A program made the position numbers and the translations under genes. From Tremella fuciformis (taxonomy: Eukaryota > Basidiomycota > Tremellomycetes > Tremellales > Tremellaceae): a stretch of DNA of 64,000 nucleotides. The notes under the pieces were generated by a model, which saw nothing but the letters and a program-made list of their open reading frames with translations, had not been told where the DNA came from and did no database searches. Below, piece by piece: positions 1-64,000 of the stretch (positions are counted from its first letter, which is position 1; every line of letters starts with the position of its first letter). The stretch is taken from positions 434,001 to 498,000 of the forward strand of contig CP136494.1 in the NCBI GenBank assembly GCA_032768795.1, read 5' to 3'.

Positions 1-405
1 GCAGTTACTGGGCTTGGGAAGACAAGGAGAAGCAGAGCAGCAGAGTCAATAGACATGCTCGCGAGGGGAGGCGACGGAAATAGGTAGTACGCTCACATGA
101 GCTTGACTCAGCCTCGAGTAACCTTGTCGAGGCACACACATCCTCGACGAGGTTCATCCTCGACGAGGTTCATCCTCGACGAGGTTCATCCTCGATGAGG
201 CAGGGGAAGCTGCCACAACGATAACTCCGCATATAACGCCGAAACCCTCGACGACCTTGTAGAATGCCGCCGCCTGTTGCCCTCCTCATCACTCATAGCA
301 AGTGCTGAGCGGGCAACAGGTAAGTCCGAATGCATCACTCATAGCAAGTGCTGAGCGGGCAACAGGTGACCGGAATCCCATTGCCTCAGAGCCAAGATTC
401 CGTCG
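1..405 (+). mobile_element. Copia-A copy E0, 3' end and 3' LTR
   Basis: Only the 3' end of a Ty1/Copia element is inside the window. Bases 2-52 are the last pol codons, ending in a tag at 50-52, and match the C-terminus of copies E4, E5 and E7. A purine-rich tract (gaggggagg) at 63-71 is the plus-strand primer site. The LTR runs 72-405 (334 bp), beginning CGACGGAAATAGG and ending GATTCCGTCG. The rest of the element lies upstream of the window, so its target duplication cannot be checked. Confidence 0.9.
72..405 (+). repeat. 3' LTR of Copia-A copy E0
   Basis: This 334 bp LTR belongs to the same family as eleven other full LTRs and one solo LTR in the window. It carries four CCTCGAYGAGG units (about 152-202) and two 46 bp units, each with CTCATAGCAAGTGCTGAGCG. 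Its ends are the inverted octamers CGACGGAA and TTCCGTCG. Confidence 0.92.
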
Positions 406-506
406 TTTTGGTGCAGTGGTATTAGCTGGACAGTGCAATAGCTATGTGGTAGGTTATTGGCATTGTTACACCCAGGTTGGGAAACCCCATATAACCCCGC
501 TGTATC

Positions 507-567
507 CTTGACGACCTTGTTACCTCGACAACCTTGTAACCTCGACGAGGATCCAATCATCCCAACC
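507..567 (+). repeat. Relic of a Gypsy-2-type LTR, split by Gypsy-1
   Basis: The stretch with ctgtatccttgacgacc and ctcgacgaggatcc matches the late part of the Gypsy-2 LTR (51230-51300). After the Gypsy-1 element and its CAACC duplication, the text resumes at 6968 with cctcaacatcctc, again as in the Gypsy-2 LTR. Gypsy-1 therefore landed in an older LTR. The rest of 406-567 shows no feature I recognise. Confidence 0.6.
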
Positions 568-1076
568 TGTCATGACTCGTGATAAGGAAAAGGAGAAAAC
601 ATGACTCATGGGATGATGTGTTATTTGGAGAACGTTTATCAGTTGATTAGTCAGCCTCCACCTTGCTTAGTAAGCCTCCACCTCTGAGGCATTTTTCCTA
701 TTGGCTAGTTCAAAGAGCTTAGTCAGCCTCCACCTTTGAGGCATTTTTCCTATTGGCTAGCTTGTAGTTTCCCACGGTGGTCCAAGTGAGGCATTTATCT
801 GATTGGTCAGTAAATCCCTCACGACCCCTCTTTAATTAGTCCTACCTTTTAGATGTGAAGGGTATAAAAGGAGGCCTCATCTGGCCCTTCCCCCCTTCTT
901 CTTCAGCAATGGATCTTGTGTCTTCTCTTCACACAAAGTCACTCAGTTGGTCTTAACCCAACACTTCAGTCACCTCAGTACCTAAGGCAGTCATCAAGCT
1001 CTACGAGCCAGAGACTAAACCCCTTCAGTACCCAAGGCAGACCTCTCGCTACCGCAGACTACCCGCAGGCGTGACA
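568..1076 (+). repeat. 5' LTR of Gypsy-1
   Basis: The LTR begins TGTCATGA and ends GTGACA, the canonical TG...CA form. It contains a diverged tandem repeat of cctccacctYtgaggcattt (about 658-760), a TATA box at 863-869, and the predicted start of R near 900-905. Confidence 0.93.
863..869 (+). promoter_or_regulatory. TATA box of the Gypsy-1 LTR
   Basis: TATAAAA lies in ggtataaaaggaggcc, about 42 bases before AGCAATGGAT (905-914). This spacing fits a transcript starting at or just before the self-priming sequence. The 3' LTR carries the same box near 6754. Confidence 0.7.
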
Positions 1077-1078
1077 GT

Positions 1079-1088
1079 ATCCATTGCT
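1079..1088 (+). other. Self-complementary primer binding site of Gypsy-1
   Basis: Two bases after the 5' LTR, ATCCATTGCT is the exact reverse complement of AGCAATGGAT at 905-914, close to the predicted 5' end of the transcript. Tf1/sushi-type elements prime first-strand synthesis with the folded 5' end of their own RNA rather than with a tRNA. No TGG-initial tRNA-type site is present here. Confidence 0.7.
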
Positions 1089-1497
1089 CAACCCCCTTAG
1101 TCCTTGCTCGTCCCTCGTCCTCTCGTCAACAACATTTTCGCATTTTTGCCACCCAAGGCTTTCCCACGGTTACCCTCGACACCTCTGGCAAAAAGATTAT
1201 TCTTGTCACCATTGTGACTTGAACCAAGGACCTCTCGTCATCATCAATCCTATTTTCAACAACACCTTCGATCACTTCGACATTATCATCACCCTTGTCG
1301 TCACCATCATTTGGGTGCTCATCACCATCAAAAACTCGATCCACCCTCGACTTTAGAAATCATTTCTGCATAGTAGAAGAACTTCATCTAAGACCCTCTT
1401 TCTACTTCCTTTCATCCCTATCATCACCACTCCCTTCCAATCCTCTCAGATACACAAAAGCTCCTGCTGACACTCAGATCACTCCATCCCTGTCACC

Positions 1498-2517
1498 ATG
1501 GAATCTGACAACGCCCAGCTCAATGCTGAGCAAGCGTTGCAAGCACAGCACGACATGATCCTACAGCTGCAAGCTCAGATCAACGCCCTTCAAGTCACCA
1601 ACAACACCAGGCCAGACCATGCTAAGGAGCCAAAGATCTCTCATCCACCGCCTTTTAATGGCCGTAAGGATCAGACTTTGGAGTTCCTAGCCAAGTGCAA
1701 CATGGTCTTTGCTGTTCAACCTTGTACCTATGCCACCGACGTCACTCGTATCGCCTTTGCGACCAACCTCCTGAAGGAAGAAGCCTACCGATGGGTCTTA
1801 CCTTACCTTGGCATGGGTGCAGAGGATCAGCCCTCTTGGCTCCATGACTGGGAGGACTTCCAAATCGAATTTAAGAAGTACTTTGGCGACGCCAACTTGG
1901 CTGAGACATCTCGTTTCAAGCTACGCAACCTCCGACAGACAGGCTCAGCCAGTCTCTACGCCACAGAATTCCAGCGCCACGCAGCCTATGTGCACTGGAA
2001 CAATGAGACAAAGAAGCAGAACTTCTTTGATGGCCTCAAGGACGATGTCAAGGATCGACTCCTTGCTCCTGGCAAATTCAAGGACTATGAGGCTTTGGTC
2101 ACTGCCGCCATTGAGTATGATGACCTTCTCTATCAAAGGCGACGCACAAACAACAACCCTCGACCTCAACTCAACACTCAGCGCCCCATCAACAGCATCA
2201 ACTACCCACGCTCTGGCGCTGCTTCTACAAAGGCCCAGATCTTTGTCCCGCGTACAACGACCACGACATTCTCTCCTACTCCCATGGAAATCGATGCGGC
2301 TCAGACACGCCAGGCCTATGGACCAATCTCTCAGGCTGAGCGTGAGCGACGCATGAAGGAGAACCTCTGCAACTACTGCGGCAAGCCTGGCCACAAGGCC
2401 TTTGAGTGCCGTGCTGCTCAGCGACGCCGTGAGCAGAGGGCTCAAATCAATGCTGCCACCAAGGTCACCACTGTTACCTCCGACAACAAGGCAAAAAACA
2501 CGCAGCCCCAGGCCTAA
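1498..2517 (+). CDS. gag: Gypsy-1 Gag (capsid and nucleocapsid)
   Basis: This 339-residue protein should form the cytoplasmic virus-like particle and bind element RNA. The N-terminus is a glutamine-rich helix. The middle (about residues 50-220) has the usual Gypsy Gag pattern, including FNGRKD and a tryptophan/phenylalanine-rich EDFQIEFKKYF stretch. Near residue 292 a CCHC zinc knuckle, CNYCGKPGHKAFEC, precedes a basic tail. The start is the first ATG after the 420 bp leader, in a favourable context (caccATGG). The final codons contain the slippery heptamer, and the stop at 2515-2517 lies within the downstream pseudoknot, so most ribosomes should end here and a minority shift into pol. Confidence 0.93.
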   Translation: MESDNAQLNAEQALQAQHDMILQLQAQINALQVTNNTRPDHAKEPKISHPPPFNGRKDQTLEFLAKCNMVFAVQPCTYATDVTRIAFATNLLKEEAYRWVLPYLGMGAEDQPSWLHDWEDFQIEFKKYFGDANLAETSRFKLRNLRQTGSASLYATEFQRHAAYVHWNNETKKQNFFDGLKDDVKDRLLAPGKFKDYEALVTAAIEYDDLLYQRRRTNNNPRPQLNTQRPINSINYPRSGAASTKAQIFVPRTTTTTFSPTPMEIDAAQTRQAYGPISQAERERRMKENLCNYCGKPGHKAFECRAAQRRREQRAQINAATKVTTVTSDNKAKNTQPQA

Positions 2518-2552
2518 GCGTGCCCCCACCTCTGGGGCTCTCAAAGGGGCAC
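2493..2552 (+). promoter_or_regulatory. -1 ribosomal frameshift signal (slippery site and pseudoknot)
   Basis: The heptamer A AAA AAC (2493-2499) is in the correct register for the Gag frame, 15 bases before the gag stop. After a 4-base spacer, stem 1 pairs AGCCCCAG (2504-2511) with CTGGGGCT (2532-2539). Its loop base GTGCCCC (2520-2526) pairs with GGGGCAC (2546-2552) as stem 2, giving an H-type pseudoknot. The pol frame is open from 2433, so the overlap spans the signal. Confidence 0.85.
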
Positions 2553-5500
2553 AACACGGTACATCACACACAACATTGGATCACGGCAACATCGCTACAG
2601 TCAACAATACTTCCCGCTTCACCCAAGGATCACCTTTGCCTTCCCATCACGCTCAAGTATGGGAAAACCAACTACGACACACTTGCTATGATTGATTCTG
2701 GTGCAACAGCCAGCTTCATCAACGCAAACTTCCTCGACACTACGGACATACCAAGGATACTCAAGGATGAGCCTTTAGAGGTCTCAATCATTGATGGACG
2801 ACCAATTTCTTCTGGCGCCATCACACACCACACCAAACCCATCACCTTGTGCCTTCCAGGTCATGAAGAGACGCTCTCTCTTGACATCACATCACTTGGC
2901 ACATACCCCATCATCCTTGGCCTACCATGGCTCTCTCGGCACAACCCAAGCATTGATTGGTCTCAACAGACTATCAAGTTCTCCTCCGCTCACTGCCTGG
3001 AGCAGTGTGACTGGCCTGATCAGCCTTTGGAAGGAGATTCTGCTCCTCAGTCACCAAGGAACCCTCGAAACTCAAGGAACTCAAGGACCCCAAGGACCCC
3101 AAGGAAACCGAGCTCAGGTAACCTGCCCAGCGCCAAAGCTGCAGGTACGCCATCACCCAAGGACACAGACAACAACACCCATGGAACAACAACCTCGACC
3201 CCAAGGATATCACTCATCAGTGCCTCTGCCTTCCGGACAGCTATGAAAACGGCAGAAATCTACGGCATCACCACTACAGCTCAAGTCTCAGGTCTCATCA
3301 ACCCTCAACCTGCTCAGGAAGACGATGACGACACTATGGAACCCGACCTTCAGCAACTCAAGGAAATCATCCCCGCAGACTTCCACGACCATTTGGAAGT
3401 ATTCAGAAAGTCCAACTCCGATAAGCTCCCAGAGCACAGTGCCTACGATCATGCCATAACACTTGAAGGCAATGCGCAGCCCAAGTTTGGTCCAATCTAC
3501 AGCCTCTCTGAAGTAGAGCTCAAGGCTTTGGACGAGTACCTCAAGGAAAACCTCAAGAAAGGATTCATACGACCAAGTTCAAGCCCAGCTGGCTCTCCCA
3601 TCCTCTTTGTCAAAAAGCCAGATGGATCCCTCCGACTATGCGTTGACTACCGACAGCTCAACAGCATCACCAGGAAAAATCGCTACCCACTTCCATTGAT
3701 ACAAGAATCTTTGGACAGGCTCAAAGGAGCTTCATGGTTCAGCAAAATCGACCTACGTGCCGCCTACAACCTCGTCCGCATCGCGAAAGGCGATGAATGG
3801 AAAACGGCATTCCGCACACGCTATGGACACTACGAATACCTTGTAATGCCTTTTGGGCTTACAAATGCGCCCGCGTCATTCCAGAATCTCATCAACGACG
3901 TCCTCAGAGACTTCTTGGATGTCTTTGTCATTGTATACCTGGACGACATCCTCATCTTCAGCAAATCAAAGGATGACCACATCGACCACGTCAAGCAAGT
4001 CTTGCAACGACTGCAAGAGCATCATCTTTGGGCTAAGGCAGAAAAGTGCACCTTCTTCAAACATGAGGTTGATTTCCTAGGCTACCTTGTCTCTGACAAA
4101 GGAGTCAGAATGGACCCTCACAAAGTCGAAGCTGTCACAGACTGGCCACCGCCAAAATCAGTTCATGATGTTCAAGTCTTTCTTGGCTTTGCCAACTTCT
4201 ACCGACGTTTCATCAAGGCATACTCCAAGGTCACGGCACCCCTCACACAGCTCCTACGCAAAGGAGTTGACTTTGAATGGGGCAATACAGCACAAAACGC
4301 TTTCGACACATTGAAAGCGGCGTTCACCAGCGCTCCCATCCTCCAGCACTTTCAACCAGGGAAACCCATCGTCATGGAGACAGACGCATCGGACTTTGCT
4401 ATTGCAGGCGTCCTGTCACACACCTCAGAAAATTCCAAGGAGCTTCACCCCATTGCATATTACTCCCGGAAGCTCCAACCAGCGGAACTCAACTACGAAA
4501 TCTACGATAAGGAAATGCTTGCTATTGTGGAAGCATTCAAACACTGGCGACCATACCTCGAAGGAGCAAAGGAAATCACAGTCTACACCGACCACAAGAA
4601 CTTGGAGTACTTCACAACATCAAAGGTGCTCAACAGACGACAAGCACGTTGGGCAGGACTCTTGGCAAACTTTGACTTCAAGATACACTACCGACCTGGA
4701 GAAAAGATGGGCAAACCCGACGCCCTGACCAGGAGGTCAGACCTTCAAGGGGGGAGTAGAGCTGCAGACGCACCTCCACATACACTCCTCAAACCAGGGC
4801 AATTCATCATTGGCGCCCTCACACCTACCGATACTTCCGACACCCCAGTAAAATCCGACTTGATGACCAAGATAGAGCAACTTCAGCCTGAGGACCCTGT
4901 CCTTAAAGAGCTCTTGCCATATCTGCGTCATCCAGATCGACCTGTTCCCAGCACACTCCAAGGAAAACTCAAGGACTTCAGCCTCGACAACAACATCATC
5001 CGATACAACAAGAAGATCTACATCCCGGATAACTACAACCTCAAGATTGACCTGCTTCATCAGAGTCATAATGCACCTACCGCAGGACACTATGGTCAAC
5101 TCAAGACCTATCAGCTCCTCTCACGACACTATTACTTCCCAGGAATACGGCAATTCACCAACACCTATGTGGACGGTTGTCACACTTGCGCACGGAACAA
5201 AATACCTCGACACAAACCCTATGGCCCACTACAACCACTCCCAATACCAACAAAACCTTGGCAATCAATATCTATGGATGCCATTGTCAAACTACCGACT
5301 TCCAATGGCTACGACTGCATTATGGTCTTTGTTGATCGCTTCACAAAACAAGCCCACTTCATACCTTTCAAGGAAGAAGGCTTTGATGCGCCCAACCTGG
5401 CCACAATGTTCAGACAACACATTTGGCGACTCCATGGACTTCCTAAGGACATTGTTTCCGACCGCGGCCCAATCTTCAACTCTCAATTCTGGCGAGCCTT

Positions 5501-6446
5501 TGTCAAAGGACTAGGCATTACACCAAACTTCTCTACGGCCTTCCATCCCCAATCAGATGGACAGACAGAGAGAGTCAATCAAGTCTTAGAACACTACCTA
5601 CGATCCTTCTGCGACTATGATCAAGCAAATTGGTCATCACTCTTGGACTTAGCAGAGTACAGCTACAACAACTCTGTTCACACATCGACAAAGTTCACAC
5701 CCTTTGAAGCCAACTATGGCTATCATCCCAACGACACACTCTCACCATTGCCATCCTCAGAAACCCAGACAGTCCCAGCTGTGGACTCACACCTCGACAC
5801 TCTACGCTCCCTTCACCAAAAACTTGCCGACAACATCAGATCAGCACAGGAGCACTACACCAAATTCTACAACCGAAAAATCAAGGAGATCACCAACAAG
5901 GACAAGCCTCTGTTCAAAGTAGGCGATCAGGTCTTCCTCAATCGCAGGAACATACAGACCTTGCGACCATCTCTCAAACTCGATCAAAGGATGCTAGGGC
6001 CCTTCAAAATCATTGAAGCGACTTCATCTCCTCTGGCATTCAAGCTCGACCTCCCACCATCAATGGCGATACATCCAGTCTTTCACGTCAACCTCTTGGA
6101 GCCAATGCGCAAGGGTCATCCTCAGCAACCACAGGACCCTCCACCACGCATTGAAATCAATGGTCAAGAAGAATACATTGTCGACCGCATCCTGGATTCA
6201 CGCATCAGCTCAGACAATGGTTATGACTACCTTGTCAACTGGAAGGACTACTCCAGTGCCCACAACTCATGGGAACCCTGGGAGAATGTTCATCACACCA
6301 CGGCCTACAACAAATTCCATCGACAACACCTAAAGGATCCTCAACAACATTTCCCTCCAACCAGAGCACACCGCCAAGCTCCAACTCAAACAAACACCAA
6401 AAGATCTGAACGCAGATCACCAAGGCTCAGAGGACTTCGCCCTTAG
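2499..6446 (+). CDS. pol: Gypsy-1 Pol: PR-RT-RNaseH-IN-chromodomain
   Basis: This reading frame of about 1315 codons is reached by -1 frameshifting, and I place its start at the slip. An unusual GTG at 2520 is the first start-like codon and is probably not used. Protease has DSGA at 2694. Reverse transcriptase has the YLDD catalytic box at 3936. RNase H begins near 4378 (ETDASD). Integrase has an HHCC zinc region from about 5053 and a DD35E triad at 5277, 5460 and 5568. A chromodomain (about 6170-6330, with VNWKDY and SWEPWENV) ends the protein and may read methylated histones to steer integration. The frame is uninterrupted and ends 12 bases before the 3' LTR. The length fits a chromovirus Pol. 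Confidence 0.93.
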   Translation, partial: HAAPGLSVPPPLGLSKGHNTVHHTQHWITATSLQSTILPASPKDHLCLPITLKYGKTNYDTLAMIDSGATASFINANFLDTTDIPRILKDEPLEVSIIDGRPISSGAITHHTKPITLCLPGHEETLSLDITSLGTYPIILGLPWLSRHNPSIDWSQQTIKFSSAHCLEQCDWPDQPLEGDSAPQSPRNPRNSRNSRTPRTPRKPSSGNLPSAKAAGTPSPKDTDNNTHGTTTSTPRISLISASAFRTAMKTAEIYGITTTAQVSGLINPQPAQEDDDDTMEPDLQQLKEIIPADFHDHLEVFRKSNSDKLPEHSAYDHAITLEGNAQPKFGPIYSLSEVELKALDEYLKENLKKGFIRPSSSPAGSPILFVKKPDGSLRLCVDYRQLNSITRKNRYPLPLIQESLDRLKGASWFSKIDLRAAYNLVRIAKGDEWKTAFRTRYGHYEYLVMPFGLTNAPASFQNLINDVLRDFLDVFVIVYLDDILIFSKSKDDHIDHVKQVLQRLQEHHLWAKAEKCTFFKHEVDFLGYLVSDKGVRMDPHKVEAVTDWPPPKSVHDVQVFLGFANFYRRFIKAYSKVTAPLTQLLRKGVDFEWGNTAQNAFDTLKAAFTSAPILQHFQPGKPIVMETDASDFAIAGVLSHTSENSKELHPIAYYSRKLQPAELNYEIYDKEMLAIVEAFKHWRPYLEGAKEITVYTDHKNLEYFTTSKVLNRRQARWAGLLANFDFKIHYRPGEKMGKPDALTRRSDLQGGSRAADAPPHTLLKPGQFIIGALTPTDTSDTPVKSDLMTKIEQLQPEDPVLKELLPYLRHPDRPVPSTLQGKLKDFSLDNNIIRYNKKIYIPDNYNLKIDLLHQSHNAPTAGHYGQLKTYQLLSRHYYFPGIRQFTNTYVDGCHTCARNKIPRHKPYGPLQPLPIPTKPWQSISMDAIVKLPTSNGYDCIMVFVDRFTKQAHFIPFKEEGFDAPNLATMFRQHIWRLHGLPKDIVSDRGPIFNSQFWRAFVKGLGITPNFSTAFHPQSDGQTERVNQVLEHYLRSFCDYDQANWSSLLDLAEYSYNNSVHTSTKFTPFEANYGYHPNDTLSPLPSSETQTVPAVDSHLDTLRSLHQKLADNIRSAQEHYTKFYNRKIKEITNKDKPLFKVGDQVFLNRRNIQTLRPSLKLDQRMLGPFKIIEATSSPLAFKLDLPPSMAIHPVFHVNLLEPMRKGHPQQPQDPPPRIEINGQEEYIVDRILDSRISSDNGYDYLVNWKDYSSAHNSWEPWENVHHTTAYNKFHRQHLKDPQQHFPPTRAHRQAPTQTNTKRSERRSPRLRGLRP

Positions 6447-6458
6447 AGGGGGAGCTCC

Positions 6459-6967
6459 TGTCATGACTCGTGATAAGGAAAAGGAGAAAACATGACTCAT
6501 GGGATGATGTGTTATTTGGAGAACGTTTATCAGTTGATTAGTCAGCCTCCACCTTGCTTAGTAAGCCTCCACCTCTGAGGCATTTTTCCTATTGGCTAGT
6601 TCAAAGAGCTTAGTCAGCCTCCACCTTTGAGGCATTTTTCCTATTGGCTAGCTTGTAGTTTCCCACGGTGGTCCAAGTGAGGCATTTATCTGATTGGTCA
6701 GTAAATCCCTCACGACCCCTCTTTAATTAGTCCTACCTTTTAGATGTGAAGGGTATAAAAGGAGGCCTCATCTGGCCCTTCCCCCCTTCTTCTTCAGCAA
6801 TGGATCTTGTGTCTTCTCTTCACACAAAGTCACTCAGTTGGTCTTAACCCAACACTTCAGTCACCTCAGTACCTAAGGCAGTCATCAAGCTCTACGAGCC
6901 AGAGACTAAACCCCTTCAGTACCCAAGGCAGACCTCTCGCTACCGCAGACTACCCGCAGGCGTGACA
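6459..6967 (+). repeat. 3' LTR of Gypsy-1
   Basis: This LTR matches the 5' LTR base for base as far as I can read. It is preceded by the purine tract agagggggag and followed by the CAACC target duplication. Confidence 0.93.
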
Positions 6968-7107
6968 CAACCTCAACATCCTCACTGAATGGCAGGATAA
7001 GAGGGATGCATCAATGCGTGTCTTTGCTGGCGGGAAGATACCCTTGCTCCAACTTGATCATCAGGGCATGTCAAACGCTCACATGATCAGCAGAAAGAGC
7101 AGCCTTC

Positions 7108-7242
7108 GTTGTCCTAGAATGCAAGGAGACGGTCGGACCCCACTATCGCAGCTCAAAGAGAGGGGGGGGGGTCCACTATCGTGGGTATTCACCAATCGTG
7201 GATGATAGTGGACCCCCCCACTATCCGCAGAATACTGTTAAG
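7108..7242 (+). repeat. Hairpin repeat copy 1
   Basis: The arms GGGGGGTCCACTATC (to 7180) and GATAGTGGACCCCCC (from 7204) form a near-perfect hairpin around gtgggtattcaccaatcgtg. It is followed by cactatccgcagaatactgtta. Two further copies follow, with an inverted copy at 39266-39480. Nothing coding was seen between 6989 and 7108. Confidence 0.75.
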
Positions 7243-7609
7243 ACGCGAGTGCTCCGACGAGATTGTGGAAAGGCCCAAGTGCTCCCACAAGTTCGTGGAA
7301 AAGGCCAAGTACCAAGTACTTGTGGGGGCCAAAGACCGCAGAATACTGTGAGGACAACAGAGCTCTCCGCTCTGGGACCAGGGATACGTTAACCTGGTGA
7401 ACATGGTGGATGCAGTGGAGAGTCAGGGGATACGGTGGATCTTGTGGATCTGATGGATACAGTGGAGACTGTGGATAAGGTGGGTACCGTGGAGCCAGAG
7501 GGCGCTCGTGGACCAGCTGCCTCTCAGACCTCTACCGTTCCATGCGTACATTTGTCTCACCAACTAAGATGGCTGCAGCAGATCTGACTGCAATGGGGTA
7601 AAAGAGTGG
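7243..7609. other. Non-coding spacer with short GTGGATAC-like repeats
   Basis: No coding region is supported here. A second cagaatactg motif occurs near 7339, and irregular repeats of gtggatac, gtggatct and gtggagac run from about 7400 to 7490. The end (about 7555-7609) is the left part of hairpin repeat copy 2. Confidence 0.5.
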
Positions 7610-7720
7610 CCTCTTTTCTACCAGAATCCAAGGAGACAGTCCCCACTATCTCAAATTCAGACCCCACTATCGCAGCTCAAAGACCAGGGGGGTCCACTAT
7701 CGTGAATATTTACCTCGTGG
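7610..7720 (+). repeat. Hairpin repeat copy 2 (partial)
   Basis: This copy shares ccaaggagacagtccccact and gcagctcaaagaccaggg with the other copies. It stops soon after gtccactatcgtgaatattt, so it lacks the second arm of the hairpin. Confidence 0.7.
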
Positions 7721-7794
7721 AAGTCCGGGATCCTCGTGGATGGGCTCATTTTCAAAAAGGCACTTTTCCACGCGTCCACCTATCTCACTGACCG

Positions 7795-7992
7795 TCATGG
7801 CTGCCGCAGATCCAACGGCACAGGCTGAAAGAGCAGTGTCTGTTGCCTCAGAAATCAAGGAGACAGTCCCCACTATCTCACAATCAGGCCCCACTATTGC
7901 GGCTCAAAGAGAGGTGGGGTCCACTATTGTGGGTATTCACCAACTGTGGATGATAGTGGACCCCCCCACTATCCGCAGAATACTGTTAGAGA
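7795..7992 (+). repeat. Hairpin repeat copy 3
   Basis: This is the longest direct copy. It has the left part atggctgccgcagatc, the middle gagacagtccccactatctc, the hairpin arms ggggtccactatt and gatagtggacccccc, and the end ccgcagaatactgttag. The Gypsy-3 LTR begins 23 bases later. Confidence 0.72.
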
Positions 7993-8014
7993 GTCATCAG
8001 TCAGTCATCAATGC

Positions 8015-8485
8015 TGTCACGACGACCGCCTTCTCTGTCCAGGGCCCGGCGGGCACGTACTCCAAACGGTCGGCGTGGGGTTGCTGGCATCGATAGGTAT
8101 GAGCGAGTTGAGCAAAGAGCTCAGCGAGGGACTCGCTGAGCTCGAGGAGATGAACAGGTTGAGCGAAGGGTGCGGCGAGGGACTCGCTGAACTTGCCGAG
8201 CAAGAAGGTGAACTCGACAAGCGAGAGCGAGTTGAGAGAGATGGATGGGGCACTCGGCGGGGGACTCGGTGTTGCTGGCAGGCCAAGCGACGGGACGGAG
8301 CAGGCAGTCTACATGTCTGCAGAGAACAACAATTGGGAGAAGACTACGGAACGTATCTCGCGCCCAGTCTTCCTAAGTATCCGTCGTCCCTTTGGTGAGC
8401 TCGGCGAGTGATGCATTGAATCAACAAGTCCGAGCTCCGTCTCCCCACGTGGTTCCCATGTGCTCTCCCTACGTCCGTCGTGACA
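8015..8485 (-). repeat. 3' LTR of Gypsy-3
   Basis: The boundaries are inferred from the inverted ends TGTCACGACG and CGTCGTGACA, the same termini as the Gypsy-2 LTR, and from the purine tract at the inner edge. The length is 471 bp. The interior is rich in ctcggcgag-like units. No partner LTR remains for comparison. Confidence 0.72.
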
Positions 8486-8747
8486 CTCTGCCCAACCTTA
8501 CGATCGAGCTCCTGCGAGATAGTTGTGGTTGTTGAAGTCGGCGGCGGAGTCGGCGAGGTCGACGAGGGACTCGGCGAGGGGCTCGGTGAGGGACTCGGCG
8601 AGACGGTCAGCAAGGTCCTTTCAGGTACGATGTTGATGCGGCGAGGCGCGCTAGTTGCTGGGCAACCAAACACACGGCCAAGGACAAGTGGACAGAGGAC
8701 TCAGCTTTTCCATTCTCCGTTATCTCATCACTCGGCCAGCAACAACA

Positions 8748-10750
8748 TGGCCCCAACAACACCAGCGGCAACGCGCAAGGCGAGCGCGGCGAGACGACAA
8801 GCCCAGGCGGAGGGGCAGACCAGTGAGTCGGCGCGCTGCGCGCGCCGAGCGAGCGAACTGGTGGCTGACGCGAAGGGTGGGGCGGGCGATTCGTCGTGCC
8901 GTCGAGGGTAGCCCTGGTTGTGCAGGGCCAGGGGGCGGAGCGAGGGGGGGAAGAGGGGCGAGAGGAGCAGCCGGCGCGACATGAGTGGCCGAGAAGAGGG
9001 AGATGCAGAGCTGACGGGAAGGATTCGACGGCACCCAGCGGACTTTCGGTTGCGGGCGCGGCACTCGTCGAGAGCGCTCGGCAAGCGACGAGCTCGAGAT
9101 CGAAGAGCTCGGCGAGGAGGAGGTTGTCGGGGAGGTGATGAGGGGAGTGGTGAACGGGGAGGAGGAGGAGGAGGAGGGGGAGGAGGAGGAGGGGGAGGGG
9201 GAGGAGGAGGAGGAGGAGGAGGGCGATGGCGGCAGCTCGCCGCTGACGCAGCTCGAGCAGGAGGACGAGGAGATGGAGGTGGACGAGGGCGGCGCGGAGA
9301 GGCTCGAGCTCGAGCCTGCTCTGCCGGTGGACGAAGGAGAGGGCGAGCGGATGGGGCGGCGCCGGCGTAAGCCACAGCGGCACTATCAAGAAGAGATGAG
9401 ACTGACGGGCAGGAATCGAACGAACCGATAGCGTGTTCGACGCCGAGGCAAACTGGCGGGCTGGAGCCACCGCCTACCTCAACCCCTTCGACCGACCCGA
9501 CTCGGAGGCCCCAATGTGCGACGGAATCTTAGCTCTGAGGCAATGGGATTCCGGTCACCTGTTGCCCGCTCAGCACTTGCTATGAGTGATGCATTCGGAC
9601 TTACCTGTTGCCCGCTCAGCACTTGCTATGAGTGATGAGGAGGGCAACAGGCGGCGGCATTCTACAAGGTCGTCGAGGGTGTCGGCGTTATATGCGGAGT
9701 TATCGTTGTGGCAGCTTCCCCTGCCTCGTCGAGGATGAACCTCGTCGAGGATGAACCTCGTCGAGGATGTGTGTGCCTCGACAAGGTTACTCGAGGCTGA
9801 GTCAAGCTCATGTGAGCGTACTACCTATTTCCGTCGATGTGCGACGTAGTTTACTCCGTCGTGCATGACTTACCCTTGGGCGAGCGCCTACCCACGCCGC
9901 CGCGCACACGACCCAGTCGCCGACCGCAAGGAGAGGCAAGCGGCTCGCGCGGCAAAGTGAGCGAGGTCAGGGAGGTCAGCGGGGCCGACGACGTCGACAT
10001 GGAGGCGGAGGAGGCGGCTGAGGCCGCGCTGCAGGCGGCGGCCGAGAGGATGGAGGCCTCCATGGAGGCACTGCAGGCGGCGATGGGCTGGAAGGGCAAG
10101 GGGAGGGAGGAGGGGGAGAGGAGGGGAGAGGGGGAGGGGGCGCGGAGACCGACACCGCGAGCGGCGCCGCGGACGCCTGCGGCGGCCGCAACACCTTCCC
10201 GGAGACCGGCAGCGCCTCCAGCGACCCCGCGACAAGCCGGGCGGCACGAGAATCGGACGCCAGCGAAGATCCTCGTCAGTACCCGTCACAACCAGCGGTA
10301 GATACTTATCAGCAGGACCACCACAAGGACGCGGTAGACGCCGAGCGGCCGTGTCGTCGGTGTAGACGAGAGGGACGCCGCTGCCTCGTCCCGCCGGGCA
10401 CAATAGGCCGAAAGTGCTTCACCTGCACAACCGGCCGCTGTACTCTGAAGGATGGGGAGGCGCCGTCCAGCTCGCCGACCGCCGAGCGGACGCCACTGCG
10501 CGGCGACCCCCCGGCGACACCTCGGCGCGACGCGCCCGCGACACCTCAGCGGTCTGCGGAACGCCACATCGGTCCAGGCGACTTTGCAGCCGCCCAGGGC
10601 CTCGCGGCGCTCGCGCGCAGCCCGGACAACCCCCGACTGCGTCAGTACGCCGTCAATGAGCTGCGGCGCATGCTTGGGGAGGATCTGAGCGAGTGGGGTC
10701 TTGAGGACCTCAGCGAGGGACCGGCCCCCGGTGGGTCGGGAGGACGATAG
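8748..10750 (+). pseudogene. Antisense zinc-cluster gene of Gypsy-3, interrupted by a solo LTR
   Basis: The product is likely a nuclear DNA-binding protein. My model has exons 8748-8822, 9039-9366, 9413-9518 continued at 9842-10274, and 10313-10750. All phases agree and give about 459 residues. The first intron (216 bp) is the least certain. The 46 bp intron 9367-9412 has GTAAGC, CTGAC and CAG. The protein has a basic N-terminus, a long Glu/Gly-rich acidic stretch, a block with VFDAEANW, a Pro/Arg-rich linker, the cluster CX2CX6CX10CX2CX4C (from about 10352) and a C-terminal helix with NPRLRQYAVNELRRMLG. Homology to the gene at 61708-63301 in Gypsy-2 is the main support. The solo LTR (318 bp plus a 5 bp duplication) disrupts exon 3. 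Confidence 0.7.
9519..9836 (-). repeat. Solo Copia-A LTR
   Basis: A complete 318 bp LTR (CGACGGAATC...TTTCCGTCG as read on plus) is flanked by the 5 bp duplication ATGTG (9514-9518, 9837-9841). No internal sequence remains, so this is the product of LTR-LTR recombination. Removing it with one duplication copy restores a continuous reading frame in the host gene. Confidence 0.93.
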
Positions 10751-10858
10751 GAGAGGAGGGGGGGGGAAAGAGGGGAAGGGGTGTTCATAGTCGTTGATTA
10801 TAGAGTGTTCTGTGCATCATTTTCGTGCACGCATCATTCAGGCAGGAATACGCAGTAT

Positions 10859-12834
10859 TCATACGGCTCGGCGAGCGCCTCGCCGAGGCTTCGGCGCACT
10901 TGATGGCTTCTCTGGGTGAGCGGTGTGGAAGTCCGCGATGAGCTCGGCGGCCGACTCGCTCACATGAGCTAACGGCTCCCAAGTCGCGTGCTCATCCGTG
11001 AGCTCAAAGCCCAACCACTCAACGAGGTACTCAAGGCGTCCACGGCGTATTTGAGAATCCAGGATCGCCGCGACCTCCCAGCATGGAGGGAGGGAGAGCG
11101 AGGCGATACGTTACCGGGTTGACCTGCTCGATGATCTCGAACGGTCCACCAAACTTGAGGTCCAGCTTCTTCATCGGTCGCCGAGTCTCGATGTTCTTCA
11201 GCGAGAGGAGCACCGAGTCACCGATCTTGAAGCTGGGCGGCGACGAGTGCTTAGCATTGTAGTGCCTCGCATAATCGCGGTTCGCCGCCTCAATGTTAGC
11301 CCGGCAGAGCTCATGCAGATCACTCAGCTCCGTTGCCTTCCGCAGTCCCAGTTGTTCACCGGCATCCGCACCCTCCCTCTCCAAGTTCTCCGAGTTCACC
11401 AAGTCCTCCGTCCACCTCGGCGAGTACCCAAAGTTTGCTACAAACGGTGACATCTCGATGGCCGAGTGCTTCCAGTTGTTGTACGAGAACGATGCGCACG
11501 GCAAAAGCTTAGCCCAGTTGTCTTGCTGATAGGTCGAGAAGACCCGAAGGTACTGCTCGAGAACTTGATTTACCCGCTCAGTTTGCCCATCAGTCTGCGG
11601 ATGGAAAGCCGTGGACAAGGACAGCTTAATACCCAAGGCCTTGCACAGGTTGGCCCACAGCTTACTGGTGAACTTGGAACCTCGATCAGAGACGATGGAT
11701 TGCGGGAGCCCGTGTTGACAGACCACGTGATCAATGATCAACTTGGCGAGTCCCGCCGAGTTGAGCCGAGTGGTCGTCGGGATGAAAATCACCTACTTCG
11801 TTAGTCTGTCAACAACCACCAGAATCGAGTCAAAACCATTAGAGACCGGCAGCGGCTCGATAAAGTCCATGGAGATGGATGCCCAGGGCCTCTCAGCTAT
11901 CTCCAGTGGCTGGAGGAAGCCGTGAGCCCGGTGACGGTCGGTCTTGGTCCGCTGACATACTGCGCATGCGCGGACGAAGGCCTCCACGTCGCGCCGAAGG
12001 CCAAGCCACGCGTAGTCGCGCTTCACCAACTCGAGAGTCTTCGCAACGCCCGGGTGTCCTGCGAGGATAGCTTCGTGCCGCCTCTTTAGGATCTGCACCC
12101 GTTCCGGTCCTGGTTCCACGTAGAGTCGTCCGTCGACTCGCAACCTTCCGTCGGGGTCACGCTGCAAGAGCGCTTCCCCAGGGAGGCCGAGCCTCCGGCA
12201 GAATCCCAACAGGGCGGGGTGAGTCGAGGCGAGAGTAGGCGCGTCAGGGGTTAACTCAGCTAGGACCGGAGACAACTCGGCGACCTCAACGCGTTCCTCG
12301 CCGACCTCCTCCTCCTCCTCCTCCTCGACCCCGATCTCGCCGAGTGTCGCTGCACGGAGGAGATGGCCAAGGGAGGACGAGACCGTGGAGGAAGAGTCGG
12401 CGGTGGGGAGTGCCTGTATGAAGTTCTGCGGCTGCTGCATCAATGGCCCTGGGAGATATGCCGAGTCACGGGAGAGCGCATCGGGAAGCTCGCCCTCCTT
12501 ACCAGGGCGATACACGATTTTGTAATCGAACCCGGCTAAGATCTCAACCCATCTAGCCTGGCAAGGGTTCAGCTGCCGCGGCTCCATCCAGTAAGTACTC
12601 GTGATCCAGTGCGTTTCGTCCACCTAGGCGTTTCGTCCACAATTAGGGAGTCTCCTAATGGTAGGCAAGGCACATTAGCGGCGACCTCCGATATTTGTAA
12701 TAGTGGACGAAACGCCTAGGTGGACGAAACGCACTGGATCACGAGTAAGATTCAAGTGGTCAGTGATGACCGTGGAATGAACCTGAGACAACAGATGCCG
12801 CTTACGCCGGAAGGCGTGAACGATAGCCAGGAAC
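10859..12834 (-). pseudogene. pol: Gypsy-3 pol remnant: RNase H, integrase, chromodomain
   Basis: The minus strand encodes the end of RNase H (FLAIVHAF, TDHLNLT), an acidic linker (GVEEEEEEEVG), the integrase zinc region (HEAILAGHPG, CAVCQRTK), the catalytic core (SMDFIEPLP, IVSDRGSKF, DGQTERVNQ) and a chromodomain (LEYLVEWLGFE, about 10920-11070). It is broken four ways: by truncation at 12834, by the MITE, by a TAG at 11793-11795 where tryptophan is expected after DRLTK, and by a small deletion plus frame change near 11065-11085. That deletion removes the segment between LPPSM and the chromodomain. The closest relative here is Gypsy-2 Pol. Confidence 0.88.
12598..12745. mobile_element. 148 bp MITE with 43 bp terminal inverted repeats
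   Basis: The ends CTCGTGATCCAGTGCGTTTC and GAAACGCACTGGATCACGAG are the outer parts of perfect 43 bp inverted repeats (12598-12640, 12703-12745). Each arm contains gcgtttcgtccac twice. It is flanked by TA (12596-12597, 12746-12747). Removing it with one TA restores the Gypsy-3 frame across LNLTYW. A TA duplication suggests mobilisation by a Tc1/mariner-type transposase. Confidence 0.93.
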
Positions 12835-13152
12835 CGACGGAATCTTAGCTCTGAGGCAATGGGATTCCGGTCACCTGTTGCCCGCTCAGCACTTGCTATG
12901 AGTGATGCATTCGGACTTACCTGTTGCCCGCTCAGCACTTGCTATGAGTGATGAGGAGGGCAACAGGCGGCGGCATTCTACAAGGTCGTCGAGGGTGTCG
13001 GCGTTATAAGCGGAGTTATCGTTGGTGGCAGCTTCTCTGCCTCGTCGAGGGTGAACCTCGTCGAGGCACAACCTCGTCGAGGATCGAGTAGCCTCGACGA
13101 GGTTACTCGAAGATGAGTCAAGCTCATGTGAGCGTACCACCTATTTCCGTCG
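12835..13152 (-). repeat. 3' LTR of Copia-A E1
   Basis: A 318 bp type I LTR (ggtggtac, cttataacg variants). The ends are CGACGGAA and TTCCGTCG, and it carries three CCTCGTCGAGG-type units. Confidence 0.93.
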
Positions 13153-13171
13153 CCTCCCCTCGCGAGCATGT

Positions 13172-16100
13172 CTATTGACTCATCTGCCCTCCTTCTCCTT
13201 GTCTTTCCAATCCCAGTAACTGCCGGAGCTGTCTTGTCTTCTCGGCCGAAAGGGTCTTGGTCAGGATGTCGGCTCGATTGCTGTCCGTTGGTGTGTATTT
13301 GAGCTCAAGCAGACCACCAGCTTGATGCTCTCGTATCCACTGGGCTCGCATGTCGAATGCTTTGTTCAACTTGAACCCGTGTTGATGTTTGGCCAGTTGA
13401 ATGGCCCCATTGTTGTCGTTGTAGATGGGCACTGCTCCATCTATGCCTAGGTCGAGGTCGTTCAATAGTTGCCTGAGCCATATTGCCTCTTTGCCCGCTT
13501 CTGTCGATGCAAGGAGCTCTGCCTGTGTCGTCGACAGTGCGACTGTCGGTTGTCGCCTGCTTTTCCATGATACGATGCCTCCGTAGGTGTTGAAGATATA
13601 GCCAGTTGTTGATCGGCGTGTATCGAGACATCCACCCCAGTCTGCGTCCGCCCATCCCAACAGTGCTCGTCTCCCTCCATGAGCATCGAAGGTGAGAGCA
13701 AGATCCGAGGTTCCTCGAAGATACCTCAGTAGGTGCTTTGCGGCCCTCCAATGCGCGAGTGACCATTTGCTTATGAAGCGACACAGCAGTGAGGCTGCGT
13801 AGGCGATGTCGGGTCGGGTGATAGTGGCGATGTAGAGGATTGACCCGGCGAGTGCAGGAAACGGTTTGTCTCGAGCCTCCTCGACCTCCTTTGGCGTAGC
13901 CTCGACGAGCTTTGCGTCTGGCAAGATTGTCTTGCAGGCTTTCCCGGTTTCACCGAAGCGTTGAAGAACTGCCTCGATGTAGTGCTCTTGTGATAGGTAC
14001 ATCTTCTTGTTTGGCCTGTCTCGGTAGATGTTGATACCGAGGAAGTATGAGACCGGTCCTTGATCCTTGCACTCAAGTTCCTTGTCGATCCTCCGCTTGA
14101 TCTCGTCGATTGTTGATCGATCGTTGCCGGCTATGAGCATGTCGTCAACATGGACTGAGATCATGCACCGCTTGTGTCCTTGTTGCAGCGAGTAGATGCA
14201 TGGGTCCGCTAGGGTCGGTTTGAAGCCTAGCTCCCGTAGGAACTCGTCGAGGCGCTTGTTGAACAAGTGCGGTGATTGTCGGAGACCGTATAATGACTTC
14301 CGGAGGTGCAGGACGTGATCGGCAGCGATGTCGCTACCTTCTGGTGGCTCGATGAAGATGTCCTTGTCGATATTGGCCTTGAGGAATGCGCCGATGATGT
14401 CGATTTGGTCGCATTCCCAGTCGAGGTAGTTAACGATGGTGAGGAATAGGCGGAATGAAGACTTGTGGGTGACCGATGCAAAGAGTTCGTCGAAATCCCG
14501 TCCTGAGACTTGTTGGAACCCTCTCACGACGAATCTAGCCTTGTATTGGCTTGCTTTGCCCGTGTCCCCGTCGATTTTGCGGGTGAAGACCCATTTGCCT
14601 GTAAGGGTGCGGTGGTTCTCTCTGGGGACTTCCTCCCACACTCCGTATTTCTCCATCTTTGTCATCTCCTCGTCCATGGCCCTGTTCCACTCCTCCCAGT
14701 CTGCAGCTCGACGAGCTTCGGTGTATGACTGAGGGTTGGTGAGTGACTGGGCTGATAACGCGTGCTCTATGGCTACTCGGTTATAGTCCATGTCGATGTC
14801 GTGCAGAGGGTGATGACTAGGGTCTTGGCCTGCTAGTCTCCCCGACCGTCTTGGCTCATCTGCATCGGCCGCTGTGAGCTCGTTTAGTCGACGATCGGGA
14901 TCCTCTGGTCCGTCGTCGGGATTCGGTTCCGGGCTCGGTGCATCCACTCGAATGTACTCATTGGCCCAGCCTCTCCCTTGCCTGGGTACGGCTTGGGGAG
15001 GTATGTCGTCCATCTCTTCTCCTTGTTCCTCTTCTTCTGGTGCCTCCCCTGCCTCAACTATCTCGTTCAGCTCGATGGATGTATCGTCATCCTCGTCGAG
15101 GATCGTCGATGGTCGTCGAGGTTCAGGTTGAGGCGGCTCCAGGATCCGTCTCGGTTCATCTGAACTGGGCGTTGTCTTCTTGCCCGTGATGAATGTGACG
15201 TCTCGACTTGCGATGACCCTGTTGGATTGGGTCAACACCTTGTAGCCCCAGCTCCCTTCTGTGTATCCCAGCAGTCGACCGCATTGACCCCGCTCGTCGA
15301 GCTTCGATGCGGGGTTCACAACTCGATAGATGCAGTGATGGCCGAATGGCTGCATCCCCTGGTACTGCAGGTCGATGTCGTGGTTTGGTCGGAAGAGCGT
15401 TATCGGGATTTTCGCGTGGGAGCCTGGTAGCCTGTTCCGAGTGAAGACTACATATCGCAGTGCATCTACCCAGAACTGGGTTGGCAAGTTCGAGTCCGCA
15501 AGACATGTCCGGATGTCATTGAGAATGGTGAGATGGACGCGCTCGACTCGACTGTTTTGGTTGTGTGCGTCGGTTGGCGTGAGGGTGTGCTCAATTCCCT
15601 TGCTTTTGCACCAGTGGCTGAATTCCTTGCTCGTGAATTCGCCTCCTTGGTCTGAGCGGATGGTCTTGACTGTTGGATCAAGCTGATTCTCTGCCAACTT
15701 GATATAGTCTTGCAGTGCTTCGGCTGCATCCGACTTCTTCTTGAGTGGTATGGCCTGCACGTATTTGCTGTGGTCGTCATAGCAGGTGAGGAAGTATTGG
15801 AAGCCTTCGCTCGACTGGACGGTCGCTGGTCCCCATAGATCGACTGATACCTCGACGAGGGGCTTGCTGGCTTGACGAGGGTTAGGTAGAGATGCCGAGC
15901 GCGTTGCCTTCCCTTTCAGGCAATCCATGCATTCAACTCTCCGAAATGACCCTGTCCACTTTGCGCCTAGCTTCCCCTCTTTCCCGAGCTCCCACACCTT
16001 CCTCATGTTCGAATGACCTTGTCGTTTGTGCCAGGTGAGGAGGCAAGTGTCTTCGGCTTCAGTATTTTCTCTTGCCTGAAGTGCTCGGTGAATGCGCGAG

Positions 16101-19100
16101 GTGGTGCGTACCGGTGTGTCGTCTACAACCCATAGGTTGCCAAGTTTCTTGCCCCGGAGGATGACCTTTCCCTTCTCGACCAATGTAGCCGAGTCACTCG
16201 AGAAGCGCCAATGGGTCCCTGTGTATGGACCGAGGCGCTGTGTGGAGAGGAGGTTGTGCGAGAATGAAGGGACATAGAGGGCGTTCTTGTACCATACGTT
16301 CTCGAATGTCAGGCGGCCGGAGTGTGTAGCCTCGACAATTGACCCATCTCCGATCTGGATTTTGATGGGCTTGTCGAGCTTGGTGAGGTGGGAGAGGAGG
16401 TGTTTGTCCTTGATAAACGGACTTGTAGCACCGCTGTCGATGATGATGGAAGTGGAGGGAAGGTTATCGTGGGCGTGCAGTGCGATCTCTGTCGCATAAT
16501 AGCCTTCCTCCTTTATCTCCCTCGACGAGCCTCTCTTGGCCTCACTTGATGAGTCATCTCCTGACTCGCTCTGCTCTCTCGCCTTCATTCCCTTCCCCGC
16601 TTGTCCTCCTTGCTTCTTCCTCCTGTCTGCTTCCTTTGTCGACCTCTGCTCCTGGAGGTGCTTCGGCACTCCAATCACTTTCCAGCACTCATCTGTGGAG
16701 TGCCTCCCCTGATCCGGATGGTGGATGCATCTCTTGCCTGCCGGTTTCGGTAGAGATTTGCTGAGCATCCCCATCTCGTTTACGCTCTCGCCCTTTTGTT
16801 GACGTCGGCGGTGTTCATCGGCGACCCTATCGATAACCTCGTCGAGATGGATCTTGTTCGACGAGGTCCCTGAGTAGAAGGTCGATGCGAGGAGGCCGTA
16901 TGAGGACGGTAGGCGACGGATGGCGGCGTATGCGCCGATCTGGTTGGCGAATTGCTCAAGGGTGAGCTTGGAAGTGATGGCGGAGGAGGTGATTTCGGCC
17001 AACTGTGACCGGATAGCAGTGAGATGAGGTTCGGGGTCCTCATTCTCTGGGATGGTCTCGCCAAATATCGATGACCATAATTCGGCTAGGCGAGATCCGT
17101 TATCGGCCCCATATCGACGGAATCTTAGCCGACGGAATCTTAGCTCTGAGGCAATGGGATTCCGGTCACCTGTTGCCCGCTCAGCACTTGCTATGAGTGA
17201 TGCATTCGGACTTACCTGTTGCCCGCTCAGCACTTGCTATGAGTGATGAGGAGGGCAACAGGCGGCGGCATTCTACAAGGTCGTCGAGGGTGTCGGCATT
17301 ATAAGCGGAGTTATCGTTGGTGGCAGCTTCTCTGCCTCGTCGAGGATCGAGTAGCCTCGACGAGGTTACTCGAAGATGAGTCAAGCTCATGTGAGCGTAC
17401 CACCTATTTCCGTCGCCTCCCCTCGCGAGCATGTCTATTGACTCATCTGCCCTCCTTCTCCTTGTCTTTCCAATCCCAGTAACTGCCGGAGCTGTCTTGT
17501 CTTCTCGGCCGAAAGGGTCTTGGTCAGGATGTCGGCTCGATTGCTGTCCGTTGGTGTGTATTTGAGCTCAAGCAGTCCACCAGCTTGATGCTCTCGTATC
17601 CACTGGGCTCGCATGTCGAATGCTTTGTTCAGCTTGAACCCGTGTTGATGTTTGGCCAGTTGAATGGCTCCATTGTTGTCGTTGTAGATGGGCACTGCTC
17701 CATCTATACCGAGGTCGAGGTCGTTCAATAATTGCCTGAGCCATATTGCCTCTTTGCCCGCTTCTGTTGATGCTAGAAGTTCGGCCTGTGTCGTCGAGAG
17801 TGCGACTGTTGGTTGTCGCCTGCTTTTCCATGACACAATGCCCCCGTATGTGGTGAAGACGTAGCCGGTTGTGGATCGACGTGTGTCGAGACATCCACCC
17901 CAATCTGCGTCCGCCCAGCCTAGCAGTGCTCTCCTTCCTGCATGTGCGTCGAAGGTGAGCGCGAGATCGGATGTCCCTCGCAGATACCTTAACAGGTGCT
18001 TCGCAGCCCTCCAATGTGTGAGTGACCATTTGCTGATGAAGCGACAGAGCAGTGATGCTGCGTAGGCGATGTCGGGTCGGGTGATCGTGGCGATATAGAG
18101 GATTGACCCGGCGAGTGCTGGATATGGTTTATCTCGAGCCTCGTCGACCTCCTTTGGCGTAGCCTCGACGAGCTTTGCGTCTGGCAAGATTGTCTTGCAG
18201 GCTTTGCCGGGTTCACCGAAGCGTTGAAGAACTGCTTCGATGTAGTGCTCTTGCGACAGGTACATCTTCTTGTTTGGCCTATCTCGGTAGATGTTGATAC
18301 CGAGGAAGTAAGAGACCGGTCCTTGGTCCTTGCACTCGAGTTCCTTGTTGATCTTCCGTTTGATCTCGTTGATTGTTGATCGATCGTTGCCAGCTATGAG
18401 CATGTCGTCAACGTGGACTGAGATCATGCACCGCTTGTGTCCTTGTCGCAGCGAGTAGATGCATGGATCCGCTAGGGTCGGTTTGAAGCCTAGCTCCCGT
18501 AGGAACTCGTCGAGGCGCTTGTTGAACAAGTACGGTGATTGTCGGAGACCGTAGAGTGATTTCCGGAGGTGCAGGACGTGTCCGGCGGCGATGTCGCTGC
18601 CTTCTGGTGGCTCGATGAAGATGTCCTTGTCGATGTTGGCCTTGAGGAATGCTCCAATGATGTCTATTTGGTCGCATTCCCAGTCGAGGTAGTTGACGAT
18701 AGAGAGGAATAGGCGGAATGATGACTTGTGGGTGACCGAAGCAAAGAGTTCGTCGAAATCTCGTCCTGAGACTTGTTGAAATCCTCTCACGACGAATCTG
18801 GCCTTGTGCTGACTCGCTTTGCCCGTGTCCCCGTCGATCTTGCGGGTGAATACCCATTTGCCTGTAAGGGTGCGGTGATTCTCCTTGGGAACCATCTCCC
18901 ACACTCCGTACTTCTCCATCTTTCCCATCTCCTCGTCCATGGCCGATTTCCAATCCTCCCAGTCTGCGGCTCGACGAGCTTCGGTGTATGACTGGGGGTT
19001 GTTGAGTGACTGGGCTGATAACGCGTGCTCTATGGCTACTCGGTTATAGTCCATGTCGATGTCGTGCAGAGGGTGATGACTAGGGTCTTGGCCTGCTAGT

Positions 19101-22100
19101 CTCCCCGACCGTCTTGGCTCATCTGCATTGGCGGCTGTGGGCTCGTTTAGTCGACGATCGGGATCCTCTGGTCCGTCGTCGGGATTCGGTTCCGGGCTCG
19201 GTGCATCCTCTCGAATGTACTCATTGGCCCAGCCTCTCCCTTGCCTGGGTACGGCTTGGGGAGGTATGTCGTCCATCTCTTCTCCTTGTTCCTCTTCTTC
19301 TGGTCCCTCCCCTGCCTCAACTATCTCGTTCAGCTCGATGGATGTATCGTCATCCTCGTCGAGGCTCGTCGATGCTTGTCGAGGTTCAGGTTGAGGCGGC
19401 TCCAGGATCCGTCTCGGTTCATCTGAACTGGGCGTTGTCTTCTTGCCCGTGATGAATGTGACGTCTCGACTTGCGATGACCCTGTTGGATTGGGTCAACA
19501 CCTTGTAGCCCCAGCTCCCTTCTGTGTATCCCAGCAGTCGACCGCATTGACCCCGCTCGTCGAGCTTTGATGCGGGGCTCACAACTCGATAGATGCAGTG
19601 TTGGCCAAATGGCTGCATTCCTTCGTATCGTATGTCGATGTCGTGATGTGGTCGAAAGAGAGCGACAGGGATTTTTCCCTGGGAGTCTGGTAGCCTGTTC
19701 CGAGTGAAGACTACATATCGTAGTGCGTCTACCCAGAACTGGGTTGGCAAGTTCGAGTCCGCAAGACATGTCCGGATGTCATTGAGGATAGTGAGATGGA
19801 CGCGCTCGACTCGACTGTTTTGATTGTGTGCGTCGGTCGGCGTGAGGGTGTGCTCAATTCCCTTACTTTTGCACCAGTGGCTGAATTCCTTGCTCGTGAA
19901 TTCGCCTCCTTGGTCTGAGCGGATGGTCTTGACTGTTCGATCGAGCTGATTCTCTGCCAACTTGATATAGTCTTGTAGTGCTTCGGCTGCATCCGACTTC
20001 TTCTTGAGTGGTATGGCCTGCACATATTTGCTGTGGTCGTCATAGCAGGTGAGGAAGTATTGGAAGCCTTCTCTCGACTGGACGGTCGCTGGTCCCCATA
20101 GATCGACTGATACCTTGACGAGGGGTTTGCTGGCTCGACGCGGGTTAGGTAGAGATGCCGAGCGCGTTGCCTTTCCTTTCAGGCAATCCATGCATTCGAC
20201 TCTCCGAAACAATCCCGCCCACTTTGCGCCTAGCTTCCCCTCTTTCCCGAGCTCCCAGACCTTCCTCATGTTCGAGTGACCTAGGCGCTTGTGCCAGGTG
20301 AGGAGGCGGTTGTCTTCGGCTTCAGTGTTTTCTCTTGCCTGAAGTGCTCGGTGAATGCGCGAGGTGGTGCGTACCGGTGTGTCGTCTACAACCCATAGGT
20401 TGCCGAGCTTCTTGCCCCGGAGGATGACCTTTCCTTTCTCGACCAATGTAGCCGAGTCCTTCGAGAAGCGCCAGTGTGTCCCTGTGTACGGACCGAGGCG
20501 CTGTGTCGAGAGGAGGTTGTGCGAGAATGATGGAACGTAGAGGGCGTTGTTGTACCATACGTTGTTGAAGGTGAGGCGGCCGGAGTGTGTAGCCTCGACA
20601 ATCGATCCGTCTCCAATTTGGATCCTGACGGCCTTGTCGAGTTTGGTGAGATGTGAGAGCAGGTGCTTGTCCTTGATGAATGGACTGGTTGCGCCGCTGT
20701 CGATGATGATGGAGGTGGATGGAAGGTTGTCGTTGGCGTGGAGTGCAATCTCCGTCGCATAGTAGCCTTCCTCCTTTGTCTCCCTCAACGAGCCTCTCTT
20801 GTTCTCGCTCGACGAGTCATCTCCTGACTCGCTCTGCTCTCTTGCCTTCATTCCCTTCTTCGCTTGTCCTCCTTGCTTCTTCCTCCTGTCTGCTTCCTTT
20901 GCCGACCTCTGCTCCTGGATGTGCTTCGGCACTCCAATCACTTTCCAGCACTCATCTGTGGAGTGCCTCCCCTGATCCGGATGGTGGATGCATCTCTTGC
21001 CTGCCGGTTTCGGTAGAGATTTGCTGAGCATCCCCATCTCGTTTACGCTCTCGCCCTTTTGTTGACGTCGGCGGTGTTCATCGGCGACCCTATCGATAAC
21101 CTCGTCGAGATGGATCTTGTTCGACGAGGTCCCTGAGTAGAAGGTCGATGCGAGGAGGCCGTATGAGGACGGTAGGCGACGGATGGCGGCGTATGCGCCG
21201 ATCTGGTTGGCGAATTGCTCAAGGGTGAGCTTGGAAGTGATGGCGGAGGAGGTGATTTCGGCCAACTGTGACCGGATAGCAGTGAGATGAGGTTCGGGGT
21301 CCTCATTCTCTGGGATGGTCTCGCCAAATATCGATGACCATAATTCGGCTAGGCGAGATCCGTTATCGGCCCCATATGTGGTGACCAGGTGATCGTAAAG
21401 CCCCTTCGGTTGAGGATTCTCGAAGTCGATCAGGCTCGAGGGAAGCTTATTTTGGACAGTCTCTGTCAGACTGCCGTAGAGAGTGGAGAGGGCGGTGGAC
21501 TGCTCCTTCTCATGCTCGTATAGAGCAACTGCTCTCTTTGATGTCTCGGCTGCTGTGGCCGGACTTGACACTGGATATCGAGCCTCGACGAGTGCTCGGA
21601 TCGCTGACGCGTCTTTGGTGATGTGTGGGACGAGGCCGGCGGATCCGAGGACGACTCGAATCTTGCGCACCCACTGGGCGTAGTTGTCGCGCCCGTTGAG
21701 CTTACGCTCTTCTTTCACCGTATGCACAGATGGCATGACGGAGGACCACTTCGAGGCTGGCGGTGCGTAGGCAAGGTCGACGAGTTTGTTGACGCGTTCT
21801 ATCTACCGCGACTTGTCGAAAGAGACGTTACCACGACGGAATCTTAGCTCTGAGGCAATGGGATTCCGGTCACCTGTTGCCCGCTCAGCACTTGCTATGA
21901 GTGATGCATTCGGACTTACCTGTTGCCCGCTCAGCACTTGCTATGAGTGATGAGGAGGGCAACAGGCGGCGGCATTCTACAAGGTCGTCGAGGGTGTCGG
22001 CGTTATAAGCGGAGTTATCGTTGGTGGCAGCTTCTCTGCCTCGTCGAGGGTGAACCTCGTCGAGGCACAACCTCGTCGAGGATCGAGTAGCCTCGACGAG

Positions 22101-22515
22101 GTTACTCGAAGATGAGTCAAGCTCATGTGAGCGTACCACCTATTTCCGTCGCATATGTGGTGACCAGGTGATCGTAAAGCCCCTTCGGTTGAGGATTCTC
22201 GAAGTCGATCAGGCTCGAGGGAAGCTTATTTTGGACAGTCTCTGTCAGACTGCCGTAGAGAGTGGAGAGGGCGGTGGACTGCTCCTTCTCATGCTCGTAT
22301 AGAGCAACTGCTCTCTTTGATGTCTCGGCTGCTGTGGCCGGACTTGACACTGGATATCGAGCCTCGACGAGTGCTCGGATCACTGACGCGTCTTTGGTGA
22401 TGTGTGGGACGAGGCCGGCGGATCCGAGGACGACTCGAATCTCGCGCACCCACTGGGCGTAGTTGTCGCGCCCGTTGAGCTTACGCTCTTCTTTCACCGT
22501 ATGCACAGATGGCAT
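13172..22515 (-). CDS. gag-pol: Copia-A E1 Gag-Pol, split by E2
   Basis: The coding sequence is complement 22152-22515 joined to 13172-17109, a continuous 1433-codon frame once E2 and one CATAT are removed. The N-terminal part has the Copia Gag motif LNGRDNYAQW. The rest has a variant CX2HX5HX4C knuckle, protease DSGA, the pre-integrase HHCC region, integrase D-D-E (VDLWGP, RSDQGGEF, RVERVH), reverse transcriptase with HVDD, and RNase H (WADADWGG). No stop or frameshift was seen apart from the insertion. Its variant pattern is gag/protease type H, integrase type H, RT type NR and C-terminus GGQMSQ. Confidence 0.9.
17115..17415 (-). repeat. 3' LTR of Copia-A E2
   Basis: A 301 bp LTR whose first 15 bases are duplicated in tandem (17115-17129, 17130-17144). 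It is shorter inside than its partner because of a deletion in the CCTCGTCGAGG repeats. Confidence 0.92.
17435..21736 (-). CDS. gag-pol: Copia-A E2 Gag-Pol polyprotein, intact
   Basis: This single 1433-residue polyprotein performs particle assembly, maturation, reverse transcription and integration. The N-terminal Gag contains LNGRDNYAQW (about residue 13) and a CX2HX5HX4C knuckle (about 249). Protease DSGA is near residue 345, the pre-integrase HHCC region near 480-520, integrase D-D-E near 544, 606 and 642, reverse transcriptase HVDD near 1108 and RNase H near 1274. The start ATG follows ccgtc, 97 bases after the 5' LTR. Gag and Pol share one frame, so Gag excess must come from splicing or processing. 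Variant pattern: N, Q, KS, GGQMSQ. Confidence 0.95.
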   Translation of the reverse strand: MPSVHTVKEERKLNGRDNYAQWVRKIRVVLGSAGLVPHITKDASAIRALVEARYPVSSPATAAETSKRAVALYEHEKEQSTALSTLYGSLTETVQNKLPSSLIDFENPQPKGLYDHLVTTYGADNGSRLAELWSSIFGETIPENEDPEPHLTAIRSQLAEITSSAITSKLTLEQFANQIGAYAAIRRLPSSYGLLASTFYSGTSSNKIHLDEVIDRVADEHRRRQQKGESVNEMGMLSKSLPKPAGKRCIHHPDQGRHSTDECWKVIGVPKHIQEQRSAKEADRRKKQGGQAKKGMKAREQSESGDDSSSENKRGSLRETKEEGYYATEIALHANDNLPSTSIIIDSGATSPFIKDKHLLSHLTKLDKAVRIQIGDGSIVEATHSGRLTFNNVWYNNALYVPSFSHNLLSTQRLGPYTGTHWRFSKDSATLVEKGKVILRGKKLGNLWVVDDTPVRTTSRIHRALQARENTEAEDNRLLTWHKRLGHSNMRKVWELGKEGKLGAKWAGLFRRVECMDCLKGKATRSASLPNPRRASKPLVKVSVDLWGPATVQSREGFQYFLTCYDDHSKYVQAIPLKKKSDAAEALQDYIKLAENQLDRTVKTIRSDQGGEFTSKEFSHWCKSKGIEHTLTPTDAHNQNSRVERVHLTILNDIRTCLADSNLPTQFWVDALRYVVFTRNRLPDSQGKIPVALFRPHHDIDIRYEGMQPFGQHCIYRVVSPASKLDERGQCGRLLGYTEGSWGYKVLTQSNRVIASRDVTFITGKKTTPSSDEPRRILEPPQPEPRQASTSLDEDDDTSIELNEIVEAGEGPEEEEQGEEMDDIPPQAVPRQGRGWANEYIREDAPSPEPNPDDGPEDPDRRLNEPTAANADEPRRSGRLAGQDPSHHPLHDIDMDYNRVAIEHALSAQSLNNPQSYTEARRAADWEDWKSAMDEEMGKMEKYGVWEMVPKENHRTLTGKWVFTRKIDGDTGKASQHKARFVVRGFQQVSGRDFDELFASVTHKSSFRLFLSIVNYLDWECDQIDIIGAFLKANIDKDIFIEPPEGSDIAAGHVLHLRKSLYGLRQSPYLFNKRLDEFLRELGFKPTLADPCIYSLRQGHKRCMISVHVDDMLIAGNDRSTINEIKRKINKELECKDQGPVSYFLGINIYRDRPNKKMYLSQEHYIEAVLQRFGEPGKACKTILPDAKLVEATPKEVDEARDKPYPALAGSILYIATITRPDIAYAASLLCRFISKWSLTHWRAAKHLLRYLRGTSDLALTFDAHAGRRALLGWADADWGGCLDTRRSTTGYVFTTYGGIVSWKSRRQPTVALSTTQAELLASTEAGKEAIWLRQLLNDLDLGIDGAVPIYNDNNGAIQLAKHQHGFKLNKAFDMRAQWIREHQAGGLLELKYTPTDSNRADILTKTLSAEKTRQLRQLLGLERQGEGGQMSQ
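21834..22151 (-). repeat. 5' LTR of Copia-A E2
   Basis: A 318 bp type I LTR. On the minus strand it is followed directly by TGGTAACGTCTC, a plausible tRNA-type primer site starting TGG. Confidence 0.93.
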
Positions 22516-22612
22516 GACGGAGGACCACTTCGAGGCTGGCGGTGCGTAGGCAAGGTCGACGAGTTTGTTGACGCGTTCTATCTACCGCGACTTGTCGAAC
22601 GAGACGTTACCA

Positions 22613-22930
22613 CGACGGAATCCTAGCTCTGAGGCAATGGGATTCCGGTCACCTGTTGCCCGCTCAGCACTTGCTATGAGTGATGCATTCGGACTTACCT
22701 GTTGCCCGCTCAGCACTTGCTATGAGTGATGAGGAGGGCAACAGGCGGCGGCATTCTACAAGGTCGTCGAGGGTGTCGGCGTTATAAGCGGAGTTATCGT
22801 TGGTGGCAGCTTCTCTGCCTCGTCGAGGGTGAACCTCGTCGAGGCACAACCTCGTCGAGGATCGAGTAGCCTCGACGAGGTTACTCGAAGATGAGTCAAG
22901 CTCATGTGAGCGTACCACCTATTTCCGTCG
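22613..22930 (-). repeat. 5' LTR of Copia-A E1
   Basis: A 318 bp type I LTR, nearly identical to the E1 3' LTR (cggaatcctagc here, cggaatcttagc there). Confidence 0.93.
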
Positions 22931-23004
22931 CCTTTATCCTTTATTCTTGACTCTGATATTGTGCGAGAGGGCCTCTGCCAATGGGAGAGCGCAGCATCGT
23001 GACA
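22931..23004 (+). repeat. 3' fragment of a Gypsy-2-type LTR
   Basis: The sequence cctttatcctttattcttga through gcagcatcgtgaca matches the last 74 bases of the Gypsy-2 LTR (ending at 51382) with a few substitutions. The adjoining 160 bases (23005-23164) do not resemble the Gypsy-2 leader, so this is a relic. I see no feature in that spacer. Confidence 0.85.
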
Positions 23005-23161
23005 TTAATCTCATCGATAGCGAGGAAGTGATTACATCGGTCGATGTCTGACATCATAGGTCGAAGAAGTGATGTCGTCAAGTTGATGACCCGAGGTAAT
23101 AGGTTGGGGTGGGATCTGATCATAGTCATGACATCATGCAGCTGTTCTGCCTGAGGTGCCG

Positions 23162-24091
23162 TCATGACACTATGCCCTCGTTGATGGACGGGTTGTCCAG
23201 GTTACTACGGGGCCAAGAAAGGTGATTGATGGTCCGTAGTTTGCCGCCTGCCTTGGAGACGGTTCCGACCGGGGACGCCACAAACTTGGCTGCGCCGTCG
23301 GTGTCTCGCAAGCGACTGTCCACGAAAGGGATGGCATAGCCTTTCTCGACCCTCTCATCGATGCTGGTCCGGACATGGACTTTCTCGTTGGCCTCCATCT
23401 TCAAATTTGGCACGCCGGAGGATGGCCTGCCCGTCGCCCGGAGTGGTCCCTTGTACCCGAGCTTAGCGCCGTGCCCGATCATACCCAGGATGTTTGTCAC
23501 GAAGGTAGGATCTGGGTAGCTGTGGAGCAAGCCCGCCCAGGCTAGGGGTTTCAGCCTGCTGGGTGTGAGAGGATAGTCGTCCGGGTCAAAGAGCGGCTAA
23601 CCTGGGGATGTGTTGGGCCGAGCGGGAGGTATCGTCCGGGGCGCCTCTAGACCTGCCGCGCGGGCCAGGTCTAGCAACTCCTTGAACGCCGAGGTCAAGA
23701 ACCGTGCGACGTACGCGTGGATGGGCGGTGGGACGGGTGGTGCCGGGATCGGAAGCGCCGGGTTGGGGGTGGGTTGGGCGTCGGTCTGCAGGGGTGAGGG
23801 TTGACGCGTTGAAGGCGGCGGCGCAGGCAAGTCCAACATGGGAGGGTGCACTGCAGACTCGCCCTCCTCGAGCAGCTGCGCAACCGGTGATGGCGGCGGC
23901 GCGGGCGAGTCCGACGCGGGAGGGGGCACTGCAGCCTCGCCCTCCTTGTGGAGCTGCGCGGCCGGCAATGGCGGCGTCGACAGGGCGATGACTGAGGGTG
24001 GGGAAACGGGGGGGTCGGGAGAGGGAGATGGTGGCGGGGGCGGTCTGGGCAGAGGCGCTGTGGCAGCCTGCGCTGCCCGCGCGCCCCACAA
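23162..24091 (-). pseudogene. DIRS-like retroelement: N-terminus of pol, truncated
   Basis: Downstream of a proline-rich stretch and an in-frame TAG at about 23597, the minus strand reads LFDPDDYPLTP, then LLHSYPDPTFV, KLGYKGP, SPVGTVSKAGGKLRTINHLS and INEGI. This order is typical of the start of the reverse transcriptase of fungal DIRS-type (tyrosine recombinase) retrotransposons. The catalytic RT box, RNase H, methylase and recombinase are absent, because the sequence ends at 23162. Inactive relic. The family assignment rests on motif order from memory. Confidence 0.6.
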
Positions 24092-24094
24092 CCT

Positions 24095-25448
24095 TCACTC
24101 CGTAGCCCGTTTGGGGCAGGAGGTGACGGGATGGGGTCTGCTACAAATGAGGCAAACGTGCCAACGTTTGCACTGGTCGTTGTTGCAGTTGCCCGTGTGG
24201 AATCTGACGCAGATATCCGACGCATTCTGCTCGGCTGTTGGCCGTTTCCGTTTTTGCAAGTCAGCGCCGGCGGGGGCGGGGCCGACCCGCGAGAGGAGGG
24301 ATGGGCGGGGAGGGGCAGAGAGGGTGACCTGAGCGGAGGGGGCAGGCTGAGGAGGGCGAGGCGGGGCGGATTCAGGTTTCCGGCGAAGTACCAGAGCCGC
24401 TTCAGTGTCGACTTTGCCATACCACTCATCCACTGAGAACAGGCCACGGCAGCCGGCACGGTCGACGATGAGGTGGTAGCGTAGGACTGACTCCCACGTG
24501 TACTCGCTGGCCCACTCAGTCAGGCGGCGCATATGCCACGACATCGCGCCATGGATGTGCATCGCGGCCTCGGGCTTGCCGCATCCCAGGAGAATGAGGT
24601 CCGTATATATGGACCACGCGTAGGCGAACACGGACGGGGAGGGGAGGGCCTTGACCAGACGTGTAAGGACGTCCGATGTCGTGGGGGTCCGCAGGCGCGA
24701 CTGCGCGGAACACAGAGGAGGTGGGGGAGGGAACAAAACCCATACTTTGGGCAGCGGGCGTGGGTCGTTTGAGTGGGGTCTCTGGCGGGAGCAGAGACGG
24801 GAGCTGATCCGGGGGTAGGCGCGCTGAAAGCGCGAGGTCTCTTACGGCGGGGTCCAGGTAGGCGTAGCGGTCCAAGATGGGAGGGCACTCACCGTACTGG
24901 CCGCGGAGTGGTGCGGGAAGGGCCGCCAGCAAAGGCGCGGCAGGCGCCGCTGGCGGCAGGCCCCGGGTTGGCGGGCGGTGGGCCAACGAGCGCAGAGCTC
25001 CCAGGCCGGACAGCGCCGGGCGAGGGGGTGCGGGGGCTGGGGGGATTGGGGCACTGCGTGCCTTCTGGGCATTCAGTTGGCCGGCCATGGCCGTGACTGA
25101 GTCCGAGAGTTGCTTCACCGTGGCAAGCAGGCCCTCATATCGGAGGTCTGCCACGAGTGAATTGCCGGTGGCGTTATCAGTTTTGCCGAGACCCGCACCG
25201 TCAACGTCGGCGTTAAGGTCCTGGTCCTCGGCGAAATTGTAGATGCCACTTAGGACATCATCGTCGGGGTTACCGGGGAGAGGGTTGCGAGGAAAGAGGT
25301 CCTCGTCCTCCTCACGCTCAGCCGCCTGCTGGGCAGGGCGCGGCTGGGCTGACGACGCGGAACGAGATGTGCTAGCCGCTGTGGGCCTCTGATAGCCCGC
25401 TGGGGCCGGAGCGAGCGGCCTGAGGCGTTTGGCGGGTGGCTGGAACAT
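24095..25448 (-). pseudogene. DIRS-like Gag-type protein, frameshifted
   Basis: Two overlapping minus-strand frames make one protein. The first starts near 25448 (MFQPPAKRLRPL), is Pro/Ala-rich and contains a short helical part (LLATVKQLSDSVTAM). The second (24736-24095) contains WASEYTWESVLRYH and GLFSVDEWYGKVD, then a cysteine/histidine zinc motif, CVRFHTGNCNNDQCKRWHVC. The frame changes between about 24790 and 24720. I did not find an intron of suitable length, so an indel is more likely. Such proteins precede pol in fungal DIRS-like elements, and the RT remnant lies directly downstream. Confidence 0.55.
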
Positions 25449-26139
25449 GCCGACGGGGAGGCGTGCGGCAAGAGAGAGAATGCTGTAAGGATGAGGCAGG
25501 CGGAAGCGCTGAGGATGCTGGACGGCGAGTCGCGGGAGACAAGAGGCGGATGAGAGATTCCGCCCTGGCTCCCGGGTGCCCTTTGTTGAATCGCGGACGA
25601 GCTGGAAGAGAGAATTCATCGTACTATCTCTATGAGTGGTGGCTATATGTAGTTTCGTCTATCTACGGTAATTCCTATAACCCCGCAGTGGCGGCTAACC
25701 TTCAACACTCCCCTTTAGACGTCACTGCCCATCCAAGCATGCGTGCACGCCATCAGAGTAGCCTTGCTCACTGTGCCACATTTGCCACCCATCCATAACT
25801 CCTCATAACTCCAGTCCCTGACTGAGCCTCCGCCGGCGTCAACACGCCGCCCGCTCTCTCTTTTACCTCTTCACCGTCCAGTGATCCCGGGGTGAGTCCA
25901 GTGAATTCCCGGTTCCGCCGGGTGAGGAGCAGTGTCCTAGGCCTCACCCGCCGGCCTGCTATGGTCTCGAGGCGGGATCCTATCGGTCGGGACCTTGGTT
26001 GCGAGCGGGTCAGCACCCGGGGCAAACGCGGCGGTTTCAGAGTCTTCAACAGATTCCCGCTTAGCGAAGAAGTACACGCTTAACGCAACTGGGGATCTCT
26101 CGACTCGATGGTTCCTGCCGCCTTGTTCCGGAGTATGGT
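25449..26139 (-). repeat. 3' region and likely LTR of Copia-B
   Basis: After the Copia-B stop, about 430 bases on the minus strand show no coding function. The purine tract aaaggggag is then followed by TGTTGAAGG at 25707, the classic start of a Copia 3' LTR. The inner end of the LTR is unclear. A CA at about 25481 would give 227 bp, but with no partner this cannot be confirmed. Confidence 0.55.
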
Positions 26140-27843
26140 TCATGCGTGAGTCCTCTTTTGCTCCGCCTCTACTACTCCCAACCCCTCTCGGTGTCGCTGA
26201 TGCGCCGGTCCCGCCAAACCCTTTGTGAAGATGTCGGCCAGTTGGTCGTCTGTTCTGACGTATTCCAGATCATATCTGCCGCTCTTCTTGACGTCTCGGA
26301 TCTGATGCCAGTATATGTCAATGTGCTTGGTTGAACGATGGTGAGCCGGATTCTCTACCAGGGCTATGGCCGACTGGTTGTCGCACCATATCATCACCCT
26401 TTCCGTGCTCTCCACTCCGTACTCCATCAACGCCTTCTTTACCCATTCCACGTCCTTCCAGGTTTCCGTGAGGGCGTAATACTCGGCTTTGGCTGTTGAT
26501 AACGCTCGACTCTTCTGCTTCTGTGTCGCCCAGCTGACAGTAGATCCTCGGAACTTGACAATAAAGCCACTTGTTGACTTTCTGTCGGACAAGTCCCCAG
26601 CGTGGTCGGCATCGCTCCATGCTTCCAGCACGGGCGTTCTCCTTTTGCCGCCAAGCTTCAATCCTAAGGTGTGTGTACCCTTCAAGTACTTCAACGCCCT
26701 TTTCCCCATCTCCCAGTGCTCTTGTGTTGGAGCTGAGCAAAGTCTTGCCAGTGCGCTGACCGTGAAGGTGATGTCCGGTCGCGTCGCCATTGCTGCCCAC
26801 ATCAAGCTCCCAACTAGCTGCTGGTATCTTCCCACGCCCTCGTGACACGGCTCTCCATCTGGTTGGAGGTGGACACCCGCTACCCATGGGGTGGTGACAG
26901 GCTTGGCGGTTGTCATATTGAATCGGTCAAGGATGGTGTCGATGTAAGCGGTTTGACTGAGGTGGATGGTGCGCTCCTCCGTGTCTCGGCTGACCTTCAG
27001 TCCAAGCATGAACGTCACCTCTCCGGCATCCGTCATCTCCCAACGCCTTGCTAATTCTCTCTTGATCTCATCAACCTTCGCCTGGTCCTTTGCTGCTACC
27101 AGCATGTCGTCCACGTACACCACCAGGTACGCCGTCTTGCTTCCTTTTCTCACATACACTCCCCAGTCCTGTGCACACCGCTCGAACCCGAGCTTTGCCA
27201 GTTGCTTATCCAAAGCCTCCCACCAGGTTTGACCTGCTTGCTTCAATCCGTAAAGGGCCTTGAGCAGCTTCACGCAGTTTGCCTTCCTGTTGGTCGCTTG
27301 ATAGCCAAGGGGTATCTCCATGTAGATTGGTACTGTGAGTTCTCCGTTGAGAAATGCTGAAATGACATCGACCTGACCTGTTGCTAGGCCATCTGTCGCC
27401 ACAATGGTGAAGAATATTCGAAGTGATGTGAGGCGTGCCACGGGAGAGTAGGTCTCCTCGAAGTCTTGTCCGGGGACCTGCGAGTATCCTTTGGCAACAA
27501 TCCGAGCCTTGTGCTTGATGATTGCTCCGTCCTGATCTCGCTTTGTCTTGAACACCCATTTGCACCCTACTATCCTTCTGCCCTCGGGCAAAACCGCTTC
27601 TTCCCATGTCCCAGCTTTCTCAATCACGCACAGCTCTGCGCTCAACGCCTCCTCCCACTGTTTCTTGAGGGGTGACGCCATGGCCTGCCCATACGTCTTT
27701 GGATCATCGTCCAATGCTGCCGTTGCTGACAGCATCCAGCCAAATATCTCGTCATTGCTTGCAATGTTGACCTCGCCATCGGCAATCATTACTCGTGGCG
27801 CCCGGACTCTTTCACTGCGCCGAGGTTGGAATGGTACTGGCTC
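26140..27843 (-). CDS. pol: Copia-B Pol, C-terminal half (RT and RNase H), partial
   Basis: This stretch of about 567 codons covers the Copia reverse transcriptase from its start (CKWVFKTKRDQDG, ARIVAKGYSQ) through the YVDDMLVA catalytic box and the RNase H region (SDADHAGD, ALSTAKAEYYAL, WCDNQSAI) to the end. It is clearly a different family from Copia-A, with YVDD rather than HVDD and a different RNase H. The frame is uninterrupted, but the 5' half is missing because Copia-A E4 abuts at 27844. The element is therefore dead, although the remaining sequence is well preserved. Confidence 0.92.
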   Translation of the reverse strand, partial: EPVPFQPRRSERVRAPRVMIADGEVNIASNDEIFGWMLSATAALDDDPKTYGQAMASPLKKQWEEALSAELCVIEKAGTWEEAVLPEGRRIVGCKWVFKTKRDQDGAIIKHKARIVAKGYSQVPGQDFEETYSPVARLTSLRIFFTIVATDGLATGQVDVISAFLNGELTVPIYMEIPLGYQATNRKANCVKLLKALYGLKQAGQTWWEALDKQLAKLGFERCAQDWGVYVRKGSKTAYLVVYVDDMLVAAKDQAKVDEIKRELARRWEMTDAGEVTFMLGLKVSRDTEERTIHLSQTAYIDTILDRFNMTTAKPVTTPWVAGVHLQPDGEPCHEGVGRYQQLVGSLMWAAMATRPDITFTVSALARLCSAPTQEHWEMGKRALKYLKGTHTLGLKLGGKRRTPVLEAWSDADHAGDLSDRKSTSGFIVKFRGSTVSWATQKQKSRALSTAKAEYYALTETWKDVEWVKKALMEYGVESTERVMIWCDNQSAIALVENPAHHRSTKHIDIYWHQIRDVKKSGRYDLEYVRTDDQLADIFTKGLAGPAHQRHREGLGVVEAEQKRTHA

Positions 27844-28115
27844 CAACGGAAATAGGTGGTACGCTCACATGAGCTTGACTCATCCTCGAGTAGCCTCGTC
27901 GAGGCACACACATCCTCGACGAGGTTGTGCCTCGACGAGGTTCAACCTCGACGAGGCAGGGAAGCCGCCACCAACGATAACTCCGCATATAACGCCGACA
28001 CCCTCGACGACCTTGTAGAATGCCGCCGCCTGTTGCCCTTCTCATCACTCATAGCAAGTGCTGAGCGGGCAACAGGTGACCGGAATCCCATTGCCTCAGA
28101 GCTAAGATTCCGTCG
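27844..28115 (+). repeat. 5' LTR of Copia-A E4
   Basis: A 272 bp LTR with only one copy of the 46 bp unit (others have two) and three CCTCGACGAGG units. It is followed by TGGTAACGTCTCG, the putative primer site. Confidence 0.92.
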
Positions 28116-28212
28116 TGGTAACGTCTCGTTCGACAAGTCGCGGTAGATAGAACGCGTCAACAAACTCGTCGACCTTGCCTACGCACCGCCAGCCTCGAAG
28201 TGGTCCTCCGTC

Positions 28213-31200
28213 ATGCCATCTGTGCAGATGGTGAAAGAAGAGCGCAAGCTCAATGGGCGCGACAACTACGCCCAGTGGGTGCGCGAGATTCGAGTTGTCC
28301 TCGGATCCGCCGGCCTTGTCCCCCACATCACCAAGGACGCGTCAGTGATCCGAGCACTCGTCGAGGCTCGATATCCAGTGTCAAGTCCGGCAACAGCAGC
28401 CGAGACATCGAAGAGAGCAGTTGCTCTATACGAGCATGAGAAGGAGCAGTCCACCGCCCTCTCCACTCTCTACGGCAGTCTGACAGAGACTGTCCAAAAC
28501 AAGCTTCCCTCGAACCTGATCGACTTCGAGAATCCTCAACCGAAGGGGCTCTACGATCATCTGGTCACCACATATGGGGCCGGCAACGGATCTCGCCTAG
28601 CCGAATTATGGTCATCGATATTTGGCGAGACCATCCCAGAGAATGAGGACCCCGAACCTCATCTCACAGCTATCCGGTCGCAACTGGCCGAAATCACCTC
28701 CTCCGCCATCACTTCCAAGCTCACCCTTGAGCAATTTGCCAACCAGATTGGCGCATACGCCGCCATCCGTCGCCTACCGTCCTCATACGGCCTCCTCGCA
28801 TCGACCTTCTACTCAGGGACCTCGTCGAACAAGATCCACCTCGACGAGGTTATTGATAGGGTCGCCGATGAACATCGCAGACGTCAACAAAAGGGCGAGA
28901 GCGTAAACAAGATGGGGATGCTCAGCAAATCTCTGCAGAAACCGGCAAGCAAGAGATGCATCCACCATCCGGATCAGGGGAGGCACTCCACAGATGAGTG
29001 CTGGAAAGTGATTGGAGTGCCGAAGCACATCCAGGAGCAAAGGTCGGCCAAGGAAGCAGCAAAGGGAAGGAAGCAGGGAGGACAAGCGAAGAAGGCAAGA
29101 GAGCAGATGGAGTCAGGAGATGACTCATCGAGTGAGAACAAGAGAGGCTCGTCGAGGGAGACAAAGGAGGAAGGCTATTATGCGACGGAGATTGCACTAC
29201 ACGCCAACGGCAACCTCCCATCCACCTCCATCATCATCGACAGCGGTGCCACCAGTCCATTCATCAAGGACAAGCACCTTCTCTCACATCTCACCAAACT
29301 CGACAAGGCCGTCAAGATCCAAATTGGAGACGGATCGATTGTCGAAGCTACACACTCCGGCCGCCTCACCTTCAACAACGTATGGTACAACAACGCCCTC
29401 TACGTTCCATCATTCTCGCACAACCTCCTCTCAACACAGCGCCTCGGTCCGCACACAGGGACACACTGGCGCTTCTCGAAGGACTCGGCTACATTGGTCG
29501 AGAAAGGGAAGGTCATCCTCCGGGGCAAGAAACTTGGCAACCTATGGGTTGTAGACGACACACCGGTACGCACCACCTCGCGCATTCACCGAGCACTTCA
29601 GGCAAGAGAAAACACTGAAGCCGAAGACAACCGCCTCCTCACCTGGCACAAGCGCCTAGGTCACTCGAACATGAGGAAGGTCTGGGAGCTCGGGAAAGAG
29701 GGGAAGCTAGGCGCAAAGTGGACAGGGTCATTTCGGAGAGTCGAATGCATGGATTGCCTGAAAGGGAAGGCAACGCGCTCGGCATCTCTACCTAACCCTC
29801 GTCGAGCCAGCAAGCCCCTCGTCGAGGTATCAGTCGATCTATGGGGACCAGCGACCGTCCAGTCGAGAGAAGGCTTCCAATACTTCCTCACCTGCTATGA
29901 CGACCACAGCAAATATGTGCAGGCCATACCACTCAAGAAGAAGTCGGATGCAGCCGAAGCACTACAAGACTATATCAAGTTGGCAGAGAATCAGCTCGAT
30001 CGAACAGTCAAGACCATCCGCTCAGACCAAGGAGGCGAATTCACGAGCAAGGAATTCAGCCACTGGTGCAAAAGCAAGGGAATTGAGCACACCCTCACGC
30101 CAACCGACGCACACAACCAAAACAGTCGAGTCGAGCGCGTCCATCTCACCATTCTCAATGACATCCGGACATGTCTTGCGGACTCGAACTTGCCAACCCA
30201 GTTCTGGGTAGATGCACTGCGATATGTAGTCTTCACTCGGAACCGGCTACCAGGCTCCCATGCAAAAATCCCGATAACGCTCTTTCGACCAAACCACGAC
30301 ATCGACCTGCAGTACCAAGGGATGCAGCCATTTGGCCATCACTGCATCTATCGAGTCGTGAACCCCGCATCGAAGCTCGACGAGCGGGGACAATGCGGTC
30401 GACTGCTGGGGTACACAGAAGGGAGCTGGGGCTACAAGGTGCTGACCCAATCCAACAGGGTCATCGCAAGCCGAGACGTCACATTCATCACGGGCAGGAA
30501 GACAACGCCCAGTTCAGATGAACCACGACAGATCCTGGAGCCGCCTCAACCTGGACCTCGACAACCATCGACGAGCCTCGACGAGGATGACGATACATCC
30601 ATCGAGCTGAACGAGATAGTCGAGGCAGGGGAGGAACCAGAAGAAGAGGAACAAGGGGAAGAGATGGACGACATACCTCCCCAAGCCGTACCCAGGCAAG
30701 GGAGAGGCTGGGCCAATGAGTACATTCGAGAGGATGCACCGAGCCCGGAACCGAATCCCGACGACGGACCAGAGGATCCCGATCGTTGACTAAACGAGCC
30801 CACAGCGGCCAATGCAGATGAGCCAAGACGGTCGGGGAGACTAGCAGGCCAAGAACCTAGTCATCACCCTCTGCACGACATCGACATGGACTATAACCGA
30901 GTAGCCATAGAGCACGCGTTATCAGCCCAGTCACTCAACAACCCCCAGTCTTACGCCGAAGCTCGTCGAGCCGCAGACTGGGAGGATTGGAAATCGGCCA
31001 TGGACGAGGAGATGGGAAAGATGGAGAAGTACGGAGTGTGGGAGATGGTCCCCAAGGAGAATCACCGTACTCTTACAGGCAAATGGGTATTCACTCGCAA
31101 GATCGACGGGGACACGGGCAAAGCGAGTCAGCACAAGGCCAGATTCGTCGTGAGAGGATTTCAACAGGTCTCAGGACGAGATTTCGACGAACTCTTTGCT

Positions 31201-32505
31201 TCGGTCACCCACAAGTCATCATTCCGCCTATTCCTCTCCATCGTCAACTACCTCGACTGGGAATGCGACCAAATAGACATCATTGGAGCATTCCTCAAGG
31301 CCAACATCGACAAGGACATCTTCATCGAGCCACCAGAAGGCAGCGACATTGCCGCTGGACACGTCCTGCACCTCCGGAAATCACTATACGGTCTCCGACA
31401 ATCACCGCACTTGTTCAACAAGCGCCTCGACGAGTTCCTACGGGAGCTAGGCTTCAAACCGACCCTAGCGGATCCATGCATCTACTCGCTGCGACAAGGA
31501 CACAAGCGGTGCATGATCTCAGTCCACGTTGACGACATGCTCATAGCTGGCAACGATCGATCAACAATCGACGAGATCAAACGGAAGATCAACAAGGAAC
31601 TCGAGTGCAAGGACCAAGGACCGGTTTCTTACTTCCTCGGTATCAACATCTACCGAGACAGGCCAAACAAGAAGATGTACCTGTCACAAGAGCACTACAT
31701 CGAGGCAGTTCTTCAACGCTTCGGTGAACCCGGCAAAGCCTGCAAGAGAATCTTGCCAGACGCAAAGCTCGTCGAGGCTACGCAAAAGGAGGTCGACGAG
31801 GCTCGAGATAAACCATTTCCAGCACTCGCCGGGTCAATCCTCTATATTGCCACGATCACCCGACCCGACATCGCCTACGCAGCATCACTGCTCTGTCGCT
31901 TCATCAGCAAATGGTCTCTCACACACTGGAGGGCCGCAAAGCACCTGTTGAGGTACCTGCGAGGAACATCAGATCTCGCACTCACCTTTGACGCACATGC
32001 AGGGAGAAGAGCACTGCTAGGCTGGGCAGACGCAGACTGGGGTGGATGTCTCGACACACGTCGATCTACAACCGGCTATGTCTTCAATACATACGGGGGC
32101 ATTGTGTCATGGAAAAGCAGGCGACAACCAACAGTCGCACTCTCGACGACACAGGCCGAACTCCTAGCATCAACAGAAGCGGGCAAAGAGGCAATATGGC
32201 TCAGGCAACTATTGAGCGACCTCGACCTAGGTATAGATGGAGCAGTGCCCATCTACAACGACAACAATGGAGCCATTCAACTGGCCAAACATCAACACGG
32301 GTTCAAACTGAACAAAGCATTCGACATGCGAGCCCAGTGGATACGAGAGCATCAAGCTGATGGACTGCTTGAGCTCAAATACACACCAACGGACAGCAAC
32401 CGAGCCGACATCCTGACCAAGAACCTTTCGGCCGAGAAGACGAGACAGCTTCGGCAGCTACTGGGCTTGGGAAGACAAGGAGAAGCAGAGCAGCAGAGTC
32501 AATAG
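28213..32505 (+). pseudogene. gag-pol: Copia-A E4 Gag-Pol with one premature stop
   Basis: This is a full-length Copia polyprotein frame interrupted by TGA at 30787-30789, between the integrase and RT regions. The other copies have an arginine codon there, and comparison with E1, E2 and E5 (cgtcgacta) shows a C to T change in a CpG. Upstream, Gag, knuckle, protease and integrase are intact. Downstream, RT with HVDD and RNase H are intact. E4 could supply Gag, protease and integrase but not RT unless the stop is read through. Variant pattern: N, H, KS, EAEQQSQ. Confidence 0.92.
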
Positions 32506-32508
32506 ACA

Positions 32509-32826
32509 CGACGGATTCTTAGCTCTGAGGCAATGGGATTCCGGTCACCTGTTGCCCGCTCAGCACTTGCTATGAGTGATGCATTCGGACTTACCTGTTG
32601 CCCGCTCAGCACTTGCTATGAGTGATGAGGAGGGCAACAGGCGGCGGCATTCTACAAGGTCGTCGAGGGTGTCGGCGTTATATGCGGAGTTATCGTTGTG
32701 GCAGCTTCCCCTGCCTCGTCGAGGATGAACCTCGTCGAGGATGAACCTCGTCGAGGATGTGTGTGCCTCGACAAGGTTACTCGAGGCTGAGTCAAGCTCA
32801 TGTGAGCGTACTACCTATTTCCGTCG
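32509..32826 (-). repeat. 3' LTR of Copia-A E5
   Basis: A 318 bp type II LTR (ggtagtac, catataacg, caaggttactcgaggctgag on plus). Confidence 0.93.
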
Positions 32827-32845
32827 CCTCCCCTCGCGAGCATGT

Positions 32846-35800
32846 CTATTGACTCTGCTGCTCTGCTTCTCCTTGTCTTCCCAAGCCCAGTAACTGCCGA
32901 AGCTGTCTCGTCTTCTCGGCCGAAAGGTTCTTGGTCAGGATGTCGGCTCGGTTGCTGTCCGTTGGTGTGTATTTGAGCTCAAGCAGTCCACCAGCTTGAT
33001 GCTCTCGTATCCACTGGGCTCGCATGTCGAATGCTTTGTTCAGCTTGAACCCGTGTTGATGTTTGGCCAGTTGAATGGCTCCATTGTTGTCGTTGTAGAT
33101 GGGCACTGCTCCATCTATACCGAGGTCGAGGTCGTTCAATAATTGCCTGAGCCATATTGCCTCTTTGCCCGCTTCTGTTGATGCTAGAAGTTCGGCCTGT
33201 GTTGTCGAGAGTGCGACTGTTGGTTGTCGCCTGCTTTTCCATGACACAATGCCCCCGTATGTGGTGAAGACGTAGCCGGTTGTGGATCGACGTGTGTCGA
33301 GACATCCACCCCAATCTGCGTCCGCCCAGCCTAGCAGTGCTCTCCTTCCTGCATGTGCGTCGAAGGTGAGCGCGAGATCGGATGTCCCTCGCAGATACCT
33401 TAACAGATGCTTCGCAGCCCTCCAATGTGTGAGTGACCATTTGCTGATGAAGCGACAGAGCAGTGATGCTGCATAGGCGATGTCGGGTCGGGTGATCGTG
33501 GCGATATAGAGGATTGACCCGGCGAGTGCTGGATATGGTTTATCTCGAGCCTCGTCAACCTCCTTTGGCGTAGCCTCGACGAGCTTTGCGTCTGGCAAGA
33601 TTGTCTTGCAGGCTTTGCCGGGTTCACCGAAGCGTTGAAGAACTGCTTCGATGTAGTGCTCTTGCGACAGGTACATCTTCTTGTTTGGCCTATCTCGGTA
33701 GATGTTGATACCGAGGAAGTAAGAGACCGGTCCTTGGTCCTTGCACTCGAGTTCCTTGTTGATCTTCCGTTTGATCTCGTCGATTGTTGATCGATCGTTG
33801 CCAGCTATGAGCATGTCGTCAACGTGGACTGAGATCATGCACCGCTTGTGTCCTTGTCGCAGCGAGTAGATGCATGGATCCGCTAGGGTCGGTTTGAAGC
33901 CTAGCTCCCGTAGGAACTCGTCGAGGCGCTTGTTAAACAAGTGCGGTGATTGTCGGAGACCGTAGAGTGATTTCCGGAGGTGCAGGACGTGTCCGGCGGC
34001 GATGTCGCTGCCTTCTGGTGGCTCGATGAAGATGTCCTTGTCGATGTTGGCCTTGAGGAATGCTCCAATGATGTCTATTTGGTCGCATTCCCAGTCGAGG
34101 TAGTTGACGATAGAGAGGAATAGGCGGAATGATGACTTGTGGGTGACCGAAGCAAAGAGTTCGTCGAAATCTCGTCCTGAGACTTGTTGAAATCCTCTCA
34201 CGACGAATCTGGCCTTGTGCTGACTCGCTTTGCCCGTGTCCCCGTCGATCTTGCGGGTGAATACCCATTTGCCTGTAAGAGTGCGGTGATTCTCCTTGGG
34301 AACCATCTCCCACACTCCGTACTTCTCCATCTTTCCCATCTCCTCGTCCATGGCCGATTTCCAATCCTCCCAGTCTGCGGCTCGACGAGCTTCGGTGTAC
34401 GACTGGGGGTTGTTGAGTGACTGGGCTGATAACGCGTGCTCTATGGCTACTCGGTTATAGTCCATGTCGATGTCGTGCAGAGGGTGATGACTAGGTTCTT
34501 GGCCTGCTAGTCTCCCCGACCGTCTTGGCTCATCTGCATCGGCCGCTGTGAGCTCGTTTAGTCGACGATCGGGATCCTCTGGTCCGTCGTCGGGATTTGG
34601 TTCCGGGCTCGGTGCATCCTCTCGGATGTACTCATTGACCCAGCCTCTTCCTTGCCTGGGTACGGCTTGAGGAGGTATGTCGTCCATCTCTTCCCCTTGT
34701 TCCTCTTCTTCTGGTGCCTCCCCTGCCTCGACTATCTCGTTCAGCTCGATGGATGTATCGTCATCCTCGTCGAGGCTCGTCGATGGTTGTCGAGGTCCAG
34801 GTTGAGGCGGCTCCAGGATCTGTCGTGGTTCATCTGAACTGGGCGTTGTCTTCTTGCCCGTGATGAATGTGACGTCTCGGCTTGCCACGACCCTGTTGTT
34901 CTGGGTCAATATCTTGTAGCCCCAGCTCCCTTCTGTGTATCCCAATAGGCGACCACATTGTCCCCGCTCGTCGAGCTTCGATGCGGGGTTCACAACTCGA
35001 TAGATGCAGTGATGGCCGAATGGCTGCATCCCTTGATACTGCAGGTCGATGTCGTGGTTTGGTCGGAATAGCGTTATCGGGATTTTTCCGTGGGAGTCTG
35101 GTAGCCTGTTCTGAGTGAAGACTACATATCGCAGTGCATCTGCCCAGAACTGAGTTGGCAAGTTCGAGTCCGCAAGACATGTCCGGATGTCGTTGAGGAT
35201 GGTGAGGTGGACGCGCTCAACTCGACTGTTCTGATTGTGTGCGTCGGTTGGCGTAAGGGTGTGCTCAATTCCCTTGCTTTTACACCAGTGGCTGAATTCC
35301 TTGCTCGTGAATTCGCCTCCTTGGTCTGAGCGGATGGTCTTGACTGTTCGATCGAGCTGATTCTCTGCCAACTTGATATAGTCTTGTAGTGCTTCGGCTG
35401 CATCCGACTTCTTCTTGATTGGTATAGCTTGCACAAATTTGCTATGGTCGTCGTAGCAGGTGAGGAAGTATTGGAAGCCTTCTCTCGACTGGACGGTCGC
35501 TGGTCCCCATAGATCGACTGATACCTCGACGAGGGGTTTGCCGGCTCGACGCGGGTTAGGTAGAGATGCCGAGCGCGTTGCCTTCCCTTTCAGGCAATCC
35601 ATGCATTCGACTCTCCGAAATGACCCTGTCCACTTTGCGCCTAGCTTCCCCTCTTTCCCGAGCTCCCAGACCTTCCTCATGTTCGAGTGACCTAGGCGCT
35701 TGTGCCAGGTGAGGAGGCGGTTGTCTTCGGCTTCAGTGTTTTCTCTTGCCTGAAGTGCTCGGTGAATGCGCGAGGTGGTGCGTACCGGTGTGTCGTCTAC

Positions 35801-37147
35801 AACCCATAGGTTGCCGAGCTTCTTGCCCCGGAGGATGACCTTTCCTTTCTCGACCAATGTAGCCGAGTCACTCGAGAAGCGCCAATGGGTCCCTGTGTAT
35901 GGACCGAGGCGCTGTGTGGAGAGGAGGTTGTGCGAGAATGAAGGGACATAGAGGGCGTTCTTGTACCATACGTTCTCGAATGTCAGGCGGCCGGAGTGTG
36001 TAGCCTCGACAATTGACCCATCTCCGATCTGGATTTTGATGGGCTTGTCGAGCTTGGTGAGGTGGGAGAGGAGGTGTTTGTCCTTGATAAACGGACTTGT
36101 AGCACCGCTGTCGATGATGATGGAAGTGGAGGGAAGGTTATCGTGGGCGTGCAGTGCGATCTCTGTCGCATAATAGCCTTCCTCCTTTATCTCCCTCGAC
36201 GAGCCTCTCTTGGCCTCACTTGATGAGTCATCTCCTGACTCGCTCTGCTCTCTCGCCTTCATTCCCTTCCCCGCTTGTCCTCCTTGCTTCTTCCTCCTGT
36301 CTGCTTCCTTTGCCGACCTCTGCTCCTGGATGTGCTTCGGCACTCCAATCACTTTCCAGCACTCATCTGTGGAGTGCCTCCCCTGATCCGGGTGGTGGAT
36401 GCATCTCTTGCCTGCCGGTTTCGGTAGAGATTTGCTGAGCATCCCCATCTCGTTTACGCTCTCGCCCTTTTGTTGACGTCGGCGGTGTTCATCGGCGACC
36501 CTATCGATAACCTCGTCGAGATGGATCTTGTTCGACGAGGTCCCTGAGTAGAAGGTCGATGCGAGGAGGCCGTATGAGGACGGTAGGCGACGGATGGCGG
36601 CGTATGCGCCGATCTGGTTGGCGAATTGCTCAAGGGTGAGCTTGGAAGTGATGGCGGAGGAGGTGATTTCGGCCAACTGTGACCGGATAGCAGTGAGATG
36701 AGGTTCGGGGTCCTCATTCTCTGGGATGGTCTCGCCAAATATCGATGACCATAATTCGGCTAGGCGAGATCCGTTATTGGCCCCATATGTGGTGACCAGG
36801 TGATCGTAAAGCCCCTTCGGTTGAGGATTCTCGAAGTCGATCAGGCTCGAGGGAAGCTTATTTTGGACAGTCTCTGTCAGACTGCCGTAGAGAGTGGAGA
36901 GGGCGGTGGACTGCTCCTTCTCATGCTCGTATAGAGCAACTGCTCTCTTCGATGTCTCGGCTGCTGTTGCCGGACTTGACACTGGATATCGAGCCTCGAC
37001 GAGTGCTCGGATCACTGACGCGTCCTTGGTGATGTGGGGGACAAGGCCGGCGGATCCGAGGACGACTCGAATCTCGCGCACCCACTGGGCGTAGTTGTCG
37101 CGCCCATTGAGCTTGCGCTCTTCTTTCACCGTCTGCACAGATGGCAT
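32846..37147 (-). CDS. gag-pol: Copia-A E5 Gag-Pol polyprotein, intact
   Basis: A 1433-residue polyprotein with the same domain order as E2: Gag, CX2HX5HX4C knuckle, DSGA protease, HHCC and D-D-E integrase, HVDD reverse transcriptase, and RNase H. The ATG lies 97 bases after the 5' LTR. No lesion was seen, so it is a candidate active copy. Its gag/protease block matches E1 and E7 (KPIKIQ, FENVWYKN), its integrase block is close to E1 and E4 (PNHDIDLQYQ), its RT start matches E2 and E4 (DWKSAMDEEM), and its C-terminus is the EAEQQSQ type. This combination is seen in no other copy here. Confidence 0.95.
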   Translation of the reverse strand: MPSVQTVKEERKLNGRDNYAQWVREIRVVLGSAGLVPHITKDASVIRALVEARYPVSSPATAAETSKRAVALYEHEKEQSTALSTLYGSLTETVQNKLPSSLIDFENPQPKGLYDHLVTTYGANNGSRLAELWSSIFGETIPENEDPEPHLTAIRSQLAEITSSAITSKLTLEQFANQIGAYAAIRRLPSSYGLLASTFYSGTSSNKIHLDEVIDRVADEHRRRQQKGESVNEMGMLSKSLPKPAGKRCIHHPDQGRHSTDECWKVIGVPKHIQEQRSAKEADRRKKQGGQAGKGMKAREQSESGDDSSSEAKRGSSREIKEEGYYATEIALHAHDNLPSTSIIIDSGATSPFIKDKHLLSHLTKLDKPIKIQIGDGSIVEATHSGRLTFENVWYKNALYVPSFSHNLLSTQRLGPYTGTHWRFSSDSATLVEKGKVILRGKKLGNLWVVDDTPVRTTSRIHRALQARENTEAEDNRLLTWHKRLGHSNMRKVWELGKEGKLGAKWTGSFRRVECMDCLKGKATRSASLPNPRRAGKPLVEVSVDLWGPATVQSREGFQYFLTCYDDHSKFVQAIPIKKKSDAAEALQDYIKLAENQLDRTVKTIRSDQGGEFTSKEFSHWCKSKGIEHTLTPTDAHNQNSRVERVHLTILNDIRTCLADSNLPTQFWADALRYVVFTQNRLPDSHGKIPITLFRPNHDIDLQYQGMQPFGHHCIYRVVNPASKLDERGQCGRLLGYTEGSWGYKILTQNNRVVASRDVTFITGKKTTPSSDEPRQILEPPQPGPRQPSTSLDEDDDTSIELNEIVEAGEAPEEEEQGEEMDDIPPQAVPRQGRGWVNEYIREDAPSPEPNPDDGPEDPDRRLNELTAADADEPRRSGRLAGQEPSHHPLHDIDMDYNRVAIEHALSAQSLNNPQSYTEARRAADWEDWKSAMDEEMGKMEKYGVWEMVPKENHRTLTGKWVFTRKIDGDTGKASQHKARFVVRGFQQVSGRDFDELFASVTHKSSFRLFLSIVNYLDWECDQIDIIGAFLKANIDKDIFIEPPEGSDIAAGHVLHLRKSLYGLRQSPHLFNKRLDEFLRELGFKPTLADPCIYSLRQGHKRCMISVHVDDMLIAGNDRSTIDEIKRKINKELECKDQGPVSYFLGINIYRDRPNKKMYLSQEHYIEAVLQRFGEPGKACKTILPDAKLVEATPKEVDEARDKPYPALAGSILYIATITRPDIAYAASLLCRFISKWSLTHWRAAKHLLRYLRGTSDLALTFDAHAGRRALLGWADADWGGCLDTRRSTTGYVFTTYGGIVSWKSRRQPTVALSTTQAELLASTEAGKEAIWLRQLLNDLDLGIDGAVPIYNDNNGAIQLAKHQHGFKLNKAFDMRAQWIREHQAGGLLELKYTPTDSNRADILTKNLSAEKTRQLRQLLGLGRQGEAEQQSQ

Positions 37148-37244
37148 GACGGAGGACCACTTCGAGGCTGGCGGTACGTAGGCAAGGTCGACGAGTTTGT
37201 TGACGCGTTCTATCTACCGCGACTTGTCGAACGAGACGTTACCA

Positions 37245-37562
37245 CGACGGAATCTTAGCTCTGAGGCAATGGGATTCCGGTCACCTGTTGCCCGCTCAGC
37301 ACTTGCTATGAGTGATGCATTCGGACTTACCTGTTGCCCGCTCAGCACTTGCTATGAGTGATGAGGAGGGCAACAGGCGGCGGCATTCTACAAGGTCGTC
37401 GAGGGTGTCGGCGTTATATGCGGAGTTATCGTTGTGGCAGCTTCCCCTGCCTCGTCGAGGATGAACCTCGTCGAGGATGAACCTCGTCGAGGATGTGTGT
37501 GCCTCGACAAGGTTACTCGAGGCTGAGTCAAGCTCATGTGAGCGTACTACCTATTTCCGTCG
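37245..37562 (-). repeat. 5' LTR of Copia-A E5
   Basis: A 318 bp LTR. On the minus strand it is followed by TGGTAACGTCTCG, the primer site common to this family. Confidence 0.93.
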
Positions 37563-37583
37563 AGACATGCTCGCGAGGGGAGG

Positions 37584-37933
37584 CAACGGAAATAGGTAGT
37601 ACGCTCACATGAGCTTGACTCAGCCTCGAGTAGCCTCGTCGAGGCACACACATCCTCGACGAGGTTGTGCCTCGACGAGGTTCATCCTCGACGAGGTTGT
37701 GCCTCGACGAGGTTCATCCTCGACGAGGCAGGGGAAGCTGCCACAACGATAACTCCGCATATAACGCCGACACCCTCGACGACCTTGTAGAATGCCGCCG
37801 CCTGTTGCCCTCCTCATCACTCATAGCAAGTGCTGAGCGAGCAACAGGTAAGTCCGAATGCATCACTCATAGCAAGTGCTGAGCGAGCAACAGGTGACCG
37901 GAATCCCATTGCCTCAGAGCTACGATTCCGTCG
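37584..37933 (+). repeat. 3' LTR of Copia-A E4
   Basis: At 350 bp this is the longest LTR of the family here, with five CCTCGACGAGG units alternating gttgtg and gttcat, and two 46 bp units. It starts CAACGG and ends CCGTCG. Confidence 0.92.
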
Positions 37934-39009
37934 GGTGTGCACATGCATGAGGGTATAATGAGCGCGTCCACAGGCTGAAAACATGTATGCAATCCTTTAG
38001 CTGCAACGACAGCTTTCCTTCTCTCCTCCATCTTCATGATGAGCCTATCAATCTCTGACTGTTTTATTCCGTCCCAGACCTGCTGTATCTGCTCCCAGAG
38101 CTTGTCGGCTGTCGAGGCAACAGGTCAAAGCTTAGACCCACGGCGATTCACGATCCCCCAGAACGGTTCAATGGCGTTCAGATCCGAAGAGTTGGGCGGA
38201 TGGAAAAGCTGTTTGCTGTGCAGCTCTTCTCTAGCCTGCGCCGCCAGTCCATCTTGATGCGGGGGCGCCCCATCTTCCAGGCAGACAACGTCCAGGATGC
38301 CTTCTCTTTGTAGCTCAGAGCAATAGCCGGCTAGTTGACCATGAAGGACTTGGTTGACATAGGAGTACTTGTCAATCTTTTTGCTTTTGGGCTGGTTGGG
38401 CGCTTGGAAGGGTATGAGTCGGATGAGGGGCCACTTGTGGCCAAGAGCGACAGCGCCCCATATCATGATCGTCTCCCAGTCTTGGCAAAAGGTTGGGATG
38501 AGGTTCTTGAGCAGAAATGCTTTGCCAGCACGTCGAATAGTGAAGGTGGGTCCATTTCTCTCCCCAGTCTCACAACTCGCCTCATCTGTGAAGATCGCAC
38601 GCCCCCAGTCCATCTGCCGCACCTCTTGAGCCCACCTTAGCCTCTTCTTCACCTGTGGGGGTGTCAAGAAGGGCTTAGGAGGTGCTTTGCGTTTGTGAAG
38701 CCCCTCGATATGCGCCATCCTAGCCACTGTCTTCCCACTGACATGTTCCTTTGCTCCCAGCTCGTCCCATGTCTGATGAGGGTTCAAATCAATGTCTCCA
38801 AGAACTCGCCAACGTGCGTGTTTGTCAAGCTTGGGTGGGTGTTTGCCCCGCAGACGAGAATCGGTGACGCCTGTGGCCTTGAAGCGACGGATGGTGGTGG
38901 ACACAGAGCCTGGAGGGATGTCGAGTTTTTCGGCAATTTTGGTATGGGAAAGTCCTGCTTTCTGCATGCCAATGATTTGGCCACGCACAGCACTGCTGAG
39001 ATCCTTCAT
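37934..39009 (-). pseudogene. Tc1-type transposase (DD34E) with an in-frame stop
   Basis: The minus strand from MKDLSSAVRG (39009) encodes a helix-turn-helix region (GLSHTKIAEKLDIP, SVSTTIRRFK), a second DNA-binding part, and a DDE domain with D in FTDEAS, D in CLEDGAPPH and E in NAIEPFWG. The last two are separated by 34 residues, as in Tc1. A TGA at 38125-38127 stops the frame. The typical C-terminus (LWEQIQQVWDGI, RRKAVVAAKG) continues in the same frame up to the E4 LTR, which cuts off the end and the terminal repeat. Inactive relic. Upstream of 39009, to about 39265, I see only its 5' flank and no clear inverted repeat. Confidence 0.85.
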
Positions 39010-39265
39010 TGTGAGGCAATGCATGCAAGATTGAAAGAGATAGAGCGATGTTTGTCCGGCATATAGGGGCTGAAACAGTTGAATGATGGTCCGAGCCACA
39101 GTGCCACACTGCCACATTCATACCAATGTCAACAACGAGTACAAGTCCACGTCCCCTCATACGACTACGCTGACCATGCCCACAGTCATGATGGTGGCCA
39201 AGCATGACTGACCTCTTTGAGCCCAGCCAAGCCCAGCCCACCAAATCCACGCCATTCTTGACCCG

Positions 39266-39480
39266 TTCCCCTAACAGTATTCTGCGGATAGTGGGGGGGG
39301 TCCACTATCATCCACCATTGGTGAATACCCACGATAGTGGACCCCCCCTCTCTTTTAGCCGCAATAGTGGGGTCCGAGTTTGAGATAGTGGGGACTGTCT
39401 CCTCGGATTCTGGTACAACAGAGGCCGCTCTTCTATCCCATGCAGTCAGATCTGCTGCAGCCATCTTGGTCGGTAAGACA
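39266..39480 (-). repeat. Hairpin repeat, inverted copy
   Basis: This runs cctaacagtattctgcggat, then the arms ggggggtccactatc and gatagtggaccccccc around atccaccattggtgaatacccac, then gatagtggggactgtctcct and gctgcagccatcttggt. It is the reverse complement of the array at 7108-7992. Confidence 0.78.
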
Positions 39481-40329
39481 AATGCATGCGTGGAGAAGTA
39501 GAGGTCCGGAAACCACGTTGCAGCCAGTACAAAACGCCAAAAGGACTACAGTAGAAGTCCCTTAAATTGATAGCGTTGGTGCAGGTCAAATCTTTGTCGC
39601 CTTTAAGGACCTATTGCTTTGTAAGAATGACCTGGAACTTGATAGCTATCAACTAATGTGACTGTCCTCTATGTCGATATTTATCCACTTAGAGAATGCA
39701 CTTATTCAGACTCCCTTCTGCCCCAGTTGTAAGAGCAGGTCGTGGCGTATTACTGCTATCCTGCCAGTTGGTAATGTAGGGAGTTCAACTCATGGATGTG
39801 TGCGTTCTTTTGCATCCTCCCTACTGTTGGAGCCCAGGCACAATGCTCCGCCGTTGGCACGCCAAGTAGGCTTTTTGCATGATCCTTGTCTTTTGCTCGG
39901 AATGCGGGAAGCTGTCTGCATAAATACCTATAGCAGCAATGCAATGATGACACCGTTAGTATTTTCTGCCTCTCAATGCACAGACTATGGAGCAGGGCAC
40001 CCACTTCTCTCTCTGCCTGGCTCACCCTTGTGCTGGCTTGTCCAGACAATAAGTGTTTCACCAGTAGACATGCTTCAATCGTCTGGTCTCTTGTAGGCTG
40101 CTTTCCTTCCAGCTCAGGCTCCATATCCTCATTGTCCTGGTCTGTCTCCTCACCGTCCTCTTGGCAGAGATCAATCATCCATGACAAAGACAGTATGCTT
40201 CGAGCTTTGAGCGTACATGTAAGGGAGGGCCGGTATCTGGCAAGCTGGCTGTACGGGGAGGGCCGGCTTACCGAGCGAGCCATGCAGACTTTGGGCCCCT
40301 ACATCTCGCATAGTGTCCGCCAGGCTTAG
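39481..40329. other. Region without a supported gene
   Basis: A minus-strand open frame (40283-39756, 175 codons) has an acidic stretch (EDGEETDQDNEDMEPE) and could be an old gene fragment. It overlaps a plus-strand frame of similar size, and I recognise no domain, so I do not call either. No repeat with defined ends is visible. Confidence 0.35.
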
Positions 40330-42800
40330 TGGTATGACGAACAATCACGCCTCATAGCTCCCGTAATTGCCTCTTGGGTAGGATGCGGAGGAGAAAAATA
40401 GGACGACGGTCATGCTGCTGTCCACACGCTGCCTGACCGCATATATAAGTAGACTCGGCCCCAGGAGGGCGAATGCATACCACGTTCATGTTGCAACAGA
40501 GGATTAAAAATCCCACGACCAAGCCGAGCCATCCAGAGCTCGCTGCAGGGTCGCTCAAGCGGTTGCCGTCAGCTGGGACGCACTGGTAGCCACCCTTATG
40601 ATCGACAATCGTTACAGAATCCATGCACGACCCGTCGTCATACGCGCGGTTCCGAGCAGCCGTCGCGATAGCCCTGCAGCTAGGAGACTGCTGGAATGCC
40701 GCCTTGGGGCTCGATCCTGAGCCAGGGCGCGTAGGGACCGCCGAACGTCGGGTCCGTGCCGGATCTGTCATGCCGACAGGATCTGAGGCTGAAAGGGCTA
40801 TGGCCATCACCGGCGAAGATAAGAGAGACTGAGAACGGTGGCAAGCCTGAGAGAGCAGGGCGCAGGCGATATTGATTTCGGTGGGTTAGGCCGTCACACG
40901 TGCGACACGGCCGATTCGACCAGAACGACCTGACAGAGAGAAACAACGGAGACGTCATGGTAGCGGTGCGTCGTCGCGGCAGACCTAAGAAGGATGCCGA
41001 GTATTGGCGATGCGGTGAGATGTGGCATTGGGAACGGGACTGCGAGGCTGCGCGTCAGCGTAGGACTCATAGTGATCGCAGGGACCGACAGAGTTGTCGT
41101 GACCAGCAGAGCGACACCAACGATGATGACGATGATGATGATGACGACGAGAGCTCTGATGACGAGCACTCGGTCGCAGGCAAGGACAACCAGCCCGCCA
41201 AGGATAAGCGCATGGCCATCCCGGCTAAGGAAAGCCTGCTTGTAGCTGGCGGGATCGACGCTTGGGTCGGTCTCACCATCGGCACCACCGATTGGGCTGA
41301 TCTGCTCGGCAACCAATGGGCTGAGAGCAAGGCCGCCGCCGCCACCGAGAGGATTGTCGAGATCGCAGAGGCCGGGGAGACCGCGTGTGAGACGGGGACC
41401 GTCGAGGACGCCAGGGCCGTCGTCGAGACAGAGATCGTCGAGACGGAGTGGGTGACCGATAGCGGAGCCACCCATCATTTGATGCGCCGCTCGATGCTCA
41501 AGAGCGCGCGAGCGCTCGAGACGCCCGTCACCTTTGAGCTCGCAGGCGGAGGCACTATCAAAGCCGTCGAGGTAGGCGAGGTCGACGTCGTGTTGTCGGA
41601 ACGACGCCTCACCCTGCAAAACGTGTATCACCTGCCGACTGCTCGAGTTAGCGTGTGCTCGTTGTCGAGGCTGCTTGCCCGTGGTTGGCACGCAGAGATC
41701 AAGGACGATGGCGGCACGCTGCAGAGGGAAGACGAAAGGCTCACGCTGCGCAAGAGAGTATGCCTGTGGACCGTCGCCCTCAAGACCACCAGCCCGACCG
41801 CCCTGGGCTACATCGCTGCCGCGAGAGACGTTGAGGCCGATACCGCGGTCAGAGAGTTGCAGGACAATGATGAATGCAAGGCGGCAAGGTCTGACGACTG
41901 TATGGGAGCAGGAGGAGCCTGTGATGAGAAACAGGCCGCGGATACGGGCCAGAGAAAAAAGGCGAGACGTCAGAGAACCATCGACACCGTCGATACCGGC
42001 ACTGCAGCAGAGCTGGGGATCAGCCCGACCGGTCAGAGTGAGATTCCGCTCACCAAGTCGCCCGCCACCGCCGTTACCGCACGTCGTCTTGAAGCGCTAG
42101 GTCAGGAGAGTCAGCACGCTGCGCGAGAGGACGGCTACATGCGCGTGTTGGCCATCAATGACGATCAAGAGACGAGCGGCGATACAGAGACGATGTCACG
42201 TCGCGAGGCACATCCCGTGATCAGACCAAAACGCCGAAACGCCGATGGTCAGTCGAGCCATCATCAGCACCATCAGCAACGCTTTCCTGCATGCGCACGG
42301 GATATGAGGGACTGCATGCATGCAGAGGGAACTGGAGGGCGTCATGGAGGAGCAGAGCTATCTCAAGACACCCAGATCATTCAGACTGGTGCTGAAATGA
42401 CGGAGAACGGCAGGATCGCTTCCGAGCAGCCTGAAGGAGGCAGGTCTCTGAACTGTGCGACGTCCGCCGCAGTCGTTCCCGGGCTCTATCGTCATGGTGA
42501 GAAGATCGATACGCTGCAGAACGCTCCAGAGACGATCGAACGACTTCGAGGGGGAGTGTTGATCAATGAGCACCGTGAACGCCTCGGAGGGTCAGAATTG
42601 CCTCTTTGGGCAGGATGCGCAGCACAACAATAAGACAACGGCTCTGCTGCGCTGTCTGACTGCATTATATATGTAGAATCGGCCGCAGGAGGGCGAATGC
42701 ATAATCACGCTCATTTTGTAAGAAACTCGACCATCCCCGGCTGGCTGGATGCTGCCAAGACGCAAGGCAAGAGGCGAGGGCGGACGAGAACCGTGTGCGT
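40330..42800 (+). mobile_element. Copia-C, degenerate non-autonomous Copia element
   Basis: A diverged pair of LTR-like segments flanks one open frame. The left (about 40365-40520) and right (from 42557, TGTTGATCAATGAG) share attgcctct, aggatgcg, a TATA box (atatataagtag, atatatgtag) and cggccSCAGGAGGGCGAATG. The right one follows the Copia-type polypurine tract cgagggggag. The LTRs differ at many positions, so the element is old. Integrase, reverse transcriptase and RNase H are missing. Confidence 0.65.
40957..42633 (+). CDS. Copia-C protein: zinc-knuckle remnant and protease, no RT
   Basis: A 558-residue frame starts at the ATG at 40957. It opens with basic RRRGRPKKD and a degenerate knuckle in which the first cysteine is tyrosine (YWRCGEMWHWERDC). 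An acidic run (DDDDDDDESSDDE) follows, then a Copia protease region with VTDSGATHHLM (about 41454) and QNVYHLPTARVSVCSL. From about 41800 to the end it is polar, with no recognised domain where integrase and RT should be. It runs through the polypurine tract into the 3' LTR. It may be a decaying element or a retained protease-like protein; the long open frame in such a diverged element is odd. Confidence 0.55.
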   Translation: MVAVRRRGRPKKDAEYWRCGEMWHWERDCEAARQRRTHSDRRDRQSCRDQQSDTNDDDDDDDDDESSDDEHSVAGKDNQPAKDKRMAIPAKESLLVAGGIDAWVGLTIGTTDWADLLGNQWAESKAAAATERIVEIAEAGETACETGTVEDARAVVETEIVETEWVTDSGATHHLMRRSMLKSARALETPVTFELAGGGTIKAVEVGEVDVVLSERRLTLQNVYHLPTARVSVCSLSRLLARGWHAEIKDDGGTLQREDERLTLRKRVCLWTVALKTTSPTALGYIAAARDVEADTAVRELQDNDECKAARSDDCMGAGGACDEKQAADTGQRKKARRQRTIDTVDTGTAAELGISPTGQSEIPLTKSPATAVTARRLEALGQESQHAAREDGYMRVLAINDDQETSGDTETMSRREAHPVIRPKRRNADGQSSHHQHHQQRFPACARDMRDCMHAEGTGGRHGGAELSQDTQIIQTGAEMTENGRIASEQPEGGRSLNCATSAAVVPGLYRHGEKIDTLQNAPETIERLRGGVLINEHRERLGGSELPLWAGCAAQQ

Positions 42801-42839
42801 CGTTGCACAAAATATCAATGTCGACGTGACATCTTGACT

Positions 42840-44648
42840 TCATGCTGCCGTAACGCCAACAGACTCAGAGAGACCTTTCCGCCAGGCGAGCACCGAGCCT
42901 TGATGGTCATACATGTGATGATCGTCGGCGAGTGCGAGCGTTGACGACTGCTGCCTCGGATTAGGGGTACTATCGGTTGTCTTGCGTTTGGAACTTGGGC
43001 CGGCGCCGCTGAAATGTCGACCCGTCCCGCCCCCGTCCCCGCGACCACGCTTTGCATGATCTCTTGGCTTGGGTCCCCCATCTGTATTGTCCCGGTCGCC
43101 GTCGCCGTCCCCATCCCCGTCCCCATCCCCGTCCCCCTCGTCATCGTCCCCGTCATCATCGTTCTCGACATCAGCCTCCTTCTTGACTCTGACGCGTTGT
43201 GCGACACCTACCTGATCCGAGTCGTCAACGTCCCAATGGCGTTTATCTCCCACCTTCAGGGGGGCCAGTTTGCCTCGCAAACTGTAGAGACACCGACCGA
43301 TAAAATCGAGCCTGGCGCGGGCCTCGCTCAAGATCCTGTCCAAGAGGTAGAACAGCCTCTTGACATCCGCCCGCTCGCGCCAGACTCCCGAGCCGACCAT
43401 GACGATAGGCTAGCAGCATCAGCCTGCGAAACATCCGTGGGGACGCGGTACCACGTACATAGCCTCTGTCTGGTAAGTTTGGGTCGTGCTTGACCATCCA
43501 GATTTTCCAATTCTGGTCGTAGGACGTCAACCCGTACACCCGATTGTAGTCGACCGGAGACGAGTGGTTGAATTCGGAGTAGTTGAATTCGTCGCCGCCG
43601 CCGCCGAATGTGACTGGATCGGCCGCTTTGGCTTGTGCAGCGAGATCTTGCCAGGTTCTGATGGCGAGGAACATGCCGTTGATCGCCTGTAATTCTACTT
43701 GGGATTCTCTGGCTTGGGAGCCCTTGCATTCGACGATGAAATAGGGGAAAAGCGCTTGCTTTGAGACTGACTGATCAGTGTGACGAGCACGAGGCGAGCG
43801 AGCACGCACTCAGGGCGAAATTGTAAAAGACTTTGACTTGCCCATCGTTGATACGGGCGAGATAGGTCTGGATATCCTTGTCGACAATATCCGGATCTCC
43901 TTGTTTGAAATCGACGACAAGGGGATCAAAGCCGACCGAGCCGTCGGGCTTGACAGCGGTCAAGACGGTCTTGCCGAAGATGTGGCCAAAGGTCTCGATG
44001 AGATGGCGCGACGCGGGAACGTCTGTCCTGCCCCGTCAGCGCAAGAAATCAGAAAGCTGGGGAGAGGAGAGGGACGAGGGCAAAAGGGAAGCTCGTTCAC
44101 TCACCTGGTGACTTTGATGATCGACCCTCCAACCTTGAGAAAGACCCCCAGGATCAGCACCAACGCGTCGTTAATGGGCTTTTCATCCGATCCGCCATTC
44201 TTGAACGTATCAAAGATGCGGATGGCATAGACGGCCGTGTACAATACCGAGCGCTGGATGGCACTGAGACGCTGGTTATCGATCTCTTGCGGTACACATT
44301 CAAAGCCGTCAATGGCCGCATCGGCGATATCGGGCACAGTCTGGGACGGCGTCAGCGAGCGGTCGAAGCGCCTTGATTAGAACCTACATCTCTGAGCCAG
44401 CTCCTGGCCGCGTCCAACGTCCGGTCAAAGAAATGCTCGGGTACGGTGAATATATCTTGTCCCGAGGCGAAGGTCGGCTCGAATGGCGGTCGAGGTGTGC
44501 GGATGTCCTCCTTCGAAGCGTGCACCAAACCGAGCGTCTTGATTGCCGCGAGGGCGTTGGTTTCGCGGGCGGTGGACCCTTTGGAGGAGGCGAGCAGCCC
44601 GCGGGATCCACGTGCGCTCCGCGATGACGAGGATACGCTGTATGCCAT
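42840..44648 (-). CDS. Five-exon gene, putative PD-(D/E)XK-like nuclease fold
   Basis: The exons (minus) are 44648-44388, 44340-44105, 44027-43810, 43766-43459 and 43409-42840. They sum to 1593 bases, 530 residues, with consistent phases. The introns (47, 77, 43 and 49 bp) have GTAGGT, GTGAGT, GTGCGT or GTACGT donors, CTGAC/CTGAT branch sites and CAG/TAG acceptors. The protein has a Ser-rich N-terminus, a helical middle (SAIQRSVLYTAVYAIRIFD), a segment FDPLVVDFKQGD, then YFIVECKGS (E251-x-K253), and a tail with a (GD)n run and basic low-complexity sequence. The hydrophobic strand followed by ExK resembles PD-(D/E)XK nucleases, but that is only a motif-level guess. A start at 44753 is possible. 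This is the only gene in the window that looks unrelated to transposons. Confidence 0.75.
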
Positions 44649-45374
44649 TATCGCTCGCAAAGATGCGAGAAGAAAGATGGATACAAGACCCAAAGTAAAA
44701 AGGTGAGGCGAGACTCCCCGAGTGTTCGACCAGCGAAATGCAATATTCAACATATTTTTATTGATTTATTCCCAACTGTCATTCTCGCTTTTGGTCTGTT
44801 TCTGTCGTGTTACCTGTCTGTCTCTGTTCAAGTGTCCGTCATGGTTGACCGAGACTCGTTGACTTTGGCTAGGATGGGCGAGGCTAGGGAGAAGTGGCAA
44901 GGGCAAGGACTCGGAGGACTCGTAGAGTCTCAGCAAGCATCAACAAGGGCTTGGTGAGGCAAGGCAAGGCAAGGTCAGGCAAGGGAGAGTGAGCCAACAA
45001 GTGCTAGACCTTAGGAGCTGTTGGCAGGACAGAGCAAGAGAGAGTCAGTGAAGGGAGAAGTCCCTATGCAACTCAATTGCGAGAGTACTGGAGTTTCTAC
45101 GAGGGCTCTGCAAGCCTTAAGTATCTTATGGCACATCTGTTGTCTCTCTGTCTCTGTCTCCCACAGCTTAGCGAGCTCATTGTCCTTGCTACGTCAAGCT
45201 CATTGTCCATTTGCCTCATATTGTCAGGTTTGCTGGATGCAGCAAGTCCGCTGAGTAAGTGTCAAGCATTATATTGTCCATGGACGGCAAGGATGGCGAT
45301 GTCGGTGAGTGACTACGAGCTCTTTGTCATTGGCGAGGGCTATTGTGACGGTGAGACCTGGCGTCAAGATGTGC
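44649..45374. other. Intergenic, no gene seen
   Basis: The sequence has tctgtctctg-rich and agcaaggcaaggc-like runs (44958-44985) but no coding frame, RNA gene or bounded repeat that I can support. It contains the 5' flank of the gene at 42840-44648. Confidence 0.4.
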
Positions 45375-45588
45375 CCTAACAGTATTCTGCGGTTACTGGG
45401 CCCCCCCAGTAACTTTTTTTTGGGCCTCCTCTCTTGGGACTGAGTTACTGGGGTCCATAACTGGCTCTAGCCCCTGTCTCTGGGGGTCATCTTGAAGAGG
45501 AGTCAAAGTTCCCTTCACCCATGGTCTCAGATTTGGGCTGTGAGCAACATGTGCGGAGAGATCAGCTGCAGTGGACAAAAAACATGGT
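45375..45588 (-). repeat. Hairpin repeat, TTACTGGG variant
   Basis: The left end cctaacagtattctgcgg is the same as in the inverted copy at 39266. The hairpin arm is different: ttactgggcccccccagtaa replaces the atagtgggg type. It continues tgagttactggggtcc and agatttgggctgtgagcaac. A related piece lies at 50676-50850. Confidence 0.65.
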
Positions 45589-45593
45589 CAGAT

Positions 45594-45911
45594 CGACGGA
45601 AATAGGTGGTACGCTCACATGAGCTTGACTCATCTTCGAGTAACCTCGTCGAGGCTACTCGATCCTCGACGAGGTTGTGCCTCGACGAGGTTCACCCTCG
45701 ACGAGGCAGAGAAGCTGCCACCAACGATAACTCCGCTTATAACGCCGACACCCTCGACGACCTTGTAGAATGCCGCCGCCTGTTGCCCTCCTCATCACTC
45801 ATAGCAAGTGCTGAGCGGGCAACAGGTAAGTCCGAATGCATCACTCATAGCAAGTGCTGAGCGGGCAACAGGTGACCGGAATCCCATTGCCTCAGAGCTA
45901 AGATTCCGTCG
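45594..45911 (+). repeat. 5' LTR of Copia-A E6
   Basis: A type I LTR, 318 bp. A TATA-like cttataacg lies near 45736, and two CAACAGGT donor-like sites lie in the 46 bp units. Confidence 0.95.
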
Positions 45912-46008
45912 TGGTAACGTCTCGTTCGACAAGTCGCGGTAGATAGAACGCGTCAACAAACTCGTCGACCTTGCCTACGCACCGCCAGCCTCGAAGTGGT
46001 CCTCCGTC

Positions 46009-49000
46009 ATGCCATCTGTGCAGACGGTGAAAGAGGAGCGCAAGCTCAACGGGCGCGACAACTACGCCCAGTGGGTGCGCGAGATTCGAGTCGTCCTCGG
46101 ATCCGCCGGTCTCGTACCCCACATCACCAAGGACGCGTCAGCGATTCGGGCACTCGTCGAGGCTCGATATCCAGTGTCAAGTCCGGCGACAGCAGCCGAG
46201 ACATCAAAGAGAGCAGTTGCTCTATACGAGCATGAGAAGGAGCAGTCCACCGCCCTCTCCACTCTCTATGGCAGTCTGACAGAGACTGTCCAAAACAAGC
46301 TTCCCTCGAACCTGATCGACTTCGAGAATCCTCAACCGAAGGGGCTCTACGATCATCTGGTCACCACATATGGGGCCGACAACGGATCTCGCCTAGCCGA
46401 ATTATGGTCATCGATATTTGGCGAGACCATCCCAGAGAATGAGGACCCCGAACCTCATCTCACAGCTATCCGGTCGCAACTGGCCGAAATCACCTCCTCC
46501 GCCATCACTTCCAAGCTCACCCTTGAGCAATTTGCCAACCAGATTGGCGCATACGCCGCCATCCGTCGCCTACCGTCCTCATACGGCCTCCTCGCATCGA
46601 CCTTCTACTCAGGGACCTCGTCGAACAAGATCCACCTCGACGAGGTTATCGATAGGGTCGCCGATGAACATCGCAGACGTCAACAAAAGGGCGAGAGCGT
46701 AAACGAGATGGGGATGCTCAGCAAATCCCTGCAGAAACCGGCAAGCAAGAGATGCATCCACCATCCGGATCAGGGGAGACACTCCACAGATGAGTGCTGG
46801 AAAGTGATTGGAGTGCCGAAGCACATCCAGGAGCAAAGGTCGGCCAGGGAAGCAGCCAAGGGAAGGAAGCAGGGAGGACAAGCGAAGAAGGCAAGAGAGC
46901 AGATGGAGTCAGAGGATGACTCATCGAGTGAGAGCAAGAGAGGCTCGTCGAGGGAGACAAAGGAGGAAGGATATTATGCGACGGAGATTGCACTACACGC
47001 CAACGACAACCTCCCATCCACCTCCATCATCATCGACAGCGGTGCCACCAGTCCATTCATCAAGGACAAGCACCTTCTCTCACATCTCACCAAACTCGAC
47101 AAGGCCGTCAAGATCCAAATTGGAGACGGATCGATTGTCGAAGCTACACACTCCGGCCGCCTCACCTTCAACAACGTATGGTACAACAACGCCCTCTACG
47201 TTCCATCATTCTCGCACAACCTCCTCTCAACACAGCGCCTCGGTCCGTACACAGGGACACACTGGCGCTTCTCGAAGGACTCGGCTACATTGGTCGAGAA
47301 AGGGAAGGTCATCCTCCGGGGAAAGAAACTTGGCAACCTATGGGTTGTAGACGACACACCGGTACGCACCACCTCGCGCATTCACCGAGCACTTCAGGCA
47401 ATAGAAAACACTGAAGCCGAAGACACTCGCCTCCTCACCTGGCACAAACGCCTAGGTCACTCGAACATGAGGAAGGTGTGGGAGCTCGGGAAAGAGGGGA
47501 AGCTAGGCGCAAAGTGGACAGGGTCATTTCGGAGAGTCGAATGCATGGATTGCCTGAAAGGGAAGGCAACGCGCTCGGCATCTCTACCTAACCCTCGTCG
47601 AGCCAGCAAGCCCCTCGTCGAGGTATCAGTCGATCTATGGGGACCAGCAACCGTCCAGTCGAGAGAAGGCTTCCAATACTTCCTCACCTGCTATGACGAC
47701 CACAGCAAATACGTGCAGGCCATACCACTCAAGAAGAAGTCGGATGCAGCCGAAGCACTGCAAGACTATATCAAGTTGGCAGAGAATCAGCTTGATCGAA
47801 CAGTCAAGACCATCCGCTCAGACCAAGGAGGCGAGTTCACGAGCAAGGAATTCAGCCACTGGTGTAAAAGCAAGGGAATTGAGCATACCCTCACGCCGAC
47901 CGACGCACACAATCAAAACAGTCGAGTCGAGCGCGTCCATCTCACCATCCTCAATGACATCCGCACATGTCTCGCGGACTCGAACCTGTCAAGTCAATTC
48001 TGGGTCGACGCATTACGATATGTAGTCTTCACCAGAAACAGGCTACCAGACTCCCAAGGAAAAATCCCTGTCGCTCTCTTTCGACCACATCACGACATTG
48101 ACATACGATATGAAGGAATGCAGCCATTTGGCCAACACTGCATCTATCGAGTTGTGAGCCCCGCATCAAAGCTCGACGAGCGGGGTCAATGCGGTCGACT
48201 GCTGGGATACACAGAAGGGAGCTGGGGCTACAAGGTGTTGACCCAAACCAACAGGGTCATCGCAAGTCGGGACGTTACATTCATCACGGGCAAGAAGACA
48301 ACGCCACGTTCAGATGAACCGCGACGGATTCTGGAGCCGCCTCAACCTGAACCTCGACAAGCATCGACGAGCCTCGACGAGGATGACGATACATCAATCG
48401 AGCTGAACGAGATAGTCGAGGCAGGGGAGGCACCAGAAGAAGAGGAACAAAGGGAAGAGATGGACGACATACCTCCCCAAGCCGTGCCAAGGCAAGGGAG
48501 AGGCTGGGCCAACGAATACATTCGAGAGGATGCACCGAGCCCAGAACCGAACCCCGACGACGGACCAGAGGATCCAGATCGTCGGCTAAACCAGCCCATA
48601 GAGGCCGATGCAGATGAACCAAGACGGTCCGGGAGACTAGCAGGTCAAGAGCCCAGTCATCACCCTCTGCACGACATCGACATGGACTATAACCGAGTAG
48701 CCATCGAGCACGCGTTATCAGCCCAGTCACTCACCAACCCTCAGTCATACACCGAAGCTCGTCGAGCTGCAGACTGGGAGGAGTGGAACAGGGCCATGGA
48801 CGAGGAGATGACAAAGATGGAGAAATACGGAGTGTGGGAGAAAGTCCCCAGAGAGAACCACCGCACCCTTACAGGCAAATGGGTCTTCACCCGCAAAATC
48901 GACGGGGACACGGGCAAAGCAAGCCAATACAAGGCTAGATTCGTCGTGAGAGGGTTCCAACAAGTCTCAGGACGGGATTTCGACGAACTCTTTGCATCGG

Positions 49001-50301
49001 TCACCCACAAGTCTTCATTCCGCCTATTCCTCACCATCGTTAACTACCTCGACTGGGAATGCGACCAAATCGACATCATCGGCGCATTCCTCAAGGCCAA
49101 CATCGACAAGGACATCTTCATCGAGCCACCAGAAGGTAGCGACATCGCTGCCGATCACGTCCTGCACCTCCGGAAGTCATTATACGGTCTCCGACAATCA
49201 CCGCACTTGTTCAACAAGCGCCTCGACGAGTTCCTACGGGAGCTAGGCTTCAAACCAACCCTAGCGGACCCATGCATCTACTCGCTGCGACAAGGACACA
49301 AGCGGTGCATGATCTCAGTCCATGTTGACGACATGCTCATAGCCGGCAACGATCGATCAACAATCGACGAGATCAAGCGGAGGATCGACAAGGAACTTGA
49401 GTGCAAGGATCAAGGACCGGTCTCATACTTCCTCGGTATCAACATCTACCGAGACAGGCCAAACAAGAAGATGTACCTATCACAAGAGCACTACATCGAG
49501 GCAGTTCTTCAACGCTTCGGTGAAACCGGGAAAGCCTGCAAGACAATCTTGCCAGACGCAAAGCTCGTCGAGGCTACGCCAAAGGAGGTCGAGGAGGCTC
49601 GAGACAAACCGTTTCCTGCACTCGCCGGGTCAATCCTCTATATCGCCACTATCACCCGACCCGACATCGCCTACGCAGCCTCACTGCTGTGTCGCTTCAT
49701 AAGCAAATGGTCACTCGCGCATTGGAGGGCCGCAAAGCATCTACTGAGGTATCTTCGAGGAACCTCGGATCTTGCTCTCACCTTCGATGCTCATGGAGGG
49801 AGACGAGCACTGTTGGGATGGGCGGACGCAGACTGGGGTGGATGTCTCGATACACGCCGATCAACAACTGGCTATATCTTCAACACCTACGGAGGCATCG
49901 TATCATGGAAAAGCAGGCGACAACCGACAGTCGCACTGTCAACGACACAGGCAGAGCTCCTTGCATCGACAGAAGCGGGCAAAGAGGCAATATGGCTCAG
50001 GCAACTATTGAACGACCTCGACCTAGGCATAGATGGAGCAGTGCCCATCTACAACGACAACAATGGGGCCATTCAACTGGCCAAACATCAACACGGGTTC
50101 AAGTTGAACAAAGCATTCGACATGCGAGCCCAGTGGATACGAGAGCATCAAGCTGGTGGTCTGCTTGAGCTCAAATACACACCAACGGACAGCAATCGAG
50201 CCGACATCCTGACCAAGACCCTTTCGGCCGAGAAGACAAGACAGCTCCGGCAGTTACTGGGATTGGAAAGACAAGGAGAAGGAGGGCAGATGAGTCAATA
50301 G
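46009..50301 (+). CDS. gag-pol: Copia-A E6 Gag-Pol polyprotein, intact
   Basis: A 1430-residue polyprotein, three residues shorter than its relatives because the basic region after the knuckle differs (AAKGRKQGGQAKK replaces the ADRRKKQGG form). The order is Gag with LNGRDNYAQW, knuckle, DSGA protease, pre-integrase HHCC, D-D-E integrase, HVDD reverse transcriptase and RNase H. The ATG is 97 bases after the LTR. Variant pattern: N, Q, NR, GGQMSQ. With identical LTRs and no lesion, E6 and E7 are the best candidates for current activity. Confidence 0.96.
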   Translation: MPSVQTVKEERKLNGRDNYAQWVREIRVVLGSAGLVPHITKDASAIRALVEARYPVSSPATAAETSKRAVALYEHEKEQSTALSTLYGSLTETVQNKLPSNLIDFENPQPKGLYDHLVTTYGADNGSRLAELWSSIFGETIPENEDPEPHLTAIRSQLAEITSSAITSKLTLEQFANQIGAYAAIRRLPSSYGLLASTFYSGTSSNKIHLDEVIDRVADEHRRRQQKGESVNEMGMLSKSLQKPASKRCIHHPDQGRHSTDECWKVIGVPKHIQEQRSAREAAKGRKQGGQAKKAREQMESEDDSSSESKRGSSRETKEEGYYATEIALHANDNLPSTSIIIDSGATSPFIKDKHLLSHLTKLDKAVKIQIGDGSIVEATHSGRLTFNNVWYNNALYVPSFSHNLLSTQRLGPYTGTHWRFSKDSATLVEKGKVILRGKKLGNLWVVDDTPVRTTSRIHRALQAIENTEAEDTRLLTWHKRLGHSNMRKVWELGKEGKLGAKWTGSFRRVECMDCLKGKATRSASLPNPRRASKPLVEVSVDLWGPATVQSREGFQYFLTCYDDHSKYVQAIPLKKKSDAAEALQDYIKLAENQLDRTVKTIRSDQGGEFTSKEFSHWCKSKGIEHTLTPTDAHNQNSRVERVHLTILNDIRTCLADSNLSSQFWVDALRYVVFTRNRLPDSQGKIPVALFRPHHDIDIRYEGMQPFGQHCIYRVVSPASKLDERGQCGRLLGYTEGSWGYKVLTQTNRVIASRDVTFITGKKTTPRSDEPRRILEPPQPEPRQASTSLDEDDDTSIELNEIVEAGEAPEEEEQREEMDDIPPQAVPRQGRGWANEYIREDAPSPEPNPDDGPEDPDRRLNQPIEADADEPRRSGRLAGQEPSHHPLHDIDMDYNRVAIEHALSAQSLTNPQSYTEARRAADWEEWNRAMDEEMTKMEKYGVWEKVPRENHRTLTGKWVFTRKIDGDTGKASQYKARFVVRGFQQVSGRDFDELFASVTHKSSFRLFLTIVNYLDWECDQIDIIGAFLKANIDKDIFIEPPEGSDIAADHVLHLRKSLYGLRQSPHLFNKRLDEFLRELGFKPTLADPCIYSLRQGHKRCMISVHVDDMLIAGNDRSTIDEIKRRIDKELECKDQGPVSYFLGINIYRDRPNKKMYLSQEHYIEAVLQRFGETGKACKTILPDAKLVEATPKEVEEARDKPFPALAGSILYIATITRPDIAYAASLLCRFISKWSLAHWRAAKHLLRYLRGTSDLALTFDAHGGRRALLGWADADWGGCLDTRRSTTGYIFNTYGGIVSWKSRRQPTVALSTTQAELLASTEAGKEAIWLRQLLNDLDLGIDGAVPIYNDNNGAIQLAKHQHGFKLNKAFDMRAQWIREHQAGGLLELKYTPTDSNRADILTKTLSAEKTRQLRQLLGLERQGEGGQMSQ

Positions 50302-50320
50302 ACATGCTCGCGAGGGGAGG

Positions 50321-50638
50321 CGACGGAAATAGGTGGTACGCTCACATGAGCTTGACTCATCTTCGAGTAACCTCGTCGAGGCTACTCGATCCTCGACGAG
50401 GTTGTGCCTCGACGAGGTTCACCCTCGACGAGGCAGAGAAGCTGCCACCAACGATAACTCCGCTTATAACGCCGACACCCTCGACGACCTTGTAGAATGC
50501 CGCCGCCTGTTGCCCTCCTCATCACTCATAGCAAGTGCTGAGCGGGCAACAGGTAAGTCCGAATGCATCACTCATAGCAAGTGCTGAGCGGGCAACAGGT
50601 GACCGGAATCCCATTGCCTCAGAGCTAAGATTCCGTCG
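50321..50638 (+). repeat. 3' LTR of Copia-A E6
   Basis: A 318 bp LTR, identical to the E6 5' LTR as far as I can read. Confidence 0.95.
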
Positions 50639-50643
50639 CAGAT

Positions 50644-50963
50644 GAGGATGTCACGACTTCCACGAGGCCTCTGAGAAAAGTTACTGGGCCCCTGTTGTCT
50701 TTGGACTGAGTTACTGGGGTCCATACCCGGGTCTACCTCCAGTTACTGTGGTCCATTCATGTAGAAGGGACGCTGCTCTATCCAGCCATGCTTTCAGATT
50801 TGGGCTGTGAGCAATGTGTGCGGAGAGATCAGATTCCGTGGGAAAGAGTACGGTCAAAAGGAGGATCTCCCAGCCTGGGCTTGACCACATGCCTGAGATC
50901 TCTTGATTGCCTCGTCTCATGTGAGTGAGATCTTGTATGATCCTCGGTGATGTCCCAGAAGTG
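50644..50963. repeat. Spacer with TTACTGGG-variant repeat fragment
   Basis: The stretch aaaagttactgggcccct (about 50676) through tgtgcggagagatcag (about 50830) resembles 45400-45575. The remaining bases up to the Gypsy-2 LTR show nothing that I recognise. Confidence 0.5.
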
Positions 50964-51382
50964 TGTCACGACGGCCACGCCCTCGACGACCTACGCACGT
51001 GACCGACACCTCTCACGTGCCCGACACGTGACCTACCTCGGGCTGGAGAACCTCGACGAGGGAGTAGACGTTGGATGAACGCGCGACGACGGGAAGCAGG
51101 CGTAGAGTCATATAGGATGCCCCGGGTGCCCGTCGTAGTTCTTCAGCACTCTCTGATTGAGTCTCATGGATCATCATTGACGATCTCACTCTCTCCGTGG
51201 CACGCAGCGTGGCTGAGTCGCACTCACGCTGTATCCTCGACGACCTTGTAACCTCGACGAGGATCCAACCTCGACAAGGATCCTACCTCGACATCCTCGT
51301 TTCTACCCCTTTTATCCTTTATCCTTGACTCTGATATTGTGCAAGAGGGCCTCTGCCAACGGGAGAGCGCAGCATCGTGACA
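50964..51382 (+). repeat. 5' LTR of Gypsy-2
   Basis: It begins TGTCACGACGG and ends CATCGTGACA (8 bp inverted TGTCACGA/TCGTGACA). A TATA-like catatagg is at 51109-51116, about 35 bases before the sequence complementary to the primer site (51145-51157). Confidence 0.92.
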
Positions 51383-51384
51383 GT

Positions 51385-51397
51385 ATCAGAGAGTGCT
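51385..51397 (+). other. Self-complementary primer binding site of Gypsy-2
   Basis: Two bases after the LTR, ATCAGAGAGTGCT is the exact 13-base reverse complement of AGCACTCTCTGAT at 51145-51157, close to the expected transcript start. It has the same 2-base offset (gt) as in Gypsy-1. Confidence 0.78.
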
Positions 51398-51547
51398 ACT
51401 ACCTCTTCGCACAACCACGCACATACCCCGGGGCATATGCCCATCGAGACTCGACGTTCGACATCACTCAACCCGAACCACGAGCACCAAGCTTTACCAC
51501 AGTCCCTTCGACTTCCTCCTGCTAGCCGGTCTAGCACACCCAACAAC

Positions 51548-54500
51548 ATGGCGGATCAGGCTTCCCTCGCTCAGATCCTGCAACAGCTCGTTGCCATCGA
51601 GGCTCGACGAGCCAACTCCCCCGCTCCCTCGACCAACGCATCATCGAGCGAGCCAAAGGCCAACCCCGACGGAAATAGGTAGTACGCTCACATGAGCTTG
51701 ACTCAGCCTCGAGTAACCTTGTCGAGGCACACACATCCTCGACGAGGTTCATCCTCGACGAGGTTCATCCTCGACGAGGTTCATCCTCGACGAGGCAGGG
51801 GAAGCTGCCACAACGATAACTCCGCATATAACGCCGACACCCTCGACGACCTTGTAGAATGCCGCCGCCTGTTGCCCTCCTCATCACTCATAGCAAGTGC
51901 TGAGCGGGCAACAGGTAAGTCCGAATGCATCACTCATAGCAAGTGCTGAGCGGGCAACAGGTGACCGGAATCCCATTGCCTCAGAGCTAAGATTCCGTCG
52001 TGGTAACGTCTCGTTCGACAAGTCGCGGTAGATAGAACGCGTCAACAAACTCGTCGACCTTGCCTACGTACCGCCAGCCTCGAAGTGGTCCTCCGTCATG
52101 CCATCTGTGCAGACGGTGAAAGAAGAGCGCAAGCTCAATGGGCGCGACAACTACGCCCAGTGGGTGCGCGAGATTCGAGTCGTCCTCGGATCCGCCGGCC
52201 TTGTCCCCCACATCACCAAGGACGCGTCAGTGATCCGAGCACTCGTCGAGGCTCGATATCCAGTGTCAAGTCCGGCAACAGCAGCCGAGACATCGAAGAG
52301 AGCAGTTGCTCTATACGAGCATGAGAAGGAGCAGTCCACCGCCCTCTCCACTCTCTACGGCAGTCTGACAGAGACTGTCCAAAATAAGCTTCCCTCGAGC
52401 CTGATCGACTTCGAGAATCCTCAACCGAAGGGGCTTTACGATCACCTGGTCACCACATATGGGGCCGATAACGGATCTCGCCTAGCCGAATTATGGTCAT
52501 CGATATTTGGCGAGACCATCCCAGAGAATGAGGACCCCGAACCTCATCTCACTGCTATCCGGTCACAGTTGGCCGAAATCACCTCCTCCGCCATCACTTC
52601 CAAGCTCACCCTTGAGCAATTCGCCAACCAGATCGGCGCATACGCCGCCATCCGTCGCCTACCGTCCTCATACGGCCTCCTCGCATCGACCTTCTACTCA
52701 GGGACCTCGTCGAACAAGATCCATCTCGACGAGGTTATCGATAGGGTCGCCGATGAACACCGCCGACGTCAACAAAAGGGCGAGAGCGTAAACGAGATGG
52801 GGATGCTCAGCAAATCTCTACCGAAACCGGCAGGCAAGAGATGCATCCACCATCCGGATCAGGGGAGGCACTCCACAGATGAGTGCTGGAAAGTGATTGG
52901 AGTGCCGAAGCACATCCAGGAGCAGAGGTCGGCAAAGGAAGCAGACAGGAGGAAGAAGCAAGGAGGACAAGCGGGGAAGGGAATGAAGGCGAGAGAGCAG
53001 AGCGAGTCAGGAGATGACTCATCAAGTGAGGCCAAGAGAGGCTCGTCGAGGGAGATAAAGGAGGAAGGCTATTATGCGACAGAGATCGCACTGCACGCCC
53101 ACGATAACCTTCCCTCCACTTCCATCATCATCGACAGCGGTGCTACAAGTCCGTTTATCAAGGACAAACACCTCCTCTCCCACCTCACCAAGCTCGACAA
53201 GCCCATCAAAATCCAGATCGGAGATGGGTCAATTGTCGAGGCTACACACTCCGGCCGCCTGACATTCGAGAACGTATGGTACAAGAACGCCCTCTATGTC
53301 CCTTCATTCTCGCACAACCTCCTCTCCACACAGCGCCTCGGTCCATACACAGGGACCCATTGGCGCTTCTCGAGTGACTCGGCTACATTGGTCGAGAAAG
53401 GAAAGGTCATCCTCCGGGGCAAGAAGCTCGGCAACCTATGGGTTGTAGACGACACACCGGTACGCACCACCTCGCGCATTCACCGAGCACTTCAGGCAAG
53501 AGAAAACACTGAAGCCAAAGACAACCGCCTCCTCACCTGGCACAAGCGCCTAGGTCACTCGAACATGAGGAAGGTCTGGGAGCTCGGGAAAGAGGGGAAG
53601 CTAGGCGCAAAATGGACGGGATTGTTTCGGAGAGTCGAATGCATGGATTGCCTGAAAGGAAAGGCAACGCGCTCGGCATCTCTACCTAACCCGCGTCGAG
53701 CCGGCAAACCCCTCGTCGAGGTATCAGTCGATCTATGGGGACCAGCGACCGTCCAGTCGAGAGAAGGCTTCCAATACTTCCTCACCTGCTACGACGACCA
53801 TAGCAAATTTGTGCAAGCTATACCAATCAAGAAGAAGTCGGATGCAGCCGAAGCACTACAAGACTACATCAAGTTGGCAGAGAATCAGCTTGATCGAACG
53901 GTCAAGACCATCCGCTCAGACCAAGGAGGCGAGTTCACGAGCAAGGAATTCAGCCACTGGTGTACAAGCAAGGGAATTGAGCATACCCTCACGCCGACCG
54001 ACGCACACAATCAAAACAGTCGAGTCGAGCGCGTCCATCTCACCATCCTCAATGACATCCGCACATGTCTCGCGGACTCGAACCTGTCAAGTCAATTCTG
54101 GGTCGACGCATTACGATATGTAGTCTTCACCAGAAACAGGCTACCAGACTCCCAAGGAAAAATCCCTGTCGCTCTCTTTCGACCACATCACGACATTGAC
54201 ATACGATATGAAGGAATGCAGCCATTTGGCCAACACTGCATCTATCGAGTTGTGAGCCCCGCATCAAAGCTCGACGAGCGGGGTCAATGCGGTCGACTGC
54301 TGGGATACACAGAAGGGAGCTGGGGCTACAAGGTGTTGACCCAAACCAACAGGGTCATCGCAAGTCGAGACGTTACATTCATCACGGGCAAGAAGACAAC
54401 GCCACGTTCAGATGAATCGCGACGGATCCTGGAGCCGCCTCAACCTGAACCTCGACAAGCATCGACGAGCCTCGACGAGGATGACGATACATCAATCGAG

Positions 54501-57500
54501 CTGAACGAGATAGTCGAGGCAGGGGAGGCACCAGAAGAAGAGGAACAAAGGGGAGAGATGGACGACATACCTCCCCAAGCCGTGCCAAGGCAAGGGAGAG
54601 GCTGGGCCAACGAATACATTCGAGAGGATGCACCGAGCCCGGAACCGAACCCCGACGACGGACCAGAGGATCCAGATCGTCGGCTAAACCAGCCCATAGA
54701 GGCCGATGCAGATGAACCAAGACGGTCCGGGAGACTAGCAGGTCAAGAGCCCAGTCATCACCCTCTGCACGACATCGACATGGACTATAACCGAGTAGCC
54801 ATCGAGCACGCGTTATCAGCCCAGTCACTCACCAACCCTCAGTCATACACCGAAGCTCGTCGAGCTGCAGACTGGGAGGAGTGGAACAGGGCCATGGACG
54901 AGGAGATGACAAAGATGGAGAAATACGGAGTGTGGGAGAAAGTCCCCAGAGAGAACCACCGCACCCTTACAGGCAAATGGGTCTTCACCCGCAAAATCGA
55001 CGGGGACACGGGCAAAGCAAGCCAATACAAGGCTAGATTCGTCGTGAGAGGGTTCCAACAAGTCTCAGGACGGGATTTCGACGAACTCTTTGCATCGGTC
55101 ACCCACAAGTCTTCATTCCGCCTATTCCTCACCATCGTTAACTACCTCGACTGGGAATGCGACCAAATCGACATCATCGGCGCATTCCTCAAGGCCAATA
55201 TCGACAAGGACATCTTCATCGAGCCACCAGAAGGCAGCGACATCGCCGCCGGACATGTCCTGCACCTCCGGAAATCACTCTACGGTCTCCGACAATCACC
55301 GCACTTGTTCAACAAGCGCCTCGACGAGTTCCTACGGGAGCTAGGCTTCAAACCGACCCTAGCGGATCCATGCATCTACTCGCTGCGACAAGGACACAAG
55401 CGGTGCATGATCTCAGTCCACGTTGACGACATGCTCATAGCTGGCAACGATCGATCAACAATCGACGAGATCAAACGGAAGATCAACAAGGAACTCGAGT
55501 GCAAGGACCAAGGACCGGTCTCTTACTTCCTCGGTATCAACATCTACCGAGATAGGCCAAACAAGAAGATGTACCTGTCGCAAGAGCACTACATCGAAGC
55601 AGTTCTTCAACGCTTCGGTGAACCCGGCAAAGCCTGCAAGACAATCTTGCCAGACGCAAAGCTCGTCGAGGCTACGCCAAAGGAGGTCGACGAGGCTCGA
55701 GATAAACCATATCCAGCACTCGCCGGGTCAATCCTCTATATTGCCACGATCACCCGACCCGACATCGCCTACGCAGCATCACTGCTCTGTCGCTTCATCA
55801 GCAAATGGTCACTCACACATTGGAGGGCTGCGAAGCACCTGTTAAGGTATCTGCGAGGGACATCTGATCTCGCGCTCACCTTCGACGCACATGCAGGAAG
55901 GAGAGCACTGCTAGGCTGGGCGGACGCAGATTGGGGTGGATGTCTCGACACACGTCGATCCACAACCGGCTACGTCTTCACCACATACGGGGGCATTGTG
56001 TCATGGAAAAGCAGGCGACAACCAACAGTCGCACTCTCGACGACACAGGCCGAACTTCTAGCATCAACAGAAGCGGGCAAAGAGGCAATATGGCTCAGGC
56101 AATTATTGAACGACCTCGACCTCGGTATAGATGGAGCAGTGCCCATCTACAACGACAATAATGGAGCCATTCAACTGGCCAAACATCAACACGGGTTCAA
56201 GCTGAACAAAGCATTCGACATGCGAGCCCAGTGGATACGAGAGCATCAAGCTGGTGGACTGCTTGAGCTCAAATACACACCAACGGACAGCAACCGAGCC
56301 GACATCCTGACCAAGAACCTTTCGGCCGAGAAGACGAGACAGCTTCGGCAGTTACTGGGCTTGGGAAGACAAGGAGAAGCAGAGCAGCAGAGTCAATAGA
56401 CATGCTCGCGAGGGGAGGCGACGGAAATAGGTAGTACGCTCACATGAGCTTGACTCAGCCTCGAGTAACCTTGTCGAGGCACACACATCCTCGACGAGGT
56501 TCATCCTCGACGAGGTTCATCCTCGACGAGGTTCATCCTCGACGAGGCAGGGGAAGCTGCCACAACGATAACTCCGCATATAACGCCGACACCCTCGACG
56601 ACCTTGTAGAATGCCGCCGCCTGTTGCCCTCCTCATCACTCATAGCAAGTGCTGAGCGGGCAACAGGTAAGTCCGAATGCATCACTCATAGCAAGTGCTG
56701 AGCGGGCAACAGGTGACCGGAATCCCATTGCCTCAGAGCTAAGATTCCGTCGAACCCGCCCGACACTTTCGATGGCTCAAAGCCGGAGAAACTCGAAGGA
56801 TTCCTCATGCAATGTAACATCGTCTTTCGGCTACAACCTTCGAAGTTCACAGAGGAGTCCAAGGTCATTTACGCCATCTCCTTTCTCAGAGGATTCGTTC
56901 AGGACGCTATCCAGCCTCTCGCGTCGGGAGATGAGCTAGACGAGAAGATCAGTAGCTTCCAGAGGCTGTCGAAATACTTGAGAGACAACTTCGGAGATCC
57001 CGACATCAAGGGCACCGCTCAGAGGCGATACTTCGACTTGAAGCAGACCGGATCAGCGGCAGAGTACTTCGCGAAGCTTAGGGAGTACCTGGCGGTCTTG
57101 GGATGGGAAGCCAACGAGCAAGCTAGAGCTAGGGCGCTCGAGGGCCTCTCAGACAATCTTCGAGACGAGGTTGCTCGGACCACAGTGGAGCTGGAGACCT
57201 TCGGAGAGCTTCAGTCCTATGTCATCAAGTTGGACAACAGGCTCAGGGCAAGGGAGGCTGAGAAGAAGGCAGAGGTCAAGCGGTACAAAGAAGCTCGACG
57301 AGGACCAGCCCCGACTACCCAGCAGCAAGTTGCTCTTCCTGCCTCGTCGACCTACCGACCTCTCCCGCCGATCCCGTCGACGCGTCCATCGCCAGCCCCT
57401 AGTGGCCCGCCTGGTTTCAGGTCAACGCCTCCTGGAGGTCTCGACCCTGCCGAACGTCAGAGGAGGAACGAGCAGCGCCTCTGCTTCCGATGCGGCGGAG

Positions 57501-57607
57501 TCGGTCATTTCGCCAACGCCTGTGTTCCCGGGCAACGACCTCCCGTTCCTCGAGGCAGCCCTGCACCCGGCCGACCTATCGTCAAGCAGGAGGACCCAAA
57601 AGCTTGA
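51548..57607 (+). CDS. gag: Gypsy-2 Gag, split by Copia-A E7
   Basis: The coding sequence is 51548-51666 joined to 56758-57607, 322 codons, continuous once E7 and one AACCC are removed. The N-terminus is MADQASLAQILQQL, the first ATG after the primer site. The capsid part contains TFDGSKPEKLEGF and FGDPDIKGTAQRRYF, a basic coiled stretch (RAREAEKKAEVKRYKEA) and a proline-rich linker follow, and a CCHC knuckle (CFRCGGVGHFANAC, about 57481) lies near the end. E7 separates the first 40 codons from the rest, so this copy cannot make Gag. The slippery C CCA AAA (57595-57601) lies just before the stop. Confidence 0.9.
51667..52000 (+). repeat. 5' LTR of Copia-A E7
   Basis: A 334 bp type II LTR with four CCTCGACGAGG units spaced by gttcat, two 46 bp units, and TATA-like catataacg near 51825. 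Confidence 0.95.
52098..56399 (+). CDS. gag-pol: Copia-A E7 Gag-Pol polyprotein, intact
   Basis: A 1433-residue polyprotein. Gag has LNGRDNYAQW near residue 13 and the CX2HX5HX4C knuckle near 249. Protease DSGA is near 345, pre-integrase WHKRLGH near 481 and CMDC near 515. Integrase D-D-E lies near 544, 606 and 642. Reverse transcriptase HVDD is at about 1108-1111, with histidine in place of the usual tyrosine, and RNase H WADADWGG is near 1274. The start is the first ATG after the primer site. Variant pattern: H, Q, NR, EAEQQSQ, again unique among the copies. Confidence 0.96.
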   Translation: MPSVQTVKEERKLNGRDNYAQWVREIRVVLGSAGLVPHITKDASVIRALVEARYPVSSPATAAETSKRAVALYEHEKEQSTALSTLYGSLTETVQNKLPSSLIDFENPQPKGLYDHLVTTYGADNGSRLAELWSSIFGETIPENEDPEPHLTAIRSQLAEITSSAITSKLTLEQFANQIGAYAAIRRLPSSYGLLASTFYSGTSSNKIHLDEVIDRVADEHRRRQQKGESVNEMGMLSKSLPKPAGKRCIHHPDQGRHSTDECWKVIGVPKHIQEQRSAKEADRRKKQGGQAGKGMKAREQSESGDDSSSEAKRGSSREIKEEGYYATEIALHAHDNLPSTSIIIDSGATSPFIKDKHLLSHLTKLDKPIKIQIGDGSIVEATHSGRLTFENVWYKNALYVPSFSHNLLSTQRLGPYTGTHWRFSSDSATLVEKGKVILRGKKLGNLWVVDDTPVRTTSRIHRALQARENTEAKDNRLLTWHKRLGHSNMRKVWELGKEGKLGAKWTGLFRRVECMDCLKGKATRSASLPNPRRAGKPLVEVSVDLWGPATVQSREGFQYFLTCYDDHSKFVQAIPIKKKSDAAEALQDYIKLAENQLDRTVKTIRSDQGGEFTSKEFSHWCTSKGIEHTLTPTDAHNQNSRVERVHLTILNDIRTCLADSNLSSQFWVDALRYVVFTRNRLPDSQGKIPVALFRPHHDIDIRYEGMQPFGQHCIYRVVSPASKLDERGQCGRLLGYTEGSWGYKVLTQTNRVIASRDVTFITGKKTTPRSDESRRILEPPQPEPRQASTSLDEDDDTSIELNEIVEAGEAPEEEEQRGEMDDIPPQAVPRQGRGWANEYIREDAPSPEPNPDDGPEDPDRRLNQPIEADADEPRRSGRLAGQEPSHHPLHDIDMDYNRVAIEHALSAQSLTNPQSYTEARRAADWEEWNRAMDEEMTKMEKYGVWEKVPRENHRTLTGKWVFTRKIDGDTGKASQYKARFVVRGFQQVSGRDFDELFASVTHKSSFRLFLTIVNYLDWECDQIDIIGAFLKANIDKDIFIEPPEGSDIAAGHVLHLRKSLYGLRQSPHLFNKRLDEFLRELGFKPTLADPCIYSLRQGHKRCMISVHVDDMLIAGNDRSTIDEIKRKINKELECKDQGPVSYFLGINIYRDRPNKKMYLSQEHYIEAVLQRFGEPGKACKTILPDAKLVEATPKEVDEARDKPYPALAGSILYIATITRPDIAYAASLLCRFISKWSLTHWRAAKHLLRYLRGTSDLALTFDAHAGRRALLGWADADWGGCLDTRRSTTGYVFTTYGGIVSWKSRRQPTVALSTTQAELLASTEAGKEAIWLRQLLNDLDLGIDGAVPIYNDNNGAIQLAKHQHGFKLNKAFDMRAQWIREHQAGGLLELKYTPTDSNRADILTKNLSAEKTRQLRQLLGLGRQGEAEQQSQ
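56419..56752 (+). repeat. 3' LTR of Copia-A E7
   Basis: A 334 bp LTR identical to the E7 5' LTR by eye, preceded by the purine tract cgaggggagg. Confidence 0.95.
57595..57601 (+). promoter_or_regulatory. Candidate -1 frameshift heptamer of Gypsy-2
   Basis: C CCA AAA fits the X XXY YYZ rule in the Gag register, one codon before the gag stop codon, and pol is open in the -1 frame. The nearest clear hairpin (CGAGAGG 57625-57631 with CCTCTCG 57654-57660) is 23 bases away, which is farther than usual, so the downstream stimulator is uncertain. Confidence 0.55.
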
Positions 57608-60600
57608 GGGACGCTGAGAACATACGAGAGGTCCAGCGGCCCCATCAACACATCCTCTCGGCCACCTCCCCTCCCCATTCACCTCCCAACCCCCCTGTAT
57701 CACAATCACCTTTAATCCCGAACCTCGACGAAGAAGTGAAAGATGAGAAGGCACTGGTTGCCACGGACGGAATAGCTAGTGATGAGGAGGCATGCATTCG
57801 TGGTGAGGTTTGCTGTTTAGGCAGAGAGCAGGCTGTCGTGTCAGGAAGCGTCAATCAAGTCGACGGGGTGAAGGTGCTGCTCGACACCGGGGCCACTGGT
57901 AACTTCGTCGACTCTGTGTTCGTTGAACGGCATCACATCCCCTGTTACCCACTCCCTCGACCCCGGCAACTCCTCCTCTTTGACGGTAAACCAAGCTCAG
58001 CAGGACAAGTAGAAAAGGGAGTGACGGGAACAGTAAAAGTCCTAGGCGGTGAAGGAAGGGAAGAGTTAGGTGTGACAACATTGGCAGGAGCGGACGTGGT
58101 GTTGGGATATGACTGGATGAAGGAGAACGGTGTGATATTGGATGCTGGAAGGAAGAAGGCGACAAGGAAGAGGACAGGCGGGAAAGAGACGAACCAGGAG
58201 AACGGACCACAGAACCTCGACGAGGTCTCTCGACTATCAGGAACATTGGAGACCAAGGCGGAAAGGCGACAAGGTAGACGAAGGAGCAGGCGATCGAAGG
58301 CGAACAGCATTGAGCTCCCATTCAATCGATGGGAGCAGAACCAGGGAAATACAGTCGAGCTATGCGGCACAGTGACCGAGGAGTTGAGCGAGAAAGAGGC
58401 ATACATCGACGTTCTACCCGACTATGACGAGTACAAACTCAGCCCAGAGGAGGAAGCAGCTGTGCAACATCTTGTCCCGGAGCGGTATCACAAATACCTC
58501 GAGGTCTTCCATCCTCGACGAGGGGTAGAGACGCTTGCTCCAAGTAGAGAATACGACCTACGCATCACGCTTAAACCTGGAGCCGACCTACGAGTGGCCC
58601 CGCTGTATAGCTTGAACCCAGATCAGATGGAGGCGCTCGACAAGTTGCTGGATCGAGAGAGAAAGGCTGGAAGGATTTGACCATCGAACTCGCCCTATGG
58701 CTCACCAAGCTTCTTCGTACCAAAGAAAGCCCAAGGGGAACTGAGAATGGTTGTCGACTATCGCAAGCTCAACGAGATGACGGTACCGGATGCATACCCG
58801 CTACCCCTGATATCCCAAGTGACCGACGACCTAGCCAAGTCGAGATACTACACGAAGCTCGACTTGCCGGGAGCATACCAGCTGCTCCGGATGGCTCCTG
58901 GACATGAGAAGTTCACTGCATTCCGTACCCCTCGAGGAATGTTCGAGTCACTGGTGGTGCGAGACGGACTTCGGAACGCGCCGAGCGTGTTCCAACACTT
59001 CTTGAACGAAGTCCTGCACGAATTCCTGGGAAAAGGGGTCATCATCTACATCGACGACATTCTCATCCATGCGGAGAACCTCGAGGAACTTAGGAGATTG
59101 ACTAAGGCGGTGCTGGAGGCGTTGCGGAAGGCTGGACTGTTTGTGAAGGCCTCTAAGTCGGAATTCGAGCAGACTAAGGTGAAGTTTTTGGGCTTCATCA
59201 TCTCGCACGAGGGCGTCGAGGCTGACAGTGGGTATGTCGAGGGTGTCCGCAATTTCCCTACCCCTCGAAACCTACACGAAACTCGACGATTCCTCGGCCT
59301 CGCGAGCTATTACCGACGCTTCGTACCGCAGTTCTCCAAGCTTGCTGGACCTCTCTCGCACCTCACAAGGAAGGATATCGACTTCCACTGGGGAGATGGA
59401 CAGCAGTGGGCGTTCGAGGAGATCAAGAGGCGAATGAGCGAGGCACCAGTGATCGCTCACTTCAACCCGACGTTCGAGACTATCATCCAGACAGACGCCT
59501 CGGTCTATGGGTGGGGGTTCATCATCTCGCAGGTGAACTCCTCGACAGGACAAGAACACCCTGTTGCAGTCGAGTCGGGTGCCTTTTCAGGAGCGGAGCT
59601 CAACTACACCACCACGGAGAAAGAGTTCCTCGCGATCGTTATGGCTTTTAAGCGGCGTCGACATCTCCTTCTGCAGGTCACCTCGACGATCTTGACCGAC
59701 CATCTCAACCTCACATACTGGATGGAGCCACAGAAACTCAGCCCTCGAGTTGCGACATGGGTGGATACCCTGGCTGGCTTCTCATACAAGATCGTCTACC
59801 GACCAGGGACCAAGGCAGCCTACCCGGACGCATTATCGAGGAGAGCCGACTACATTCCACAGGGCAAGGACGCAGAACCAGAGCTAGTCCAAGCCCTGCC
59901 AAGTTTCGACAAGGAGAGTACGGTCACATCCAGTCTGGGCTACATGTTGCGAGCGCTAGGAGAAGACGAGGAAGAAGGAGAAGACGAGGAAGAAGGAGAA
60001 GACGAGGAAGAAGGAGATGACGAGGGAGAATTGGAGGGATTGTCTCGAGGGGAATTGAAGGAAGGACAACAGGGAGATGAGGACTTGAGGGATACATTGG
60101 AGGAGCTTGGAGAGCTAAGAGGGGAGAAGAGGATTACGAAGGAGGAGAACCCAAGGGCATGGTCACTGGCGAAAAGACTGGGCCTCGACGAGGCAAGCAA
60201 GATCAAGTTCGACGAGGATGGCCTATTTAGAATCAACGGCCGACTCTACATCCCGGATATCAAGCAGGCAAGAGTAAAGGTCATGCGGGATCACCATGAG
60301 GGGCAATTGGCTGGACATCCTGGAGTTGCGAAGATGCTGGAGCTGGTTAGGAGGGAGTACTGTTGGTTGGGACTAAGACGGGATGTGGAGAAGTATGTGA
60401 GGGGGTGTGCAGTGTGTCAGCGGTGTAAACCGGTGCGTCAGCGTCCCCATGGACTGTTACACAGCCTGGAGATCGCTGACAGGCCATGGTCCTCGATATC
60501 CATGGACTTCATCGAGGAGCTTCCCGCCAGCTCGGGCTTCAACTCGATCCTTGTCGTCGTCGACCGGCTCACCAAATGGGCTATCTTCATTCCTACGACA

Positions 60601-61584
60601 ACTCGGCTCAACACGGCAGGCCTGGTCGACCTTGTCCTCGACAATGTGGTAGCGCAGCATGGGCTACCCACGAGCATCATCTCGGATAGAGGAAGCAAGT
60701 TCACCAGCAAGCTGTGGGGAGCAATGTGCAACACCCTCGGCATCAAGGTCAGCCTCTCGACAGCCTTCCACCCTCAGACGGATGGGCAAACTGAAAGGAC
60801 AAATCAAGCCCTCGAGCAATACCTGAGGATCTTCTGCGACTACAAGCAGGACAACTGGGCTACCCTTCTCCAGCGAGCGGCGTTCGCGTACAACAATTCA
60901 ATGCATTCGGCAATCATGATGACGCCGTTTGAGGCAAACTTCGGCTACGCCCCAAGGTGGGCAGAATCCATCGTCGTCGAGGGAGAAGCTCGAGAAATCC
61001 CAACAGTCGTCGAGAAATTTGCCTCGCTCGAGGAGGTGCACGCCTTGTGCAAGAAGAACATCGAGCTCGCCAATGAGGCCTACGCAAGAGGGTACAACGC
61101 CAAGCATCAGGAGGCCCCCGAGATGAAGGTAGGGGACCAAGTGATGCTGTCGATGGAAAACATACAAACTCGACGACCTTCGAAGAAGCTCGACTTGAAA
61201 TGGTGTGGACCCTATAGGATCATCGCAAAAGCGGGCAGCGCGTACAAGCTTGAGCTGCCCGACACAATGAAGGTCAACCCAGTCTTTTCGGTGGACCGAC
61301 TCAAGGTATTCGAGCCACCGACGCTCCCAGGACAAACATACGATCCGCCAGGGCCTGTGGAAGTCGACGAGGAAGGGGAGTCATTCGAGGTAAAAAGGAT
61401 TATCGACTCGAGGAAAAGGAGAGGACGATTGGAGTACAAGGTGGAGTGGCTTGGGTATGAGGGAACGGATGAGGCGACGACATGGGAACCGGCAGGGAAC
61501 ATTGATGGAGCCTGGGCGAGCATTGAGAAGTTCCACAAGGAGAACCCGGAGAAGCCAGGAGGCCAAGCAGCAACCAGGGCCTAA
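57600..61584 (+). pseudogene. pol: Gypsy-2 Pol with one premature TGA
   Basis: The -1 frame relative to gag is open from 57490 and runs to 61584 except for TGA at 58678-58680, between the RT-entry segment and the first catalytic blocks. Protease has DTGA (57880). Reverse transcriptase has YIDD at 59047, but a motif that normally reads MPFGL is VRDGL (58961-58975), so activity is doubtful. RNase H (TDASVYGWG), an acidic linker made of 15-base repeats (59957-60020), the integrase zinc region (GHPGVAKMLEL, CAVCQRC), integrase D-D-E (SMDFIEELP, IISDRGSKF, DGQTERTNQ) and a chromodomain (EYKVEWLGYEG, TTWEPAGN) follow. Pol ends 123 bases from the stop of the convergent antisense gene. Confidence 0.9.
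59957..60020 (+). repeat. Tandem 15 bp repeat coding for an acidic linker
   Basis: About four units of gaagacgaggaagaa/gga encode GEDEEEGEDEEEG between RNase H and integrase. Gypsy-3 has an acidic run (EEEEEEEVGEE) at the same place. Confidence 0.75.
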
Positions 61585-61707
61585 GTGAAGCAGCGACAGA
61601 GCACAGGCTGAGAAGCAGTGAGCGGTGAGAGACATACATGCGGCAAGGTACAAGAGTCAAGACGGCAAGAGCAAGAAGCAAGAAGTCAGAGACAAGACAA
61701 GCTACGG

Positions 61708-63301
61708 TCAAGATGTCCCCTCAAGAAACTCCCCAAGTGTCAACTCGTCGAAGTTAACACCCAAGTCACCTGCAATGTCCCGTGCCCGTGAGATAAAGTA
61801 GGTACGCATCGGTGCTTGAGTCTCCCGGCGAGCGAAATGACTCAATTGAAATAACTCTTGCCACCGGCGGTCTGGGGCAGAGGTCGAGGTCACTGGAGCA
61901 GGTGGTGGTGGTGCTGGCGGCGGTAGCTGCATCATGGGCGGGGGTGGAGACCAGTGAGAAGTCCTTGATGGCCCGGCTTGAGGTGCGGGATCGAATCCGC
62001 CATCCCCTAACCAACCCGTGCCAGCGTCGCCCATTGGTTCCGGAGCAAGGGGAGGGTGTGGGCTCAGCCTACTCGTCGAGGTAGGATGCCCCGAGCGGAG
62101 CCTCTTGTGTGCCAACGGTGACGAAATGGGCGAGGACGAAGAGCGAGCCCGACGTTTCTCTCTTCCCTTTCCCTTCCCTTTCTTCCCAGAAGCCTTGACC
62201 GTGCCTGCTAGGTCGATGTTGGCGAGGCCAGCAGCCAAGGTCGTCGACGTGGACCGGGCTGCAGCGAGTCGGCCGGAGCGTCGAGCGCCGGGCGTGACGG
62301 GCGAGGGAGACGTGCCGCGGGCGAATGACACCTGACGGCGCCGTGCCGATGACGAGGGGCCAGGAGTCACCGTGCCGAACGAGCAGGCTAGGGTGCCGCA
62401 CGTTAGGCACTTCACTTTCTTGCCTTCCTCGACGATGCGACATGGGAGGTCGTCCGCGACACATGCCTCGCATCGCTCATCTCCCTCCAGGACTCGGATT
62501 GGCCGTGAACCCGCTTGTTGCTGAATGTCAGAGGATACTAAACAGCTGACAATACTCACCCGGGCCCATGTCAGAGATCTGTTGTATCCCCGCTGTCCTC
62601 GGTCGGGGTAGTGGGAGCCTACTGATCAGTTTGGGCGAAACTTGCAGACTTGACTCACCAAAGAACGAACGGTCCAATGGCTCTGACTCTGGGACCGGCA
62701 GTCCCCATCCTTCCTTCACATAGTATGCCTCCTCGGAGGCATTACGCGGGTCAAATCGCCGGCTAGGAGGAATCTCCTCCTCGGACAAGCTCGACGATGC
62801 TGGAGTGTCGGGCGCTAGCTCGTCCACACCAGCCTCTACATCCAACTCCTCCTCCCCCTCTTCCTGTGGGACATCCGCGGCAGGCGCATCGCTGAGTAGC
62901 TCCCCAGCTTGTTCGTCGGGCGGTGGGATGGCTCCGACGGCGGGGAGTGGAACAGCCTCGTCAACTGTTGGGATGTCGGCAGTCGAGGCGGCTTGCGTGG
63001 GGGATGGGAAGGGGGTGCCTTCGGGTTGGGCGGTGCCGGCACGAGATGAGGATGGGTTGGACATCGAGTCGACACTGACAGTCTCAAATCGAGAATCGGT
63101 TTCTGTGCAGAGCGTTACTGACCCGTCTGAGTCAGAAGATGCCTCGTCTACAGTTGCCGTAGGGGTTGTAGAAGAAGGATAGGACAGCGCGTTGTCTAGA
63201 GAACTGCTGTCAAAGAGGATGTAAGGAGATGGACGGGGCGAGCTTGTGGTAAAGGTGGATGCGTCGAGTGTTCTGGGGCTTGAGAGGTGTAGCCGGGGCA
63301 T
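61708..63301 (-). CDS. Antisense zinc-cluster gene of Gypsy-2
   Basis: The exons (minus) are 63301-62659, 62618-62560 and 62520-61708, giving 504 residues. Intron 1 (40 bp) has GTGAGT, CTGAT and TAG; intron 2 (39 bp) has GTGAGT, CTGAC and CAG. The phases fit exactly. The N-terminal half is Ser/Pro/acidic-rich and disordered, ending in RRFDPRNASEEAYY. From about 62463 a cluster CX2CX6CX10CX2CX4C (CEACVADDLPC, CLTCGTLAC) resembles Zn(II)2Cys6 DNA-binding domains, but the last spacing is 4 instead of the usual 6-8. A basic stretch (KKGKGKGREKRRARS) may be a nuclear signal. The C-terminus has a helix (MRTYFISRARDIAGDLG). The start lies 334 bases from the 3' LTR, so the LTR may drive it bidirectionally. 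I infer a nuclear regulator; no known family was recognised. Confidence 0.75.
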
Positions 63302-63635
63302 AAGGCGTGAGTTGAGGTTGATGGTGGGGATGAGAGCGCTGACGCCCTCTCCCCCCTCTGTTTATGTCGTTTTCGAGCACCCCGCGACATGGCGACGCCC
63401 TCGAGCAACACGAGGCTACCTCGACGACGGATTGGCAGTCCTTTCTCCGTTTCCTTGACGACCGCTCGACGACTTGTCGCCAGAGTTTCGCTTCCGTTAC
63501 AAGCGACGTCATTCGACTGCTGTCTCGACTCCTGGATCGGCAATGCGGGTGTGTTCGACGAGGACGAGGGAGAAGGCTGGAGTGGATGGAGATAGCGCGT
63601 GTCTCGCAGGAGCTCGACTTCAAAGGTGGGCAGAG

Positions 63636-64000
63636 TGTCACGACGGCCACGCCCTCGACGACCTACGCACGTGACCGACACCTCTCACGTGCCCGACACG
63701 TGACCTACCTCGGGCTGGAGAACCTCGACGAGGGAGTAGACGTTGGATGAACGCGCGACGACGGGAAGCAGGCGTAGAGTCATATAGGATGCCCCGGGCG
63801 CCCGTCGTAGTTCTTCAGCACTCTCTGATTGAGTCTCATGGATCATCATTGACGATCTCACTCTCTCCGTGGCACGCAGCGTGGCTGAGTCGCACTCACG
63901 CTGTATCCTCGACGACCTTGTAACCTCGACGAGGATCCAACCTCGACGAGGATCCTACCTCGACATCCTCGTTTCTACCCCTTTTATCCTTTATCCTTGA
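63636..64000 (+). repeat. 3' LTR of Gypsy-2, cut by the window end
   Basis: 365 bases of the LTR are visible, starting TGTCACGACGG and following the purine tract aaaggtgggcagag. It matches the 5' LTR except at about two positions (gggcgccc for gggtgccc, ctcgacgagg for ctcgacaagg). Confidence 0.93.

Follow-up and report, generated by a model that had tools for sequence, protein, structure and literature searches.

An intron-containing antisense gene with a six-cysteine cluster in chromovirus elements of Tremella fuciformis

The antisense gene and the element that carries it

We analyzed a stretch of 64,000 nt of the Tremella fuciformis genome (GCA_032768795.1, contig CP136494.1, positions 434,001 to 498,000, forward strand), referred to below as the window; coordinates are those of the window unless another contig or locus is named. 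The window contains a copy of an LTR retrotransposon, here called family A. The 3' part of its pol gene (58747..61584, plus strand) encodes reverse transcriptase, RNase H, integrase and a chromodomain (PF00078, PF17917, PF00665, PF17921, PF00385), which identifies the element as a chromovirus, a Gypsy element with a chromodomain. The 3' LTR (63636..64000, plus strand) runs off the window and carries the palindromes CCTCGACGAGG at positions 63723, 63924, and 63941. The 5' LTR of the same element lies at 50964..51398 (plus strand), with its end set by the LTR length in other copies. The LTR is about 435 nt long, and matching 5-bp target duplications flank four of the copies (L012, L014, L019, and L022); some family A copies, such as L027, show no clear duplication. 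Among relatives of pol assigned to a named organism, the best belong to two tremellomycetes, Kwoniella shandongensis (64%, covering 49% of the query) and Tremella mesenterica (59%, covering 73%), in keeping with a tremellomycete host.

The window copy is damaged. A second element, named Copia-like by eye (51667-56718, with LTRs starting at 51667 and 56419 and a frame of 1433 codons at 52098-56399), is inserted in its 5' part, and the pol of the window copy runs without a stop over 967 codons, compared with 1366-1400 codons in 15 of 20 other copies. The LTR pair of the Copia-like element is identical over the 300 nt compared, and the insertion is therefore probably recent.

Between the pol stop (61584) and the start of the 3' LTR (63636), the minus strand carries a gene of three exons (63301-61708), with 1515 nt of coding sequence, 504 codons, and the first stop at codon 505. 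Exon 1 (62659..63301, 643 nt) encodes a part of the protein that is acidic around residues 51–200. It is followed on the same strand by intron 1 (62619..62658, 40 nt, phase 1), exon 2 (62560..62618, 59 nt), and intron 2 (62521..62559, 39 nt, phase 0), both introns being of the GT..AG type. Exon 3 (61708..62520, 813 nt with the stop) encodes the cysteine cluster, a basic middle part of low complexity, and a C-terminal segment predicted to be helical. The cluster itself (62383..62472, minus strand, residues 251–280) reads C-x2-C-x6-C-x10-C-x2-C-x4-C and lies entirely within exon 3. This confirms, in coordinates and in splice phases, the three-exon gene of 504 codons that a preliminary description of the window had placed between pol and the 3' LTR. 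The antisense gene and pol are convergent, with 123 nt separating their stop codons. Coding on the sense strand over the antisense gene was considered and rejected, as the longest sense ORF listed there has 125 aa; for exon 3, sense coding was likewise rejected, with an average of 5 to 11 stops in the opposite frames.

A TATA-like sequence, CATAAAC (63360..63366, minus strand), is located about 60 nt upstream of the ATG, and upstream of it lies the block CGCCATGTC (63386..63394, minus strand). Both have a counterpart in a related element, copy L033 of family B (see below), in which TATAAAC is found at a similar distance before the first possible ATG and the block is present at a like distance. 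The TATA-like box varies in the family B copies L034, L035, and L036. From the position of these blocks, the promoter of the antisense gene appears to be internal rather than located in the LTR.

Conservation of the gene in copies and related families

A search of the genome returned 32 matching stretches. From these, 24 loci were taken (L009-L032), of which 23 were aligned with the window copy and one fragment (L032) was left out. The whole spliced frame is kept in 19 of the 24 aligned rows when the window is included, that is, in 18 of the 23 other copies; the rows without an intact frame are L016, L028, L029, L030, and L031. L015 and L017, both with an intact frame, deviate in length by a single codon each. 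Every one of the 24 rows has GT..AG at intron 2; at intron 1 it is present in 23, and the broken copy L030 has GC..AG instead.

The substitutions follow the pattern of a coding sequence. Polymorphic sites at the first, second, and third codon positions number 27, 29, and 83 in the 19 intact rows (chi-square, p 3e-10), and dN/dS over the 17 distinct intact sequences is 0.163. The preliminary description had named conservation of the frame in other copies and a Ka/Ks ratio distinct from 1 as checks on the gene, and both were found. Within exon 3, the gene frame has a dN/dS of 0.111, and the ratio exceeds 2 in four of the remaining five frames. The last one, whose third positions coincide with those of the gene frame, gives 0.181 but contains 7 stops on average. 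When the same 13 copies are compared, dN/dS is 0.134 for the antisense gene and 0.074 for pol, indicating a constraint on the antisense protein that is weaker than the one on pol.

Identical LTR pairs are present in 10 of the 17 copies that have an LTR pair longer than 400 nt, and the gene is intact in nine of these 10. The exception, L028, has a dN/dS of 0.506 relative to the window copy, which we attribute to an unrelated N-terminal stretch in L028; the broken copies L029, L030, and L031 have ratios of 0.25, 0.32, and 0.23 in the same comparison. The gene is kept intact in most aligned copies, recent insertions included. A chance reading frame is rejected by the conservation among copies, the splice sites, the codon-position pattern and dN/dS, and we have hardly any doubt that this is a real protein gene, under selection and carried by the element.

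When exon 3 was used to search the genome, a second set of loci matched over the cluster, mostly with 51–60% identity (one with 43% and one with 39%). Family B, represented by copy L033, is a second chromovirus with a pol 68–69% identical to that of family A. The antisense gene of L033 consists of four exons and, counted from the first of two possible ATGs, is 556 codons long; its last two introns have the same places and phases as both introns of family A (intron 1 of A corresponding to intron 2 of B, and intron 2 of A to intron 3 of B). When just these two sequences are compared, the proteins of the two families align over 101 aa with 51% identity (E 5e-24). The conserved part includes the segment LDRsFFG..YP..G.G.NR.L.WA, which spans the splice sites and within which exon 2 falls. 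Based on the protein alignment, the shared position and phase of the introns, and the upstream blocks in common, the gene and its introns, and perhaps the promoter, predate the divergence of families A and B; descent from a gene older than this split is in our judgment very likely.

With the intron pattern and the selection on the frame in hand, an alternative can be weighed in which the frame is secondary and it is the antisense RNA that matters, by way of double-stranded RNA, in silencing or in copy control. An antisense transcript would cover the same stretch as the 3' part of the genomic RNA, and such a role is discussed for the antisense ORFs of plants in the relevant part of one source (PMC7264820). 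The purifying selection on the frame, the whole-codon length changes in L015 and L017, and the introns shared between families all point to the protein instead, so that this explanation is disfavoured and, in our view, very improbable.

Two further families may carry the gene. The integrase region of family D is about 64% identical to that of family A and the region of family E about 46%, and both families (L038 and L039, respectively) have a frame with six cysteines on the strand opposite to pol, just downstream of it. In 2000 Markov-simulated sequences generated for each of the two families, the six-cysteine pattern never occurred in a frame of at least 90 codons. Profile comparison with hhalign matched the combined A/B profile to the family D frame with an E-value of 3.4e-5 (probability 72), suggesting that this frame is probably homologous to the A/B gene. 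The match to the family E frame is weak (probability 33); that frame is possibly related, and may also represent an independent gain. A frame of this kind is present in the window itself, at 10022..10747 (plus strand, open from stop to stop), beside pol remnants of family D at 11034-12599 (minus strand). The preliminary description was right that the gene is carried by its element, as the copies, dN/dS and the family B homologue bear out, and it missed the genes of the other families, including this second element in the window.

To describe the distribution of the gene, frames were tallied against integrase hits, using the best 95 of 422 candidates, i.e., the best matches rather than all elements. 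An antisense match to a cluster frame lies within 3 kb downstream of 86 of these 95 integrase hits, some of the frames being broken. Counted with one row per locus, there are 102 cluster-frame loci, some of them fragments or frames with stops: 27 in family A, 32 in family B, 21 in family D (from 28 rows, second pieces and weak rows being dropped) and 22 in family E (from 24 rows, two having already been counted). Of these, 86 adjoin an integrase hit listed among the best 95 (24 of 27 for A, 30 of 32 for B, 15 of 21 for D, and 17 of 22 for E), at median distances of 130, 150, 147, and 227 nt, respectively. A unique passenger gene is rejected by the antisense match at 86 of the 95 best integrase hits. 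The sequences instead indicate an accessory gene of the element lineage, present in at least one other family of the same genome and probably in more.

These counts also bear on the possibility that a host transcription factor gene was captured recently as a passenger. An intron-bearing frame looks cellular, and antisense introns would stay in the sense RNA that is reverse-transcribed. Against such a capture, the gene occurs at the same site in more than one diverged family, no clear host copy was seen in the genome searches that gave the loci of families A, B, D, and E, and most loci adjoin an integrase hit in the tally of the best 95 of 422 candidates; we regard a recent capture as very unlikely.

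Nine integrase hits have no antisense match. Eight of these are 44–48% identical to the family A integrase, and the ninth is partial, with 67% identity. The 3' side was inspected for two of the nine. At L040, beside an integrase 44% identical to that of family A, the search pattern used gave no antisense cluster frame. At L041, beside the integrase at C5:990474 (48% identity), two antisense cysteine-rich frames were noticed by eye (378-851 and 1635-1913 of the locus, minus strand). Their cysteine spacing differs and they had been missed by the search pattern; the A/B profile matched the first of them poorly (probability 25).

The cysteine cluster and the encoded protein

The protein consists of an acidic N-terminal half, the segment conserved between families A and B, the cysteine cluster, the basic low-complexity middle, and the predicted helical C-terminal segment. 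An alignment of seven exon-3 pieces has 13 invariant columns, and among the copies the second cysteine (residue 254) is lost in L031 only. The spacing between the cysteines is 2-6-10-2-4 in family A, 2-6-11-2-5 in family B, 2-6-10-2-4 in family D, and 2-6-8-2-3 in family E. The residues between the second and the third cysteine are acidic or mixed in families A (VADDLP) and B (RSDNLP); family D does have basic residues there (RREGRR), and family E reads LKAKLV. Basic stretches are present elsewhere in the protein, such as PKRRRV in family B.

The preliminary description had called the cluster Gal4-like. The Zn2Cys6 domain of the Gal4 type (PF00172) has the spacing C-x2-C-x6-C-x5-12-C-x2-C-x6-8-C, and in proteins of this type basic residues between the second and third cysteine contact the DNA. 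The first five cysteines of the antisense protein fit this pattern (C-x2-C-x6-C-x5-12-C-x2-C). In contrast, the last loop has 4–5 residues in families A and B rather than 6–8, the loop between the second and third cysteine is not clearly basic, and no profile match above the cut-off is obtained in either family. The six cysteines in exon 3 were correctly described, and the Gal4 assignment is not supported: judged by sequence, the cluster resembles the Gal4-type domain in motif only and does not test as one.

Searches with the full protein against Pfam returned no family at E-values up to 1, and hence neither a bZIP nor a TRP28 domain, and all seven exon-3 pieces remained without a Pfam match at E-values up to 10. 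For the frames of families D and E and of L041 nothing exceeded the cut-off; the weak rows were SBDS_C for family E (E 0.024) and, for L041, DUF1804 (0.1) and DUF3716 (0.2), with others above these values. In a genome search with PF00172 (152 matches), none of the matches listed coincided with an antisense gene when compared by eye. None of the listed matches fell on contigs C9, C10, and C11 either, though these hold many retroelement hits; the three contigs may be accessory or centromeric and rich in repeats.

With phmmer, the whole 504-aa protein had no homologue at E-values up to 1 among 7987 candidates. A profile built from the seven exon-3 pieces found a single protein, which by eye is identical to the exon-3 frame of family B and thus most likely comes from the same species, so that these searches yielded no homologue outside this genome. 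IMG/VR was scanned with residues 1–283 of the protein and with pol, and neither scan returned a relative. Sequence searches of the PDB gave weak and unconvincing rows, the best being a T-cell receptor chain (E 0.39) in one and a BIR zinc domain (E 0.57) in another. Fold comparison produced no match with an E-value up to 0.001 among 60; the model used is of low confidence (mean pLDDT 56, pTM 0.24), and the predicted fold therefore says little.

Known antisense genes, a shared palindrome and possible roles

Most descriptions of antisense genes in LTR retrotransposons concern plants and retroviruses, and one source states, in the part relevant here, that what such genes do in retrotransposons has yet to be determined (PMC7264820). 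Close parallels in position are the antisense ORFs that some plant elements carry between pol and the 3' LTR, such as gene23 of Grande, RIRE2 and TRP28 of Retand (PMC7264820, PMC11963269). As described in the relevant passages of these papers, they have the same place and orientation, are kept in most copies, and are suspected of a nuclear or DNA-binding role (PMC7264820, PMC11963269). The Retand elements are non-chromoviruses (PMC11963269), whereas the element studied here has a chromodomain and its gene no TRP28 match in Pfam; the word "intron" is absent from the text of the Retand paper (PMC11963269), and the gene described here has two. Among fungi, Botrytis cinerea has the antisense gene brtn in its Boty-like chromoviruses (Zhao et al., 2011, Virology 417:248; via PMC7264820, PMC8365987, PMC4227169, PMC5987419). 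Going by these secondary descriptions alone, it likewise is an additional, antisense gene of a fungal Gypsy element that has a chromodomain; the same descriptions mention no cysteine cluster and no introns, both of which are present here. A survey of Tcn1-like elements notes in a figure legend that some full-length fungal chromoviruses have an "additional ORF of unknown function" (PMC2864245). The legend leaves the elements and the strand unstated, and the words "antisense" and "zinc" are absent from the text of that survey as available (PMC2864245).

A literature search, with most subscription journals outside its scope, returned no report of an antisense gene with a cysteine cluster in a fungal element. 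The transcript of the HBZ gene of the human retrovirus HTLV-1 is spliced. HBZ is an antisense gene near the 3' LTR and is described in the sources consulted as a nuclear regulator (PMC10186651, PMC11963269). It belongs to the bZIP type, whereas the gene described here has no bZIP domain, likely has an internal promoter and resides in a fungal retrotransposon. The general kind, an antisense gene between pol and the 3' LTR, is already known from plant Gypsy elements and from brtn. What is new is a spliced gene on the antisense strand of a fungal chromovirus, with the selection on it measured, its presence in more than one family of the genome, and the candidate site that accompanies it. With a gene spliced by its sequence and under purifying selection, which at least two and probably more families in this compact fungal genome share, and with a candidate site for its binding, the question of an element-encoded self-regulator becomes testable.

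This candidate site is the palindrome CCTCGWCGAGG, which occurs 74 times in the window (for example at 142-184, 9724-9766, 37634-37728, 51737-51795, 56489-56547, and 63924-63951), compared with 0.04 times expected, and often forms arrays with a 16-bp period. The arrays at 51737-51795 and 56489-56547 fall in the LTRs of the Copia-like element. Genome-wide, there are 387 pairs of palindromes with the spacing of the 16-bp arrays. In 15 copies of family A, the LTRs hold 86 full palindromes in 13.1 kb, the gag-pol region 45 in 78.5 kb, the antisense gene none in 23.9 kb, and the flanking sequence two in 27.9 kb. The core TCGWCGA has a density of 13.5 per kb in nine 5' LTRs of family A and of 10–15 per kb in three LTRs of family B, against 0.66 per kb in the flanks of family A; the density is 3.2 per kb in gag-pol and 3.6 per kb in the antisense gene of family A. 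In one LTR each of families A and B, TCGWCGA ranks first of 64 palindromes of the same form, with 10 hits compared with at most two for any other. In the 3' regions of one family D copy (L038) and one family E copy, the core is found 0.83 and 0.49 times per kb. In the Copia-like element, in whose frame no antisense cluster gene was seen, the density of the core is 13–14 per kb for the LTRs and 3.5 per kb for the coding frame. That the motif is shared by families A and B and sparse in the single D and E regions fits a protein with its target site, through co-occurrence only; it also fits a shared descent of LTR pieces or the site of a host factor.

We propose the following mechanism. The antisense gene would be transcribed from its own internal promoter with the TATA-like box about 60 nt before the ATG, and its transcript would be spliced and end next to the stop codon of pol. 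The protein would enter the nucleus through its basic stretches, where the cysteine cluster would bind DNA. It would then feed back on the element that encodes it, most likely through control of LTR transcription by way of TCGWCGA (in full form CCTCGWCGAGG); control of the LTR or of host chromatin had also been suggested in the preliminary description, and here, too, we infer it. Taken as a whole, this account of a selected, spliced accessory gene of the chromovirus lineage, with a promoter of its own and encoding a nuclear DNA-binding self-regulator that acts via TCGWCGA, seems to us reasonably probable. For the DNA-binding self-regulation as such our confidence is lower, and we put it forward tentatively. 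Against DNA binding speak the lack of a known DNA-binding domain and of a similar solved fold, and the acidic loop between the second and third cysteine in family A. The link to the motif, in turn, is one of co-occurrence only, and the motif is not confined to carriers of the gene, as the Copia-like element shows.

The VANDAL elements of Arabidopsis, which are DNA transposons, offer another model. Their VANC anti-silencing proteins are described, in the part of the source used here, as element-encoded proteins paired with repeated short motifs (PMC5735166). A VANC-like factor would bind the short motifs over the element and lift chromatin or RNA silencing, with no direct tuning of transcription. 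The core is indeed raised across the whole element relative to the flanks, and the full palindromes form arrays with a 16-bp period throughout the genome, as VANC targets often are tandem repeats according to the same part of that source (PMC5735166). However, the arrays that could be placed lie in Copia-like LTRs and not in elements that carry the gene, and the core density in the Copia-like frame argues that a raised density in coding sequence is not special to gene carriers. The link to the motif here is co-occurrence only and the host element is a retrotransposon, unlike in the VANDAL case, and we think an anti-silencing factor of this kind unlikely.

A further role to be weighed against self-regulation is that of a nucleic-acid-binding helper of replication or integration, acting as a chaperone, in nuclear import, or in target choice. 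The cysteine cluster and the basic stretches would suit such a helper, the predicted helical C-terminal segment could be a protein–protein module, and the frames mostly adjoin an integrase hit (86 of 102). The antisense placement, on the other hand, would keep the protein off the genomic RNA and separate its expression from that of Gag-Pol, an arrangement that would suit a regulator better; a helper appears to us quite unlikely.

Returning to self-regulation through the palindrome, a broader version would hold that the antisense protein, with a cysteine-cluster DNA-binding domain of an undescribed type, governs the whole chromovirus lineage via CCTCGWCGAGG in its own LTRs, and that unrelated Copia-like elements have gathered arrays of the site and live off the factor or are checked by it. 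We consider this version rather improbable.

The family D region in the window has 2.6 cores per kb, above the 0.83 per kb of L038, with none in the 1.7 kb of its pol stretch. Three full palindromes in this region (9724-9766) have the form of a 16-bp array, which may be part of an inserted Copia-like LTR.
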